From Tetramitus jugosus (lineage: Eukaryota > Heterolobosea > Eutetramitea > Acrasida > Vahlkampfiidae): DNA of 64,000 nt. The stretch spans positions 62,001 to 126,000 of the forward strand of contig OW569347.1 of assembly GCA_937625935.1 (NCBI GenBank). The letters run 5' to 3'. Of the stretch, positions 1-64,000 are shown in pieces; position 1 is the stretch's first letter; each line of letters begins with the position of its first letter. The notes under the pieces are model-generated. The model saw only the letters and a program-made list of their open reading frames with translations. It was not told the DNA's origin and searched no databases. The position numbers and the translations under genes were made by a program.

Positions 1-303
1 CTTAATTCTCTGGTGTTGTTCTCTTGTTGAATCCACACCATTCCTATCCTGTATCATTCCTCCCCCAGTGTGGGATCCCCACTACCCAACCCTTATTTAT
101 TCTTATTATGATTTTACCATTTATGTATGAGAACTCACACAGCAGGAGTCTTAGAGATTACGTTTGTCACGATGTGATGAGTAGAGAGCATTTGTCAAGC
201 GTAGAGTATCCAATTTTGAGAGAGTAAAGGGTACTCAGACTGAACTACCAGTCCTCTATGGTTTCTATATCGGCCAACGTTTTTATCATTAAACATTAGA
301 GGT

Positions 304-1885
304 TCATTCAAGTGAGTCCAACTCTTTTGCAACGGTGTTTGCTTGTGTGTTGTCACTTTCATTTGTATCTGTCACCCTCCATTGAATAACATCATTGTGA
401 CACGTTTGGTAGTAGTTTGTGGCAAGTTGGTTCTCTCCCACTGGTGCAAATTCACTCAGCAAGATATCTTTCCTTTCTACTTCTTCGAGAATGATAGGGA
501 CTGTTTCTTTGAGCAGAGGAATGTCAGGTAAGTTTCGAACAGCTTCAACGTCCCGTTGTAAAGTTGGCTATCTGGATTTTTTCTTGTTCGCTTTGGAGTT
601 AGGACCTGGTTTTGGGAACCTTAGGTTACTCTGTTTGGGTTTGTGAGGAGATTCTGACAATCGAGAGGATGTTCGTACAGGGAACTGCTTTGGTTCTCCT
701 AATTCCTGCTTTCTATTGATTGCTGATAATCTTGGTGAGCAAGGAACAGATAGGTTCAAGTGGTTGTACACACCACATTCTTTACTCTGGAAAGTATCGG
801 AGTTAACTCGTGTCATAACCCAATCATTAAAAGTCAGTCGAGAAATACCTTATCGATAACGATTTTCATTGAGAGAAGTTTCTCTGTGCATGGTCTCTTC
901 TCTGGCTGTAATGTCAAGCAGCACTGAACAAGTTTTGTTAAGTCGCTCGAGTAGAACGAACCAATGGGAGTGTATTTTCCCTTCAAAATCTTCAGTATGA
1001 GGGCTGCTTGATTAGTTGCTTCAAAAGGATGTTTGAATGTGCACATCTCATACAGTATACAACCGACAGCCCATATATCAGACTTTTCTGTAAGCAAGGT
1101 TAGAAGTCATATCTTTTGTATGTGATAACACTCATATACTCATATGAGACTAGAAAGTTCCATACCTGCATAAGGCTTGTTCTCACACAATTCAGGCGAT
1201 AGATAATAAGGTGTTCCAACCAATGTTCTTGCCAAGCTTCTCGTATGGCTCAACACTCTAGACACGCCAAAATCACCAATCTTTACATGGTCATTCTCAT
1301 CCAAGAAAATATTCATCGTTTTCATATCTCTGTGAAGAATCTTTTGATTGTGTACATCTTCTCAATCATTAGACATTATCCATATAGACCCAAAAACTAA
1401 AAAGTAAGAATACGTCATACAGTTCAATCCATGGAGAATTTCTAATAAGTATCTCCATATCTTCTTCTCTGGCAACTTCTTACCGTTCCTCCTTGTTAAT
1501 ACATCGTCCAGAGTACCTTGAGAGGCATACTCCATAACGATGTTCAGCTTCTTATCTTCAGAGATGAATGAATCATAATATCTAATAATACATGAATGAT
1601 CGAGAGCTGCCAAGATATGGACCTCCTGTAGGATATCTAACTGTTCCTGCTTTGCCATTCCACTGATATTAATCTGTTTGATTACATAAAATCGGTCATC
1701 AACTTTTTCAAAGCAAAAGGTTACCTTCGGATGACTGTAGTGAACACTGAAAGATTCATAAACATACTCTTGCGCCTCACTCGAAACACAAGGCCATAAC
1801 TACCCTCACCAATGGACTCAATGAACTCAAAATCAGCAATGGTTGACTTTGGAATGGTGGTTTTGCTAGTCAAATCGGTTGTCAT
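304..1885 (-). CDS. NIMA-related (NEK) Ser/Thr protein kinase, six exons
   Basis: Proposed exons, in transcription order: 1885-1768, 1702-1421, 1357-1166, 1087-849, 786-679, 567-304 (about 400 aa). The first four give a complete kinase domain: glycine loop GEGSYG, a VIKQI lysine, [11 protein letters not shown] catalytic loop, DFGVSRVL, and the [16 protein letters not shown] activation segment, which is strongly NEK-like. All four inner donors are GTATGT-type and phases match. NEKs typically act in mitosis, centrosome/basal-body and cilia control; the substrate here is unknown. The tail is less certain. Exon 5 may instead read on to a stop at 568-570, giving a basic S/P-rich tail. I prefer a splice (GTACGA donor, TAG acceptor) because an 87-codon coding-like frame rich in acidic residues follows and ends at 304-306. 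The ATG lies 94 bp after the stop of the giant upstream gene. Confidence 0.8.
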
Positions 1886-1979
1886 TTCATTTCGTTTTTT
1901 CCGAAATGCTGGATTTCCAACTACAGCTGCAAAAGAGTCAAGAAAGAATGACAAACAATTAATTTTATGTAAAATTGTT

Positions 1980-4900
1980 TCAGCTTGACTTGAAATGGTG
2001 ATAAGAATGAGAGTGAGTGTTAGGCCAATCGAATATGACCATGAATACAAGAGTAGCTATCACAGCACTCAAAATGAGAGTTAACATCCGAAGAATGGTT
2101 GAGACACAGCTTCTTCTTGATGATGAAATCGTAGCAGGCGTCAGAGAGGGTGATTGTACAATGTTGGTTCCAGAAGACGATTCGATACTTGGTGCATTGG
2201 ACAACGAATCGACAGTTAGTTCCGACGGTTCGATGACTTCCTCGACCTCTGCATCTATTGAACAAACATTGGCCAAATCATTATCGTGGCATTTGTCCTT
2301 ATCAGTGACACGGGATGGACTAATAACTTCTGATGAGTCACCAAACTCTGGTGATGTCACAGAGGAAGCCACGGTAGCATCTGGCAGCACAGCTCTGGAG
2401 TAATCCAGTGAATGAAGTGAGAGCAGATCGAGAGTGGAAACCAACATGCGATTTGTTTTGGTGGAGGATATTGAGATGGAGTTGCTTTCGTAAGACGTAT
2501 CGGTCTTGTTCTCATGCCCAGCAGATGTGGTTGACTGAGAAAGAGATGAGTTGTCAATGGTGGAACGCAATAGTGCTTGAATAGTTTCAATGTCAGTGAT
2601 TGCATCTTCATCCATTCGATTGTGCACTTGAAGGAATATGCTCTGAAGAGCTTCGATCGATTTAGTCGTGTAAACACAAGAGTGGGCTCGAATAGAACTC
2701 TGGAGAGCAAGTTGATCATTGATCTTTGATTGCTCAGCTGACCATGTCAACATATCATGAATAGAGTTCCCTGAAGCAGATCGAATCATTGATTGAATCA
2801 CAGTGATGTTTGGATCGTGATAACCGCTCAATTGAACATCAACGATGCTCATTCTAATAGCTGATTGTATCGAGCAAGTATGATTATGAGGTGGATGCAA
2901 GGATGATCGAATTCTTGATTGCAAAGTGAGTATTTGTGTGCCAATATGCTCGACCTTATTGCTCGCACATGAAGAGCGTAGCAACGCCTGTATTTCGCAA
3001 CAATCATGATACTCAACCGGATGGCTCGATTGTAAACCTGCCCTGAATAATGCGGAGGTTCTGACAACAAGCGATGTGTCATGCGAGCTCATTCGACATA
3101 ATCCTTCCAAACCCTCTATCGCATATTGAATCTGAGTCATTTCATTGAGAGCAAGGGTGCACTTCGTCTGATCGTGAATGCTTCGAATTGAGCGATATGC
3201 GTTTCTGACTGTTTCGCAGTTAGGCCAATGGATAACTTGTTGCAGATTGTACAGATGATCTGTGACAGTATCCATACTTGGATATTTTGAATCCGAACGT
3301 ATTAATGATTGAATAATTCTAATTCCATTGATTGCATCTTCTATTATATATAATGCATTCGAACGCATTATTGCTTGGATAGTTTCAATTCCAGTGATGG
3401 CATCTTCATCCGTTCTATTGTGCACTTGAGAGAATTTGCTCTGCAGAGTATCGATTGATTTGGTTGTGTAAAGACAGAAGCGGGTTCGAATAGAACTCTG
3501 AAGAACAAGTTGATCGTAGAGCCTTGGTGATTCAATCTGTTCCCTAGCCTGATATCTCAAGTGCGCTTGAATTCGACAGATATCCAGCACTCCTGACGGT
3601 TCAGATGGCAGAAACAGAGTGGAGAGCTTGTCGAGATCTGTCAACATATCATGAATAGAGTTCTCTGAAGCAGATCGAATCACTGATTGAATCATAGTAA
3701 TGTTTGGATCGTGATGACGGTTTGAGTGGACCATTCGGATAGCCGATTGTATCTCGCCGACAGCGCGATCAAACGGTACTTGCAAAGAGGGATGAGTTGT
3801 TGACTGCAAAGTGAGTATTTGTGTGCCAATATGTTTGACCTTATTGTTCACATTTGAAGAATGCGTCAATGCCTGAACTGTGCAACAACCTTGATACTCA
3901 GCCGAGTGGTCAGAGAGCAATCTCATGCTTATGAGTGCATAGATTCCATCAACGGGTGGTGTATCATGCAATTTCATTTGACACAGTCCCTCCAAACACT
4001 CTATCGCATATCGAGTCTGATTCATTTCGCTGGAAGAAAGAATGCACTTCGTTTGGTCATGAATATTTCTAATTGCACGATATGGGCTTGCTGGTTCATA
4101 GGTGGACGAACGAATAGCTTGTTGCAGTTTGGACAGCTGGCATGATAGATAATTCGTGTGTTGATAAATAGGGAGCCAAGCCATTAATGATTGAATAAGT
4201 CCAATTCCAAGGATTGTATCTTCTATTCGATTGTGCATTTGAGAGAATTTGTTCTGGAGAGTTTCAATCGATTTAGTTGTGCAAACATAAGAATGGGATC
4301 GGATAGAGCTCTGGACAGCAAGTTGATCATTGATCTTTGATTGCTCAGCTTGTGGATTTCTGAGTTGCGATTGAATCTGACAGATATCCAGCACTCTTGA
4401 TGGTTCAGATGGCATGAACAAAACGGACAACCTATCGAAACATGTCAACTTATCACGAATCGAGTTTTCTGAAGCAGATCGAATCATTGATTGAATCATA
4501 GTGATCGTTGGGCTCGAAGCAACATCTGTGATGCTCATACTGAGGGCTGATTGTATCACACAAATATGATTGCAAGGTACATGCAAGGATGATCGAATTT
4601 CTGCCTGTAAAGTGAGGAGTTGTTGGCAAAGGAGCAAAGCGCTCTCAGGATGTTCGATTGTATTTATCACACAAGAAGAACGCACTAATGCTTGAATTGT
4701 GCAACAAGATTGATGCTCGACTAAGTGGCTAGATAGTAGCCCTGCCCTGATTAATGCGGAGGTCCTGACAACAAGCGATGTGTCAAGCGAGCTCATTCGA
4801 CATAATCCTTCCAGACACTCTATCGCATATTGAATCTGATTCATTTCGCTGAAAGCAAGAGTACACTCGGTCTGATCGTGAATAGTTTGAATTGCACGAT

Positions 4901-7900
4901 ATGTGCTACTCGTTGTTTGGTTTGATGAGGGAATGACTTGTTGCAGCTTGGACATATGATCTGCGACAGTATCCATTAGTAGATATGTTGCATTAGAACG
5001 CATTATTGCTTGGATAGTTTCAATTCCAGTGACCTCATCTTCATCCATTCGATTGTGCACTTGAAAGAATTTGCTCTGCAGAGTATCGATTGATTTGGTT
5101 GCATAAACACAGAAACGGGTTCGACTAGAACTCTGAAGTCGATCGAAGAGGCTTGGTGATTCAATCAGTTTTCTGTCCTGGTTTCTGAGGTGAGCTTGAA
5201 TCTGACACACATTCAGCACTCTTGATGGTTCAGATGGCAAAAACAACATGGAGAGCATTTCGAGATATGTCAACATATCATGAATAGAGTTCCCTGAAGC
5301 AGATCGAATCATTGATTGAATCACAGTGATGTTTGGATCGTGATAACCGCTCAATTGAACATCAACGATGCTCATTCTAATAGCTGATTGTATCGAGCAA
5401 GTATGATTATGAGGTGGATGCAAGGATGATCGAATTCTTGATTGCAAAGTGAGTATTTGTGTGCCAATATGCTCGACCTTATTGCTCGCACATGAAGAGC
5501 GTAGCAACGCCTGTATTTCGCAACAATCGTGATACTCAACCGGATGGCTCGATTGTAAACCTGTCCTGATTAATGCGGAGGTTCTGACAACAAGCGATGT
5601 GTCATGCGAGCTCATTCGACATAATCCTGCCAAACATTCTATCGCACACTGAATCTGACTCATTTCGCTGGAAGCAAGAGTGCAGTTAGCCTGATCATGA
5701 ATATTTCGAAGTGAGCGATATGAGGCATCCATCATTTCATAGTTGGACGAACGAATAATTTCGCGTAGCTGGGACAGATGATACACTACTGTATCAAGCG
5801 TTGGGTATGTTGTGTCCGAACGCATTATTGCTTGAATAGTTTCAATGTCAGTGATTGCATCTTCATCCATTCGATTGTGCACTTGAAGGAATATGCTCTG
5901 AAGAGCTTCGATCGATTTAGTCGTGTAAACACAAGAGTGGGCTCGAATAGAACTCTGGAGAGCAAGTTGATCATTGATCTTTGATTGCTCAGCTTGTGGA
6001 TTTCTGAGGTGAGCTTGAATCTGACACACATTCAGCACTCTTGGTGATTCAGATGACATTAACAAAGCGGACAGCTCAGCTGACCATGTCAACATATCAT
6101 GAATAGAGTGCTCTGCAGCAGACCGAATCATTGATTGGATCATAGTAATACTTGGATCGTGATAACAGCTTGAGCGAATGTCAGTGGTGCTTATTCTGAG
6201 AACTTGTTGGATCACACTAATATGATTGCAAGGTACGTGCAAGGATGATCGAATTGATGACTGCAAAGGAAGTAAATAGTCGTCAGATCGAAACTGAATA
6301 AAGTATTTTGCAAGTACATTCTCCTTCCTAGTCATCGCCTGAACACAACAAGTATCACGTACTGGGTCGGTAACATGAACGCTCATTGTTCGAATTGCGC
6401 TCTCAACTACTCCCAAAGAGTCCTTTGAGTAATGGAGTTTACGCTCCTCCAGATTGGTGATAGTCAAGTTCTGAATTGTGGATAGTTGTTTCGTATTGTT
6501 CAACGTCAACGGATCCGTCGAGCGTGAAGCTTGTATTGCCATCAGATGCTTGGATACATTTCCTAGCATCAAACACTTAGCAAGTCTCACACTATTGGCT
6601 TGAATAATGCTGGTTTGACGTTGGAGAGGCTGCTTCAGGGCATGTTCTCTAATCGCAGCTTGGAGTTGTGTAATACTTCCCATATCAAGCAAATGGCATT
6701 GAAGTTGACTCTGTATAGGCAGAAATCGATTCATATAGTTGTCTCGCTGTAGAGTTGATTGAATCGTACGGAGTGTCTCCTCTTGATATTGTGAAGCATT
6801 TACAGCACCACGCATAATAGATTGCAATCTCGAAACGGAGGTGGTTTGATCATCTTTCAAAGTGCACAATTGGCATATGAGTTTGACTCTTGAATTAATG
6901 AGATATCTTTCAAGTATTGGAGGAATATGAGCGAAAGAACAAACGGTGTCTGTTGCAGTTCTCATCCGAACTGTAGCTTGAATTGCAGTGCATCGGGAAA
7001 TGATATTAAGATTTCTGTTAGAACAGATGAACTTGTTCTGTCTCAAGATCGCCTGAAGAGTATCTATTCTTTGATGCTGGGATACTAGATCAGATTGAGT
7101 TTGACATGTTCTAATCACTCCAAAAAGAGGTTGTAGACCATGCACAGAATGCAAATGGTTTGTAAGGGCTCGACCTAAATGTTCAAGCTTGAAAGCATTC
7201 CACATTTCATAATCGGATTGAACTAATGAGAGGCGAGCCAGGGATTGCAAACTTTGTGTATCGGATAAATACTGTGTGTTCGTAGGCGTTATCAACTTCA
7301 TTGAGATTAGAGAGCTGAGTTGCCTTTGTTCAGTTAGCACAATCAAGTGTTCGCTTTTACGCTCACACATTCGAATGACTGATCTGAGAACATCATAAAG
7401 ACTAAATTGTCTCATCCTCATCCCTATCACACTTTGGATCAGTTTTATATGAGATAGGGCGCAGGATTGAGTTCTTATTACGCTTGCAATCGCACTAACT
7501 TTGGTATTCATCGTTAAATTTTGATGGGTAGAAGGATTATCATTGCCTAGAATATCTATCAAAGCGAGAACAGACTCGCGTCTTGAAGAGTAATCCACAA
7601 CGCAAATTCGAGAATGAACAGCACTCTGAACGATGGCCACACACCGCAACATATGCTGTGCCGCAGCGGTTCGATGAATTACATTTAAGACAAGTGCCTG
7701 TGATCTGATAATCTCAGTTGTTCTACACTCCCTCTTCATCAAAGCCTGGATATGCTTCATCTTGGAAGATGATAAGTCGAGGGCTAATGTGTCAGAATGA
7801 AGGATACTCTCGATTCTCATTAGGTCAATTCGTGCTAACCGAAAGGCATTATTCACCTCGTTCTTGTGCATCATGCTTTCTATCGCTACAGTATTCGCGT

Positions 7901-10900
7901 ATTCAGAGCAGCATTGTGTGATACAAATGTTTGAGCGAATAATACTCTGAAGAGAACCAACCCATGCATCGGTGTGAGTACTGAGAAGTGAGCGAAAGAC
8001 TGAGCAGAGCTTTTCGCAGGATACATCTCGAGCAGGTTGAGACCTAGCGGCACTTTGAATTGAGAGCATATGTGGTGAAAGTGTAGAATGTCCCAATTCC
8101 ACCGCTCGTGATCTGACAATACTGTCAATAGTGAGCACTCCTGTGATCTTATCGTGGATAGATGGAGTTAAGATATTGGTCCGAGTGATGAGCCCGGTCA
8201 ACAGGTTAGTGATTAGGTATGAGTGAGAGTGATCTGAGACGAAGCTCCTGGCACGAAAAGCGCCTTGGATAATCCTTACTTCACGAGAGTGTTCTAATCC
8301 CTGTGTTGGAGAGAGGTTCAAGTCACCAGTCGAGAGAGCTACGAGTTTTTCCACAAACACTGCTTGAATCGCCCGTACCATTCGAATATTATTGGATGGA
8401 CAAGCAATGATTAGACTTTGAATTCGCTCCACACTGCTATTCACTATTTCAAGCCTAAACAACCTTAGTTGGATTGTGGCTATTAGAGTACTTAAAGAAA
8501 CATGCGGATGCAGTTTCAATCGAATCATACTTTGAAGAGAGAGCACACTATTAAAGGGCAGAAGTGGAAGGGATCGAATCGAACTTTCAATTACGAGTGC
8601 CTCTTGCGTTCTAATTTCTTGTCTTAATGAACGAATATGGCACTGGATTAACTTTGTATCATGTAATCTTTGCATGTGAGAACATAAGTTGTAATCCGAG
8701 AGATGATGCGCCGACAAGATTTGAATAGCAGAAAGTGATTCGACTTCTTTGTTGTGAGTACTCTTCATACGAATACTTGCGTTTAGAACATCCGAATTGT
8801 GATCGTGGTTGTTCTTTCTCATTATGCTTAAAATCGGCAGTATGCCGTCAGCAAGTTGTGATATGACGGGCGTAATTGTGTTGGATCTCATAATACTCTC
8901 AATAGGGAGCATTTGTTCAAGAGCTGTACATGATTCATCAATTGGGTGATTATCCTGACGAAATATATTTTGCAACATCAGCATACCGGAGTGCCTGCCA
9001 GAGTTGTGTAACAAAATATTGAATAACCGTATACTACTTTGTAAAATTTCGACCTGAGTCACCATTGAGCGAAGCTGGATACAATGCTGAATCATACCCA
9101 ATGAATTCTTGCTCGTTTCAACAAAGTAACGAAGAATATTCGCTTGAATTACATCGATTTCCTGGAAAGATAGAAGCGATGGACTCAACACGATGCTGTG
9201 GAGTCGATCAATTTCAATTGATCGAGCATAATAATTATTTTCATCTATGTACATTCGCAACATTGAGGACAACGTATCATCAAAACCTTGTTGTTTGGAT
9301 TTCAATCTTATCAAACTTTGGACTGACACAAGGTCCTGTAAATGTTGAGTATAGATGGGATTTGATCGTAGCAAGCTTTCAAGTACTATTACCTTGCTTG
9401 TTAGGTGTTCGGAGCGACACCCTTGTGTTCTAATCTGACTTTCCAGAGTGACATAGGGCATAATACACGGTCCTATTGGTACACTCTTCGATCGGAAAAT
9501 ATCTTGGATATCTCTGATTTTCGAAAGTATGACCTGGGATTGAGCAGATTTCTGTATTGTTGGAAGGATCAGTGCCAAGGTGTTGGGTGGACACCGACGA
9601 AATATAGCTTGTATCAGGCCAACCTGAGTTGATAGATCTGAAGAATTAATTTGAGACTTGTACCTAACTACACTTTGTAGGGATGAGAGTTGACATCCAA
9701 ATTGGGCAGACGTCAGTTGCTCTGTACACAGTGTCATAAAACTTTGTAGTACAGATACCTCCATTAATCCACCCTGCGAATTGATTGTGTTCATTCTCGC
9801 AATTGCGTGAATTGTTCCATAATTTTGTTGGTAAGAGAGTATCACTGAGCGAATCAGAGATTGTAGTACTATGGTGAATGAGTCCAGAGTATGTCTGTTA
9901 TATCTCTGACTTCTCGAAATTATGAGTTGACGAAGTGTATCGACCTGGATGGTATCAAATGGAGGAGTAATTGATTGTTTCACTGACGCGTACAACCAAC
10001 TGAGAGTGGAGGGATCAAACTGTGGCTTGACAAGGGCTTGTAGAACACTCACACTGGAAACAGATCGGAAACAGCGTGTTTTCCGTATGACTGCTTGGAT
10101 AGTACTGATTGGTGCCGGGTCCTCCGAGCGGCGTCTTACTAAGGCTTGCACAATCATTACACTGTTAAGATATGTAAGTTCATCAAGCAACTTATGACTA
10201 TCACCGCAGAGAGCTAATAATGATTTCATCCGAATTACAGATTGGATATGCCTGATGTTAAAAAAATCGGTGGATCTGACACGAAACACTGATTGCACTG
10301 CCTTAGCATGCCAGAAACGACAGAGAGTGTTGTCGTTCCGAATAACTGCTTGTAGCCTCAAAACTTCAGTATTAGATGTTCTTGACAACCCAACTCTAAT
10401 AGCTGCTCCGATTAACTTATTGCAATTCGTACGTGCTTCATCTATGGATTTTGAAGCACCACGAATTAAGTGCTGCAACATTCCGAACTGATCAATGTGA
10501 CGGACAGTATTCCGCCTAATATTCGATTGCAACCATGTACATTCCATATCTGACCGGAGGTACAGACAGGTTCTCAAGAAGGACTGTGCAATTAACAATT
10601 CACGAGCTAGAGACACCTTACGTGCGCCATAACTCGTTAAAGTCGCTTGCAAGCGTGACATACTATCCATTATGTCCCTTTCCTCAGAACGCATCATGGA
10701 TTGTAACATAATCACATATTGTGTCAACTCAGAATGTTGATCATTTAAGAGAGGTACCTTTGTGAAGGGACACATAAAACGCTCAAACTTTTGCTTCAAT
10801 GTTGCTTGAAGAAGATGGGTTTGCTCAACAATCGACTGTTGAGCAGCCACTTGTTTCAATCCTATAGGCCTGAAACTTGCGGAGAAGGACAAATGAAAGT

Positions 10901-13900
10901 CATCTTCGATCTCATCTTGTGCGCGCTCAATCCATAAGAACACCAAGTTCTTTTTACTGATCGTACTTCGTATAGTCGCTTGTAACGACTGAATAGATCG
11001 AAAATTGAGATTCTCACATCGTCCTCGTAATACAGATTGAACTGTTGTACAAAAGCTTATGGTTTCGCATACTGCTACTGATGCCGAGGCAGCGGTGGTT
11101 TGTATTGGTGATATCATATCACCTATCTTGTATTCATTTGCTTTGGTTAGAGTTTGAATGATCGATATCATGCGACGTATCCATGCGATATCCCTCATAT
11201 CTATCAAACAAGTCCTTATCGTTGATTCCACACAGATAACTCTTCTAAAGTTATCCGCATGTTCCAGTACTCCTTTACCTCCTCGCATTACTCTCTGGAT
11301 GAGCAGAATTTGATCTCCACGCTGTTCATGCACACGAACTTGTGCTTGCAACAACCGTATATCATCAGGGAAGACATGGTCAGCAATGACACGTCGTGTT
11401 CTCACACTCGATGCTATGGTTCGGAGCTGACTCGAATGATGAATATGGCTCTGCTGAACAAGACACCGCATTGAACATGCATTCAATTTTAGTGTATCCA
11501 CTAACTCATTCGTACGTACTGCAGATGAATTCACCCTGAGTAAAATTGAGCACGTCCGAAATGAGGTCTTTTTCGACTGAGCTACAAAATATTGTTTCGC
11601 TTTGCTTAGAATTGGAGATATCTGGATAAAGTTATTAGTTGACATTTGTCTCTGGGTTTTCGCAATGATATGAGACGATAACCGTTTAAAATTAGAAACC
11701 CCATTTTCACATAGTGCTCTCCGTATGACAGCTTGAACAGTAGTGACATTCGAGAACAGGTCTGCAACATAAACAACTACAGTAGTGGTAGCAGTAGCTG
11801 ATTGAGTACACTGTAACTTCTCGATATCCTCTTTTCTCTGAGTTTGCAGTTGTTTAAGTATCTTGTAAGACATGGATATAACTAGACTTGTATGTATATA
11901 ACAGTTTGCTTGAGTTTGATCTGCCAGTTTTGCTTGATTCTGTTCGAGCTCTGCTTGACTGAGAGGAAAGGGAAATCGATAGTGATTATCTATAATCATG
12001 TACATGTAGTTCAATTCTTTCAAAGTCAAAATATTGGATATCTTCAAGCTTGAGTTCGGGTCATGTTTGTGCAAAATAACTTGAATCCATTTGATGATCA
12101 GCTCTACTACAGCAACATTATCGAAATCATCGTTTTCATAATCAGCAAGTGCACGCTTATTGTTCGATATGGCAAGCTCCATTTGTTGTCGTTTCTTCTG
12201 CTTGGCGAGAAAGTTTCTAAAGCTTAAGATGGAAGGGATGAAGTTTGGTGACAAATTTCCCAGTGCATCTTCGAACTCTGACTCCTCGCATGGTACAGGA
12301 ACACGCAAATAATTGTGATGGTGAATGATATCCATCGCATTATCGATTCTCCCGTTTCTGATTTCATGTTGTATCATCTTTCGTGCATGATCACAGTTTG
12401 GATCAATTGCACAGATCTCATTTCGAATAAGTTTACGTGCTTTCTGTAACTCTCTACCAGTCAAGAGAGAATTCATATACTGTATTAGAGTCTCTCTTTT
12501 CTCCAACGAGAAATACTTGTCAAATAGAATCTGGCCACTTGATTTCCCTTTGCTCTCGCTTTTCGATTTCTTTTCTTTCTTCACTTTAGCGAGTCCAGGC
12601 AGGCCCCGAACAGATTGTACAAATCTTCTGCTAAGTCTGTTTAATTTGCTATCTCGTTTGTTGGTTGAGCTGTCATTGTCGTTTGTGAAAGAAGAGCGAT
12701 CAGAGAGCTCTGGTGAATTCCCCACCTGGCTGAACCGATTTCTCTTTGGTGTTGAGAAAACTTCATGCGAATTTGGGGTTAAAACAGGCGTCCCTATTTC
12801 AGATTCCAGCTCAGATTCTAATTCATCATCTGACGTATCACTGTCAGACTCACCCTCTGATGATACACTCTCTGCGTCTGTAAATTGCAATGATGACTCG
12901 AGGTTCGTTTTGAGGAAGGGACTTGCGGTAAAGGTTTGAGAGGATGACATTGACGAGAACAAGCTACTAAGCTCTCTTCCGCCTCTCATGATCTGAGGTG
13001 CCTCATCTCCACAAGAACTCATCTCATCTCTCTCTGATCGATCCGTAAAATCCATTGTCTGAATATCCTCCGTTTTCTCTAGTACGATATTTGGGTAGTA
13101 ATCAGAAATGTGTGAAGCAGTGGAATGACTCCTGGAGCGACTGTTGTTAGACAGTGCAACATTTGCTTTCATGCTCTTCCTGGGTGTAATCAGAGAAGCA
13201 ATGTTACGAGCCGAACCGAGAAATCGACTCGTTTTACGTGGAGTTCCACTACCGTTCATTTCGAGATCTGCTTCGTTCAATCGATCTGCCATATCCGAAA
13301 TGTTCAACTTTGGCAAAAATGGTTGCTTTGTCTGTGGTTGCTGCTGCTGCTGTGACATGGAAACACCGTTTACAGAGCTCGTATGTGTCGAATAGGTCGG
13401 TGTCATTGAAAAAGACGAAGAATTTTCGCTGCTGCTATCACTGAGTGAATCTCGATCCGATATTGGATTTCCTGTAAAATCATTCGGTTGTTGTTGTTGT
13501 CCAAAACTGTTGCTCCTACTCCTGCTACCACCACCACCACCACCACTATTATTATTGTTATTGTTACTTCGTGAATTGCCACTATTGAACGAAAAGTGTC
13601 GAAACGTGCCACTTCCACTACTGTTACTGTCTCCTCCGCCACCTCCTCGGGAAAATAATCGTGGTGAAGAGAGTCCACGGCCACTCGTCAATAATTTGGA
13701 ACTGCTTCCCAGATGAAGATTACTATTATTATTATTGTTATTATTGAGCATGAGAGATAAATTGTTGAGGGCAAGTGCCTTTTTGAGGAAAAGTTTTTGT
13801 TGTTCTTCAACCTTTTCCTGGTTCTCGGCTGCCTTACGTGCCTGTTCCTTTTGTTCGTCATCTCGCTTATCATCCGCAAATTTCATCACTAGTGGAATTT

Positions 13901-13976
13901 CATCTTCTGGTACTTTGACGGCATATTCACCGATATCAATTTCCAAATCTCTGGCATAGCTTGTTTCATTACCCAT
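1980..13976 (-). CDS. Giant IQ-motif-array protein with C-terminal membrane anchor (3,998 aa)
   Basis: A single uninterrupted frame of 12 kb with an ATG start. Visible layout: residues 1-75, a charged segment beginning MGNETS, which fits the N-myristoylation pattern; 75-480, disordered Asn/Gly/Ser/Gln tracts; about 480-660, a helical region with no family I recognise; about 760-3,860, a very long array of short motifs of the form [I/L]Q-x-x-[I/V/M/F]-R at about 25-35 residue spacing; about 3,960-3,982, a hydrophobic helix, then a short His/Ser-rich tail. The motif is the first half of a calmodulin/light-chain-binding IQ motif; the following Gly and second basic residue are mostly missing. Long IQ arrays are known in ASPM and myosins, but I see no calponin-homology, motor or GAP domain. 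A tail-anchored scaffold binding EF-hand proteins is inference. The function is unknown. Confidence 0.85.
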   Translation of the reverse strand: MGNETSYARDLEIDIGEYAVKVPEDEIPLVMKFADDKRDDEQKEQARKAAENQEKVEEQQKLFLKKALALNNLSLMLNNNNNNNSNLHLGSSSKLLTSGRGLSSPRLFSRGGGGGDSNSSGSGTFRHFSFNSGNSRSNNNNNNSGGGGGGSRSRSNSFGQQQQPNDFTGNPISDRDSLSDSSSENSSSFSMTPTYSTHTSSVNGVSMSQQQQQPQTKQPFLPKLNISDMADRLNEADLEMNGSGTPRKTSRFLGSARNIASLITPRKSMKANVALSNNSRSRSHSTASHISDYYPNIVLEKTEDIQTMDFTDRSERDEMSSCGDEAPQIMRGGRELSSLFSSMSSSQTFTASPFLKTNLESSLQFTDAESVSSEGESDSDTSDDELESELESEIGTPVLTPNSHEVFSTPKRNRFSQVGNSPELSDRSSFTNDNDSSTNKRDSKLNRLSRRFVQSVRGLPGLAKVKKEKKSKSESKGKSSGQILFDKYFSLEKRETLIQYMNSLLTGRELQKARKLIRNEICAIDPNCDHARKMIQHEIRNGRIDNAMDIIHHHNYLRVPVPCEESEFEDALGNLSPNFIPSILSFRNFLAKQKKRQQMELAISNNKRALADYENDDFDNVAVVELIIKWIQVILHKHDPNSSLKISNILTLKELNYMYMIIDNHYRFPFPLSQAELEQNQAKLADQTQANCYIHTSLVISMSYKILKQLQTQRKEDIEKLQCTQSATATTTVVVYVADLFSNVTTVQAVIRRALCENGVSNFKRLSSHIIAKTQRQMSTNNFIQISPILSKAKQYFVAQSKKTSFRTCSILLRVNSSAVRTNELVDTLKLNACSMRCLVQQSHIHHSSQLRTIASSVRTRRVIADHVFPDDIRLLQAQVRVHEQRGDQILLIQRVMRGGKGVLEHADNFRRVICVESTIRTCLIDMRDIAWIRRMISIIQTLTKANEYKIGDMISPIQTTAASASVAVCETISFCTTVQSVLRGRCENLNFRSIQSLQATIRSTISKKNLVFLWIERAQDEIEDDFHLSFSASFRPIGLKQVAAQQSIVEQTHLLQATLKQKFERFMCPFTKVPLLNDQHSELTQYVIMLQSMMRSEERDIMDSMSRLQATLTSYGARKVSLARELLIAQSFLRTCLYLRSDMECTWLQSNIRRNTVRHIDQFGMLQHLIRGASKSIDEARTNCNKLIGAAIRVGLSRTSNTEVLRLQAVIRNDNTLCRFWHAKAVQSVFRVRSTDFFNIRHIQSVIRMKSLLALCGDSHKLLDELTYLNSVMIVQALVRRRSEDPAPISTIQAVIRKTRCFRSVSSVSVLQALVKPQFDPSTLSWLYASVKQSITPPFDTIQVDTLRQLIISRSQRYNRHTLDSFTIVLQSLIRSVILSYQQNYGTIHAIARMNTINSQGGLMEVSVLQSFMTLCTEQLTSAQFGCQLSSLQSVVRYKSQINSSDLSTQVGLIQAIFRRCPPNTLALILPTIQKSAQSQVILSKIRDIQDIFRSKSVPIGPCIMPYVTLESQIRTQGCRSEHLTSKVIVLESLLRSNPIYTQHLQDLVSVQSLIRLKSKQQGFDDTLSSMLRMYIDENNYYARSIEIDRLHSIVLSPSLLSFQEIDVIQANILRYFVETSKNSLGMIQHCIQLRSMVTQVEILQSSIRLFNILLHNSGRHSGMLMLQNIFRQDNHPIDESCTALEQMLPIESIMRSNTITPVISQLADGILPILSIMRKNNHDHNSDVLNASIRMKSTHNKEVESLSAIQILSAHHLSDYNLCSHMQRLHDTKLIQCHIRSLRQEIRTQEALVIESSIRSLPLLPFNSVLSLQSMIRLKLHPHVSLSTLIATIQLRLFRLEIVNSSVERIQSLIIACPSNNIRMVRAIQAVFVEKLVALSTGDLNLSPTQGLEHSREVRIIQGAFRARSFVSDHSHSYLITNLLTGLITRTNILTPSIHDKITGVLTIDSIVRSRAVELGHSTLSPHMLSIQSAARSQPARDVSCEKLCSVFRSLLSTHTDAWVGSLQSIIRSNICITQCCSEYANTVAIESMMHKNEVNNAFRLARIDLMRIESILHSDTLALDLSSSKMKHIQALMKRECRTTEIIRSQALVLNVIHRTAAAQHMLRCVAIVQSAVHSRICVVDYSSRRESVLALIDILGNDNPSTHQNLTMNTKVSAIASVIRTQSCALSHIKLIQSVIGMRMRQFSLYDVLRSVIRMCERKSEHLIVLTEQRQLSSLISMKLITPTNTQYLSDTQSLQSLARLSLVQSDYEMWNAFKLEHLGRALTNHLHSVHGLQPLFGVIRTCQTQSDLVSQHQRIDTLQAILRQNKFICSNRNLNIISRCTAIQATVRMRTATDTVCSFAHIPPILERYLINSRVKLICQLCTLKDDQTTSVSRLQSIMRGAVNASQYQEETLRTIQSTLQRDNYMNRFLPIQSQLQCHLLDMGSITQLQAAIREHALKQPLQRQTSIIQANSVRLAKCLMLGNVSKHLMAIQASRSTDPLTLNNTKQLSTIQNLTITNLEERKLHYSKDSLGVVESAIRTMSVHVTDPVRDTCCVQAMTRKENVLAKYFIQFRSDDYLLPLQSSIRSSLHVPCNHISVIQQVLRISTTDIRSSCYHDPSITMIQSMIRSAAEHSIHDMLTWSAELSALLMSSESPRVLNVCQIQAHLRNPQAEQSKINDQLALQSSIRAHSCVYTTKSIEALQSIFLQVHNRMDEDAITDIETIQAIMRSDTTYPTLDTVVYHLSQLREIIRSSNYEMMDASYRSLRNIHDQANCTLASSEMSQIQCAIECLAGLCRMSSHDTSLVVRTSALIRTGLQSSHPVEYHDCCEIQALLRSSCASNKVEHIGTQILTLQSRIRSSLHPPHNHTCSIQSAIRMSIVDVQLSGYHDPNITVIQSMIRSASGNSIHDMLTYLEMLSMLFLPSEPSRVLNVCQIQAHLRNQDRKLIESPSLFDRLQSSSRTRFCVYATKSIDTLQSKFFQVHNRMDEDEVTGIETIQAIMRSNATYLLMDTVADHMSKLQQVIPSSNQTTSSTYRAIQTIHDQTECTLAFSEMNQIQYAIECLEGLCRMSSLDTSLVVRTSALIRAGLLSSHLVEHQSCCTIQALVRSSCVINTIEHPESALLLCQQLLTLQAEIRSSLHVPCNHICVIQSALSMSITDVASSPTITMIQSMIRSASENSIRDKLTCFDRLSVLFMPSEPSRVLDICQIQSQLRNPQAEQSKINDQLAVQSSIRSHSYVCTTKSIETLQNKFSQMHNRIEDTILGIGLIQSLMAWLPIYQHTNYLSCQLSKLQQAIRSSTYEPASPYRAIRNIHDQTKCILSSSEMNQTRYAIECLEGLCQMKLHDTPPVDGIYALISMRLLSDHSAEYQGCCTVQALTHSSNVNNKVKHIGTQILTLQSTTHPSLQVPFDRAVGEIQSAIRMVHSNRHHDPNITMIQSVIRSASENSIHDMLTDLDKLSTLFLPSEPSGVLDICRIQAHLRYQAREQIESPRLYDQLVLQSSIRTRFCLYTTKSIDTLQSKFSQVHNRTDEDAITGIETIQAIMRSNALYIIEDAINGIRIIQSLIRSDSKYPSMDTVTDHLYNLQQVIHWPNCETVRNAYRSIRSIHDQTKCTLALNEMTQIQYAIEGLEGLCRMSSHDTSLVVRTSALFRAGLQSSHPVEYHDCCEIQALLRSSCASNKVEHIGTQILTLQSRIRSSLHPPHNHTCSIQSAIRMSIVDVQLSGYHDPNITVIQSMIRSASGNSIHDMLTWSAEQSKINDQLALQSSIRAHSCVYTTKSIEALQSIFLQVHNRMDEDAITDIETIQALLRSTIDNSSLSQSTTSAGHENKTDTSYESNSISISSTKTNRMLVSTLDLLSLHSLDYSRAVLPDATVASSVTSPEFGDSSEVISPSRVTDKDKCHDNDLANVCSIDAEVEEVIEPSELTVDSLSNAPSIESSSGTNIVQSPSLTPATISSSRRSCVSTILRMLTLILSAVIATLVFMVIFDWPNTHSHSYHHFKSS
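2440..11720 (-). repeat. Coding array of degenerate IQ-type motifs
   Basis: On the plus strand the array shows as recurring variants of 'cgaat.att.attga' (reverse complement of IQ-x-x-IR-S codons) spaced about 75-105 bp. I estimate of the order of a hundred units from span and spacing; this is not an exact count. Units in the 5' two thirds (about 6.3-11.7 kb) are well diverged, whereas those in the 3' third occur in larger near-identical blocks. Confidence 0.75.
2540..6270 (-). repeat. Higher-order segmental repeat, about five copies of 0.8-0.9 kb
   Basis: A landmark encoding I-H/R-D-M/K-L-T recurs near 2750, 3650, 4450, 5270 and 6090, a period of roughly 800-900 bp. Each block carries the same series of motif units in the same order. 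The 3'-most copy is a mosaic: about 2560-2740 matches about 5830-6000 with no difference I can see, and about 2745-3110 matches about 5275-5640 with only a handful of differences. This indicates very recent duplication or gene conversion inside the reading frame, always in multiples of three. Confidence 0.85.
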
Positions 13977-14229
13977 TATGGGAGAGATTGAACACTACTC
14001 GAGTGATGATGTGTGGTTGTTTGATTGGTTTGTTATGGAGGGTTGGTCGTTGGGGGTGGTTGGACTGTTGAATGGAATTGTGATTCTCTCTCCCTGTGGT
14101 AAGATCGTTTGTTTTTGGCACCCTATCAAACGTCTTTTGGGGTATTGTCCCGACTTCGGGATAATGGTGCGAAATCGTGTGTTCCAAGGAAAACCGCCAC
14201 TTGGTTATACAACAAGGGAATTTATTAGC

Positions 14230-17138
14230 TCACAACAGTTGAGCAAGAGCCTTTTTGAAAAATGATTTTGTAAAGATGTCGACTTCGGATGCACTGTTCT
14301 TGTCGTGCTTGATGGTGGCTTCAACTGCTCCCTTTGAATGAACCTTGGCCTGCACCAAGAAATAGCTTCCATCTGCGTGTTGGGCGAAAAAGAAAAATAC
14401 ATAGGGATCAGCCTTGGTGTTGGTGGCCAGACACTCAATTCCGTGATCCTTCATCACTTCCTCAACGGTTTCTGCGTCACAGTGTGAGCGAATTTGACTT
14501 GAGATTTGCTTGGAAGCTGTGGTTGTAGTCCATTTTGATTGGTAGCCAGATGGGTCCAATGGTTGAGGATTGGGAGAGAGAGACAATGCTGGTCGTGAAG
14601 CATCCATAGCAAACTCCAATAATTGCCCACTCTCTCGATCATAGCTTGCCAATAGGTTCTCCTCTTTTTCATCAGACTCCTCTTCATTCTCTTCCTCATA
14701 GTACTCATCGCCATTGTCATAGTGTCCTTGTTCGGGCAGATCTTCTTCTTCCTCTTCATCATCCTCTTCTTCGTCTTCTTCGCCTAAAACTCCATCCGAC
14801 TTGACAATGAAACGCTCAGATGGTTTACCAAATACAACAGAGAGTGTGTTGAATTCCGAAAAGAGCTTCTCCTTGAATTCTACGGAATCTTCCTCTGTAA
14901 AGTTCGATACAATTTGTTTCTTGGTCATAATCACTTCCCTTGCCAAATACACATTCGCATCCAACAATCTATAGTAAAACAGTGCTCGATCATGTACGTC
15001 AGCATGAGATGAGTCATCAACTGCCACGGCAAGCAATCGTCCAAGCATATCCTGCATCTCTGGTGGCCTCTTGAAGAACAATTTGACAGAAGATGACAAA
15101 ATTTCGAGACGTACACTCGAATGATAATTTTTGAAATCGTCAATAAACGTCTCTAAAATATAAGGTGCCAACTCAATGATATCTCCATATTCACCCAAAA
15201 TCCACAAGAAGGAACTGATTGACTTTGAATCATCAATCAACTTCCAATGCTTCGTGATGGCTGGCAGATAGGATCTACAGAAATCTTCATTATTATACTT
15301 TCTAAGAATGTCCTTGAGAACGATAAATGTTTCGGATAGTACATGCGCGAGACCAAGATCCAAGAAATCCAACAAATAAGTCAATGACATCTCAGCGGCA
15401 GAAGATATCGAAACAGCAATTTCGCCAAAAGCACTCACAGCCTTTCTGGAAGTAGAAAGTTCAGTATCACCCATAGAGACATAATAACTCAATTCTTCCA
15501 TAATTTCTCGCACATTGTGTTCATTGGCAACGACAGCCAACGTTTCTAACTTCAAATGCTTGAGATAGCCAGGCTCCAAGTGTCTATTGTCAATCACAGC
15601 AAAAGGAACCAATTGTGTTAAACAATATTCACGAACAAAATTAGTGGTTGAAAGTGAGGCAAATAATACTATACTTACTTGATAAAGAAGTCTCTGAAAT
15701 GAGGAGTGAATACCTTGGGTGCTCTCGAAGCCATTAGCTTAATATGGTGCAAAATAGTGTAGGAGAGCTCATGAGTCGAAGAACTCAACAACAATAGCAA
15801 TGGATCACGCAATCGAATAAAGACCTTGTTGTGCACCTTTGGCATATTTTTGGTGTAGTGCAAGAAGAGATTCGCAATTCCCATGATGACAGCACTGTTC
15901 GACATTTGCAATCGATCGTCCAACAAGTTCTATTGTAAAGCAGCAAATGTTAGAGAAATAAGGAACTCAAAGATATGCACATCACCTTAGAAACCATACA
16001 AAAACAACGTACCATCAAATCAAATACTTCATTGTTGCTCTGCGGTTGATACTTTAACAAGAGTTCCAACACTTCACATAATTGCCATTCTGTGTATTCG
16101 GACACACGATTCAACAAATAATAGGTCATCTTCTTCGTTACCTTAATTCCTTCTTCATCCTTCAGAATTTCATTCAACGCCTTGATGCAATTCACAATCA
16201 CTTGAACATCCTTGTCACGTATCATTGCATACAATCGCTCCACATACTTCTCATCTACACGCACAACAGCAACAACATTCAAACAAAAAACAATTATTTT
16301 CAATGTTCAAAACAACACGAATCAATGCGACAAGGGCAGTGCACACTGTCGACACAAAAACATACCTTCCACACTCTTTGGATCCATTCTATACAATTTC
16401 ACAATGGACAACACAGCAGTCTTTCTAACATAGGGACTACTATCGTTCAATCTCTCACGTATCAATGGCAACAAGTGCTCCACTAATTTTGGAATACGGA
16501 GAGAAGAAAGACTTCGGAGTGCCAATCCTCTGACCAATGGATTCTCATCACAACTGTCTCTCGATAGTGTGTTAATAGTGAGAATGGCAATATCTTGATT
16601 CTGATGAGCATAGTGAGTAATGTACTGGTAGACCATCTTTTTTTGAACAATGTCCTTTGTGTGAACGCACTGTCATTATCATCGTTATCATTGCGTCATG
16701 ACATGACAATTATCACGTCATGTTTGTTGTTGTTTCAATGAAAAAAAACAGTGTAAAAAACAACATGAAAGCAAAATTCTTCAGTGTTAACAACCACACC
16801 ACATGTGCATATTCACAACACTGCACACAATCTTGACAAGACAGCACAAAACAACACAACACACATACCATAATCATATTGTGAAAGAGCTTTGATGTAT
16901 CTAGTCCCATTGTCATGTAACCAATGACTCTCTGAAGAACTTCTCTTTTTTTGTTGTCATCACGGTCAATACTTGGATCAGACAACGCTGCTCTCAATTC
17001 ATTAATTTCACCCTTTTTTTCATTTGAAATTGGATAGGTTGTTTTTTGTTTGGTCGCACTGGAGACAACTGCCGCAGCAGATGTCACTCCCTCACCCACA
17101 GTGTTTGTGATGGATTTGATTCTACGCACTAAACTCAT
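14230..17138 (-). CDS. AP4B1: AP-4 complex subunit beta (adaptin), five exons
   Basis: Exons 17138-16869, 16669-16366, 16254-16013, 15929-15679 and 15583-14230 join in phase to an 806-aa protein. Large beta adaptin of the AP-4 coat, which sorts cargo at the trans-Golgi. The trunk has HEAT-like repeats. Several stretches (YMTMGLDTSKLF, the 'QKKMVYQYITHYA' region, NPLVRGLALRSLSSLR) resemble AP-4 beta more than AP-1/2 beta, notably GLALRS. A strongly acidic hinge lies near residues 615-670. The C-terminal 110 residues match the beta appendage. Donors are GTATGT, GTATGT, GTACGT and GTAAGT; the last intron ends at AATAG, which joins exactly at the family-conserved 'EPGYLKHLKLE' region. The apparent ATG at 15612 lies in an intron and is not a start. 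Confidence 0.9.
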
Positions 17139-17532
17139 TTGCTGTGTTTGTTTGTTTGTGCAAAGAACTGGAAACTTGTTTATCGGAGAAAAAAATTGCC
17201 TTTGTGAAAATGCTCCATCCACGTATGCCCTGCCCTGCACAGTGAAGTCCTAACGGAGGAATCTATCATCCAAGAATTCAGAGTTAACACCTCAAGACCC
17301 TGGATTTAAGCGACCCTGGTTATTCGACAAAGAAGAGCAACAATGATCTGGCCCCACAGGAATCAAGGATTGGAAGAGAAAGCAGAAGCTTCCCCCATAA
17401 ACTTTGGTGAACCACATTAAACTTGGTGTTGTCGGTGCTGGCTCTTGACATAGCAGTAGTGAGCTTCGGCTCGCTTCAAAGCCTCAAGGGAAATTACATT
17501 GGGAAGTCCGACAAAAACTGAAAAAATCAAAA
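17139..17532. other. Divergent intergenic region between AP4B1 and EMC7
   Basis: 394 bp between two oppositely oriented start codons, so it must hold both promoters and 5' leaders. I see no credible ORF, tRNA or long repeat. An A-rich stretch (gaaaaaatcaaaaATG) precedes the EMC7 start, as at other genes here. Confidence 0.6.
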
Positions 17533-18347
17533 ATGATCAAACAACCAGCAACACGACTCGCTCACTTACTATTACTCTTATTCATTGTGACGATTCTATC
17601 GAGTCTGGTCACATGTAACAACAGTAGTGGTGGTGTTACTATCAAAGCAAGAGTCATCGTTCCAAAATCAGAAATTGCACATGGTGTGAGAGTCATGTTG
17701 AATCATGCAGACACATTTTATGTGAACAAGGATGGATCATTTGAATTGTAAGTCAGTCTAAAATGAATTTGTCAACTTTGTTTTGACAGTCACAATTATT
17801 AATCCTATCATGATCACTTTTGTTGTTGTTGTTTTGCTTGCACACCTTTTTTTTCTCTCTCTTCACATGATCCCAATGACTGTCATTATCCTCCTCGACG
17901 CAACAACACAACAGAGCCAATCTATCACCTGGCATTCACATGATTGATGTCATTTCAACGCACTACATTTATCCACAGATCCGTATCGATGTTTCATCAA
18001 AGTCCAACAAGGCACGCGCATTCCGACTCGTACCAAGAGCTTCCAATCCAATGACGAGCGAAGATTTGACATACATGAGAGAACCTTTGAGTGTCAATCC
18101 ATTGATTCAAATTGTGCCACTGACCGAAGCCCAATACTTTGAAAAGAGAGAGCCGTTTAGTGTGTTGCCACTGTTGAAGAATCCAATGGTGCTCATGTTG
18201 ATTGTAGGTGTAGGAATGGCCTACATTTTCCCAAAGGTTGTCGATCCAGAAGCAATGAAGGAAGCACAGGCTACCTTGAGCAGTTCTGAGAGTGAATTCA
18301 AGAATTTGTTGGGTGGACTCAAGGGAGAACAACCACCAAGAAAATAA
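17533..18347 (+). CDS. EMC7: ER membrane protein complex subunit 7, two exons
   Basis: Exons 17533-17747 and 17915-18347 (intron 167 nt, GTAAGT...ACAG, phase 2) give 215 aa. EMC7 is a single-pass subunit of the ER membrane insertase/chaperone complex. Visible: a signal peptide (residues 1-29, Leu-rich), a luminal beta-sandwich starting 'GGVTIKARVIVPK', the DGSFEL strand typical of the family, 'YFEKREPFSVLPLLKNPMVLM' leading into the transmembrane helix, then FPKVVDPEAMKEAQ and a short cytosolic tail. The splice joins GSFE-L to ANLSPGIHMIDV, as expected from the family. The stop codon is embedded in an AATAAA hexamer at 18343-18348. Confidence 0.93.
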
Positions 18348-18562
18348 ATCATTGTATCGCATCATCATCATATCTGTCATTCGCTAATGAATACACCTAT
18401 ATGGTTGTGCGGTTGTGTGCGACACTCCGCACAAGTTGAAATGGAAGGTATTCGTCGCGAGCTCTTACCTTTTCTGCTGCACCAGAAACCAGAAAAACAC
18501 CTGCACCTCCCTGTGAGTTAAAACAACTGAACCACAACAAAATCATCATCATCATCGTCATA

Positions 18563-19705
18563 ATGAACATTCCCCTATTCAAAAAAGGTTTACCATATGC
18601 ACCCAACAAGAATCAACTACAGACAGGCGAGTACCTCATTGTGTCCAAATCATTGGGCAAATGTCTCGATTCCAACACCTATGTGCCCAAGCAATATCAC
18701 AAGGATTATCTGAGGTGTTACTTGGCTGACATATCCTTTGCTGCCAGTCAAAAATGGGTCGTAGTCAACGCAAATGACACTACAGACAATGGAGAGCACA
18801 TTTATCTCATTTTCGCATGCAACAACATGTCGTTGGACGGATGTGATGATTCCAGTGTTCCTCAATATGATAAAACATCGCCCAGTCCCTTCTTGTCCGC
18901 TCATCAACTCGATACTCTGACGCAACAGTGGTTACTGGTGCAGCCGAGTCCCGATATGCTCGACAATGTGTTTTACATGTTTTGTCGAGCAACGAATCGA
19001 TTGGTGGATGCCAATGTAGATCGGGCCAAGCACATTGATACCAAGAACATGTCCCCGTACATGGGAGGCTACGGATATGTGCAGCATGTGCCTCAAGCAA
19101 ACAAGTGTTGGCAGTTTGTTCCTTGGCCCGCACAGTTCCTGGACCCTGTGATACCGAGTGGAAAGTTTATGATACGGAACGTTGCGAGTGGTCATTACAT
19201 TTGCTTGTCATCGAACGGCACACTGGAGATGAAGTTGCCAGATTTTGCAGGAGCGGCCGATACTGTATGGTTGTTCAGTTATGTGAGATCTCCCAATGAA
19301 TACTCGATTCAGATATGTGACAAGGTGTTTTTAGAAATGGAGCAGAGTGAGCACTTGAGTGTGCCCAAAGGTGGTAGTAGTAGTAGCGATAGAGTTCTGA
19401 AGCCCTGCTTGAGTCGCACATCGAGAAACAATAGTTTGAAGGATTTGTATCGATGGAAGATTCTCACAACCCACAACCACTCCAAGGACGCTTCGCTGTT
19501 TATTGTAAATGTCGAAACAAGCTTGTATCTGGATGGTTCTGCTCAGTTGGTTGACATTAAACTGGGAGAAGTCTTCCCTCCGTTCCTCGACACATTTGAA
19601 GCAACACACTCGGCAAGCAAAATGTGGCAAATGATGCCCGTAGAAAACACTGTGCAATCCCCCACTGAAGAATGGACCATTATTGACGATGAACCCAAGT
19701 TGTAA
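18563..19705 (+). CDS. Beta-trefoil (ricin-B-like lectin fold) repeat protein, 380 aa
   Basis: Intronless. The protein shows repeated beta-trefoil-style blocks: a 'G.YLI.....GKCLD' start with Q-K-W; Q-Q-W-L-L-V near residue 130; C-W-Q-F near 190; a second 'SGKFMIRNVASGHYICLSSNGTL' block with a Trp-x-Phe; and a final K-M-W-Q-M-M near 355. Q-x-W motifs closing each sub-repeat are typical of ricin-B-type carbohydrate-binding folds. I see two or possibly three trefoils, no signal peptide, no transmembrane helix and no catalytic domain, so a cytosolic lectin-like or actin-binding (fascin-like) role is possible. The name is fold-level only. It converges with DCC1; AAATAAAATA near 19861 may serve either 3' end. 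Confidence 0.6.
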   Translation: MNIPLFKKGLPYAPNKNQLQTGEYLIVSKSLGKCLDSNTYVPKQYHKDYLRCYLADISFAASQKWVVVNANDTTDNGEHIYLIFACNNMSLDGCDDSSVPQYDKTSPSPFLSAHQLDTLTQQWLLVQPSPDMLDNVFYMFCRATNRLVDANVDRAKHIDTKNMSPYMGGYGYVQHVPQANKCWQFVPWPAQFLDPVIPSGKFMIRNVASGHYICLSSNGTLEMKLPDFAGAADTVWLFSYVRSPNEYSIQICDKVFLEMEQSEHLSVPKGGSSSSDRVLKPCLSRTSRNNSLKDLYRWKILTTHNHSKDASLFIVNVETSLYLDGSAQLVDIKLGEVFPPFLDTFEATHSASKMWQMMPVENTVQSPTEEWTIIDDEPKL

Positions 19706-19893
19706 GTCATGTAAAGCGCCCCGAAATGATTGTTCATGAATTGTTGTAATACATTGATACATGATGCATGTGAATCCGCTCAATTCCCAAGGTTGTTCAA
19801 CAACACTTTCAGGTTGTAGATCTCTCATCAAGATGAACCATTGTCACCAAAACAATACAAAAATAAAATATTTTGGTTTGTTATGAGGTTTGA

Positions 19894-20985
19894 TTAACAT
19901 TTTACAATGTATTGTTTGTTGTCTGTGGGACTCGTTTCTTCTTTTGCAATGCCATTCTTGATGAGGTAACCTATCTGTGGTTTCGCTGGTTCATTGCCAG
20001 TTGTGGAGTTGGTTTTGATGAGTGAGCAGATGTCGGCCATCTTGTTCTGCAACTCTAGAGCAAAGTCATCTCTCAACCATCTTGTCTTTTGCTGCAGTAG
20101 GTTCTTTCCGTAGTGCACTGTAATTTTTTTGATATCCAAACCAATGTTGCCATTCGCATGAACAATAGACTTATCTCTGAATGCTAGGATGCAATGATGT
20201 GCGAGCAGCGAGTCATGTCCCTCTTCCTTTAACAATCGAAGGCAGTGCTCTGCAGGTATGTTGTCCAACTTCCATCCCTCGGCTTGCACCGTCAAGAAGA
20301 ACAATGAGCAATATTCGTCATATTTTGTCGGATCGATCAATCTCCAGTATTGATTCACTTGAATCACTGGCATCTGTTGCAACACATTGTGTATCTCTGC
20401 CTTGCTCGCCAGTAAATACTTCTCCAAGTCCTCTGAGCTAAAATATTGTGTCTTCTTGACATTCTTCCGTATAGTAGCTGCCTCTCCTCCATCCATATCT
20501 TCATCTTCTTCATAGTCTGCTTCATCGTCATCCGAGTGCTCAATCTCTTCATAGTCCAATCCACCAAAGAATGGAGACCTCGACAACAATCTCCGTATTT
20601 GAGATTCAAGTGTGGAATACATGGAACTACTTGGTTTCTCTGTAATTTCATAGATGCACGATACAGATGCTTGAATTTTGTTGCTTCGACTTGGATGACT
20701 CTTGTTTCTGAGGAGTACAGTGTTGGATGTGTCTACACTCACAACATTAAATGTGCGGTGATTGGTACAGAGTATCACGGGTTGATTCGGGTCATTGGCT
20801 GCCTTGATATAGAGATCAGTAATGTTTCCTGATTCAATCTCTGACAGCAAGTCATCTGGCAATTGAAATAATTTAAAATCGGCGTGGGAAAATTGGGAAG
20901 AGAATTGTAGTTGCTCCATCATTGGAGAGTTGGCTAACTCATGGTTATTGTTGTTGTTGTTGAATTGTTCTTCCGAACCTGTCAT
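19894..20985 (-). CDS. DSCC1: Sister chromatid cohesion protein DCC1 (CTF18-RFC subunit)
   Basis: 363 aa from the first in-frame ATG at 20985; the frame is open upstream but only offers a TTG. DCC1 joins CTF8 and CTF18 to make the alternative clamp loader that acts on PCNA at forks and supports cohesion. Recognisable family features: 'FKLFQLPDDLLSEIESG', 'VILCTNHRTFNVVSVDTSNTVLL', an acidic linker (residues about 170-195), 'FSSEDLEKYLLASKAEI', and 'YWRLIDPTKYDEY' leading into the winged-helix region. The usual C-terminal winged helices are present but compact. Tandem E2F-like sites lie 55-80 bp upstream. An Asn tract near residue 10 is typical of this genome. Confidence 0.88.
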   Translation of the reverse strand: MTGSEEQFNNNNNNHELANSPMMEQLQFSSQFSHADFKLFQLPDDLLSEIESGNITDLYIKAANDPNQPVILCTNHRTFNVVSVDTSNTVLLRNKSHPSRSNKIQASVSCIYEITEKPSSSMYSTLESQIRRLLSRSPFFGGLDYEEIEHSDDDEADYEEDEDMDGGEAATIRKNVKKTQYFSSEDLEKYLLASKAEIHNVLQQMPVIQVNQYWRLIDPTKYDEYCSLFFLTVQAEGWKLDNIPAEHCLRLLKEEGHDSLLAHHCILAFRDKSIVHANGNIGLDIKKITVHYGKNLLQQKTRWLRDDFALELQNKMADICSLIKTNSTTGNEPAKPQIGYLIKNGIAKEETSPTDNKQYIVKC

Positions 20986-21040
20986 CTCTTCTTCTAAATG
21001 TTGTTCGAATGATTTCTGGTTCGAGTTGGAGCTACCGGTA

Positions 21041-21063
21041 TTTTGGCGCCCACTTTTTGGCGG
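21041..21063. promoter_or_regulatory. Tandem E2F-like sites between DCC1 and DDX54
   Basis: TTTTGGCGCC at 21041-21050 and TTTTTGGCGG at 21054-21063 both fit the E2F/DP consensus TTTSSCGC. They lie 56 bp upstream of the DCC1 ATG and about 140 bp upstream of the divergent DDX54 ATG. Sequence match only; binding is inferred. Confidence 0.5.
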
Positions 21064-21202
21064 TAGAACGTGCAATGGGTTTCCTGCTGATTTTTTCCGA
21101 TTTCACACAAATCATTGAACTTTCACATGTGAGAATTGTTGAACACGAACAGTTTGAAATCAACAACCAACAACCAACAACAACGAGACAAACAAACGAA
21201 AA

Positions 21203-23968
21203 ATGAATTCAGAGGACATTTTTGGTTTTGGAGACATTTCATCCAACAATAATGACCACAATGGCAAAAACAAGTCAGACTCCAAAAAGAAGAAGAATAA
21301 GCAAAAGACAGGATTCGAAGTGTTGGGACTGTCGGAACCTGTTCTCAAGGGTGTAAAATCCAAGGGCTACAAATTCCCTACTCCCATTCAACAAAAAGCC
21401 ATTCCAGTCATTCTCTCTGGCAGAGATGTCGTTGGTATGGCCAGAACGGGCTCTGGTAAGACTGCGGCATTCTTGTTGCCTCTGTTTGAGAGGTTAAAGT
21501 GCGAACATTCGAGCAAAGTGGGTGTCAGAGCACTCATTATTTCACCTACGAGAGAGTTGGTGCTGCAGACACATCGATTCATTAGGGACATTGTGGGCAA
21601 TACGACCGATTTGAGAAGTTGTACACTTGTGGGAGGTGACTCTATGGACAATCAGTTTAGTGCACTGGCAAACAATCCTGATGTGATTGTTGCATCGCCT
21701 GGTCGTCTCTTGCACATGATTGCTGAGACTGGATTGTCTCTCAAGGCAGTTGAGTACATTGTGTTTGATGAGGCAGATCGTATGTTCGAAATGGGTTTCA
21801 GAGATCAAGTATACGAAATTATTAGTAAGATTCCGAGCAACAGACAAACTATTCTGTTCTCTGCAACGCTCCCCAGTGTGTTGGCAGAGTTTGCCAAGGC
21901 TGGCTTGAACAATCCAGAGTTGATCCGTTTGGACACAGATATGAAGTTGAGTGACAAGTTGAAACTGTCTTATTTTACAGTGAGATCACAGGAGAAGGAA
22001 GCTGCTTTGGTGTATGTGCTGCGTGAAGTGGTAGATCAAAGAAAGTTAACAATTGTTTTTGCTTCGACAAAGCATCATGTCGATTATCTGTACAACTTGC
22101 TCACAAAATTGGAGTTCCGTGTGACAACAATCTATGGTTCGATGGATCAACAAGCGAGACAGGCCAATTTGCAACGGTTTAAGTCAGGAAAGGTCAATGT
22201 TTTGGTTGTGACTGATGTTGCTGCCAGAGGTATCGATATCCCTGCTCTCGACAATGTGATCAATTACGATTTCCCAGGAAAGCCAAAGCTTTTTGTTCAT
22301 CGTGTGGGTCGTGCCGCTCGTGCTGGACGTAGTGGTCACGCCATTTCATTGATCTCACCAGAAGAAGTTCCGTACATGATTGATTTGCACTTGTTCTTGG
22401 GTAGACCATTGATGAATTGCAAGGAAGATGCTTCCAAGGACAAGAACGAGGAAGAAATCAAGGAGGAGTCCTCCAAGGACAATCGATCAAAGTCTCAAAA
22501 GAGAAAGGATCGTCCATTTGACAATGGCTTCTATGGCAGTCTGCCACAAACAGTGATCGATACCGAGTGTGAAGATGTGAACAAATTGTTGAGAAATGAT
22601 AAGGCATTGGATTCTGAGAAGAATGTGAGTGAGCGTGCGTTCAAGCTCTACACGAAAACAAGAGAATTGGCCAGTACCGAGTCTGTTCGTAGAGCCAAGA
22701 ATATCAAGATTAGTGTCCATCCATTCATTGCTTGGAAGTTGGGAATGACTGATGTCGAAGTTGTTGAGAAGCAAACTGATCTTTTGTCTCAGATTCGTAA
22801 CTATAGACCTTCTACAACTGTGTTTGAATTAGGTGATCAAGGTTCCGATCAAGCAGAGATTATGAGACAGAGAAGAGTTTTCAGAGGTAACATTAAGGCT
22901 TTCAAATCTTCCAACGACACAGATGATATGATTGATGACGAAGAAGAAACTAATTCTTCAAAGGAAAAGAGCAGCGACCGAGTTGAAGATCGTGTGAATA
23001 GGAGTGTGGAACGGAATGACTTTGAATCGCGTACTGTGCGAGCGATTACACAAATGAAGGAAGCTCTGACAAAGAAAACAATTAAGAATTCATTGGCAGA
23101 GGCTCTGTTAGACCCAAAGAAGCAAAGTGCAAGATTCTTTAATGTTACAAAGAAGGCTGCCAAGAAGGGTGTGGAGGTCTTGGAAGATGAAACAAAGAAA
23201 CAAGACTTTAAGGATCCAAACTTTTACTTGTCGTACACAAAGGTAAATCCAGTGAATGAAGCTGAAGAACGTGGTTACTCTGTTCTTGCAGAGAACAAGT
23301 CAACAATGACTAGTGTGCTTGAAAATGAGAAGGCAGATAGAATTGAGGATATGGTTCTTGATATTGTCGGAGAGGATCGTGATGCTCTGAACAACCAAAA
23401 GAGATCACAACTCAAATGGGACAGAAAGAAGAAAAAGTATGTTCGTATTCATTTGGATGCTGGTCAAAAGATTGGTCTCAATGGAAAAATCAAGAATGAA
23501 TCGGGTGCCATCATCAACAAGAAGGACTTGAAGAAGTCTGACTACTATGGAAAGTGGAAGGCCAAGACTCACGCCAGAATTCAGAGAATTGGTGAGGAGG
23601 AAGAAGATCAACACGTTGCACCACAAAAGAATCAACACGTTGGAAAATTGGCACCAAAGGAGGAGAAGGAAGTTGACGAACAGAGAGGTCACAAGAGAAC
23701 CAGAGCGCCAAAGGACGAACTGAAGACGGAGGCTCAAATCAAGAAGCAACGAAGAGAAAAGGACAAGAAGGCAAAGGTAACAGAGATCCGAGAGAAGATC
23801 AAGAAGGTTGGTTACAAGAAGGTCAAATCTCAACTGCAGCGCGAGGGCATGGAGAAAGCAAGAGCCAAGATTGCAGCTCAACAGAGTGTAGCTTCCAACT
23901 CCCGTGTCAGAATCCGTATGATCAACATTGCCAAGAAGGGTGGCAGAAAAGGAACAGGAAGAAAGTAA
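21203..23968 (+). CDS. DDX54: DEAD-box RNA helicase DDX54/Dbp10
   Basis: 921 aa, intronless. Nucleolar ATP-dependent RNA helicase of 60S ribosomal subunit assembly. Motifs in order: Q motif (GFEVLGLSEPV...FPTPIQ), ARTGSGKT (about residue 80), PTREL, GG, DEAD (VFDEAD), SAT, the conserved 'FASTKHHVDYLYNLL', ARGIDIP and HRVGRAARAGRSG. The C-terminal half carries the DBP10CT-type region (DPNFYLSYTKVN...) and the 'LKWDRKKKKYV ... YGKWKAKT' block specific to DDX54/Dbp10, then a Lys/Arg-rich tail with nucleolar-type basic clusters ending GGRKGTGRK. All helicase residues are intact. Confidence 0.96.
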   Translation: MNSEDIFGFGDISSNNNDHNGKNKSDSKKKKNKQKTGFEVLGLSEPVLKGVKSKGYKFPTPIQQKAIPVILSGRDVVGMARTGSGKTAAFLLPLFERLKCEHSSKVGVRALIISPTRELVLQTHRFIRDIVGNTTDLRSCTLVGGDSMDNQFSALANNPDVIVASPGRLLHMIAETGLSLKAVEYIVFDEADRMFEMGFRDQVYEIISKIPSNRQTILFSATLPSVLAEFAKAGLNNPELIRLDTDMKLSDKLKLSYFTVRSQEKEAALVYVLREVVDQRKLTIVFASTKHHVDYLYNLLTKLEFRVTTIYGSMDQQARQANLQRFKSGKVNVLVVTDVAARGIDIPALDNVINYDFPGKPKLFVHRVGRAARAGRSGHAISLISPEEVPYMIDLHLFLGRPLMNCKEDASKDKNEEEIKEESSKDNRSKSQKRKDRPFDNGFYGSLPQTVIDTECEDVNKLLRNDKALDSEKNVSERAFKLYTKTRELASTESVRRAKNIKISVHPFIAWKLGMTDVEVVEKQTDLLSQIRNYRPSTTVFELGDQGSDQAEIMRQRRVFRGNIKAFKSSNDTDDMIDDEEETNSSKEKSSDRVEDRVNRSVERNDFESRTVRAITQMKEALTKKTIKNSLAEALLDPKKQSARFFNVTKKAAKKGVEVLEDETKKQDFKDPNFYLSYTKVNPVNEAEERGYSVLAENKSTMTSVLENEKADRIEDMVLDIVGEDRDALNNQKRSQLKWDRKKKKYVRIHLDAGQKIGLNGKIKNESGAIINKKDLKKSDYYGKWKAKTHARIQRIGEEEEDQHVAPQKNQHVGKLAPKEEKEVDEQRGHKRTRAPKDELKTEAQIKKQRREKDKKAKVTEIREKIKKVGYKKVKSQLQREGMEKARAKIAAQQSVASNSRVRIRMINIAKKGGRKGTGRK

Positions 23969-24153
23969 ATACAAACATTGAATTCCACATAAATCATCTT
24001 CAAATATTTATTCACATGGACTAGGTGAGTCATCCTCCCTATCGTTGTATTTTAAATACTCCGTACCGAATGTCACCTGTCAATGTGGAACAACCGAAAA
24101 CAAACAGAAAAAGAAACATCCATTCAGAAAAAAAAACAAGCAACAACAAAAAA

Positions 24154-25281
24154 ATGGTACACGGTCGAACGCAATCAGCAACCATTGACTTTTCATCAAT
24201 ATCAGCAACATCCAACAACAATCTCTCCACCACCACCACCACGTCTACCACTAATAGTCCGCTCCGACATCACAGCAGTTGTGACACGATTCAACAACAA
24301 CAAAACATTAGTAGTAGTAGTGCAGCGGCAGTTGTATCATCAGTGAGTACAGTCAATAACAATAACAATAATAATAGTGGTACAAATGGTGGTGGAGGAA
24401 CCAATGGACTTCAAATCTCTCAACAATTGTTTCATGTCATGAGTCATTTGTCCGATCAACAATTGTCCGAATTGAGAGATGTGTTTTGTTTGTTTGATTC
24501 GTCGGGTGATGGAGAGTTGGACCCCGAAGAGTTTTCTCAACTATTGTTGGCATTGATGAGTAAACAAGAGCCTTTCAATGAAGAAAATAACAATAATAAC
24601 AATAGTAGTAGTAGTAACAACAATAACAACAATAGTAGTAGTAACAACAATAACAATAACAATAATAGTAGTAGTAGTGAGCATAATGATGATGAAAATA
24701 ATAGTAATAATAGTAATAATAATAACAGTGATGAAGAGAGAAAGAGACATGCAAGATTGTTGTCTAGAGAGTTGGTCATTGAAGCTGATTCCTCTGGTAA
24801 TGGACTCGTTGATTTCTGTGAATTCTTAACACTTGTGACACGAATGGTCACTGAAGTGTCATCTGTCAAGGAAGCATTCGAAGTGTTGAACATGAACAAT
24901 AATTCTACTACTACTACGACTACTAATTCTACTACCAATCGAAACAACAACAACAACAACAATAATACGACTACAGCAACAACAACTAGTAGTTTTACGA
25001 GTTCTTCAATGGGAAGTGAAGACACGAGTCAAATATTGTCGCGCACTCTGCAATCCGAAGAACAATCATTGTTGAACAGTGATGTCGGTCGACAATCAAT
25101 CAGTGGTGATGATGGCAGTAGTGGTGCTACTGTGCCGTTGTCTGTGTTTAAGCATGCCATGACAACAATGGGTGAAAGGTTTTCAGAGGAAGAAGTCGAT
25201 GCCATGTGGCAAGAGTTGGGATTGGATCCGGAGGCTGATTTGCCCATTGATCTCTTTATAAAGTATTGCATGTCGAATTGA
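24154..25281 (+). CDS. EF-hand calcium-binding protein with Asn/Ser insertions
   Basis: 375 aa from the ATG at 24154, preceded by a CAACAA-rich leader like other genes here. An in-frame ATG at 24070 would add 28 residues; the frame reaches further up only through a GTG. EF-hand 1 (DSSGDGELDPEE) and EF-hand 2 (DSSGNGLVDFCE) have complete calcium loops. A third helix-loop-helix near the C terminus (KHAMTTMGERFSEEEVDAM...) aligns with calmodulin-like hands but its loop is degenerate. About 65 residues of alternating poly-Asn and poly-Ser separate the first two hands, and a Thr/Asn tract follows the second. Calmodulin/centrin superfamily; target unknown. Confidence 0.8.
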   Translation: MVHGRTQSATIDFSSISATSNNNLSTTTTTSTTNSPLRHHSSCDTIQQQQNISSSSAAAVVSSVSTVNNNNNNNSGTNGGGGTNGLQISQQLFHVMSHLSDQQLSELRDVFCLFDSSGDGELDPEEFSQLLLALMSKQEPFNEENNNNNNSSSSNNNNNNSSSNNNNNNNNSSSSEHNDDENNSNNSNNNNSDEERKRHARLLSRELVIEADSSGNGLVDFCEFLTLVTRMVTEVSSVKEAFEVLNMNNNSTTTTTTNSTTNRNNNNNNNNTTTATTTSSFTSSSMGSEDTSQILSRTLQSEEQSLLNSDVGRQSISGDDGSSGATVPLSVFKHAMTTMGERFSEEEVDAMWQELGLDPEADLPIDLFIKYCMSN

Positions 25282-25305
25282 TCAATCTTTCCATTGATAC
25301 AATTG

Positions 25306-25311
25306 AATAAA
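25306..25311 (+). terminator. AATAAA polyadenylation signal after the EF-hand gene
   Basis: AATAAA 25 bp past the stop codon, in the 100-bp gap between two convergent genes. Confidence 0.45.
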
Positions 25312-25381
25312 GAAGAAACATAATCAATGAATGATACACATGTTTACAGCGTTTTGCGTTTTTGTTTATTTACACATGACA

Positions 25382-28300
25382 CTATTGTACATCTTGAACT
25401 CTTGGGAACATTTGCAGATATTCTTCCAAGTCCCCAAAGTTCAATCTCTGTTCTGGACTCGGTTCTAATAATCCTAGAAGAACGCTACCTAGTTGTTCAT
25501 TGGCCACTTCGGCTTGAATCAGTTGTCGCAGTAGCTGAGAATCCATAAAGAAGTCCACAGCAAACAGTTTTCCTGTGAGGAGCAACAGCAAGTGATATCC
25601 AATCAGCCACACGTCTGCCTTGGTCGATATCATTTCCATGTTGATCACCTCTGGTGATGCATAGTTGTGCAGCTGCACATTCGAAGTGAAAAAGAGCTGG
25701 CTGAACAGAATTTTGTCAATGCCAACATTCTTAATCTTGAAGTATCCATCTCGAGCCGAGAACATGACATCTCTCATGTTAAAGAACAGCATCAGATAGT
25801 TGGCTTCGTGATGCAGTTGCTGGAATGTCTGGAGCAGATATGGCACGACCCAGTGCCACAGAGGCTTCTCACTTAACAGTGGAACTTGGGCGTGATGTTG
25901 TTGGAACTCGCTCCAGTTCATATCGACGGCCTCTTGCACAATCCATACTTCGGTGTCAGTCTGAATAATGCACATGACCTTTGCCAGTGAATTGATGTGC
26001 GATACACTCTGCACAAAATGAATATACTTGGCAAGGTTCGTAGCAATAATCGTTTGAATCGGGAAGCGATGTATGGTGACTATGGAGCTAGAGGGCTTGT
26101 GCAACACTCGATCGCATTTGTTAGACCATCGGTCCAGTCTTTCAAAGTCTTGGACTGTGCATGTATGATAGTCATCAACTGCAAAGATAATGTGTTGTTG
26201 TGAAGGCTCAGGATAAAAGGGTGAGTTTTCATCCCCTGCGTTACCTACGTCGAATAGTTCAGGAGAGGCTATGTGAGGAATGTCTTCACTGGATTCAACG
26301 TCAACAGTTGTTGTGAATTCTGAATCTGACATGTAGGTATCGTACATTTCGGCTTCCGTATCCTCACCATACCGGTACATGCTCTCGTCGATGGAGACCT
26401 TCCTGTCCATCAAAGTCGACTGTCCTCTGTGAAGAGAGTAACAATCAGCCGAAATGAACGGATGTTTGATCAGCTGGGAAACAGGAGCTCTCTTGTCAGG
26501 ATCAATCTGCAAGCAACAGTTTAGGAAATCAAAGAAAGCAGGGGATATCGATTCAGGGAATGGTGGTCGGTTACCTTGGCCGATATAAATCATGAGTTGC
26601 TCTGCAGAAGAAAAGTTTTTGTCCCTGGACAGTGCACTCCATGGTACTTTGCCTGTGTAGAGCATAATAGCCATGCATCCAACGGCCCAGACATCACAAG
26701 CAACCGAGTATTCGTTCCGACTCACAACTTCAGGGCTCATAAATGCCGGAGTACCAAATATTACATCATCGTATTGCTTTGGAGAGGGAGGTTCGATATC
26801 AAAGGCAGATGGAGAAGGTGGAGTAGAGGGAATGATGACTCCAGTAGAAATCTTCTTTTGCATCTCCACGATCGTGGAGCAACCAAAATCAGCCAACTTA
26901 ATTTCACCTAGGGAGGTCAGCAGAAGATTATCGGGTTTGATGTCTCTGTGAACAACATTTTTGCTGTGCAAGTACTGCAAACCAATGAGCGTTTGACGCA
27001 GGTAACTGCTAATCAATTCTTCATCAAACTTTTGCATCTTCTTCAGTAGCTCACCAATGGATCCACATGGGACATATTCCAGCAAAATGTACAAAAAATT
27101 TTCATCACGCCTAGTTCCATAATATTGTACAATGTGTGGATGATCCAGACTCTCGAGTAAATTGATTTCATTCTCAATCTTTTGCAACTTGTTCTGTTTC
27201 AACTGAGTACCGTGAAACACTCGAATCTTCTTCTCTGCCATTGGTATTCCACGCTGGTCAATTATCAAGTTCACCACACCGAAAGCTCCCCTGCCTAGCT
27301 CACGAATCTTCCGGTACTTGTTACTATTGTTCTCATTGTTGAATCCAAGTAGATTACCGAATGAATTGTTTCGACTTCGGTGTGGCTCCACTTCGACAAA
27401 CATTTGAACAGCCTTGTACTTGCGACACAATTGTCTAATGCACACCAAATCCAAATCATGCTTCACCAACAATCTCTCATCTCTCTCCACGTTTAAATAA
27501 TAAATGTTCAACATTTCTACTTCTCTCTTGGTCAAGAACAGCTCATCTTCCAAATCCACGATAAAATTTCGCAGTCTATTTGGCACTTGTCTCCACTTGA
27601 GCGTCGTAACGACTCCCGACTTTAAATTCCGCTTAAACGAAATGTGCAACACTTCGCCTTCTTCGCCATTCGACAATGACGACGAAGAGGATGCTTGAAA
27701 ACCACTAATGATTGCATTGCTGTCACCAGCAATCGAATCCACTCTCTTCTTCACTCCCCGTTCACTTCCAACATTGTTATTGTTGTTGTTGTGACGCGAA
27801 AGGATGGAAGAAAGCTTTTGTGGTTGTGAGGCTTGTTGAGAGGCAGGTGTGACCTGTGATCTGTGAACACCAAAGTCGACAGAGAAGCGAAACGAGTGAA
27901 TTTTGGACTCTCTCTTGCTGGATGGTTGCTGTGGTTGAAGTCGCTTTGCCGTTTGAGATCGAATCAATGACGATGATTTCTTGTTCGTACTAGTCTGATT
28001 GATATTGTTGTTATGATTCACATTCAACAATGATGTGGCTGCACCCATATTGTTGAGCATTGTCGTATTGCTACTTGCTGCATTGATCGTCTCGATATTT
28101 ACACTATTTTCATCATTATTCACATTCATAGTATTCACATTAGTAGTAGTAGTAGTATTGTTGTTGTTTTGGGAATCACTTGTGATTTGATGACTATGAT
28201 CACTACTACCCAATCGATACGCCTTCAATCGATGATTATTCAACAACAAATGTTGTTGTTGATTGAGATTTAATCGTTCAACTGATAGTTCAGTGTTGGC

Positions 28301-28855
28301 TCTTCGTGTAGCAAGTAGCGAAGAAGATGATAGTGATCTCGTGTGATGTGATGGTTGTTGTTGTTGTTGATTTGAATAATGTTCGTTCGGATGATCTAAT
28401 TTTGCTTGTTCCTCAATTTCACTATTGTTGTTACTATCGTTGTTGTTGTTGTTACATGATGATGGTTGATTGTTTGATTCACTGCCACCACCACCATCAA
28501 TATCATCCATATCAATGGAATCATGACCTGCTTCATTACTTCCACTATCTTCATCCTCTTCTTCCTCTTCATTATTATTGTTGTCGTTTTTGTTGTGATG
28601 GTGATGATCATCGTCTACTTCTTCATCAATAATCGCATTAAAATCATCTTGTGATGAAAAAGAGGGTGGCAACAAATGTACAATTGTTCTTGTATCGTCT
28701 TCTGTTGCTGATGTCAGTGTGACTTGTTGTGATTTACTGCTGTTGTTTGTGAGTGGTGAATGAGAGTGTTTGAAGCTTCTTCGAAATTCTCTGTATTCTT
28801 CAAATGTTTTCAAGTTTTTGGGGGAAGTGGACATGCCCGATATTTCACTTCCCAT
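25382..28855 (-). CDS. MAP3K/STE11-like kinase with C-terminal pseudokinase domain
   Basis: 1,157 aa, intronless. Residues 1-400 are low-complexity (Asn, Gln, Asp/Glu) and begin MGSEISG, an N-myristoylation-type context. Residues about 400-490 form a small alpha/beta domain, plausibly PB1-like. The active kinase (about 514-799) has GRGAFG, the MAEKKI lysine, HRDIKPDN, DFGCS and GTPAFMSPE, with 'DVWAVGCMAIMLYTGKVPW' in MEKK style. Its activation segment holds an insertion of about 35 residues with several S/T-P sites. A second kinase-like domain follows (about 895-1,150): the HRD loop reads FNMRDVMF, DFG is KNVG, but SPE and DVWLIG remain, so it should be catalytically dead. Likely upstream kinase of a MAPK cascade; the input is unknown. 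Confidence 0.85.
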   Translation of the reverse strand: MGSEISGMSTSPKNLKTFEEYREFRRSFKHSHSPLTNNSSKSQQVTLTSATEDDTRTIVHLLPPSFSSQDDFNAIIDEEVDDDHHHHNKNDNNNNEEEEEDEDSGSNEAGHDSIDMDDIDGGGGSESNNQPSSCNNNNNDSNNNSEIEEQAKLDHPNEHYSNQQQQQPSHHTRSLSSSSLLATRRANTELSVERLNLNQQQHLLLNNHRLKAYRLGSSDHSHQITSDSQNNNNTTTTTNVNTMNVNNDENSVNIETINAASSNTTMLNNMGAATSLLNVNHNNNINQTSTNKKSSSLIRSQTAKRLQPQQPSSKRESKIHSFRFSVDFGVHRSQVTPASQQASQPQKLSSILSRHNNNNNNVGSERGVKKRVDSIAGDSNAIISGFQASSSSSLSNGEEGEVLHISFKRNLKSGVVTTLKWRQVPNRLRNFIVDLEDELFLTKREVEMLNIYYLNVERDERLLVKHDLDLVCIRQLCRKYKAVQMFVEVEPHRSRNNSFGNLLGFNNENNSNKYRKIRELGRGAFGVVNLIIDQRGIPMAEKKIRVFHGTQLKQNKLQKIENEINLLESLDHPHIVQYYGTRRDENFLYILLEYVPCGSIGELLKKMQKFDEELISSYLRQTLIGLQYLHSKNVVHRDIKPDNLLLTSLGEIKLADFGCSTIVEMQKKISTGVIIPSTPPSPSAFDIEPPSPKQYDDVIFGTPAFMSPEVVSRNEYSVACDVWAVGCMAIMLYTGKVPWSALSRDKNFSSAEQLMIYIGQGNRPPFPESISPAFFDFLNCCLQIDPDKRAPVSQLIKHPFISADCYSLHRGQSTLMDRKVSIDESMYRYGEDTEAEMYDTYMSDSEFTTTVDVESSEDIPHIASPELFDVGNAGDENSPFYPEPSQQHIIFAVDDYHTCTVQDFERLDRWSNKCDRVLHKPSSSIVTIHRFPIQTIIATNLAKYIHFVQSVSHINSLAKVMCIIQTDTEVWIVQEAVDMNWSEFQQHHAQVPLLSEKPLWHWVVPYLLQTFQQLHHEANYLMLFFNMRDVMFSARDGYFKIKNVGIDKILFSQLFFTSNVQLHNYASPEVINMEMISTKADVWLIGYHLLLLLTGKLFAVDFFMDSQLLRQLIQAEVANEQLGSVLLGLLEPSPEQRLNFGDLEEYLQMFPRVQDVQ

Positions 28856-29248
28856 GGTTCTGTTGTTGTTTGTTGTTTGTTGTTTGTTGGTTGTTTGGAT
28901 TGATTGGATGTTCGTTGTTCGTTACTCGTGCTGTTTATTGTTGTTTGTTGGTTGTTTTTGTGATGTTGCAGAGGATGACACTTGTTTGAACGTTGATGCA
29001 AAAAGTTTTTGTTGCTATCTCTATCCTACACACGCTTGTGGGTAACGATTTTGTTGTTTGTTGTTTGTAGGTTGCTGCTGTTTATGGTTTGTGTGAAGTG
29101 TGATGAACCACTCAACAGTGCGCACCTTCGAAAAGGGATAGTGTGTGAGGATGTCCCTTCAGTTTTTGGGTGGGCCTTACTTTTTGATTCGTCCGTGTGA
29201 AATTGATGGATGAACCGAGTTCCAAAAGTGCTCATTACTGTAACATTT
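28856..29248. other. MAP3K 5' region, TTGTTTG-rich
   Basis: 393 bp between the MAP3K start and the stop of the next upstream gene. It is dominated on the plus strand by TTGTTTGTTG-type repeats, i.e. CAACAAACAA in the minus-strand leader. No convincing ORF or RNA gene is seen. Confidence 0.5.
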
Positions 29249-30613
29249 TCATCTATTGCTCCGAGTCAATTCTGATAGCAGAAGTTTGTTGGCCAGAGAA
29301 TCCATCGATATTCTATCGTTGGCTACGAGTGTAACTTCTTTATCAATCGTAGATGGTATGTGATGGGTGTTGCTGGGCTGTTTCTCTGTTGTATCTTCTT
29401 CCATCGTGTAATCCAGAGGTGAATTGGATGGAAGAAGAGCTTTCAAACGCCTAACTTCTCCACTAAGGTCAATATTCTCATGCTGCAACTGCGAATTGAG
29501 GTCCATCAGTTCGTTCACCATCTTCATTAGATTGAATTTCTCTTGAGGTATGCGAACTAGTGGGTCAGGTGTTGGAACAGCCTGATTGCTGTGCTTGCGG
29601 GCACTTGGTTCACCATCGAATGTTGACACTCTGAGAAACTTTTGAGACAACTTTAGTAATTCAATCTCCTGTTTTTGAATCTCGTTCTGTTGGTGCAGTT
29701 GCGTGATTTGGGATGCGAATTGTATTCGAACGACACTCTGTTCATTCATCTTGTTAGTTAATGTGGCGATTTCGTTTTTCAGGTTTTCACACGCCTTTCC
29801 CCCTTCTAGAATTCTCTCCTCAAGCAGGGATATTTGTTCCATCAACCCATCCTTCTCGAGGGACATGACATGCACTTCACGTCTGTACTTCTCCATATGT
29901 GAATTGTACAGTAGCTGAAGTTGAGCTATCTGATCCTTCACTCGCAGTTTATCCTTCTCATGACTACTTTCTTTTATCTCGTTCTCTGTGAATTTCCTCT
30001 GAAACTCACTCACCATCATACTATTCTTCAATTGTACATCTTGGATTTGCTCCTTCAATTTTTGGTGAACGAGTTGCATAGACTCCATCTTGGCTTTCAA
30101 TACAATCTCAAGAACAGACAGAGATTGGTCCAACTTTTCTGTCATTAACCGTGCATCCATTAAGTGTACTTCTCTGACCGACAACTCCTCTCCGTGAACG
30201 TGAGAGGAGCAGCTAAACTCGGCATCGAGAGGAGCGCACTTCCCATGTCGAGAAGGTGCCCTTATCAATCCCGAGTTTAAAACGTATTGTTGGTGAGAGA
30301 GTATTCTCTGGCGTAACTCTCCATAGATAGTTGGTAGAACATATTTTTGCAATTGACACAACCTTTCATCCAATCTGTTCAGGTCTGATTTCAAATAGTC
30401 ATCTCTTGCGCTTCTCTTCGGTTGGTTGTTACAGTTAGAGAAATTATTTCGCTCGTTCATCATGGAATCAGTCTTTCGGTTATGCTTGGCTACTAACATC
30501 TCTATCTCTCTCATTGATCTGCTCTTCTCTGACTTCAGATCTTGTTCTAGGGATAAGATATGAGCCTTTAGAGCTTCATTCTCTTTTCGTAATGAAGACA
30601 CCACTGCATTCAT
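29249..30613 (-). CDS. Coiled-coil protein, 454 aa
   Basis: Intronless, ATG start. Long heptad-rich segments are visible at about residues 1-60 and 150-320 (for example 'KDGLMEQISLLEERILEGG', 'QNEIQKQEIELLKLSQ') and a shorter one near 365-395. The linker and C-terminal 60 residues look disordered. No catalytic domain, signal or membrane segment. The composition resembles centrosomal/basal-body or trafficking tethers, but I cannot name a family. It is co-directional with, and 41 bp downstream of, the GANP gene. Confidence 0.7.
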   Translation of the reverse strand: MNAVVSSLRKENEALKAHILSLEQDLKSEKSRSMREIEMLVAKHNRKTDSMMNERNNFSNCNNQPKRSARDDYLKSDLNRLDERLCQLQKYVLPTIYGELRQRILSHQQYVLNSGLIRAPSRHGKCAPLDAEFSCSSHVHGEELSVREVHLMDARLMTEKLDQSLSVLEIVLKAKMESMQLVHQKLKEQIQDVQLKNSMMVSEFQRKFTENEIKESSHEKDKLRVKDQIAQLQLLYNSHMEKYRREVHVMSLEKDGLMEQISLLEERILEGGKACENLKNEIATLTNKMNEQSVVRIQFASQITQLHQQNEIQKQEIELLKLSQKFLRVSTFDGEPSARKHSNQAVPTPDPLVRIPQEKFNLMKMVNELMDLNSQLQHENIDLSGEVRRLKALLPSNSPLDYTMEEDTTEKQPSNTHHIPSTIDKEVTLVANDRISMDSLANKLLLSELTRSNR

Positions 30614-30654
30614 GTATTTCTGATTTTTGAGACGTTACTTTCTTGATCAAATTT

Positions 30655-33600
30655 TTATTCAAAGACAACATCCTCATTCTGGTCACTCCAAAGCACCCCA
30701 TGTTCAAACAATGAGAGCTCAATGAGGGTCTTTTGTTCTAGATAGTCTTCCATTTGTGCTACACTCCACCTTGGATCATTGACGTGTTTATCCATTTGCA
30801 TCTCTTGATTCTGGGTACTGTTCTTCTGTTTGGATAATTCTTCCCAGAACACTGAATCATCAAAGTGTTGACTCCGTTTCTGTTTCTTGTATGGTTGGAT
30901 GGGAGAAGGAAGCATTTCATCGAACAGATTTGAATTGTCAAGTAGTGAATATTTCCGTTTGACAGGAGGCGAGGAGATGTCTGGCGTAGGCAGTTTCTGC
31001 AGTATACTTCTCGTATCCATCTCCATCTCTTCGTTTTCTTCGTGGAGTTCGGACGATAATTGGTTCTCTCTGTTTTCATTAAGCACTGACTCTACTTGAT
31101 GCATTAGTGGTGATATGTGGGACGCATCCATCTCCAAAGCTGTGGCCTGTCGTAAAGCAATTCGTAGCTTGTCGTATGATTGTTCACTCTTGAACTGGAG
31201 TTTTGTGCTGCCGAGAGCATTCATATTCAGGTAGAACAGATGGAACAGTGAGAATTGCTGCAGAATCTGCATGAATGTTACAATAGTTTTCGATTCAGTA
31301 TTCGACAGCGGATTTCTGAGCACCGACAATAACAAGTTGGAGATTGCAGACACATATGGCGTTATTCTCTCATTATGTTCTTCCTCCTCTTCCAAAAATG
31401 CACTATGATGTTCATTAATTTCTCGTAGGAAACCAGTGCAGATCGCAAGCTTCGTATAGAATAGTTGTTCGAGATTGGAAGTATTGGTTGGATCAACAGA
31501 CTCGCTTGTATCATCTTCAGTTGATTCAGGCAGATACAACATATCAAAGCAGTCATGATTGTCTATAACAATAGGTTCGATAGAATCTGCAAATTCTGGA
31601 GCAGGCCAGTTCAGACACATGGAATTCTGTTGATCAGCAGTGACAAAATTGCATAGAGCTTCGCAAATTGCATTGAACTGAGAGCAGTAAGTATGAATAG
31701 GAATGGCAGGTATGACTATCGATTGTATGTTTTCGTTGTGAGCCGTTGCACTAGAGGCCTTTCTCAAGTCAGAAAGATATTGGTCGTTGTAGTTCTCGAT
31801 GGACTTTTGGAAGTAGTTGTCACATGAATCTTCGAGAAGATCGCTCAGTGAATATGTATTAAAGGTGGGTTGGACTGGAGATCTTTCCGCCAGCCATTGA
31901 ATACAATTATCGAGCTGCTTGCTAACATTATACACGTATTGGTCATGTAAGTTATCAGTCGAAACTGGCGCTTCAAATTCAAAAGGAACACAAATGACGT
32001 CGCGAATTGGATTTGGAAAATCGTATTGAGAAGCGACATTCTTGACAATATCATACACCTTCTTTAGCACGTCATATTGAGTTTCGTGTAACTTGCTCTG
32101 GTCATAGACAACGACTAGTGGAATAGAAGTTCGATAATAGTTATTAAAGATGGTTTTCAAAAATTCCATCAGACACTCAGATTGTTCGTGCCAATAGTTG
32201 TCTTCATTAGCCGTGATTGATGGCAGAATATACATCACACATGATGTTCCTCTCAAAGAAGAAGCATCTTCAAAACCATCGTTCACATTAATTTGCTTGA
32301 CACAGAATTGCATACTCTGATGTCTGTAACGAGAGTCATGGGCCGCCATTTCATCGAAATCGCTGATGAAGCTGTTTCCTTGCACATAACCACTACACAA
32401 AGTGTCATCATCAATTTTTTCTTGGTGCATACTAAGTTTAGAATCTATCCAATCAACGATGTCGTATTGTTCTCTCGAGTGATCTGATCTACAGACTACC
32501 ATCTTCCAGTAAATAACAGAATGTTCATGATTAATCGCTGAAAGCGCTGGGAAGGAGAGAGAAGGAATATCAGAAGGTGCATATAGTTCGTTAAACAATC
32601 GTTCTTGTTCTTCTTTCTTCTGTTGTTCTTTTAAACCCACCACCATATCGAAATTGGGAGGTAGAGTGATCTGGTGAGACGAAAATTGTTCAGCAAGCTC
32701 CCTCCTGACACGTTTCAACTCTTCATGTTTTCTAGCACGTTGAGCTTGCTTCTCCTGCGCAAATTGTCTCCATGCGTCAAAGCATTTCTTAAGGATTGTC
32801 CTTCTCTTCTGCAAAATCATGTCTGCTGCTGCTTTCAGTTTCTGTTGCTTAGCCATATCTGGCACTTGTGGAGTGGGTATGGATTCAGAAGCAATTGATG
32901 GTATATACTCTGGAGTAAATCTTGTTTCTGGCTCCTGGTTGGTAGGGAAAACAGGAGTCTTTTGAGACTGCACGGGAGAAATGGATGGTATGGTGATGAA
33001 TGGGACTTGCTCTTGCATGGTTGAGGGAACTGAGGGGAAAGGCTGTATTGCCATTGGAGCTGATATGATGGGAGATGGCACGCGTCTGCTCGACAGAGGA
33101 GTTTTAATGGGCTCACTCGGTACTTGGCGTTTATCGGGCAGGGGTGTAGCAATCTTTGGTTGTGGGACTACTACTGGTCTCAGTGGAGATGGAGGAGCCA
33201 AGATTGGAGTAGAAATCACGAGAGAAGACTTCCTGCGTTCACTTCTAGAAGCAGGTGGGGAAGGCTGAACGACAACTGGTTCAGCAACATATCTGATTTC
33301 AGATCGAATGATCTCTGCATTTGTGGTATCTGATTCGATCTTGGATTCGATGAAGCGGGTATTGAAGTGAGCCTTTGGTTTTCTTTGTGGCTCCACAAAT
33401 GGTTTCTCATTAAATATGATATTGTTCCTGTCTACGCACACATTATACACTCTGCAAAAGTTGATTGCCTCGGACTGGTTTTCAAAAAGTAGTTGCTCCA
33501 TTAACAGCTTGAGGTCGTATTGTTCCTTATTCTTTATCTTTCTAACATTGAAGTTATCATTCATCATGCGCAGCGCAGTCTCTCGAACAGAGGTAAATAA

Positions 33601-36408
33601 ATTAAAGAGCAGACATGATTGCAAGTAGGTGGCCTGTTCCACCAACTTGAAAAATCGTATCCAGTTCGATTCGTTAAAGGCAGAATTGACTTGCAGCGCA
33701 AATTTCACATCGGGCGATCTGTAAACTTCTTGAGGCGTACTTCTCAAAAAACGAACAATTTCAGACGTTCCACTACTTGAACCAACTCTCGTTAAAATGT
33801 AATAAGCACTGAACTCAGATTGATTTAGGCATATAAGACCACGTTGATTGTGCTCGGCATACACTTCTCTTAAATTTTTCAAGTAATTGTTCATCAAATT
33901 CATATTCGGCTGAGGATCATAATCTTCTTGTTGTGCAAGACGATGTTGACAGAATATATGGAAACGAACAATCTGCTCATGTAATTCTACGCAGTCAGAA
34001 TCTCGGATATTTTGATATGTTAAATCCTGAGAAATACTACGACATCGATCACGAACGAACTCATACATATCATTGAATGAGTGAGCAGTTTGGTCAACAA
34101 TCATATCAATGAGATAATTCATCGTTAACATGAGAATGTAAGGAGGTCTGAGATGTTCTGGTGGCGGAGTTGCTTTGTCTGCTGCGGATCTCTCATATTT
34201 CTTCACACATAACTCTCGAACAGATTTGTCAATTTCTCCAATCTTTGACACTTGTTTAGGATCTCTCTCAAATATACTAATGTCACCTTGTACTTCTCTC
34301 AAGTCGATTTGATAAGCAGGACACATTTCGAGACATTTGCCCGTAGATGTGGTAACCTTACTTGACACACTAGAAAATTTCTCGTGAACATATCTTCGTG
34401 CCTCCAAAACGAACTCTGACGCATTCATCTTGCGAGCCTTTGTGGATGTGATATGTTGTTTCATAATGAGAGGCTCGCCTACATCTTCTTCAGATTCGTA
34501 GGCTTCTTGATCATATTCATTCTCACTCTCTTCCTCCTCCTCTGCTTCGTGCGACGGCTCCTCTTCTTCCTGTTCCTCCTCGTCTTCTTGTTGTTCTTCT
34601 TCCTCCTGTTCTTCATATTTTGGTTGCGCTTCTTCTTCCTCCTGTTCATATGTTGGAATTTGACTAAAGTCTCTGGATTTCACAATAATGCTTGAAAGAT
34701 CTACTGACGAGATACTTGTCTTCTGAGTGCTATCATCACTGTCACTTGCATACCGTTCCTCTCGAGCTTGAGGAGCTCTCTTCGCTTTAGGAAATACTGG
34801 TGATGTTACCTTTTTTCGTACGACCACATTGTCATACTCATCATCCTTTGTGGGTAGTACTAACTCCCGCACACCACGGCCTGCTGGCTTCCGACCCACA
34901 TCTGATGGCTTTGTTGAATCAAATGATGGTACACCTCGGTTGCGTCCACGGTCCTGTTTAGTACGGTTAAACGCGTTTGGTGCCTCCTGTTTCTTTATAT
35001 TTGCCACACTAAAGGCTGATGTAGTGCCACCCGTGGTAGACGCATTGGCTGCAGCAAATGCTGACTTTCCAAATGCACTCTTTGAACTTGCTGCCGGTGC
35101 AAAGAAACTGCTAGGTGCCGGACTTGCGCTAATCACTTCGGAGGGTAATGCGGCGGACGCATTACTGAAGACATTGCCTATCGGTTTTGAAGTAAAGGTA
35201 TCACTCACTCCCGGAGTAGAGAAACTTTGAAAACCAGCAAAGCTAGGCTTTGGAGTTTTCTTATCCTTGAGTCTCTTGGATTGTGCTTGTCCGGGAGTTG
35301 CCTGAAACACATTTTGAATCGGTTGTTCAGTGCCCTTTGCCAAATCAAATGCATTTGTTTCCTTCCTTTGTTGACCCTTTTGTTTTTGCTTGTTGAAGGG
35401 TGTAACCGTTGTAGGTGACTGAGCCTGCGTTTGGAATATATTTTTGGATTTCTTGGCTGCACCAGCACCACCAAAGATGTTGGTTCCTCCAGCACCATTG
35501 GCGCTCGCACCAAATACATTAGCGCCACTCGTAGCTGATACAGCAGAAGTAAAGGCATTCCCTGTACCCATATTAGCTGCAGAAAACACATTTCCTCCAC
35601 CACCACCACTGTCTCTTCCAAATCCACCGAACCCACTATTGGAGGCAGGAGCAGCTGACACACCACCACCCATCTGGAACACATTTGCCTTGGGTGTTGG
35701 TTTGGGTTGTTTTTGCGGTTTTGTGCCACGTGCCTCTCCAAAAACATTGCCACCTTGGTTTTGTCGTTTTCTGTTACCACCAGCACCACCAGCACCCATA
35801 CTTGCTTGATCAAATGGGTTGCTTGAAGTTGGAGCATGAGATGCGCCTGCACTACTACTAAACACATTTCCACCTCCACCTCCACCGCCACCACCACCAA
35901 ATATATTCATTGTTGCAGCACCTGCTCCACCATCACCAGATGCAGCAGAGAATATTGAACCTGGTTGATTGCTTGTTCGCTGTTGATGTTGCTGTTGATG
36001 ATGACCGCCTCTCGTTCCTCTGCCTCTACCTCTTCCTCTACCACCGGCAGTAGTACCTCCACCACCACCACCACCACCTGGAGCTGCTGCAGAGAACACA
36101 TTGGAACTACCCCCTCCTCCTCCTCCTCCTCCACCACCTCTTCCCATTGGTTGTTGATTTATATTACTAAAAATGTTGCCACCGCCGCCACCACCACCTC
36201 CAGCAGCTGTTGATGATGATGATGATGTTGGTGCAGCCGAGTGAAAACTTCCTCTGCCTCTGCCTCTGCCACTGAAACCACCGCCTCGACCACCAGCACC
36301 AGCACCACCACGACCTCTGCCTCTGCCACCAGATGATGATGAACCACCACCTCTACCTCCACTGCCGCCACTTTGACCAGTGAATGCAAATCCAGAGTTA
36401 AGATTCAT
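30655..36408 (-). CDS. MCM3AP: SAC3/GANP (MCM3AP-like) TREX-2 mRNA-export scaffold
   Basis: 1,917 aa without an intron. Scaffold of the TREX-2 complex at the nuclear pore, coupling transcription to mRNA export. Residues 1-520 are a Gly/Arg-rich, nucleoporin-like domain with many N-V/I-F motifs and some FG dipeptides. Residues about 690-950 form the SAC3 domain (CLEMCP...DIREVQ-type start, 'PEHLRPPYILMLTMNYLID', 'DRCRSISQDLT', 'QSEFSAYYIL'). Near residue 1,200 a long basic helix with F-D-A-W-R-Q-F resembles the CID helix that binds centrin/Cdc31. Residues about 1,290-1,480 ('SVIYWKMVVC', 'CVMYILPS', 'SIPLVVVYDQ') align with the C-terminal half of animal GANP, so the animal-like full architecture is present. 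An acidic Glu-rich block near 600-660 precedes SAC3. Confidence 0.9.
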   Translation of the reverse strand: MNLNSGFAFTGQSGGSGGRGGGSSSSGGRGRGRGGAGAGGRGGGFSGRGRGRGSFHSAAPTSSSSSTAAGGGGGGGGNIFSNINQQPMGRGGGGGGGGGGSSNVFSAAAPGGGGGGGGTTAGGRGRGRGRGTRGGHHQQQHQQRTSNQPGSIFSAASGDGGAGAATMNIFGGGGGGGGGGNVFSSSAGASHAPTSSNPFDQASMGAGGAGGNRKRQNQGGNVFGEARGTKPQKQPKPTPKANVFQMGGGVSAAPASNSGFGGFGRDSGGGGGNVFSAANMGTGNAFTSAVSATSGANVFGASANGAGGTNIFGGAGAAKKSKNIFQTQAQSPTTVTPFNKQKQKGQQRKETNAFDLAKGTEQPIQNVFQATPGQAQSKRLKDKKTPKPSFAGFQSFSTPGVSDTFTSKPIGNVFSNASAALPSEVISASPAPSSFFAPAASSKSAFGKSAFAAANASTTGGTTSAFSVANIKKQEAPNAFNRTKQDRGRNRGVPSFDSTKPSDVGRKPAGRGVRELVLPTKDDEYDNVVVRKKVTSPVFPKAKRAPQAREERYASDSDDSTQKTSISSVDLSSIIVKSRDFSQIPTYEQEEEEAQPKYEEQEEEEQQEDEEEQEEEEPSHEAEEEEESENEYDQEAYESEEDVGEPLIMKQHITSTKARKMNASEFVLEARRYVHEKFSSVSSKVTTSTGKCLEMCPAYQIDLREVQGDISIFERDPKQVSKIGEIDKSVRELCVKKYERSAADKATPPPEHLRPPYILMLTMNYLIDMIVDQTAHSFNDMYEFVRDRCRSISQDLTYQNIRDSDCVELHEQIVRFHIFCQHRLAQQEDYDPQPNMNLMNNYLKNLREVYAEHNQRGLICLNQSEFSAYYILTRVGSSSGTSEIVRFLRSTPQEVYRSPDVKFALQVNSAFNESNWIRFFKLVEQATYLQSCLLFNLFTSVRETALRMMNDNFNVRKIKNKEQYDLKLLMEQLLFENQSEAINFCRVYNVCVDRNNIIFNEKPFVEPQRKPKAHFNTRFIESKIESDTTNAEIIRSEIRYVAEPVVVQPSPPASRSERRKSSLVISTPILAPPSPLRPVVVPQPKIATPLPDKRQVPSEPIKTPLSSRRVPSPIISAPMAIQPFPSVPSTMQEQVPFITIPSISPVQSQKTPVFPTNQEPETRFTPEYIPSIASESIPTPQVPDMAKQQKLKAAADMILQKRRTILKKCFDAWRQFAQEKQAQRARKHEELKRVRRELAEQFSSHQITLPPNFDMVVGLKEQQKKEEQERLFNELYAPSDIPSLSFPALSAINHEHSVIYWKMVVCRSDHSREQYDIVDWIDSKLSMHQEKIDDDTLCSGYVQGNSFISDFDEMAAHDSRYRHQSMQFCVKQINVNDGFEDASSLRGTSCVMYILPSITANEDNYWHEQSECLMEFLKTIFNNYYRTSIPLVVVYDQSKLHETQYDVLKKVYDIVKNVASQYDFPNPIRDVICVPFEFEAPVSTDNLHDQYVYNVSKQLDNCIQWLAERSPVQPTFNTYSLSDLLEDSCDNYFQKSIENYNDQYLSDLRKASSATAHNENIQSIVIPAIPIHTYCSQFNAICEALCNFVTADQQNSMCLNWPAPEFADSIEPIVIDNHDCFDMLYLPESTEDDTSESVDPTNTSNLEQLFYTKLAICTGFLREINEHHSAFLEEEEEHNERITPYVSAISNLLLSVLRNPLSNTESKTIVTFMQILQQFSLFHLFYLNMNALGSTKLQFKSEQSYDKLRIALRQATALEMDASHISPLMHQVESVLNENRENQLSSELHEENEEMEMDTRSILQKLPTPDISSPPVKRKYSLLDNSNLFDEMLPSPIQPYKKQKRSQHFDDSVFWEELSKQKNSTQNQEMQMDKHVNDPRWSVAQMEDYLEQKTLIELSLFEHGVLWSDQNEDVVFE

Positions 36409-36631
36409 TTTGTAGAAATTGAATTACACGTGTTGATTGTTGTTATTCGTGTATGTGTGCGGTTTTTCAAATGCAGTATTGTGTGTGCGTGATCACAAGG
36501 ATGAGAGGTTGATAGAGTTTTTTTTTTGTTTTTGAAAAATGTTTGATCTTTGAATTTGCCCGAAATGCAACAAGTCTTGTGTTTTTTTGAGGGAGTATTG
36601 TTGCTGCGTTGGTTGTTACAAATTGAAGAGT

Positions 36632-38401
36632 TTACTCATTTCTGATGTATTCTTCATTCTCGACACCAAAGAAGATGACTTGCTCTTCCTGTGACTCTGG
36701 CTGCACATGTTGAATCGTGGAGCTACCGCGCGTCAATTCAATCTTACGTCTCACAAACTCCACAATACCATCCACGTTGGGAACATATTGGAACGTCGCA
36801 GTCAACTTTGTTGGATTCTCTCCACTGTTTCTCACAGCAAAAGCCACAGCTCCTTCATAGTCATCACCTGTGCCCACCAGTATTCCCTCATTGTCACCAA
36901 AGGATTGATGGTCAATAGAGTCCTCAGCCGAATGTTCACTTGCTGAATAACCAGATTGAACATAAACATTGGTGTATAATTGATGCACAATCGCCTGTTC
37001 CAAATCAGCATATGACTTGTAATAGCACACATATCCTAGTCTCAGTGGTAACTCCATGAGAACGATCACTCTGTACTCGGTCAAAAAGTAGTGCACTCCA
37101 AACACTGCAGCGTATGCCTGAATGAGCAAACAAAGAACAATCATCAGCACAATCAACAGAATGAGTGTGATGAACACAACGAGACCAAAGCTCAACACGG
37201 CTATTCCAAACAAAACAAATCCAACAATGATCAATACGACCAAAAAGACCACAATCGACACATTAATCAACAGAGTTCCTGCATCATTTGATTTCAGGAC
37301 ATTGTAGGGCCTTGGATGATAATGCCAATGAACTCTCTCACGGAGAACTGTCGTACTAGGTGACATTACATGACTCATCAATTCCTTCTTGGCTGTAAAT
37401 GACAACAAACTTTGACACTTGCACTTGCGAGCTGAAGTATAATAACTTTCTGTGCTAATAAATGAAGGAGATGAATGACTCTCACCTTCATCAAACAAAA
37501 AGTAGTCATCATAGTCTGGACGCACCGGTTGCCTCACCAACGTACCAATCACCGACGACCAAATGAGACTCACAGCCGACTTTCCATAACGAACAATATA
37601 GAACATGGAACCAGCGACAGTCACAGCCAACAATGATCCAATACCAATCAAAAGTATGCGAAAAACAGTGTGCGAACCTTGAATGTACTCTGCACGTAAT
37701 TGAGCCCCTGTTCGCACAATCCACTCTTCACTGGATTCTGGTGTTGCAGTTGTAGAGAACATTCTCCGTGATCGCTCATTTGAATTGGCTGCATCTGCAC
37801 TCGTCGACATTGTACTCCACATTTCTTCATTGCCAATCTCATGACCATTGATCATTAATAGGAGAGCATATTGTTCATTTGCTTCATTTTCACTATCATT
37901 ATAATTGTTGTTCGCGTATTGTTGTTGTTGTTGTTCTTTGGTGGTGGCTCGTGTCATGGATGACAGCACAGACGATGAAAAGAATGAGAGAATGGAATCT
38001 GGTCTCCGTTGTTGTTTCTGCGCAGATTCTCGAGCATAGCACTTGAAAGCTCTATCCAAATGCATCGACTGCACGCATTGTTCCACTTGCTCTGGTGTTG
38101 ACCGAACACAAATGTCCTCTATTGTCGAATTGTACCACACTGGTGAAACAACAGATGTCTCTGCATTCAATGTCAAATATTGGAAAGAGACTCGAACTTT
38201 GATACCGTATTGTTGTTGCTTGTTGGGTGCGATCTCAGTGATACCTCGCACTCTGCACACTGTTTCCACATATCGACTGTAAGGGAGCGGTAAAATAAAA
38301 ACTCCGGCCAGTGCACACAACAAGAGATAGAAGAGGATGAGGAGGGTGATGACCCACCGCGGTATGTTCAAGTATGATGTCTTGTTGAGATTGGAAAACA
38401 T
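36632..38401 (-). CDS. Multipass membrane protein of unknown function, 589 aa
   Basis: Intronless. Predicted transmembrane helices: residues about 16-38; 245-270 ('LLIGIGSLLAVTVAGSMFYIV'); and a very hydrophobic pair or trio at about 375-435. Between helix 1 and 2 is a probable luminal/extracellular region with several Cys (QCVQSM, FKCYAR) and N-x-S/T sites. After the last helix, 'LTEYRVIVLMELPLRLGYVCYYKSYADLE' has the look of a bacterial-PH-like domain attached to a membrane anchor. No transporter or channel family is recognised. It is divergent from the coiled-coil gene at 38737. Confidence 0.65.
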   Translation of the reverse strand: MFSNLNKTSYLNIPRWVITLLILFYLLLCALAGVFILPLPYSRYVETVCRVRGITEIAPNKQQQYGIKVRVSFQYLTLNAETSVVSPVWYNSTIEDICVRSTPEQVEQCVQSMHLDRAFKCYARESAQKQQRRPDSILSFFSSSVLSSMTRATTKEQQQQQYANNNYNDSENEANEQYALLLMINGHEIGNEEMWSTMSTSADAANSNERSRRMFSTTATPESSEEWIVRTGAQLRAEYIQGSHTVFRILLIGIGSLLAVTVAGSMFYIVRYGKSAVSLIWSSVIGTLVRQPVRPDYDDYFLFDEGESHSSPSFISTESYYTSARKCKCQSLLSFTAKKELMSHVMSPSTTVLRERVHWHYHPRPYNVLKSNDAGTLLINVSIVVFLVVLIIVGFVLFGIAVLSFGLVVFITLILLIVLMIVLCLLIQAYAAVFGVHYFLTEYRVIVLMELPLRLGYVCYYKSYADLEQAIVHQLYTNVYVQSGYSASEHSAEDSIDHQSFGDNEGILVGTGDDYEGAVAFAVRNSGENPTKLTATFQYVPNVDGIVEFVRRKIELTRGSSTIQHVQPESQEEQVIFFGVENEEYIRNE

Positions 38402-38736
38402 TGGTGGCGATGGATGTATTGAATGTGTTTTTTTCTTTTGATGCTAGCGCGTTGTTGTTTCGACCGGGAATTGGCGGTGTTTATGCGGTTGATTTTTTTG
38501 GGTTTTCTTGGCCGCTGGGAAAATGGATGCTTCCACAGAGTAAAATCTGCTGTCATTTGGGACTTGTGGTTGTCGGCCATCGTCAGGGCACAAGTGCATC
38601 CTCGCAGGGGAAGAAAGTCCTTTTCCCGGAAAGAAGCAAATCGAGCAATGTTGAACTTTCGAGCAGGTGATGTTGCTGAGCTCAATACATTGAGACCCGA
38701 TCTAAACCAATTTTCCCGCCTGAACGACGCAAGAAA
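38402..38736. promoter_or_regulatory. Divergent promoter region with E2F-like site at 38711-38720
   Basis: 335 bp between two divergent start codons. TTTTCCCGCC at 38711-38720 matches the E2F consensus and lies 17 bp before the ATG at 38737. Short open frames here are not coding-like. Confidence 0.4.
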
Positions 38737-39369
38737 ATGAACGACAACAGCTTTCTACAGCAACAAGCTCACTCTCTGAATCCATTTGCCCTCGTAACAA
38801 ATGACAGAGGAAGCAATTTCTCAAGGTCTATGGTTGATTTCTATGCCATGTATCCCTCACATACAGACCAGGACCTCAACGCATTATCAAACACGGTTCG
38901 ACCTAGCTTGAGAGAAGATATTGAATCATTGAAGTCAGAGAATGATGCTCTGAGGGATCAAATACGGCTTCAATGCGATGAATTTGAGCATTTATACAAG
39001 GAAACAATCACTAAACGGGCAGAGATGCTGGACCATATGGGAATACTCGAGAGAAGACAATTGGAGATTAAGCAGGAAAATGTTGTATTGTCGCAGCTCA
39101 TTCTGTCCAGTGAATCTGACCAGAATTGTACAATAGACAAAAATTGTGAGAGTGATCTAATTGATTCAGCTTCGTTCTTGATTCAGAATCAAGGATGGGA
39201 CTTTAGACCAACTCTAAACTCTGCTTTTCAAGCATACAAAAAGCTACCATCAATTCCAGAACCCAGGCATATGATCAAACTGTGTACAAGAAAGTATAAT
39301 CAACTGAACGAATTCATGGGTGAAAAGATTTACTCCTCATCTACTGATGAGAGTGAAGATGAGCTGTGA
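38737..39369 (+). CDS. Small coiled-coil protein, 210 aa
   Basis: Intronless, ATG start. Residues about 58-125 form a coiled coil ('LREDIESLKSENDALRDQ', 'GILERRQLEIKQENVVLSQ'). The C-terminal 70 residues look globular or partly helical (Pro-rich 'KKLPSIPEPRHMIKLCTRK') and end in an acidic tail. I do not recognise a family. An E2F-like site immediately upstream hints at cell-cycle expression. A centromere/kinetochore or centrosomal role would fit the build but is speculative. Confidence 0.6.
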   Translation: MNDNSFLQQQAHSLNPFALVTNDRGSNFSRSMVDFYAMYPSHTDQDLNALSNTVRPSLREDIESLKSENDALRDQIRLQCDEFEHLYKETITKRAEMLDHMGILERRQLEIKQENVVLSQLILSSESDQNCTIDKNCESDLIDSASFLIQNQGWDFRPTLNSAFQAYKKLPSIPEPRHMIKLCTRKYNQLNEFMGEKIYSSSTDESEDEL

Positions 39370-39466
39370 TTCGCAGCTATCTCTCGGCCGCTGTAATAAA
39401 TACCCGCAATTGTAGACTTCTGTTTTAGGTTTTCCGTTATCTCTCCACCAAACAACTCAACAAGGT

Positions 39467-40421
39467 ATGAATCCGTTTCATGATTACACAATGCCCAACC
39501 TTCATCATCTTCAGCAAGATCGATCCAAGAACAACAACCATACTAGGTACGATGAGAACGATAATAGAGATCATTTGATGAAAGAAAGACCAAAATCTGT
39601 CTCTCATGCGATGTCTCATCACACACAGAGTTCAACGACGAATAACCGACCTCAATCAGCTCAGAAAGCTGGGAACACAGGTCGTACGTCTCGACGGAAT
39701 GCACCTAAGAACTTTGTAGCTGAAAACAAAAGAACACTAGGTTTCCAGTCATCGCATCCCATGGGATATGACAAATCGACATCGAACGGACTATGGACGA
39801 AGATTAACCCCAAGGTATTTAGAACTACATCAGCTAGGGATAGAACTTTTGATCCATATGTTGATGAATTGAACTCTGCCGACCAATCATATCGGAGTCG
39901 ATCAAGACCTAGTTCAGCCTATTCGATTCAACGTGTAACTTGTATGTTGTTCGACACCTCATACTTTTATTCTTACTTGGTGGAAAGTTGTTAAACTTTT
40001 TGTTTTGTCATTCTTGTTGATAGATAAACCAACTGGGCGACACAGTGAGATCATTGAATACTGCCAAAAAGCACTACCCACACCAGCATGGATGTCTGCA
40101 CCTTCATCCCCTCATCATCCTCCTGGAAATGAACGAACTAGGAGAGCCACACCCGAACCTTCATTCGACAGGAGGAAAACGAAAGAGATTGCAAAAGCAA
40201 ATATTGCTGGATTCATCCCTAACAATGGAGCCAAAATATTTGAACAATCATCCATCCCCAGAGAAATGAAAGAGTCTTATCTACCAAAGAAAAGAGGTGT
40301 GCAGTTTCCTGCACCAGGTCCTCATGCTGTGGTAATGGCCGTTCACAGCTCTCGTCACAGAATCATGGAACCAAGCCTGGCCAGAGCTAAAATACCCATA
40401 CACCCCGATGATCACCACTGA
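39467..40421 (+). CDS. Basic, disordered protein, two exons (290 aa), possibly cilium-associated
   Basis: Exons 39467-39941 and 40024-40421 (82-nt intron, GTATGT...GATAG, phase 1). Residues 1-130 are rich in Asn, His, Ser and Arg. From about 150 it reads 'TYKPTGRHSEIIEYCQKALPTP', then Pro-rich segments, 'AGFIPNNGAKIFEQSSIPREM' and a C-terminal 'VQFPAPGPHAVV'. Short Pro/aromatic motifs separated by disordered linkers are common in microtubule inner proteins and flagellar proteins, and this lineage can build flagella. I cannot assign a family, so the ciliary idea is inference. The splice keeps frame and is well supported. Confidence 0.6.
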
Positions 40422-40452
40422 CATTCGTACTCTCCCAGCCGTTAAAAAGTTC

Positions 40453-40465
40453 TTTCGCGCCAAAA
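40453..40465. promoter_or_regulatory. E2F-like site before CTF8
   Basis: TTTCGCGCCAAAA, an excellent match to the E2F/DP consensus, 26 bp before the CTF8 ATG in a 69-bp gap. Confidence 0.55.
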
Positions 40466-40490
40466 TATTTTGGCTCCAAAAACATAAAAA

Positions 40491-41183
40491 ATGCGAAACA
40501 ACCAAAGGTCAACAACGAAACGTGCACCATGTCTCACTGAGCCCTGTGTCCAAATTCCCATTCGCTTCGAATCAACCACAAGTATCAACGCTGAACAACC
40601 GTACACTGCATCCCTAAGAGATGAATGGCAAATGCTAGAGCTACAGGGCAATTTATCAGCTCGGCCAGACAAGAATAAGTCATTGGATGGGTTCAATCTG
40701 GGGCAACTAATGCCACCAAACGCATTGAACAACAACAAGTGTGAATTGGTCATTGGTCGTCAGAAATGTGATGGAAAACAACAGGAAATGAAGAAACCAC
40801 TGGTTGTATTGGAGAAGGTAGTCCCCTCTTCAACAACAACAGACATGTCAGACAATACTTCTTCTTCTTCTTCGTTTGTACACTATAGGATCGTTGGTGT
40901 CATTAGAGATAAACTACACTTTGCCAATCGACCAGTGCCACTGTCACCCTCAAAGTCAAAGAATCATCAGGTCAATACAACGACTATCAGCACTAGCGAT
41001 AGTCAGTCACAATCGACAACTTCCAGTGCCGTGACAAGTAACGACAACAACAGCAGTAGTAGTAGTAGTACTGTTGCTGAGGATCAACAATCCAAGAAGA
41101 CGAAACAACAACAGGCAACAAAGAACATTCATCCCATGTTTCTGCCCAAGAAACCACAACCACAGAAAAAGAAACAACCTTAA
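40491..41183 (+). CDS. CHTF8: Chromosome transmission fidelity protein 8 (CTF18-RFC subunit)
   Basis: 230 aa, intronless. CTF8 pairs with DCC1 on the CTF18 C terminus to form the alternative clamp loader. Family blocks are clear: 'EWQMLELQGNL' (residues about 46-56), 'LDGFNLGQL', 'CELVIGRQKCDG', 'KPLVVLEKV' and 'YRIVGVIRDKLHFANRPVP' (about 133-151). The rest is a Ser/Thr/Asn-rich tail absent from animal CTF8 (about 120 aa), ending in a Lys/Pro-rich stretch. The start is the first ATG after an A-rich leader. Confidence 0.88.
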   Translation: MRNNQRSTTKRAPCLTEPCVQIPIRFESTTSINAEQPYTASLRDEWQMLELQGNLSARPDKNKSLDGFNLGQLMPPNALNNNKCELVIGRQKCDGKQQEMKKPLVVLEKVVPSSTTTDMSDNTSSSSSFVHYRIVGVIRDKLHFANRPVPLSPSKSKNHQVNTTTISTSDSQSQSTTSSAVTSNDNNSSSSSSTVAEDQQSKKTKQQQATKNIHPMFLPKKPQPQKKKQP

Positions 41184-41238
41184 TCCTCTACTCATTAAAT
41201 ATATTGGATCACTTTTTTTTACTCTCATTCTTACGTGC

Positions 41239-41970
41239 TTACTTGTTGTTCATGTTGATTGAAAATGTTCCATTGCTCTCGTCTTTCTGCATCTTGAAAT
41301 TGTCCAAACTGAGCCCAATCTTGCCCAACAATGAATTACCCAAATCTTTCAACTGGGACAGCATTTGATCCATCTCCTGTTTTCTCTTTTGTTCCAACAG
41401 TTCCTGCAATCGCTTGTATTCAGTCTGAGCCAATTGACTTTCCGCATTCGTCTCAACCAACAACTTTGCATCCGAGTGAGCTTCTTCAATGCGACCCAAC
41501 GACTCATACGCTTGCATCCTTCGAAACAGTGCCTTACTGTAGTGAGGAATGAGAGAGAGTGCAGTAGAGGCTTCATCGATGGCTCTATTGTAGGCACCGG
41601 TGAGAACAAAGCATGCTGCCAGGTTCGACCGTACCATGCACTCAATTTCTCTACACTGCTTATCATTTTCGTCCAATTCTTCTTCTTCCTCTCTTGTTTC
41701 TTTCACTTGTTCTTCTCCATTGTTGTCTTCACTCGATTGTTTCTCATTCAAAGTAGTATCATTATTCTTATGATCATCATCATCATCGGTATTATTGACA
41801 TTCGATAGTAGTGCATCTTCACTTTGTTCGGGATCAGATAATTGACAGAATGGAAGAGCTTCAAAATAGAATTGGATGGCACCTTCGTAATCCTTCCGTT
41901 TAAAACATTCATTTCCTTTTTCTTTGAGAGTGGTTGCTTGTTGTGGATCGATTGCTTGAATGATTGTCAT
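41239..41970 (-). CDS. TTC1: TPR protein TTC1-like co-chaperone
   Basis: 243 aa, intronless. TPR 1 ('LKEKGNECFKRKDYEGAIQFYFEAL') begins near residue 15; an acidic Asp/Asn/Glu insertion (about 45-105) separates it from TPRs 2 and 3 ('RSNLAACFVLTGAYNRAIDEA', 'KALFRRMQAYESLGRIEEA'). The C terminus 'QLKDLGNSLLGKIGLSLDNF...NGTFSINM' is the TTC1 signature block. TTC1 proteins bind Hsp70/Hsp90 C termini and small GTPases. A Fanzor transposon begins 88 bp upstream of its ATG, so the promoter is either very short or partly inside the element. Confidence 0.88.
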   Translation of the reverse strand: MTIIQAIDPQQATTLKEKGNECFKRKDYEGAIQFYFEALPFCQLSDPEQSEDALLSNVNNTDDDDDHKNNDTTLNEKQSSEDNNGEEQVKETREEEEELDENDKQCREIECMVRSNLAACFVLTGAYNRAIDEASTALSLIPHYSKALFRRMQAYESLGRIEEAHSDAKLLVETNAESQLAQTEYKRLQELLEQKRKQEMDQMLSQLKDLGNSLLGKIGLSLDNFKMQKDESNGTFSINMNNK

Positions 41971-42058
41971 CGTTCTGTTTGGTGTGAGTTGTTTTCTCTT
42001 TTTTGTTCCTGAAAGAAATGGATAAAAATAGCACTGTGAAGCTTGAAATAATGAAATG

Positions 42059-42076
42059 TTTAAGGTGGCGGTCTAC
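42059..42076 (+). repeat. Left terminal inverted repeat
   Basis: 18 bp, exact inverse of 44714-44731. The adjacent left flank (...gaaatg) is where a target-adjacent motif for the nuclease would be expected, by analogy with TnpB elements. Confidence 0.92.
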
Positions 42077-42718
42077 CAACTCCTCGTATAAATAGGGCTC
42101 CTCGTATAAAATGATTTTTGTTTGAGAAAAAAGAAGCAAGATGTGGGTCGATCAAAAAACATCAGAATCCATACACAAGAGTTAATCATCCACAATACTG
42201 TGAATTCTCGGTTACAAGCAACACTTTCGTGCTTTGTGATTTCTCTGCGGCGGAGGTTCGGGCTTCTTTATTTGGGCTAGTTGACAGGAACATTGAATCT
42301 CTGGAGAATACAAAAACACACTTGGATGATGAGTCATCCACACGTTGTCATTAAACAAGTTCTGAGTCAAAGATGCAATACTTGGTAGAGTTTCATATTG
42401 GAGTCTCCTCCAGTAGATGATTTCGGTTGTTGTGTGTATTGGTTCAGAGGATGGACGATGGACGTTTTCTTTCAAGACGCGAGATTGAACCACCACCCAA
42501 GAAGAAATAAAGCATTTGCCAAACGAGTAACGTCATCTTTCTGTTGTCTAAATCTCAGTTTCCTCTAAGCTGCGGAATTGGTGCAGTTGTAAAAATTTCC
42601 GTTGAGACTGTCTTTACAACGGCAACGGCCATCTTCCTCGGTTTAAAAAGCGCTGTCTTTTTCGCTGTTTGATTCAACTCACACAACAAATACACCACAC
42701 AACAAATACAAAAACATT
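42077..42718 (+). promoter_or_regulatory. Left non-coding part of the Fanzor element
   Basis: 642 bp. It holds a direct repeat CTCCTCGTATA (42080-42090 and 42098-42108, 18 bp apart) next to the left end, an inverted repeat TGGATGA/TCATCCA (42323-42329, 42334-42340), and near 42630-42718 a probable promoter/leader with a CA-rich stretch before the ATG. Small open frames (for example 42118-42354) have no recognisable similarity. Subterminal repeats are often transposase-binding sites; that is inference. Confidence 0.5.
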
Positions 42719-44641
42719 ATGCCACGAGGCGTGCCTAAGGACGGCAAGAGAAAGAGAAAGAGAGAGACTGTCAAAAAGGATGAATACTCATCACATTACG
42801 TGGTCAAGGTCGGTCTGAAGTCTCTATTGTTGCATCATCCAACTCTTTTACCAATCATACAAACTCAAGCTCTGGAGATTACAAGGATAGCTCTTCGACT
42901 CACAAGATTTATAAACATATTTGTTTTGAGGCACTTGGAGAACAATTGTGATATCCCTCTCTTGAATCAAGGATTTATTCAACGAATCGGTTCAGTGTTG
43001 TTTGGACGCAAGTCGAAGACAAGAGACGATAATGTCAACCTCATCAACGGGTCTGTCAACATGGATGACGTAACAATCAAGCTAAGGAAGATTTATGAGA
43101 AGTTTTCCAAATCCATCAATTACGTTGCCAAGTCTCTCAATGTCAATATTTCTAACATGCTCAAGTTCACATTGGAACAAAGACTGAGAAAGTATTTGAG
43201 AGTGAGGATGAATCAATTGCACAATGACCAATCAATCCCAAGGTCTGAATACAGAAGAGTCATAGAATACATCATCAGAAAGTTGACATTCGCCACTCCA
43301 GTTTATGATTTTGTCAAACTGCCTCCAAAAGAGTTGATAGAGACTATTCCTGTGTTGATCCGAGAGGTTCGAACACTTGTTGGTGCTAAAACTGACGAAG
43401 TGATTGATGAATCGTTTGTGAACAACAACACCAACAACATGCTGAAGTTTTACTGGCATGCTCAACAGTTTCTGATTGGCAATGATACGAAATCATTTGC
43501 ATTGTTACCCTTGTCCCACTTCAAATGTAGATGCATGGAGATTGGTATAACGGAACTGACAGACATGCTCCAACAGAAGAAGAAACCAGGAGTACAAAAG
43601 AAGGGTAATGTACAAGTTATTGAACCCATTGAATTGAAATACAATCTCAAGTGTTTGAATATCGGAACAAAGAAGATTCAAATCGACTCTATCAGAACTG
43701 ACGGTATTCAAGCCTCAGTTGTTCTCAGACATCAACTCGTTGGCAATCACAAGAACAATAAGGCAAAGGAATCCAAGAAAGAAGCAAAGAAGAGAAAGAA
43801 AGAAACAAGTATGAACGAAGGTGCTGAATATTTGGTTGGGATTGACCCGGGTATTGTTACGTTGGTGAGTTGTGCAGATTCAGATGGCAAGAAGTGGGAG
43901 TTTTCTAACAAAACATATAGACATCTGTCCCACCATTCAAAAAACTCCAAGCGATTGTTGAAATACAAAGCAGAATGGAACGAAATGAATGAGAAGAACT
44001 TGGATGAACTCCATAACTCAATCAAACAGGCCGGTGTACCAACAAGTGGTCTGTTCCTTGAACACATCAATTCTGTAATGAAAGTCGAGGATGATTTGTT
44101 GAATTTTTATTGCACCCCAAAGGTGAAGAGACTGAATTGGGATAGCTATATAATGAGAGATAAGACGATTGCCAATGTTATGAATGACTTTCGAAAGAGA
44201 GCAAATGGAAGAACCATGTTAATTGGGATGGGCAATGCTGGTTTTGGTCATTGTTACAAAGGACATGCTCCAACACCAAAAGGAAAGCTATTGAAAAAGT
44301 TGAATGAGCACTTCAAAGTGAAAATGATCGACGAGTTCATGACAAGTCAGAAATGTCATCATTGCCATTCTCACATGAAGCCAGTCAAGCATAAGAGAAT
44401 AGACAAGAATGGAACGTTGAATGTCTCTGTCGTCCGAGGAGTTAAACAGTGTGCAACCACTAAATGTTTAGTGACTCACAACAGAGACATCAATGCGGCC
44501 AAGAACATGCTCCATCTACTGAGAACAGAAATGGATGGACAGTCACGTCCCGATGCCTTCAAGAGGAAGAAAAAGGTCGCAAAAGAATTAATCAAAATGG
44601 TGGAACACCTCCAAGGCTCACTCCATCAAGCTGCTATGTAA
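42719..44641 (+). CDS. Fanzor: eukaryotic TnpB-like RNA-guided DNA endonuclease
   Basis: 640 aa, intronless. Fanzors are eukaryotic relatives of IS200/IS605 TnpB and Cas12 and cut DNA guided by an RNA encoded at the element's end. Visible: an N-terminal basic nuclear-localisation-like cluster (GKRKRKRE); a helical recognition region to about 360; RuvC-I 'YLVGIDPGIVTLVS' with D376; RuvC-II 'MLIGMGNAGFG', where the usual Glu position is Gly (about residue 503-505); then 'IDEFMTSQKC' with E539, the relocated glutamate known from Fanzors; a zinc ribbon C546-x2-C549 and C578-x4-C583; and RuvC-III 'HNRDINAAKNM' with D590. All three acidic residues are present, so it could be active. The codon choice looks like that of its neighbours. 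Fanzors have been characterised from Naegleria, which suits the host. Confidence 0.93.
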   Translation: MPRGVPKDGKRKRKRETVKKDEYSSHYVVKVGLKSLLLHHPTLLPIIQTQALEITRIALRLTRFINIFVLRHLENNCDIPLLNQGFIQRIGSVLFGRKSKTRDDNVNLINGSVNMDDVTIKLRKIYEKFSKSINYVAKSLNVNISNMLKFTLEQRLRKYLRVRMNQLHNDQSIPRSEYRRVIEYIIRKLTFATPVYDFVKLPPKELIETIPVLIREVRTLVGAKTDEVIDESFVNNNTNNMLKFYWHAQQFLIGNDTKSFALLPLSHFKCRCMEIGITELTDMLQQKKKPGVQKKGNVQVIEPIELKYNLKCLNIGTKKIQIDSIRTDGIQASVVLRHQLVGNHKNNKAKESKKEAKKRKKETSMNEGAEYLVGIDPGIVTLVSCADSDGKKWEFSNKTYRHLSHHSKNSKRLLKYKAEWNEMNEKNLDELHNSIKQAGVPTSGLFLEHINSVMKVEDDLLNFYCTPKVKRLNWDSYIMRDKTIANVMNDFRKRANGRTMLIGMGNAGFGHCYKGHAPTPKGKLLKKLNEHFKVKMIDEFMTSQKCHHCHSHMKPVKHKRIDKNGTLNVSVVRGVKQCATTKCLVTHNRDINAAKNMLHLLRTEMDGQSRPDAFKRKKKVAKELIKMVEHLQGSLHQAAM

Positions 44642-44692
44642 ATCCCGATTATGTAGGAGCGTTAAGGTGTCTTATCGGGAAACCATAATGTT

Positions 44693-44698
44693 TTTATT
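44693..44698 (-). terminator. AATAAA for AVEN located inside the transposon
   Basis: On the minus strand the loop side of stem 2 reads AATAAA, 43-48 bp past the AVEN stop. It is the nearest polyadenylation hexamer I see for AVEN. Confidence 0.4.
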
Positions 44699-44713
44699 AT
44701 GGCTTGATCGACA

Positions 44714-44731
44714 GTAGACCGCCACCTTAAA
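44714..44731 (-). repeat. Right terminal inverted repeat
   Basis: 18 bp, exact inverse of 42059-42076. It ends 9 bp before the AVEN stop codon, which reads on the opposite strand. Confidence 0.92.
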
Positions 44732-44740
44732 GTTCATTGC

Positions 44741-46210
44741 TTAGATGAGACTGTCTAACCAGTCATCCAAGTTATCATCACTCTTTTTTGGTGTGACATT
44801 TGTTGCTGTGCTTGTTTTAGTTGGTACAGCCGATATTGTTGGTGGAGACTTGGTGGTGTTCACTTGTGCTGTTCTGGAGCCTTGATTCTGCACAGCAGCA
44901 ACAGAGGTACCTTTTGAATCTCCCAACAGATTATCAATGAAATCTAAGTCATCTTGTTCCTGTTTGTTATTATTCCTAATGTCAGATCTGTGATGTGGTG
45001 GTACAGTAGTCAAGTTTACAGATGAGTCAATCTGATTGAAAAAGTCGTCATCAGCATCATCGTTCCTATGAACGGTCACTCTGTCCTGTTGTTTTGTGAC
45101 GCCTGTCGATATTGTGTTTGGTGCTGTGGTTCTTTGTGCACTGACTGGTGTTTCTTTCTGTTGAGATTGAACGACAGTTGGTGGTTGATGAGCTTCTTTG
45201 GTCACTGTCGTCGACGTTGCTGCTTCAACTTGCTTATCATTGCTCTCATTTTCATCATCACTCTCTGCTAATTCTTCTTCTGAGATGTCGTCCAAATCGT
45301 ATTCGTCGTCATCTTCATCTTGTTCCTCTAGTTCCTGTTCCTTTTCACTCAATTGTTGCTGCTCAACTTGTTGTTGTTGATATTTACTATTGAGATCAAT
45401 GGATGAGATAGGAACAGATGCTGGCTGTTGATGCTCATTGCACAAGTGAGCCAACGATACACTACTCACAGTCACAAACCTTCCATTGTCACTCGATTGA
45501 TCATGCTTCTTCTTGTCCGTTTCTCCACCACCAACAATTGATGATGAATGTACCTTCATAATAGAACTCAACACACAATCATCTTGCTCTGCAAACAAAT
45601 TCAATCTCTGTTGAACAGGCAACAACTTTAACTCGTTTGCCAATTGATTCGTATTCAAATTAAACAAATCATCCGTATCAGCATTCACATTCGCAGCATC
45701 CGTATCCAATTCCCACTCTTTTTCCCATGGTTTCCTGTGATAGGAACTCGCACCACTCAAATCATCCAACAATACTTGCAAGTACCGTGCTCTCTCATCC
45801 TTGACACCAAATTTTGTCATGAGTAATTCATTATTTTCCTCTTCATCATTATCACTTTCATCTGCGTCCTGATAACGATATTCATTACTCTGAATCGGGC
45901 GATGACCAAATGCACTCTTCTCCACGTTATTGACATCAACAGTATCAACAGCATCAACAGCATTTGCATCACGATTCTGTTTGAGAATAAAAGATGGAGT
46001 GAAACGAAAGCCTCTGGAACCTCCACCTCCAACACCACCACCAACACCTCCACTACTGCTACTGCCACTCATAGCAAAGTGCTTATCACCAGCACCACGA
46101 TGTTTTTGATGCTTCTTGTTTTTAGTGTAGCTCTTGGGAGGTTTCGTATTCTTTTTTTTCGTTGATGATGCTGTTGCATTGGCACTACTCTTTGTCGTTG
46201 TGGAACTCAT
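44741..46210 (-). CDS. AVEN: AVEN-like protein
   Basis: 489 aa from the ATG at 46210; the frame is open further up but only to a codon inside the neighbour's coding region. Animal Aven is an RGG-rich, membrane- and RNA-associated regulator of apoptosis and translation. Matches here: a 'LLDDLSGASSYHRKPWEKEWELD' region like Aven's FSxLLSSAGDS...EKEW segment, then 'LANELKLLPVQQRLNLFAE' like its 'LQELPLCLRLNVAAE', 'DDLDFIDNLLGD', and the C-terminal D-x-L-D-D-W-L-D-S-L-I box that closes Aven proteins. The N terminus is Lys/Gly-rich (residues 1-75), the centre Gln/acidic. A caspase-related role should not be assumed in a protist. Confidence 0.72.
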   Translation of the reverse strand: MSSTTTKSSANATASSTKKKNTKPPKSYTKNKKHQKHRGAGDKHFAMSGSSSSGGVGGGVGGGGSRGFRFTPSFILKQNRDANAVDAVDTVDVNNVEKSAFGHRPIQSNEYRYQDADESDNDEEENNELLMTKFGVKDERARYLQVLLDDLSGASSYHRKPWEKEWELDTDAANVNADTDDLFNLNTNQLANELKLLPVQQRLNLFAEQDDCVLSSIMKVHSSSIVGGGETDKKKHDQSSDNGRFVTVSSVSLAHLCNEHQQPASVPISSIDLNSKYQQQQVEQQQLSEKEQELEEQDEDDDEYDLDDISEEELAESDDENESNDKQVEAATSTTVTKEAHQPPTVVQSQQKETPVSAQRTTAPNTISTGVTKQQDRVTVHRNDDADDDFFNQIDSSVNLTTVPPHHRSDIRNNNKQEQDDLDFIDNLLGDSKGTSVAAVQNQGSRTAQVNTTKSPPTISAVPTKTSTATNVTPKKSDDNLDDWLDSLI

Positions 46211-46305
46211 CTCTCTCAATGTTTGTGTTCTTGTTGTTTTTTTGGTGATCGGGAGAAAAAATTTTGAGAAGTTCAAAAAGCGAAAAAAACAAAAACAACA
46301 CAAAA
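46211..46305. promoter_or_regulatory. 95-bp bidirectional promoter, AVEN/EngB
   Basis: Two start codons face apart across 95 bp, so both promoters and leaders must fit here. It contains homopolymer A/T runs and no obvious TATA box. Confidence 0.5.
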
Positions 46306-48057
46306 ATGATGATGTGGAATGCAAGAAAATACATCATGACAACAAGTAGTCACCAACTGTGCAACTCATTGTTGAGGAGACCACAGTTGATTCTCTTTCA
46401 TGATTCACCACTCTTGCGATCCTATGCCAAAAGAATTACTCTTCCCACAAGTGGATCAACAACTACAACTACAACCACGAGTAGTAGTAATAACAATAGC
46501 ACGCCAATGTCAACAATCATAGAAATGCCATCATTACCACATGAATTCACTACTCGAACAAAAATCAACGACAAGAAACCAAAATCAACAACCAATTCTC
46601 CTACTACGAGCAATCACAAAACAACAACGACAATTAAACCAAAAACCACCAACAACAACAACACTACCACTACCACTACCACCACCACCACCAAAAAGAA
46701 TGAAAAATCATCAACATTGCCATCACAACAACCCATACAAGTGTCTCTTGCAGAGAAAATGATTGCCAAAAGACATCGATTACACTCTTATTTCAATCAC
46801 GATGCTTCAACAATGTCATCGACTCATCATCGTGCCTCTTCTTCTGTTCCTGTTGCTCCTCCTACAGTCACCAAAATGGAAAAGAAATTATTGGACGTTG
46901 AAAAACGAAATGCTTGGAAACAACAACAGAATCAACAGCAGCAGCAGAATCAAAAAGTGGGAAACATTTCAAGTGATTTTTCATTTGTCAAATCAAGTAC
47001 TCATTGGAAACAATTGCCCATTATGCCACACATTCGCAACTATATTGAACGAATTCAAGGCGGAAAATATTATTCATCGTCGTCTCGTAATCGAGTGGAT
47101 CGACGAATGAAGAACAAGGTGTCTGCACCGAAATTCAAGAAAATTTCACTCAAGAGCAGTAGCCCTGTGAGTGATGATGCAAGTGGTGATGCAAAGTTGA
47201 ACAGTCAAAATGGTGCGACAGTCTTGTCGAAAACATCACGTGAAGTCATTGCACTGTACGATCACATTTTTGATAACAAGAAGGTCAAGTTTATGGCCAG
47301 TGCGTCCAAGCAGGAATCTATTCCTCATCCGCAGTATCTACTCACTGGAAAACCAATGACAACGACGACAACGACTTTAACTACGAATGGGAATACGAAT
47401 GTTAATGCGAATGCTGCTGCTGTTCACCATCATGCCAAGTATTTGCCTGAAGTGGCATTTGCAGGAAGATCAAACGTTGGAAAATCAAGTTTGTTAAACG
47501 CGTTGGTCAACAGTGGTGGTAAGGCACGTGTGGGAAACAAGCCCGGTCTCACACAGTCCATCAACTTTTTCAATGTCAGTGGATTCATGTGCTTCATTGA
47601 TTTGCCTGGTTATGGATTCGCGTTGGCCGAGAATGAAAAGTCAGAGTATTGGAACGAGTTTGTCAAATGGTTCCTGTACAATCGACACAATCACACCAAG
47701 ACACTCAAGAGAGTGTTCGTGTTGATTGATTCTAGGCATGGACTGAAGGCATCAGACTATGAATTCCTGCAGTTTCTCACTGTGAACAAGGTACAGAATC
47801 AAATCGTGTTCACAAAGAATGATTTGATACCGGGTGGTGAGTTGGCAAAGAAGTTGTATGCAATGGAGTTGGCCATGAAGGAAGACGAGGTCACATTTAG
47901 GTACACGATGCCTCAAATTCTTCTCGCGAGCTCAAAGAGCAACAGTGGCGTGCATGACCTTCAGAGGATATTGACATCGTTTATCGAGCCACAAAAAATT
48001 GCACAGACAAAAGCAAAATTACAATTGAAACGAGTCCAGGAACAAGTTCTCTTTTGA
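46306..48057 (+). CDS. GTPBP8: EngB/YihA-type GTPase (GTPBP8-like), probably mitochondrial
   Basis: 583 aa from the first ATG at 46306 (upstream in-frame codons offer only TTG). EngB GTPases assist large ribosomal subunit assembly; the eukaryotic nuclear-encoded form is mitochondrial. The N terminus 'ARKYIMTTSSHQLCNSLLRR' is a plausible mitochondrial targeting sequence. Residues 30-330 are low-complexity (Thr, Asn, Lys, Gln). The G domain starts near 380: 'VAFAGRSNVGKSS' (G1), 'KPGLTQSINFF' (G2), 'DLPGYG' (G3), 'TKND' (G4), 'ASSKSNSG' (G5). The extension is unusually long compared with bacterial EngB (about 200 aa). Confidence 0.88.
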   Translation: MMMWNARKYIMTTSSHQLCNSLLRRPQLILFHDSPLLRSYAKRITLPTSGSTTTTTTTSSSNNNSTPMSTIIEMPSLPHEFTTRTKINDKKPKSTTNSPTTSNHKTTTTIKPKTTNNNNTTTTTTTTTTKKNEKSSTLPSQQPIQVSLAEKMIAKRHRLHSYFNHDASTMSSTHHRASSSVPVAPPTVTKMEKKLLDVEKRNAWKQQQNQQQQQNQKVGNISSDFSFVKSSTHWKQLPIMPHIRNYIERIQGGKYYSSSSRNRVDRRMKNKVSAPKFKKISLKSSSPVSDDASGDAKLNSQNGATVLSKTSREVIALYDHIFDNKKVKFMASASKQESIPHPQYLLTGKPMTTTTTTLTTNGNTNVNANAAAVHHHAKYLPEVAFAGRSNVGKSSLLNALVNSGGKARVGNKPGLTQSINFFNVSGFMCFIDLPGYGFALAENEKSEYWNEFVKWFLYNRHNHTKTLKRVFVLIDSRHGLKASDYEFLQFLTVNKVQNQIVFTKNDLIPGGELAKKLYAMELAMKEDEVTFRYTMPQILLASSKSNSGVHDLQRILTSFIEPQKIAQTKAKLQLKRVQEQVLF

Positions 48058-48069
48058 AAATCCAACAGT

Positions 48070-50841
48070 TTATTGATGTTGCATAAACAAAATATCAAAT
48101 AATTGTTCTTGTTCCATCTGTTGTTGATCTATATGTTGTTCGAGCAGCTGTTGCTGACTATTCGTCATTGTGTGCTGTTGATATGTGCTTGCGAGCAATG
48201 GCATAAGAGATGATGATGAATCAGACTCGTCCATCATTTGACTTAACCAGCTCGAACTCTGTCGAGAGTTGTGCAATTGATTCAATATGCTCGGTTTTTG
48301 GTTGACAGGAGCACTGATGGGCGCAGCAACTGATTTTACAATGTGCGATGTGCTCTCACATAATACACCAGAAGAGAGCAGAGCCACTCCATGTGCAAGC
48401 TCCAATTCTGGCTCTTCTTCCTCTTCCTCCCGCACATCATCTTGCGGTATGGTTGGTACCATTACATTGTGATTGAGATTTATAGCACATTGTGGATGCT
48501 TGGTGTTGGTGTCACCAGTCACATCAATCATGGTGGAATTAAGGTTGTAGAAACCAGAATTTAAATGTAGGACCACATTGCCACTTGGACTAGCCATTGT
48601 TGTAATCATATGAGGAGGATAACTGCCATGATTATTAACCTGATTAAACTGATAATGATGAGATGGCAATTGATCCAACACGGACATTGTCGTGTTACTC
48701 CTATTGTTATTGTTGTTGGTTTGGTCGTTCATTGACATGTAAGCAACCTTTGCAGCTTGATTTGACATCTTGCTCAATTCTTGATCAATTCTCTGCAGTG
48801 TATCCTCCATGAATGCATGACCAATCTCAATCAGAGTTCTCTCATCTTGAATGGCATTTGGTGGTGCAGTCGTATCATTCTTTGTTTCGCCACCACTGCT
48901 GCTCTGTCGAGACAATGATGACGACGATGACGATGCAATGAACGGTATCATAATGGGGCTACGATCCGACAGTACTGCACCATTCAACTCTATCCTATTG
49001 TTGATTTGATCCTGTGGATGAATAGTTAGCACAGTGTAGGATGACCAACCATTCAACTGGGAATCATCTCTGTAGTAACAATGAGTCATTTGTAAGGAAA
49101 CAGCAGAACACTGTGTTGCTGTTGTTGTCTCATCACCATTGACATTGTCATTGTTCATCACCACTTCACTGTTGGTGGTCTTGTGAGGCAGTGAGAGCAC
49201 ACAATTGAAATGACAAGAATTCACTCTTGCTTCAATCATTTTCTTCATGATAGACTTGACTCTGTTTCTGTGTCTCTCTTGAACCATGTGCCACACACTG
49301 TTGTTCCCAACAGTAACAGCACCAGTGATTTCATCATCTTCCATATTCTCTGGTGAGCCATGATTTTCACCACAGCAATCATTTTCTTCACTTTCGTGAC
49401 GTTGATGACGAATACAGTGCATCGGAGAAAATCCAGTCAACCGAGTAAATTGATGGTTGCACGAAAGAATCATGGAAGTATCTGATTGGAAGATGACCAT
49501 GGGCAGAGTGTCAGTATCGTCAGAGCTTTGATGATTGCTGTGATGAGGTCTCATGGTCACAGACAATTGGGGCATCGAAAACAATTGAGTCAATGTTTGA
49601 TTCACTTGAGAGAGGGACTTTAGTTCTTTCCGTAGCTTTTCATTCTCAGAGTGCAGTTCTGATAGAGCTATCGATGATTGATCGTTGTTGCCATAGAGTG
49701 GGGAGGGATGAGTTGAGCCTTGTTGTTGTCTTTGTGCATGTTGTATTTGTTGCTGTTGTTGTAGCTGATAGTATTGAGGGTGTTGCTGTTGTTGTTGTTG
49801 TTGTTGTTGGTAATGTTGTACAGGGTAGCACTGCTGATGATGCTGGTGCTGCTGATGGTGTTGGTGTTGGTGATGATGATGCTGGTGTAACTGTTGAAGG
49901 AGTGGAGAGGGAGAAGGAGCAAATGCAGTAGGAGAGGATGACGAAGAAGACAAAGAGGACGAAGATACATGCTGAGCACACAGTATTGGAGATTGTGGAG
50001 TCGATGTGGAGTTGCTGAACAAGTGAGCCGTAGTGGCCATCGGTGTAGAAGGAGGAGATGGGTGACGGATTGCTGCAAGGGTGACTGGCGTAGAGCCCCC
50101 GCAGGAGGTACTACTGCAACTACGTGGTGAGGCAGAGGTATTTGCGTCGATGTCACGAAGCGGTTGGTTTCCATTCTGAACCAGAGACCACGGTAGGACA
50201 TTGGCAACAACTCCTCCTTTGGACGAGGAGCCTGGAATTTCCATAGCGACGGATGAAGGTTTACCTCTCTTGGAAAAAGAAGCGCTCTTCGGTAGATCTA
50301 ATTTGGATGAATCAAATTCAAAACAGTCCAAATTTTTTTGGATGCAACTCGAACAGGGTCGTTGGCCGTTGCATCTCTTGTGACTCTTTCTGCAATGATG
50401 GCAGGCAACTAAAAGAAAATGTCTGTGTCAGTCAATCATGATTTTCTCACAAGTGTGTGAGCACAAGAGAGAGATACTTGTGAGGTTGGAACGAGGAGAA
50501 AATGTTCGGGCGAAGGAACGGTTGAATTCGAAAACTACTCAGCTCTCCCCCTTCAGTTTTCTTCCAATCAACAATTATGGCCAGTCTCTCACTGCCCACA
50601 CCGTTACATTACAACATGTTGCACATAGGATGAACTTATTTTATGACTTACCAATCTTTGTTAACTTGAGTGCCAATTGAGGCAAAAGTGAAGGATGAAT
50701 AGGATAGGGTGCAATTCTTGACAAATTGTTGTTGCCTTTGCTGTTGTTTGGTTTGTTGTGTGGTTGGCAGTTCATTAATGGTGTTGTTGTTGCTATCTGT
50801 CCAGGATTCTGCCTTGTTGTTGTTGTGGTTGGGATCTTCAT
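48070..50841 (-). CDS. Zn2Cys6 transcription factor with PAS domain, two exons
   Basis: Exons 50841-50652 and 50408-48070 (243-nt intron, GTAAGT...TTTTAG, phase 1) give 842 aa. The splice completes a textbook fungal-type binuclear zinc cluster at residues 66-92: Cys at 66, 69, 76, 82, 85 and 92 (C-x2-C-x6-C-x5-C-x2-C-x6-C), with R-K-x-H-K-R between the second and third. A Gln/His-rich region (about 205-300) and a leucine-zipper-like heptad segment (about 315-345) follow. A PAS-type fold begins near 365 ('PMVIFQSDTSMILSCNHQFTRLTG'). Zn2Cys6 plus C-terminal PAS is the layout of fungal Ert1/Rds2 and AcuK/AcuM carbon-source regulators. Without exon 1 the frame starts at a TTG in mid-cluster, so the two-exon model is needed. 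Confidence 0.85.
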
Positions 50842-51565
50842 TGTGACTACTTTGCAAAGTGGAGTGGGTTGGAGCAGAATATTCTGAAATCCTTTTTGTG
50901 TGGTTAATTTCGTTGGTGTTGTTTTGTGAATAAGGAATTCACGAAAGCAAGCGTGGTCGGGTTGATCTTCTGATTTTGGTTATACGTCAAATAGAGGGGA
51001 CCCTCGAGAAAATTTGGTGATGATTGATGATGGTGATAGCAGTGGCTGACGACTTGTTTCCTCTGTTTTCGAAAGTAAGGGGATCTGGGATAATACAGAG
51101 CTACACACTGAGTTGAACAAGCAATTGCCTTAGTTTTTGTCACTCTGAACAGAACAGCAATTTGCTCAAATCCTCAAGTCTGTGCATGCAGAAGGAACTC
51201 ACACATTATTCAATAACAATTGGAAATCGTCCGAATATTTGAGCATATGATAAGGGAGGAGAGTTGCACTCGGTTGGTTGAATTATCTTGCGACGCAGCA
51301 ATCACAAGTTATTAGCGAGTCGTCAAACGCCACCCAGCGGGAGAAACAGGGGCATCAATTTCAAGGAGAATAAAAAAATGCTCCGTTAGGCCAAGTTAAT
51401 ATAAAAATTGTTTGAAAACTTTTATTTACAATTGTACAGTGCTGTGCGTTCAATGGCGTGCTGAAATTCGGTATATCTCGGATGGAGAAAATTGGTTCGT
51501 TCCTTTGTCTCTTCTTCACTCTAATCAAATTCGATCTTTCCTTTCGCGATCTCTTCCGTGAAAAC
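50842..51565. other. Gene-free stretch upstream of the Zn2Cys6 gene
   Basis: 724 bp holding the promoter of the transcription factor and the 3' end of the surface-protein gene. Minus-strand open frames of 75-80 codons have no coding-like character. No tRNA or long repeat is seen. Confidence 0.5.
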
Positions 51566-54500
51566 TTATGCAACGAGGTAATCTTCATCCTTCTTTGATT
51601 TCTTCACCCGGTACCAGACAATAACTCCAACTACAATTGCTGCAATGATAGCTACGGTAATGGCAGCAACACTCAATACGACAACGAGAGCAGCAATTCC
51701 ACCCTTGGTCATTCCTCTCTTCTTGGATGAGTCCTTTGTTGGTGAGGTCACAGCACTGTCGCTTCTGAAGGAGACGAGCACAGGACCGAATCTCTCACAG
51801 GAGCAAGAGACACTTGAGCTTGACTTGGCAGCCACGGTACATGTAGAATTATCCCACTTGTTTTCAACAGTGGAGTAGAAGGAACATTGCGGGGTTTCCT
51901 TAGTGCTATCGTAAGATGAGACTGGGAAAGCAATGGTGACCAACTCATTCAAGACCCAGTTCTTATAACTATCATCACTCTCATTATCTTGATCGATGAC
52001 TCTCGGAGTCACAGTAACTGAACCGATTCTAAGTTGATTATTTTCAACGAATTCATAAGGTGGTAAGCCGAATGTTGTTGATTGAACAGTGGCAAAGTCT
52101 CCGGCGAGACTCTCAGACACGATCGAATTAACGGACACAGCAACTGGTGTTGCTGCTTGAATTGATCTTGCACCATTGCTTGAGGTAACAATGGTTTGAC
52201 CAAGAACAGCTGTCTTCAATCCTCCAACAGCAGCAAAGCCAGACACTAACTTGGACAGAATGAATTGATATGCCAATTCATCAGCTGTTTGAGTGGTTCT
52301 ATCGAGTGTTGTGTCAACCAATTGTTTCAAATCACTTCTGAATACCTTTCCACCAGAGTAGACTGCGACATTGTCAATGACTGACGCAATATTATCGAGT
52401 AGTCCAAAGCTAAATGTTCCAGCTTCCATCTTTTCAGATGTTAAACTCAACAATGTGGAAGGAATTTGGATTAACAGTTCTCTAATCTGAGATGTGATGA
52501 CCACTGGGTTAGAGCATGACACCACAATACCCATGATTTGTTCGAAAATACCAATGGCTAGCTTGGCAGTGTGACTTGAATCAATGGATGAAACCAACTT
52601 TGTTGTGAAGGTAGCCAATAGTTGCAACACTCTCAAGATAATAGCTCTGAGATTTTCCAATTGGGCTTGAGTCAAACTGGAGTAATCGATGCCACTCAAT
52701 GCACCAGCCACAATGGAGAGTTTGTTCAACAACTCTGGATCACTAGCATCCAATGCAAAGACATAGGCCTTCAATTTGTCAATTGTGTCATCGACACTAA
52801 TTGGAGTAACGATGGTGCTGAATTGTTTTTCTACGACAGTACCGGCAGAATTAGAAACAGCCAATTTCAATAACAAGATGTTACCATTGTTGGAGTCACC
52901 AGCTGATAGAACAGTGGTCAACTTTTGAGTGCTCTGGCTGTTCAATCTGATCCAACCTTGAGTCTTAGATTTAAAGTAGTATGTGTAAGTTAAACTTGAT
53001 CCGGCAGTATCAACCCAATTGCCCACAGCTAGAGTGTATGATGTGGTGAGTGCTGATCCCTTACTAGGAGAGACTGTTGGGTCTGGACCAACTGGAGTGG
53101 ATCCCACTTGGAATTGGACATATTTGATAGCATAACTATTTCCTGCATCAGCTCTGACTTTGATCAAATACTGTGTTCCTTCAAGAAGTACTCCCTGAGG
53201 AATGAGCAATTGTTGATTGTCGACATAAGGAGTCAAATCGACTGAAACTCCTTTTTGACCTCCAGCAATAGCTGTCCATGTGATGTCAGCTTTATCTTTG
53301 ATAGATCCTGAAGCTTCGACAATGGCGAAGAGTTGAACAGGTCTAGATCTGCTCACCAAGCCACTAACAGGAATATTACTTCTAATTCTCAGATACAAAC
53401 CTGGTCCAGTCGATGGTGGATCGGATCCAGAGGCAGAAGGTTGGCTAGGAGGATTGACAATGGACTTACTTGGAGATGTCACAATGGACTCACTAGGTGC
53501 AGTGACGATTGACTCACTTGGTTCGAAGACGATTGATTCACTTGGTTCAATGATAACAGACTCACTTGGTTCGGTGACAAATGACTCACTTGGAGCAGTG
53601 ACAATGGATTCACTTGGAGCAGTAACAATTGACTCACTTGGAGCAGTAACAATGGATTCACTTGGTGCAGTGACAATAGACTCGCTAGGTGCAGTGACGA
53701 TTGATTCACTTGGTGCAGTAACAATTGACTCACTTGGAGCAGTGACGATTGATTCACTAGGTGCAGTAACAATGGACTCGCTTGGAGCGTTCACAATTGA
53801 CTCGCTAGGTGCGGTAACAATTGACTCACTTGGAGCAGTGACAATGGACTCACTTGGAGCAGTAACGATTGACTCACTTGGAGCAGTAACAATGGATTCA
53901 CTTGGTGCAGTGACAATTGACTCACTTGGTGCAGTGACGATAGACTCGCTAGGTGCAGTGACGATTGATTCACTTGGTGCAGTAACAATTGACTCACTTG
54001 GAGCAGTGACAATGGACTCGCTAGGTGCGGTAACAATTGACTCACTTGGAGCAGTAACAATGGATTCACTTGGTGCAGTGACAATGGACTCGCTAGGTGC
54101 AGTGACGATTGATTCACTTGGTGCAGTAACAATGGACTCGCTAGGAGCTGTTACAATTGACTCACTTGGAGCAGTGACGATTGATTCACTTGGAACTGTT
54201 ACAATAGACTCACTTGGTTCAATGGTAACAGACTCACTTGGTGCTGTCACAATGGATTCACTTGGTGCAGTGACGATAGACTCACTTGGTTCGATGATGA
54301 CAGACTCACTTGGAACAGTCACAATAGACTCGCTTGGCTCAATGACGATAGACTCACTAGGTTCTGTCACGATTGATTCGCTTGGTGCAGTAACAATGGA
54401 TTCACTTGGCTCGATGATGATTGATTCACCTGGACTAGTGCCTGTAACAATTGACTCACTTGGCTCAATAATAATTGATTCCTCTGGGCTCTCCTGTGGA

Positions 54501-54982
54501 CTTGGAGCAGTAACAATTGACTCACTTGGTTCAATAATAATCGACTCCTCTGGACTTTCCTGAGGGCTAGGTGCAGTAACAATTGACTCACTTGGTTCAA
54601 TGACTGGTGATTCCTCTGGACTCTCCTCACGAGGTGACTCAACAGGAGACTCTTCTGGACTCTCCTCGCAAGGTGGTGCAATAATAACTGGTGATTCCTC
54701 TGGACTTTCTTCACAAGGAGGTTCAATAATAATAACTGGTGATTCCTCTGGGCTCTCTTCACAAGGAGGTTCAGGCTCTTGTACTTCAGTTTCCTCACAA
54801 GGTGGTTCAATTGATTCACTGGGTTCAACCTCTCCGTCCCCAATGATAATACTATTCGGGTTGAAAATTGGATTGAGGACTGGATTGAGTGGTCCTAAAA
54901 CTGGGGGATTTGCATTGACATTGTAAGTGACAAAAAGAATGCAACACAAGATCACGAGTACAAAAATTGAAGCTGCTCTCAT
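51566..54982 (-). CDS. Type I surface protein with minisatellite stalk, REJ/GPS-like ectodomain
   Basis: 1,138 aa from the ATG at 54982, which starts a clear signal peptide (residues 1-24, 'FVLVILCCILFVTYNVNA'). Residues about 55-130: imperfect PCEESPEESPVII repeats with regular Cys. About 140-507: SESIVTAP octapeptide tract. About 625-735: a block resembling the REJ module of polycystin-1 and sperm-receptor proteins (SPSKGSALTT...W-D...LTYTYYF). About 1,034-1,070: a GPS-like Cys/Trp pattern ('CSFYSTVENKWDNSTC', then C-S-C), but without the usual HL/T cleavage site. A transmembrane helix lies at about 1,097-1,122 with a 15-residue basic/acidic tail. An adhesion or signalling receptor on the cell surface or in a vacuole is inferred; the ligand is unknown. 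Confidence 0.75.
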   Translation of the reverse strand: MRAASIFVLVILCCILFVTYNVNANPPVLGPLNPVLNPIFNPNSIIIGDGEVEPSESIEPPCEETEVQEPEPPCEESPEESPVIIIEPPCEESPEESPVIIAPPCEESPEESPVESPREESPEESPVIEPSESIVTAPSPQESPEESIIIEPSESIVTAPSPQESPEESIIIEPSESIVTGTSPGESIIIEPSESIVTAPSESIVTEPSESIVIEPSESIVTVPSESVIIEPSESIVTAPSESIVTAPSESVTIEPSESIVTVPSESIVTAPSESIVTAPSESIVTAPSESIVTAPSESIVTAPSESIVTAPSESIVTAPSESIVTAPSESIVTAPSESIVTAPSESIVTAPSESIVTAPSESIVTAPSESIVTAPSESIVTAPSESIVTAPSESIVNAPSESIVTAPSESIVTAPSESIVTAPSESIVTAPSESIVTAPSESIVTAPSESIVTAPSESIVTAPSESFVTEPSESVIIEPSESIVFEPSESIVTAPSESIVTSPSKSIVNPPSQPSASGSDPPSTGPGLYLRIRSNIPVSGLVSRSRPVQLFAIVEASGSIKDKADITWTAIAGGQKGVSVDLTPYVDNQQLLIPQGVLLEGTQYLIKVRADAGNSYAIKYVQFQVGSTPVGPDPTVSPSKGSALTTSYTLAVGNWVDTAGSSLTYTYYFKSKTQGWIRLNSQSTQKLTTVLSAGDSNNGNILLLKLAVSNSAGTVVEKQFSTIVTPISVDDTIDKLKAYVFALDASDPELLNKLSIVAGALSGIDYSSLTQAQLENLRAIILRVLQLLATFTTKLVSSIDSSHTAKLAIGIFEQIMGIVVSCSNPVVITSQIRELLIQIPSTLLSLTSEKMEAGTFSFGLLDNIASVIDNVAVYSGGKVFRSDLKQLVDTTLDRTTQTADELAYQFILSKLVSGFAAVGGLKTAVLGQTIVTSSNGARSIQAATPVAVSVNSIVSESLAGDFATVQSTTFGLPPYEFVENNQLRIGSVTVTPRVIDQDNESDDSYKNWVLNELVTIAFPVSSYDSTKETPQCSFYSTVENKWDNSTCTVAAKSSSSVSCSCERFGPVLVSFRSDSAVTSPTKDSSKKRGMTKGGIAALVVVLSVAAITVAIIAAIVVGVIVWYRVKKSKKDEDYLVA
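53460..54560 (-). repeat. 24-bp coding minisatellite, roughly 40-45 units
   Basis: The unit encodes S-E-S-I-V-T-A-P. Codon-level variants (ggtgcagt/ggagcagt, gattga/aatgga) shuffle along the array, typical of slippage and unequal exchange. Because 24 is divisible by three, every frame without a stop stays open, so long false ORFs appear on the plus strand (for example 53454-54563). Confidence 0.92.
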
Positions 54983-55147
54983 GGTGTTCGAGTTGGATAT
55001 ATACAAAAGGACTGTTTTCTTGTTTTGAAAGTTAGATGAATTGCATAACAAAACTCGCTTTTATACGAACGGGAGGACATGATCATGCAACCAAGGATTA
55101 CGCTAGGCTGATAAAACGGGATTTGTGAGCGAATTTTTTTGCTTATC

Positions 55148-55786
55148 TTATTTTTTGTTTGTGACGGGATTGAAGTTGACAAGCATACTTTTGGCCACTG
55201 TGTATGCTGGATCAGGATTACCCAGCAGCTGAGCGACCAAATTGAGTGCAAATTCAAGAGAAGTCCCTGGGCCTTGAGAAGTGATAAGCTTACCACAAAC
55301 AACTACTCGCTCGTCAGGGACATAATGGGGGCTATGAGCTAAAAACTGATCCTTCAAACCAGGAAAACAGGTAGCAACGAAGTCGTGATCTAGCAGACCG
55401 TGCGCTGCTAATACCAATGCTGGTGATGCACAAATAGCACCTATGAATGATTGCCTGTGTTTTTGAAGCTTCAGCATTTGAATAAGAGTATCACTTGCAG
55501 CGAATGCCTTTGCCCCGTTTAATCCACCTGGTAGAACAATCATGTCGAACAATTGATCGCACACTGATTCCAAGTGTGCATCTGCCACAATTTGTACACC
55601 TCTACTCGCTTTGATCAGCAATGAATTTCCACACTCATCACTGCTGTTTGTTGTGGAAGGAACCTTTGCAACAGTGACTGGAATCTCTGCTCTACGAAGA
55701 GTGTCAATGATGCAAACTGATTCAATCTCCTCGGAGCCATCAGCAATCACGACAAGGACAGACTTTGACTTTGGTTCAGAACTCAT
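55148..55786 (-). CDS. PARK7: DJ-1/PARK7 family protein
   Basis: 212 aa, intronless. DJ-1 proteins are oxidative-stress sensors and glyoxalase-like/deglycase enzymes of the cytosol and mitochondria. Features: 'VLVVIADGSEEIES' with the conserved Glu, 'DMIVLPGGLNGA', the nucleophile elbow 'IGAICASP' with the reactive Cys at about residue 117, 'AAHGLLDHDFVATCFPG', 'VVCGKLITSQGPGTSLEFAL' and 'LVAQLLG'. Its length is near the family's 190 aa, and all key residues are present. It is 167 bp downstream of the surface-protein start, in the opposite sense of most neighbours only by chance of packing. Confidence 0.95.
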   Translation of the reverse strand: MSSEPKSKSVLVVIADGSEEIESVCIIDTLRRAEIPVTVAKVPSTTNSSDECGNSLLIKASRGVQIVADAHLESVCDQLFDMIVLPGGLNGAKAFAASDTLIQMLKLQKHRQSFIGAICASPALVLAAHGLLDHDFVATCFPGLKDQFLAHSPHYVPDERVVVCGKLITSQGPGTSLEFALNLVAQLLGNPDPAYTVAKSMLVNFNPVTNKK

Positions 55787-55858
55787 TTTTTTTCTGGTTG
55801 TTGGAAGATCGAGATCTCTGCCAAAAAAGAATTTATTGTAATAAACATGATTTGTACT

Positions 55859-58477
55859 TTACTTCTTCTTTAGCTGTAGTGGCTTCTTTGTTGTCTCGGC
55901 CTTTTTTCTGGTAGAGGTTCCACTGGAAGAAGCTTTAGTAGAGGAAGTTTTGGCCTTTTTAGCCGCAGCAGCCTGCTTCTTATCAAACTTTGCTCGTTTG
56001 GCGTTCAGTTTCTGCTTTGTGATGTATTCATCTACTAACTCATTTTCATCAGCCTCCTCTCCCAATTGATCATCTGTGCCACCTGTCATATCCTCCAAGG
56101 TCATGCAATTGTCAGACTTTTTAGCAGATGAAGCTTTTGAGAATCCCTTATGACTCTTGTTGTAAGCTCGGGTAAATGCAGTTTTTGTTGCTGTGGCAAC
56201 CTTCTTCAGGTACATGTCCTCGGAAAGCTTACCCTTAAATGATGACAGCTCAGATATATTCATTAAATCATCCTTGGTCAAACCATACTCATCTATCATA
56301 TCTATCGTGTCAGAAATTCCCTCGCTGCCATTCTTTATCAACGGAGCCAACATTCTATCTCTCCAGACAGGCATATAGTCGAGCATATCAACATTGTTTC
56401 CGGACGCAGCAACTCCAGTGGCCTTTTGCACACTTCTGAGAATACCCAAATTCTTGTTGGTGGTACTCATCTTACCCAAACAAGCTGGAAATTGGTAGTA
56501 TCGATCATAACCGCTTAGTGCTTCGAATTTACCTCGAACAAAGTGACTTGGCCTGATGCATGAAAAATCAGCATGCACAGTAGCCAGTTGAAACTGTTGA
56601 GTGGAGTATATTTTAGCGTTGACTAGATCAGCCATTGAAATAGAGTCCGCAGCAAGTGCAATACGACTCATTCTCGACTCAGGGTTCGCATCTGCAGGCC
56701 TCATTCGAATATAATTCTCTTGCACAAATAAGGGAACAAGAGTCGTATCATTGAAATATAATCCAAGCAAGTGTTCATAGCTCTTGCTTCCACCTCCAAG
56801 CATTGAACCAATATCATCAAAAATGGACTGCTGAGCGCTACTCTTTTCAATTTGCTCATTCTTGGTGCTGTTGTAGCTGATAGCAGTACCTCTGTTTCCA
56901 AGCAATTGCAAATTATTTAAAATACTTCGAATGTCGTTTCCAAGAGAAGTGACTAACAAATCCAATGTGGTAGCCTCTACTTTGACTTTCTCCAACGCAC
57001 ATATCTGTTGCATCTTCTTAATAATGGTTGTCTTGACAGGTCTTGTAAACTTGATGTCCAATGATGTGCTAATCAAAGTTTTGAGCGCAGGCTTCGATCT
57101 GTCGTTACAAATGCAAATAATGGGTACTCGTGTTCCCTTAATCAACTTGACAAGTTCGGCGACACCACCACGATCACCAGATGACATTCCATCAACTTCA
57201 TCCATAATGATACAAATCTTCTTTTTGTTTTGTTTTTTTGCTGCAGATGAGAAGAATTCACCAATTGCTCTGTTGCTCACTAGCTCTCCAATCTCTTCAA
57301 TCAAGCTCTTTTTGCTTCTCGTGTCACTAGCATTCAATTCTTTGACTTCATATCCACATGCTTGACAAACGAGTCTGACGGCGGAAGTTTTTCCAATACC
57401 GGGCACACCAGAGATGATGGCAGATCTGGTTTCTTCAGTCTTCTTTCTTCCCTTTGGTGCTTCGGCCTTGTTATTTCTATACTTTTCCTCCCATGTAGTC
57501 AACCAGTTTTTTAACTCAGTGATACCTGCCTTGTTTCCCATGAGATCGTCCAAAGTTTTTGGTTGGTACTTGTCGACCCAAAGTTGAGAGACTGGTGGAG
57601 GACGTTTAGGTACTTGGATAGGAACGTATGGAGTAACCGTCTTTGGTTCTGATTTTGCAACAGTTGTGGTGCCACTAGAAGACGAAACAGCAGCTGACGT
57701 AGAAGGTACGTCTTGCTTGATTGGAGTCAAAGACTTTTTGCGAGAGCTAGTAGTAGTACTGCTTGGACTCTTAGAGGCAGATTGAGCAGCAGATGTAGAA
57801 GCTTTTGTGGGTGTAGTTGACTTGGATTTCATTGGCGAAGATTGTTGCTTTGACTTATCGGGAGTTGAAAGGCGTCTCTTCTTTGTTTCTGCAATCTTAT
57901 TGATGACAGACTCTTCGTCGTCATCACTCTCCTCCTCGTCATCACTGTCAACAACCCTCCTTCTTCTCTTTGGTGCGGGCTCCTTTGCTAAAGGCTCCTT
58001 GTTCCTTGGGCTTGATCTCGTAATTACCAATCTCTTACTCCTTCTCTTTGTTTGCTCATCATCTGAACTAATTTCTTCTACATAGTCTTCATCGACAGGT
58101 GGTTGTTTTCTCTTTCTGGAAGAAGTAGGTGCAGCAGCTGGTGAAGCTTTCTTTGCTGGAGAGACAGATGCTGCCTTATTGTTCTGATTCTTGGGAGAAG
58201 GTGGAACACTCTTTGTTTCTTCAAGCGGAGTCATTGGAGAATCCGTTGAATCAGATGACTGAGATGACTGAGAGTTTTTGCTGAAAAATAAGCGAATGTC
58301 CGATGATTTTGTGGAAGCTTTCTACAATTGCAATGCATGTAAACAAGAACGATCGAAAATAAAGCAAAACCAATATGAACGAATGAGTCTTTGATGTGAA
58401 AGGGGTGGTGGTTACATATGATAGAGCAACTGTTAACAACGTACCTTTGCACTGCTTGATGACGATGACTTCTTCAT
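55859..58477 (-). CDS. RFC1: Replication factor C large subunit RFC1, two exons
   Basis: Exons 58477-58445 and 58321-55859 (123-nt intron, GTACGT...TTGTAG, phase 0) give 831 aa. RFC1 leads the RFC2-5 clamp loader that puts PCNA on primed DNA. The short first exon (MKKSSSSSSAK) joins to a PIP-box-like 'SSDIRLFFSKN', matching the DIRKFF start of animal RFC1. Residues about 60-250 are basic, disordered, with acidic patches; I see no BRCT domain there, which is normally present. AAA+ domain: 'WVDKYQPKTLDDLMGN', Walker A 'GVPGIGKTSA', 'NASDTRSKKSL', Walker B 'IIMDEVDGMSSGDRGG' and 'CNDRSKPALKTL'. The RFC1 C-terminal collar region and a Lys/Ala-rich tail follow. Confidence 0.92.
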
Positions 58478-58579
58478 TTGTTGTTTTGGTGGTGTCAGTC
58501 TGATAAGCTGGTCAGCAGTCGTTCATAAATTATGAGTGTTTGTTTTTTTCGGTTCGAGTTTCTTTTGGACTAGAAAAAT

Positions 58580-58588
58580 GGCGCGAAG
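58580..58588 (-). promoter_or_regulatory. E2F-like core upstream of RFC1
   Basis: Minus strand CTTCGCGCC, one base short of the full TTTCGCGC core, about 105 bp upstream of the RFC1 start. Confidence 0.3.
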
Positions 58589-58631
58589 CCAAGGCGGATA
58601 AATTGAAACCCGAACAAACCAATTGAAAGCT

Positions 58632-59132
58632 TTACTCTGTTGATAGTCCTGAAATGAACTGTTTCATCTCATTGTTTGGATCCACAGATCTCAGCATTCT
58701 CTCCATCTCACCTGACTCCACGTGATCAACCTTGTACTTTGAGAGATAGGCAAGTGAGACAAGTTTGGCATGAGACAAGTCATTACTCACGAATAGAACC
58801 TTGGGTATCTTTGCATTATCCACTCCCAATCGTTCTGATTGGTCCTTGTACTGATGAGCAATTCTGGATATTGAAGCTATTGCTCTTTCCAGATATGCTT
58901 GTTTTGTTCTAATGTCATTTGTGGTCGAACTGTGATAGTCATCCGAGTCAACTGTTAACAATTGTTGGTATGGTCCCAGATGTGATATAATGTTGGTTCT
59001 ATTGTCTGGCAACGGCACCAAGTAGACAATGAATCCTATTTGACCAATTCTTTCATCAGACGAAAAATCTTCCTTGCTCTTCAATATGAGCTCAGTGATG
59101 AATGTGTTGGGTGCGACTTGTTCCAATGTCAT
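58632..59132 (-). CDS. Conserved-looking small protein of unknown function, 166 aa
   Basis: Intronless, ATG start. The sequence alternates beta-strand-like stretches ('QIGFIVYLVPLPD', 'KIPKVLFVSND') with helices ('KQAYLERAIASISRIAHQY'), suggesting a compact alpha/beta domain, possibly of the proteasome-assembly-chaperone or longin type. I cannot name it with confidence. No membrane segment, signal or metal motif is present. The complex composition and clean start argue that it is a real gene. Confidence 0.6.
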   Translation of the reverse strand: MTLEQVAPNTFITELILKSKEDFSSDERIGQIGFIVYLVPLPDNRTNIISHLGPYQQLLTVDSDDYHSSTTNDIRTKQAYLERAIASISRIAHQYKDQSERLGVDNAKIPKVLFVSNDLSHAKLVSLAYLSKYKVDHVESGEMERMLRSVDPNNEMKQFISGLSTE

Positions 59133-59241
59133 GATTATGTTTGTTTGCTTGTTGTGATCAATGGCTGTTTTATACCGGAATATTATTTACGTTCAGGTTC
59201 TTGGGTATATTTTTACAAATCCAGTATATTTTACAAACAAT

Positions 59242-60222
59242 TTACAATGTAGCATTCCTTACCAAATAGACACAATCACCATCCATTTTCAAACTGACAC
59301 CAATTCTCCACTTTCTTCTCACAGTGTCCACCTTGACTTCCTTGACCATTGTACGATTGTGATAAAATGCAAGACTCTTCTTTTGCAAATCAAGATAGAC
59401 ACCGATTCTGTCTCCCTCTTGAATGTGGAACTGATCCTCGTGATGACACGTATCCCACAACAACAATGGTGAAGAATCATTCAACTGAGAACGACCCACA
59501 AACACATTGCCTTTGGCATCTATGCTAAACGATCCCGATTGATCCATCTCGTCAAACACTTCGCCATCATTCAACGCCTTTTCACTCAAATCCTTGCACT
59601 TTTCCTCATTGACAATACCAAACAAAACTTGTTGACTCTTTTCGAGATCAGAAATTTCAAATTCTGCGAATTGACATGGTCCTTCTCTCACAGCTTCATT
59701 CAACAATGCACTTGTCCATTGAGACATTGCTTGATGAAGCACTCGATGCTTTGAGTGTGTTACTAATCGTGTGTTGGCCAAGCTTTCAGAGAATGAATAA
59801 CCACTTCTCTCAACGACGACTGCAGCAGAATTGTGCGACTGTTCAATTGTTGTTGGACTCAAGTGTTGTTGTTCTTGGTGGTGGTGGTGATGATGATGAT
59901 GATGAGAGGGAGATCGCTCTACATGATGATCATGGTTGTTATGATGATGATGATGATGATGGTCTTGTTGTTCATTGCTGCCATTGTTGTTGTGATGTTG
60001 GTGATGTTGGTGATGATGATAAGAAGGAGGAGCACGACTCTTGATCGTTAAATCTTCGACTTGCACTTCGAGTGCTGCAATTCTGATTGCTTGTTGTTGT
60101 GTCAATTGTGTGAGATGCTGAATTTGAGAGGATTGTTGCTCAATGAGTCGTTCGAGTGAGTCCAATCTCGATTCAACAGTAGTTTCCAGCTGTGGTGTTG
60201 TTTCTGATAATAGTTCCTCCAT
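59242..60222 (-). CDS. SPRY-domain protein with coiled coil and His-rich linker, 326 aa
   Basis: Intronless. Residues 1-60 form a coiled coil ('RLDSLERLIEQQSSQIQHL...'). Residues about 65-120 are a His/Asn/Gln-rich linker. The C-terminal half is a SPRY/B30.2-type beta-sandwich: 'GSFSIDAKGNVFVG', the diagnostic 'GDRIGVYLDLQKKSLAFYHN' (about residues 275-294), then 'WRIGVSLKMDGDCVYL'. SPRY domains bind short peptide partners, often as ubiquitin-ligase substrate receptors; no RING or SOCS box is present here. The His-rich tract could bind metal. Confidence 0.8.
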   Translation of the reverse strand: MEELLSETTPQLETTVESRLDSLERLIEQQSSQIQHLTQLTQQQAIRIAALEVQVEDLTIKSRAPPSYHHHQHHQHHNNNGSNEQQDHHHHHHHNNHDHHVERSPSHHHHHHHHHQEQQHLSPTTIEQSHNSAAVVVERSGYSFSESLANTRLVTHSKHRVLHQAMSQWTSALLNEAVREGPCQFAEFEISDLEKSQQVLFGIVNEEKCKDLSEKALNDGEVFDEMDQSGSFSIDAKGNVFVGRSQLNDSSPLLLWDTCHHEDQFHIQEGDRIGVYLDLQKKSLAFYHNRTMVKEVKVDTVRRKWRIGVSLKMDGDCVYLVRNATL

Positions 60223-60508
60223 GGTGTGATGATTATACTGTGTGTGTAAAATGGTTTTTGTGCGTGTGATTCGTTATTATTATTGTTTTTGGTGGTGTTT
60301 GAGATCGAATTTTTTTTTATCGTTGAGGATACAAACTTTCGCGTCATCCGATCTGACAAAATCGCTCATGCTGGAAAGGAAATTCCAGATGGTGAAGCGA
60401 AAGAAACACGTATTTCTTGAGAGTGCGCCGACTCAAGAGTCACTATCAAGTTTACGGAGAATGAATTCCAGAGCGACAGATGACACTGAGAATGTTTTTA
60501 ATGCATAT

Positions 60509-61767
60509 TTATTGCAAGTTGTCAGCTTGTTTATCGAGAACACTTTCCATGTTGCTCGGTGATCGTATTCCTCTTTGAGATCTTCTGCCACTGTTTGGTT
60601 GGTCTGACAACCGGAATGCATCAAAAGACACTGTCATTGGTCTTCCTCTCCTTCCATCGGAGCCTGTGGTTGTACTTGGATTGGCATTTGGACTGTTGGC
60701 TTGTGATTCCAACTCCCTTCTCAACCATTCCAAACTATCACCACCGTCATTATTGTTCGCATCACTGAGTGCAAATGCAGAGCTTGTTCTTTGACCAGTT
60801 TTGTACTGATCTTCTCCATCTCCTTTCTGCCTATTGTCTAGTTGTTGTGAAGATGATGTTTCATCTTCTTTTTTGTTGTTGTTATCGTTTGTTTGATTCT
60901 CGCCCGTATTATTCTCGCTGTTATTATTTTTGTTATTATTGTTATCATGATCATTATCCACATCTTCATCATCCAATTCTTCAAACACAAAATCAAACTC
61001 TTCAATCAGTGTGAAAAACACGGGAGTATAAGGACTCGTTCCCCATATGCACAACACTATATTCTTCACACTCATCTTGTTCACTTTTTCATTCTTGGAT
61101 ACACGAATCAAATGATCAACGAGCAATCGTATGGTTTCTCTGTTACACTTGGGTATCACACCCATTTGATTCTGCACAATTTGTTTCCTCAAATGTTTGG
61201 GCACTCTCTGAAGTATGAACAATTCTTGATGTTCATTGCCAAATAAGCTCTCTGGTAAGTCTCGAAGAAATAGCAAGATGAGACCAGCAACGTCAGCAGG
61301 GTCATGTAACTGTTTGCCTGATTCGTGTTCCTTTATAAAGTCAATGGGTTCACCTGTTGTTTGTTATATTGTTATTATTATTATTTGTGTGTGATGATGT
61401 TGTGTTAGCTCACAAAATATTCTTCGCGAAAAAGGTCAAAATGTTCTTCTTCTTCTTCACAACACATACCCTTATTGAATTGAATCATGTATTTGCGAAT
61501 GGTTTGTTTGCTGCCAGGAACTCTATAGAGACCCATTTCATTCAATCCCTTATGATTCAAAAAGTCAATACTGTTTCTCATGATTGCAGGAACGAGACAT
61601 TGTTTGGTTGGATCACTTCTCTCGGCTGCCAACCTCAATGGTACACCAAACACTGCTGTTTCACTATTCTTGTAATCATCTTCGTCTGGTGGATTGATAG
61701 GAGAGAGATTTCGGTTGGAACTTCGACGATCCGATTGTTGTTTACTCTTTGATGAGGTGAGGCCCAT
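60509..61767 (-). CDS. RhoGAP-domain protein, two exons
   Basis: Exons 61767-61470 and 61353-60509 (116-nt intron, GTATGT...AACAG, phase 1) give 380 aa. It stimulates GTP hydrolysis by Rho-family GTPases controlling the actin cytoskeleton. The domain spans about residues 38-240: 'FGVPLRLAAERS', the arginine-finger segment 'GLYRVPGSKQTIRKY', then after the splice 'DPADVAGLILLFLRDLPESLF' and 'NKMSVKNIVLCIWG'. The tail is Asp/Asn-rich then Ser/Arg-rich. The start MGLTSSK fits N-myristoylation well, so plasma-membrane targeting is likely. The frame is open for another 105 codons upstream, but that sequence is repetitive and lacks domain character. Confidence 0.88.
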
Positions 61768-62297
61768 TATTTTCCGTTGTTTGTTTGTTTGTTTGTTCGG
61801 TAGTTTCTGTTTTTTTTGTTGTGTGGTTTGTGTTGTTGTTTGTTGGGGTGATGTTGCTGTTTTTTCTTGTCTTTGTTGTTTGTTGTTTTCGTGTGACCGG
61901 TCGGCTCTCTCTTTGTTGAATGTCTTGTGTGGAAGCGAAGTACAGCACAGTTCTTCTATTCTAAGTATATGGTTTTTCTCAATTCGCTTGTTTTGAGGCG
62001 AAAGATGATTATTGTGTGTCGTTGGTGTCCTTGTTTTTTTGAGTGTGACAGTGACGCGTTGTGTGCTCTCCACCATTAACATTACAATTTCCAGTCCTTG
62101 AATATGTGGGGAGAGGATATGATCGCAAGTTCAATTCCCGGGAACAGCAAGCCATTTCGGTGAATTACCACCATCACGCCCAAAACAAACAAAATTGCCT
62201 TTCAAACAACTATATCTCTAAATATCAAGCATAAACTGATCACCTTCTCTCTCCGGCAGTTTCCCCACCACTGTGAAAACAACAACAACAACGAATA
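61768..62297. promoter_or_regulatory. Divergent intergenic region, RhoGAP/RING
   Basis: 530 bp. The RhoGAP side is a (TTTG)n-type tract, giving CAAACAAACAA in the leader. A TTCCCGGGAA palindrome lies at about 62135-62144. No RNA gene is recognised. Confidence 0.45.
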
Positions 62298-64000
62298 ATG
62301 ATGATCATACAACACATTCATCGAATCTTACAAATCATTCGCACATTTTTCAAGCTCAATTATTTCATTCGGCTCATCATCTATCTATTGCTCTATGCCA
62401 TTTATCTCATTATTATTACACCACTTCCTCCTCCCATCTACTCTTCCTATCCATCATCCTATCATCAACCACAACAACAACAACAACAACATGATGAAAA
62501 TTTGGGAGTGATACTCTCATTGGCCAAACAAACGAAAATCAAGTATAAAAAAGCGATACAGGAACCAATTTTTGATCGATTGATTTCTAATGTGAGGAAC
62601 ATGAATGAGATGCCTGATTTTTGGACGGATTACCCTGGTTTGAGAGGTTATGAGATGATTGTTGGTTATTTGATGTTTGGACGATTGTATCTCTTTGCAG
62701 AGAATTATCACTTTTTTTCAAAATTGAATGCTCAACATGCTCAGCAACAACAACAACAACAACAACAACAACGACAGAATTCATATTCTCCGAGTAAGAA
62801 CAATCACTACATGTTCAACAAATCGCAAATCAATAACAATACTAATAGCAATTCGAAGAAACAACCATCATCACCGTCACCGTCATCGCAACAGCAACCT
62901 GTTGAAGAGACACGCCATCCGACATTCTCTCAGTTGCTTCACTCTGTCTTCTGGTTCCTCATCAATGTTACATTTGTTCCCGATTATTACTTTATCTTTT
63001 TTAGTGCATGGTACAAGGGCTATCTGTTCACAAACGTGTTCCTGTGCTCCTATCACACAGCCATCTCTGTCTTCATGATCTGGTTCAATATTCTGTGCTT
63101 GTTGTCTGGTGATTGGTTCTGGGAACATAGTCGAAGTCAGACACATGAACGAAATCGCAGACAACAGCGCGTTCAAGAAGATAGACAATTGACCATTCTG
63201 GTGAGAGACATGTTGTTGCCAGAGTTGAACAATTTGCATGCATCGATCAATCAGTTGCGTTCCCCTGCAGATTACACTCGAATGAATGTCAATCAATTGG
63301 TGAGCAATGAATTGGAATTGCAAGATCAGTTGGATATGATACGGTATGAGTTGGTGAATCGATCCACGACGGGAGATGCCAATTCGGATACGAGTAACAA
63401 TCAGGGCAATAGTGCTGGTAGTGCTGATGGATCAAATGAGAGCAACAGTAGCATTTGGACAATGATGAACAATTATCGTCGCAATAACAATGGTCACAAC
63501 AGCTCCAGTGTTATTCATAGTAGTCCTTCTTCCATTGTGGGACGAGAGAGAAGAAATTCTCTTCGGTTTCATACGTGCGATCGTTGTGTCATATGCCTCG
63601 ATCGCAAACCTGACATTTATTTGAAAACGTGTTATCATGCATGCATGTGTCGATTCTGTGCTCTGAATCATAACCTCAATGGTCGCACAAGTCTCAGCAG
63701 TCAAGGTGAATTGAGTAGTCGATTCTCGTTCAACACCATTGGTCAAACACAAGTGAAAGAAGAAGAAGGTGGAGATCAAGGTGGAGGAGAAGCAGAGGAA
63801 ATGGATGCTTATTGGCGACAAATGATTGACTCTTACGAGGATGAATCAGATGAGAATAATAACAATATCGATACCAACAACGGTTTGCTTGCTGTTAATA
63901 GCGACAATGAAGACACTCATGAGGATGATAGTGATGATGCAATACGCTTCTATAATCCTCATGCAAAATTGAAGCCAGATCTCACGAAATGTCCCATGTG
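62298..64000 (+). CDS. Membrane RING-finger (C3HC5-type) E3 ligase, 3' end outside window
   Basis: The frame is open from the ATG at 62298 (in-frame TGA at 62274) to the window edge: 567 codons, incomplete. A hydrophobic segment at about residues 19-45 ('NYFIRLIIYLLLYAIYLIII') and another group at about 215-275 suggest two or more membrane helices, separated by a Gln/Asn tract. A RING half-site begins near residue 430: C-x2-C, then the C-Y-H-x-C-x-C-x2-C pattern found in MGRN1/MUL1-type C3HC5 RINGs. The final C-P-M-C pair appears only at the last visible codons, about 110 residues later, after an acidic Asn-rich insertion. Probably a membrane-bound ubiquitin ligase. Confidence 0.75.
   Translation, partial: MMIIQHIHRILQIIRTFFKLNYFIRLIIYLLLYAIYLIIITPLPPPIYSSYPSSYHQPQQQQQQHDENLGVILSLAKQTKIKYKKAIQEPIFDRLISNVRNMNEMPDFWTDYPGLRGYEMIVGYLMFGRLYLFAENYHFFSKLNAQHAQQQQQQQQQQRQNSYSPSKNNHYMFNKSQINNNTNSNSKKQPSSPSPSSQQQPVEETRHPTFSQLLHSVFWFLINVTFVPDYYFIFFSAWYKGYLFTNVFLCSYHTAISVFMIWFNILCLLSGDWFWEHSRSQTHERNRRQQRVQEDRQLTILVRDMLLPELNNLHASINQLRSPADYTRMNVNQLVSNELELQDQLDMIRYELVNRSTTGDANSDTSNNQGNSAGSADGSNESNSSIWTMMNNYRRNNNGHNSSSVIHSSPSSIVGRERRNSLRFHTCDRCVICLDRKPDIYLKTCYHACMCRFCALNHNLNGRTSLSSQGELSSRFSFNTIGQTQVKEEEGGDQGGGEAEEMDAYWRQMIDSYEDESDENNNNIDTNNGLLAVNSDNEDTHEDDSDDAIRFYNPHAKLKPDLTKCPM

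What the first reader, a model, noticed from the sequence alone, without database searches (positions are those of the whole stretch)
42059..44731. A complete-looking Fanzor transposon in an amoeboflagellate intergenic gap
Seen: perfect 18-bp terminal inverted repeats, TTAA at both ends, one 640-aa gene with RuvC-I Asp, relocated Glu, zinc ribbon and RuvC-III Asp all intact. Known: Fanzors are eukaryotic TnpB relatives that cut DNA under RNA guidance, and Naegleria has them. Inference: this copy may still be active. The terminal repeats and TTAA suggest mobilisation by a cut-and-paste transposase elsewhere in the genome (piggyBac-like or Tc1/mariner-like), making it a passenger nuclease element.
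Basis: partly seen in the sequence, partly recalled or inferred. Interest (0 to 1): 0.85.

Follow-up and report, generated by a model that had tools for sequence, protein, structure and literature searches.

The report
Fanzor transposon with homing-like repair scars
This is an intact, multi-copy eukaryotic jumping element that carries an RNA-guided DNA-cutting enzyme (Fanzor), and some broken copies of it bear small duplications of the kind expected if the enzyme cuts empty sites so that the element is copied back in.

Summary
Window 42060-44730 is a complete Fanzor1 element: 13-bp perfect inverted repeats, TTAA at both ends, and a 640-aa ORF whose D376/E539/D590 align with SpuFz1 D383/E541/D606. 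It is one of a family (61 matched stretches). A related copy has a 98% identical empty site with one TTAA. 17 of 29 loci examined keep a full-length ORF, under purifying selection (omega 0.09-0.31).

The new point is in the broken copies. Of 17 copies that keep the right end but lack a recognised left end, 5 repeat TTAA plus the next 6-22 nt of their own right flank at, or in one case 6 nt from, the left break; 0 of 272 mismatched flank pairs score as high. Those nucleotides are the predicted guide of the right-end RNA. This fits Fanzor cutting the empty site about 20 nt past TTAA, with copy-back repair stopping early. A published Chlamydomonas Fanzor family shows similar scars, explained there as one-ended transposition.

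No transposase was found; the PF13843 (piggyBac-type) elements whose ends could be read have other ends. The RNA, the cleavage and the homing step are inferred, not shown; 12 of the 17 lack such a repeat.

The parts
42060..44730 (+). Complete Fanzor1 element including TTAA at both ends (2,671 bp)
42060..42063 (.). Left TTAA target-site duplication
   Evidence: Outer base varies among copies; single TTAA at the empty site of a related copy
42064..42076 (+). Left terminal inverted repeat GGTGGCGGTCTAC
42719..44641 (+). Fanzor1 ORF, 640 aa; D376, E539, D590 (RuvC), C546/C549/C578/C583 (zinc ribbon), TDG 327-329
44630..44730 (+). Predicted guide-RNA (fRNA) scaffold overlapping the stop codon and ending in TIR+TTAA; 5' boundary not determined, no RNA data
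   Evidence: Consensus fold of 10 of 29 distinct right ends, 29 pairs; fold of this copy with 15 nt of flank, z = -1.96
44662..44668 (+). Internal UUAAGGU predicted to pair with the terminal ACCUUAA (TIR end + TTAA)
   Evidence: the four TTAA pairs kept in 10 of 10 sequences, 8-10 of 10 over the seven pairs
44714..44726 (-). Right terminal inverted repeat
44727..44730 (.). Right TTAA; inferred TAM once the element is absent
   Evidence: TAM role inferred from GtFz1 (TTAAN, Saito 2023)
44731..44750 (+). Right flank = inferred guide of this copy (runs over the stop codon of the neighbouring ORF)
   Evidence: Inference from Fanzor1 RNAs that extend about 15 nt past the TSD (Yoon 2023)
41239..41970 (-). 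Host ORF on the left (243 aa); the element lies upstream of its start
44741..46210 (-). Host ORF on the right (489 aa); the element lies just past its stop codon

Best explanation
The element is a Fanzor1 transposon that inserts at TTAA through a transposase encoded elsewhere (not found). Its right end is inferred to be transcribed into a guide RNA whose scaffold ends in the TIR plus TTAA and whose guide is the adjoining host sequence. Fanzor with this RNA would recognise TTAA (as TAM) followed by that host sequence, which exists only where the element is missing: on a sister chromatid, on a homologue, or after excision. A cut about 20 nt past TTAA lets the right-hand DNA end invade the element-bearing sister and copy the element back. 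When copying stops early and the end is joined to the left side of the break, it leaves a 5'-truncated element flanked by a repeat of TTAA plus up to about 20 nt of guide. Shown here: an intact family, the TTAA target, an empty site for one related copy, purifying selection on the ORF, and the guide-length repeats in 5 of 17 truncated copies. Predicted only: TIR+TTAA as part of an RNA stem. Inferred: the RNA, the cleavage and the copy-back.
For: (1) 5 of 17 right-end-only copies repeat TTAA + 6-9 (L024), 8-11 (L038), 12 (L025), 18-20 with 2 mismatches (L051) or 21-22 nt with a 1-nt indel (L065) of their own right flank; in four the repeat ends exactly at the left break, in L025 6 nt of filler follow. 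The highest of 272 cross-pairings scores 5 against 8-14 for these five (Fisher 3.8e-7). (2) The longest repeat is 21-22 nt; the scan allowed up to 36 nt. SpuFz1 cuts after nt 16/17 and 20/21 past its TAM. (3) Of the 34 right ends scanned, L024, L038 and L051 stand out (9-11 exact nt past TTAA); the other 31 reach at most 5 (L025's left part was fetched later). (4) By end-pattern searches, right-end-only copies outnumber left-end-only ones 17 to 2 (p = 7e-4; 15 to 2 gives p = 0.002), and the two left-end-only copies (L031, L034) show no mirrored repeat. (5) GtFz1 has TAM TTAAN. Insect-virus Fanzor1 RNAs are predicted to contain TIR+TSD in the scaffold and extend about 15 nt beyond, as the fold here also predicts. 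(6) omega is 0.15-0.31 in 16 of the 18 pairs with a defined ratio and lower in two (0.138, 0.088), dS up to 1.78. (7) Chlamydomonas CRe-1/2/3 Fanzor1 copies are 5'-truncated with repeats of about 7-19 bp next to TTTT or T-rich tetranucleotides, while a Fanzor-less Helitron with similar ends has repeats in 1 of 200 copies.
Against: 12 of 17 right-end-only copies lack a repeat of 6 nt or more (L016 and L029 have TTAA + 1 nt within 10 nt of the break; L050 shares only an 8-nt word, part of it element sequence). No cleavage, RNA or protein was measured. Structure prediction failed (pLDDT 40). No other strain was available to show that a longer element once sat at a truncated site, and no empty paralogue of the five scarred sites was among the candidates scored. 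Repeats of 6-22 bp with 5' truncation also resemble retroposition, and reverse transcriptases are common here (73 matches). The 17-to-2 count leans on end patterns and a right-end similarity search; no equal left-end search was run, left ends of the long subtype already differ by 2 bases from the pattern, and left-module pieces without ends (L041, L044, L045) were not counted. The RNA fold is only moderately stable against shuffles (z -1.96) and its covariation term is slightly unfavourable (+0.48), though 6 of 29 pairs have a sequence with both sides changed. A few Chlamydomonas repeats are much longer (44-443 bp), which a cut near 20 nt does not explain.
Confidence: 0.6

Rival explanations
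1. The Fanzor element is a passive passenger moved by an unseen TTAA transposase. The truncated copies are ordinary gap-repair or deletion products after excision, and the nuclease plays no part.
For: Complete copies have simple TTAA duplications. Internally deleted copies with both ends exist (L014, L026). 12 of 17 truncated copies have no guide-length repeat.
Against: Excision leaves ends at TTAA, so gap repair should not place 6-22 nt of the right flank to the left of the fragment as in 5 of 17 copies. The ORF is under purifying selection. Right-end-only copies exceed left-end-only ones (with the search bias told above).
Confidence: 0.17
2. Retroposition: element transcripts are reverse-transcribed into nicked TTAA sites by a LINE-type enzyme, giving 5'-truncated copies with target duplications.
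For: 5' truncation with variable 6-22 bp duplications; 73 reverse-transcriptase matches in the genome.
Against: In the scarred copies the 3' end is exactly the DNA element end at TTAA, with no poly(A) and no second flank between element and repeat, whereas a Fanzor guide RNA would carry its donor's flank; but copies were chosen by having this end. L024 starts at element base 45, within a TATAAA-like motif, so it may include untranscribed DNA (promoter role inferred).
Confidence: 0.11
3. One-ended transposition by the unseen transposase, the reading given by Bao and Jurka for Chlamydomonas CRe-1/2/3.
For: Right ends are kept and left ends lost; a similar pattern is in print.
Against: A TTAA transposase should give 4-bp duplications, not TTAA plus 6-22 nt. 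In Chlamydomonas a Fanzor-less Helitron with similar ends nearly lacks the scars (1 of 200), though the authors note that its shorter length could be the cause.
Confidence: 0.09

Closest known systems
SpuFz1 elements of Spizellomyces punctatus (Saito et al. 2023, PMC10432273; outline, sections 5, 7, 11 and found passages read)
   Same: Fanzor1 ORF alone between short inverted repeats, many copies, right-end RNA including the repeat, no transposase found within the repeats, the same three catalytic residues
   Different: 30-nt repeats and CATA TAM there, with RNA and cleavage shown. Here a 13-bp TIR, TTAA target, and truncated copies with guide-length repeats, which I did not see in the parts read.
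GtFz1 of Guillardia theta (PMC10432273 as above; passages of PMC11423790)
   Same: TAM TTAAN; guide RNA overlapping the 3' end of the ORF
   Different: The Saito discussion says GtFz1 loci seem to lack inverted repeats; here repeats and TTAA duplications are clear.
Chlamydomonas CRe-1/2/3 Fanzor1 families (Bao and Jurka 2013, PMC3627910; section 8 and found passages read)
   Same: 5'-truncated, 3' ends kept, repeats of about 7-19 bp adjoining the insertion motif, occasional short extra sequence at the left junction
   Different: Helitron-type ends and TTTT there; TIR and TTAA here. Some of their repeats are 44-443 bp. Their interpretation is one-ended Helitron transposition.
Insect-virus Fanzor1 elements such as SfAV (Yoon et al. 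2023, PMC10711439; section 27 and found passages read)
   Same: Non-autonomous TIR element with a Fanzor1 alone; TIR and TSD predicted to fold into the RNA scaffold; 4-bp TTAN TSD and 13-bp TIR (from PMC3627910)
   Different: Two copies in a virus; RNA was sequenced there, only predicted here.
TnpB of IS200/IS605 as a retention nuclease (as described in found passages of PMC11870625)
   Same: TAM equals the insertion motif, guide equals the flank, cut at the empty site followed by recombination
   Different: Bacterial, moved by TnpA; described there as characterised, inferred here from scars.
piggyBac and other TTAA transposons (recalled)
   Same: TTAA target duplication, short TIRs
   Different: No transposase gene with these ends found; PF13843 elements in this genome whose ends were read have other ends and AT-rich targets.

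Membership tests
Fanzor1 | RuvC acidic triad, relocated Glu, C4 zinc ribbon and RD motif in the C-terminal half | tested here: met
   D376, E539, D590 align to SpuFz1 D383, E541, D606 (SpuFz1 residues); C546/C549/C578/C583 invariant in 6 sequences; Pfam PF07282 above cut-off
Fanzor1 | TDG motif in the WED domain (Yoon 2023) | tested here: met
   IRTDGIQ at 325-331, aligned with SpuFz1 ITTDGAS (motif)
Fanzor1 | Closer to Fanzor1 than to Fanzor2 or TnpB | tested here: inconclusive
   SpuFz1 is the only PDB relative with a profile, E 7e-22; no tree with Fanzor2 was built
Fanzor1 | Fanzor fold | tested here: inconclusive
   AlphaFold2 model with 6 sequences has pLDDT 40; not used
Fanzor1 | RNA-guided DNA cleavage | not testable with these tools
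   needs purified RNP
piggyBac superfamily | TTAA target-site duplication with precise ends | tested here: met
   39 of 39 end matches begin with TTAA; single TTAA at one empty site
piggyBac superfamily | DDE_Tnp_1_7 (PF13843) transposase encoded in an element with the same ends | tested here: not met
   15 PF13843 matches in the genome; two families whose ends could be read have AATT/AAAT- and ATAT-flanked ends; the intact gene at C34:197870 shows no TIR in the 3.8 kb held; the remaining hits were not resolved
Tc1/mariner | TA duplication without a wider target requirement | tested here: inconclusive
   39 of 39 end matches and 22 of 24 begin with TTAA, wider than TA; but TA duplicated inside an obligatory TTAA gives the same sequence, and no mariner transposase search was run

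The most novel reading that the evidence does not exclude
The genome records Fanzor-directed homing in a eukaryote: the nuclease cuts TTAA-plus-guide at empty sites and the element is copied back, with 5'-truncated copies carrying guide-length repeats as aborted events. The similar scars in Chlamydomonas CRe-1/2/3, next to a different insertion motif and in a different element class, would then be Fanzor scars too, making this a general genomic signature from which the TAM and cut distance of uncharacterised Fanzors can be read.
Probability: 0.55. Interest if true: 0.88.

Novelty: new variant of a known kind. Interest (0 to 1): 0.72.

Why it matters
Saito 2023 calls the biological role of Fanzors unknown. 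If the scars are what they seem, they are in-genome evidence that a Fanzor does what TnpB is described as doing for bacterial insertion sequences: cut the empty site so that the element is restored. They would also give a way, from assemblies alone, to infer the TAM and approximate cut distance of uncharacterised Fanzors and to test the idea in any genome with a Fanzor family.

Tried and rejected
piggyBac mobiliser: PF13843 hits have other ends where readable. Autonomous partner with exact TTAAGGTGGC ends: the 12 inverted pairs within 5 kb are all Fanzor loci. Viral relatives: none in IMG/VR with two peptide patterns. Structure: poor model, so no fold search. Rfam: no match. I first took TTAAGGTTTTTCTGCGG upstream of L029 as another left end; paralogous sequences at C16:454287 and C38:80530 run across its joined flanks (80% and 72%), so it is probably host DNA, and L029 counts as truncated with only TTAA + 1 nt repeated. 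A similar presumed left end of L033 was not checked, and L043 has a damaged left end; both were left out of the 17. Empty paralogues for the five scarred copies: none among the 40 of 61 candidates scored. L066 (about 30 nt of right end) may be shared with a related host sequence at C52:91054, and L035's left flank is itself duplicated at C16:300341; both are kept in the 17 as negatives. A third type B left-end match (C15:15258, 2 mismatches) was read and judged chance.
Full report
What is there. The window lies at C4:62001-126000 of an unnamed 26.35-Mb, 56-contig genome. At 42060-44730 there is a 2,671-bp element: TTAA, a 13-bp TIR (GGTGGCGGTCTAC), a 640-aa ORF at 42719-44641, the inverted TIR and TTAA. 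The ends are not chance.

The protein. Pfam finds PF07282 above its cut-off. The only convincing PDB relative is Spizellomyces punctatus Fanzor1 (E 5e-14 by sequence; 7e-22 with a six-sequence profile). The alignment puts D376, E539 and D590 on SpuFz1 D383, E541 and D606, metal-coordinating residues named by Saito 2023. A word-based search of 5.8 billion proteins gave five relatives at E<=1e-5 (7,990 candidates scored), predicted proteins from public sources without organism names: four are 60-76% identical over 94-99% of the query and one is 98% identical over 56%. None was found in viral contigs with two peptide patterns.

The family. The element has 61 matched stretches in the genome, a lower bound. 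Two kinds of end occur. Type A is TTAAGGTGGC; type B is TTAAGGATGTAGTTCG, which also bounds a diverged Fanzor at C32:2808-4989 whose frame is broken into two overlapping pieces. Types A and B share the Fanzor gene module and TTAA. I tested 30 rows (29 distinct loci, L036 and C6l being one) chosen for holding much of the gene: 17 of 29 keep an ORF of 628-642 aa with the standard C-terminus. Of 19 pairs compared, 18 have a defined omega: 16 lie at 0.15-0.31, two lower (0.138 and 0.088); dS ranges up to 1.78 and is zero in one pair. The enzyme is therefore maintained by selection across copies.

Target. Base before the left TTAA: A or T in 16 of 16, against 86 of 149 TTAA sites in the window (p 6e-4). 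Base after the right TTAA: G in 16 of 38 against 23 of 149 (p 7e-4), C in 1 of 38 against 29 of 149 (p 0.011). TTAA itself was required when these ends were collected (one mutated right end, L027, fell out). The preference differs between the two ends (p 0.002), as it might if something reads the site in the element's orientation; a TAM would, but this is only a hint. Joining the flanks of 14 complete copies and searching the genome gave one clean empty site: for C32, a paralogous sequence on C8 continues for 214 bp at 98% with a single TTAA. A diverged paralogue on C3 also crosses that junction with gaps, and a local repeat beside the C22 copy crosses its junction without a gap but has other bases in place of TTAA. 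No empty site was seen for the window copy.

Guide RNA. The last 100-odd nt of ten right ends (of 29 distinct ones) fold into a common structure of 29 pairs in which an internal UUAAGGU pairs with the terminal ACCUUAA, that is, TIR end plus TTAA. Six pairs have a sequence with both sides changed, but the overall covariation term is slightly unfavourable, and this copy folds only moderately better than shuffles (z -1.96): plausible, not proven. Yoon 2023 sequenced Fanzor1 RNAs of insect viruses that extend about 15 nt past the TSD, and predicts TIR and TSD to be part of their scaffold. By analogy the guide of the window copy starts at 44731.

The scars. I collected 17 copies that keep the right end but lack a recognised left end, against 2 that keep only the left end. 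In five of the 17 the host sequence left of the break repeats TTAA and the following bases of the right flank: L024 6 nt (9 with microhomology), L038 8 (11), L025 12 followed by 6 nt of filler, L051 18 (20) with 2 mismatches, L065 21-22 with a 1-nt indel. Matching each left side with the right flanks of the other 16 copies gave no score above 5 in 272 pairings, against 8-14 for these five. Deletion of a complete insertion, or gap repair after excision at TTAA, should not put right-flank sequence on the left. A break inside an empty site some 6-22 nt past TTAA, repaired by copying from the element-bearing sister and then joined early, would. The two longest repeats agree with the cut distances published for SpuFz1 (nt 16/17 and 20/21); shorter ones fit trimming before joining. 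The excess of kept right ends fits as well, since the right-hand DNA end matches the sister at once while the left-hand end carries a non-matching guide tail; but the search for right ends was more thorough than that for left ends, so the size of the excess is uncertain. Of the other 12, L016 and L029 have TTAA plus one matching base within 10 nt of the break, L050 an 8-nt word, and the rest nothing notable.

Comparison. Bao and Jurka 2013 described a similar combination in Chlamydomonas CRe-1/2/3: frequent 5' truncation, intact 3' ends, repeats of about 7-19 bp next to TTTT or T-rich tetranucleotides, some extra sequence at the left junction, and near-absence of repeats in a Fanzor-less Helitron with similar ends (1 of 200). 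They suggested one-ended transposition and wrote that it is unclear whether the difference is due to the Fanzor protein or to element length. A few of their repeats are much longer (44-443 bp), which cutting near 20 nt does not explain. My paper searches for Fanzor with Naegleria, piggyBac, homing, truncated plus target site duplication, and one-ended/peel/transposon retention/donor site, and the listing of 40 of 82 Fanzor papers, showed none that proposes this explanation, judged by titles and the starts of abstracts and by the passages I opened; the library is open-access only.

Limits. No transposase, RNA or cleavage was shown. Twelve of 17 truncated copies lack a repeat of 6 nt or more. 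Reverse transcriptases are frequent here (73 matches), so retroposition remains possible, though the exact DNA ends and L024's start in a TATA-like motif argue against it.

Noticed in passing
L021:704-1348; C22:83272-83910 (host): Many longer family members carry a captured fragment (215-aa open frame) of a VPS35 gene; of 26 matched stretches 25 lie at Fanzor loci and one, 98% identical in protein and in a 450-aa open frame, looks like the host gene (Pfam Vps35 E 2e-44).
   Followed up: partly
L046:1009-1815 (-): A weakly chromodomain-like open frame (PF00385 E 0.025 on the short piece, below cut-off) lies in the same 5' region of long elements; possibly another captured gene.
   Followed up: partly
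C18:38326-40258 and its C39 copy; the C18:150 kb/C30:266 kb pair: PF13843-bearing elements whose ends, read by eye, are flanked by 4-bp AT-rich sites (AATT/AAAT; ATAT), unusual for piggyBac-type transposases, which by my recall use TTAA.
   Followed up: partly
C34:197870-199828: A single intact 653-aa PF13843 gene without recognisable TIRs in the 3.8 kb held, perhaps domesticated.
   Followed up: partly
L078 (C8, around 628363) versus C32: The empty-site paralogue matches the C32 flank for 26 nt past TTAA and then lacks about 147 bp that C32 has; those 26 nt match the predicted C32 guide perfectly.
   Followed up: no
L035, L007: Mosaic copies: L035 has a diverged protein but a C-terminal end identical to the window copy, and L007 has type B ends with a type A-like gene, pointing to recombination or conversion among copies.
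   Followed up: no
genome-wide: 73 reverse-transcriptase (PF00078) matches, many in long open frames, in a small genome.
   Followed up: no
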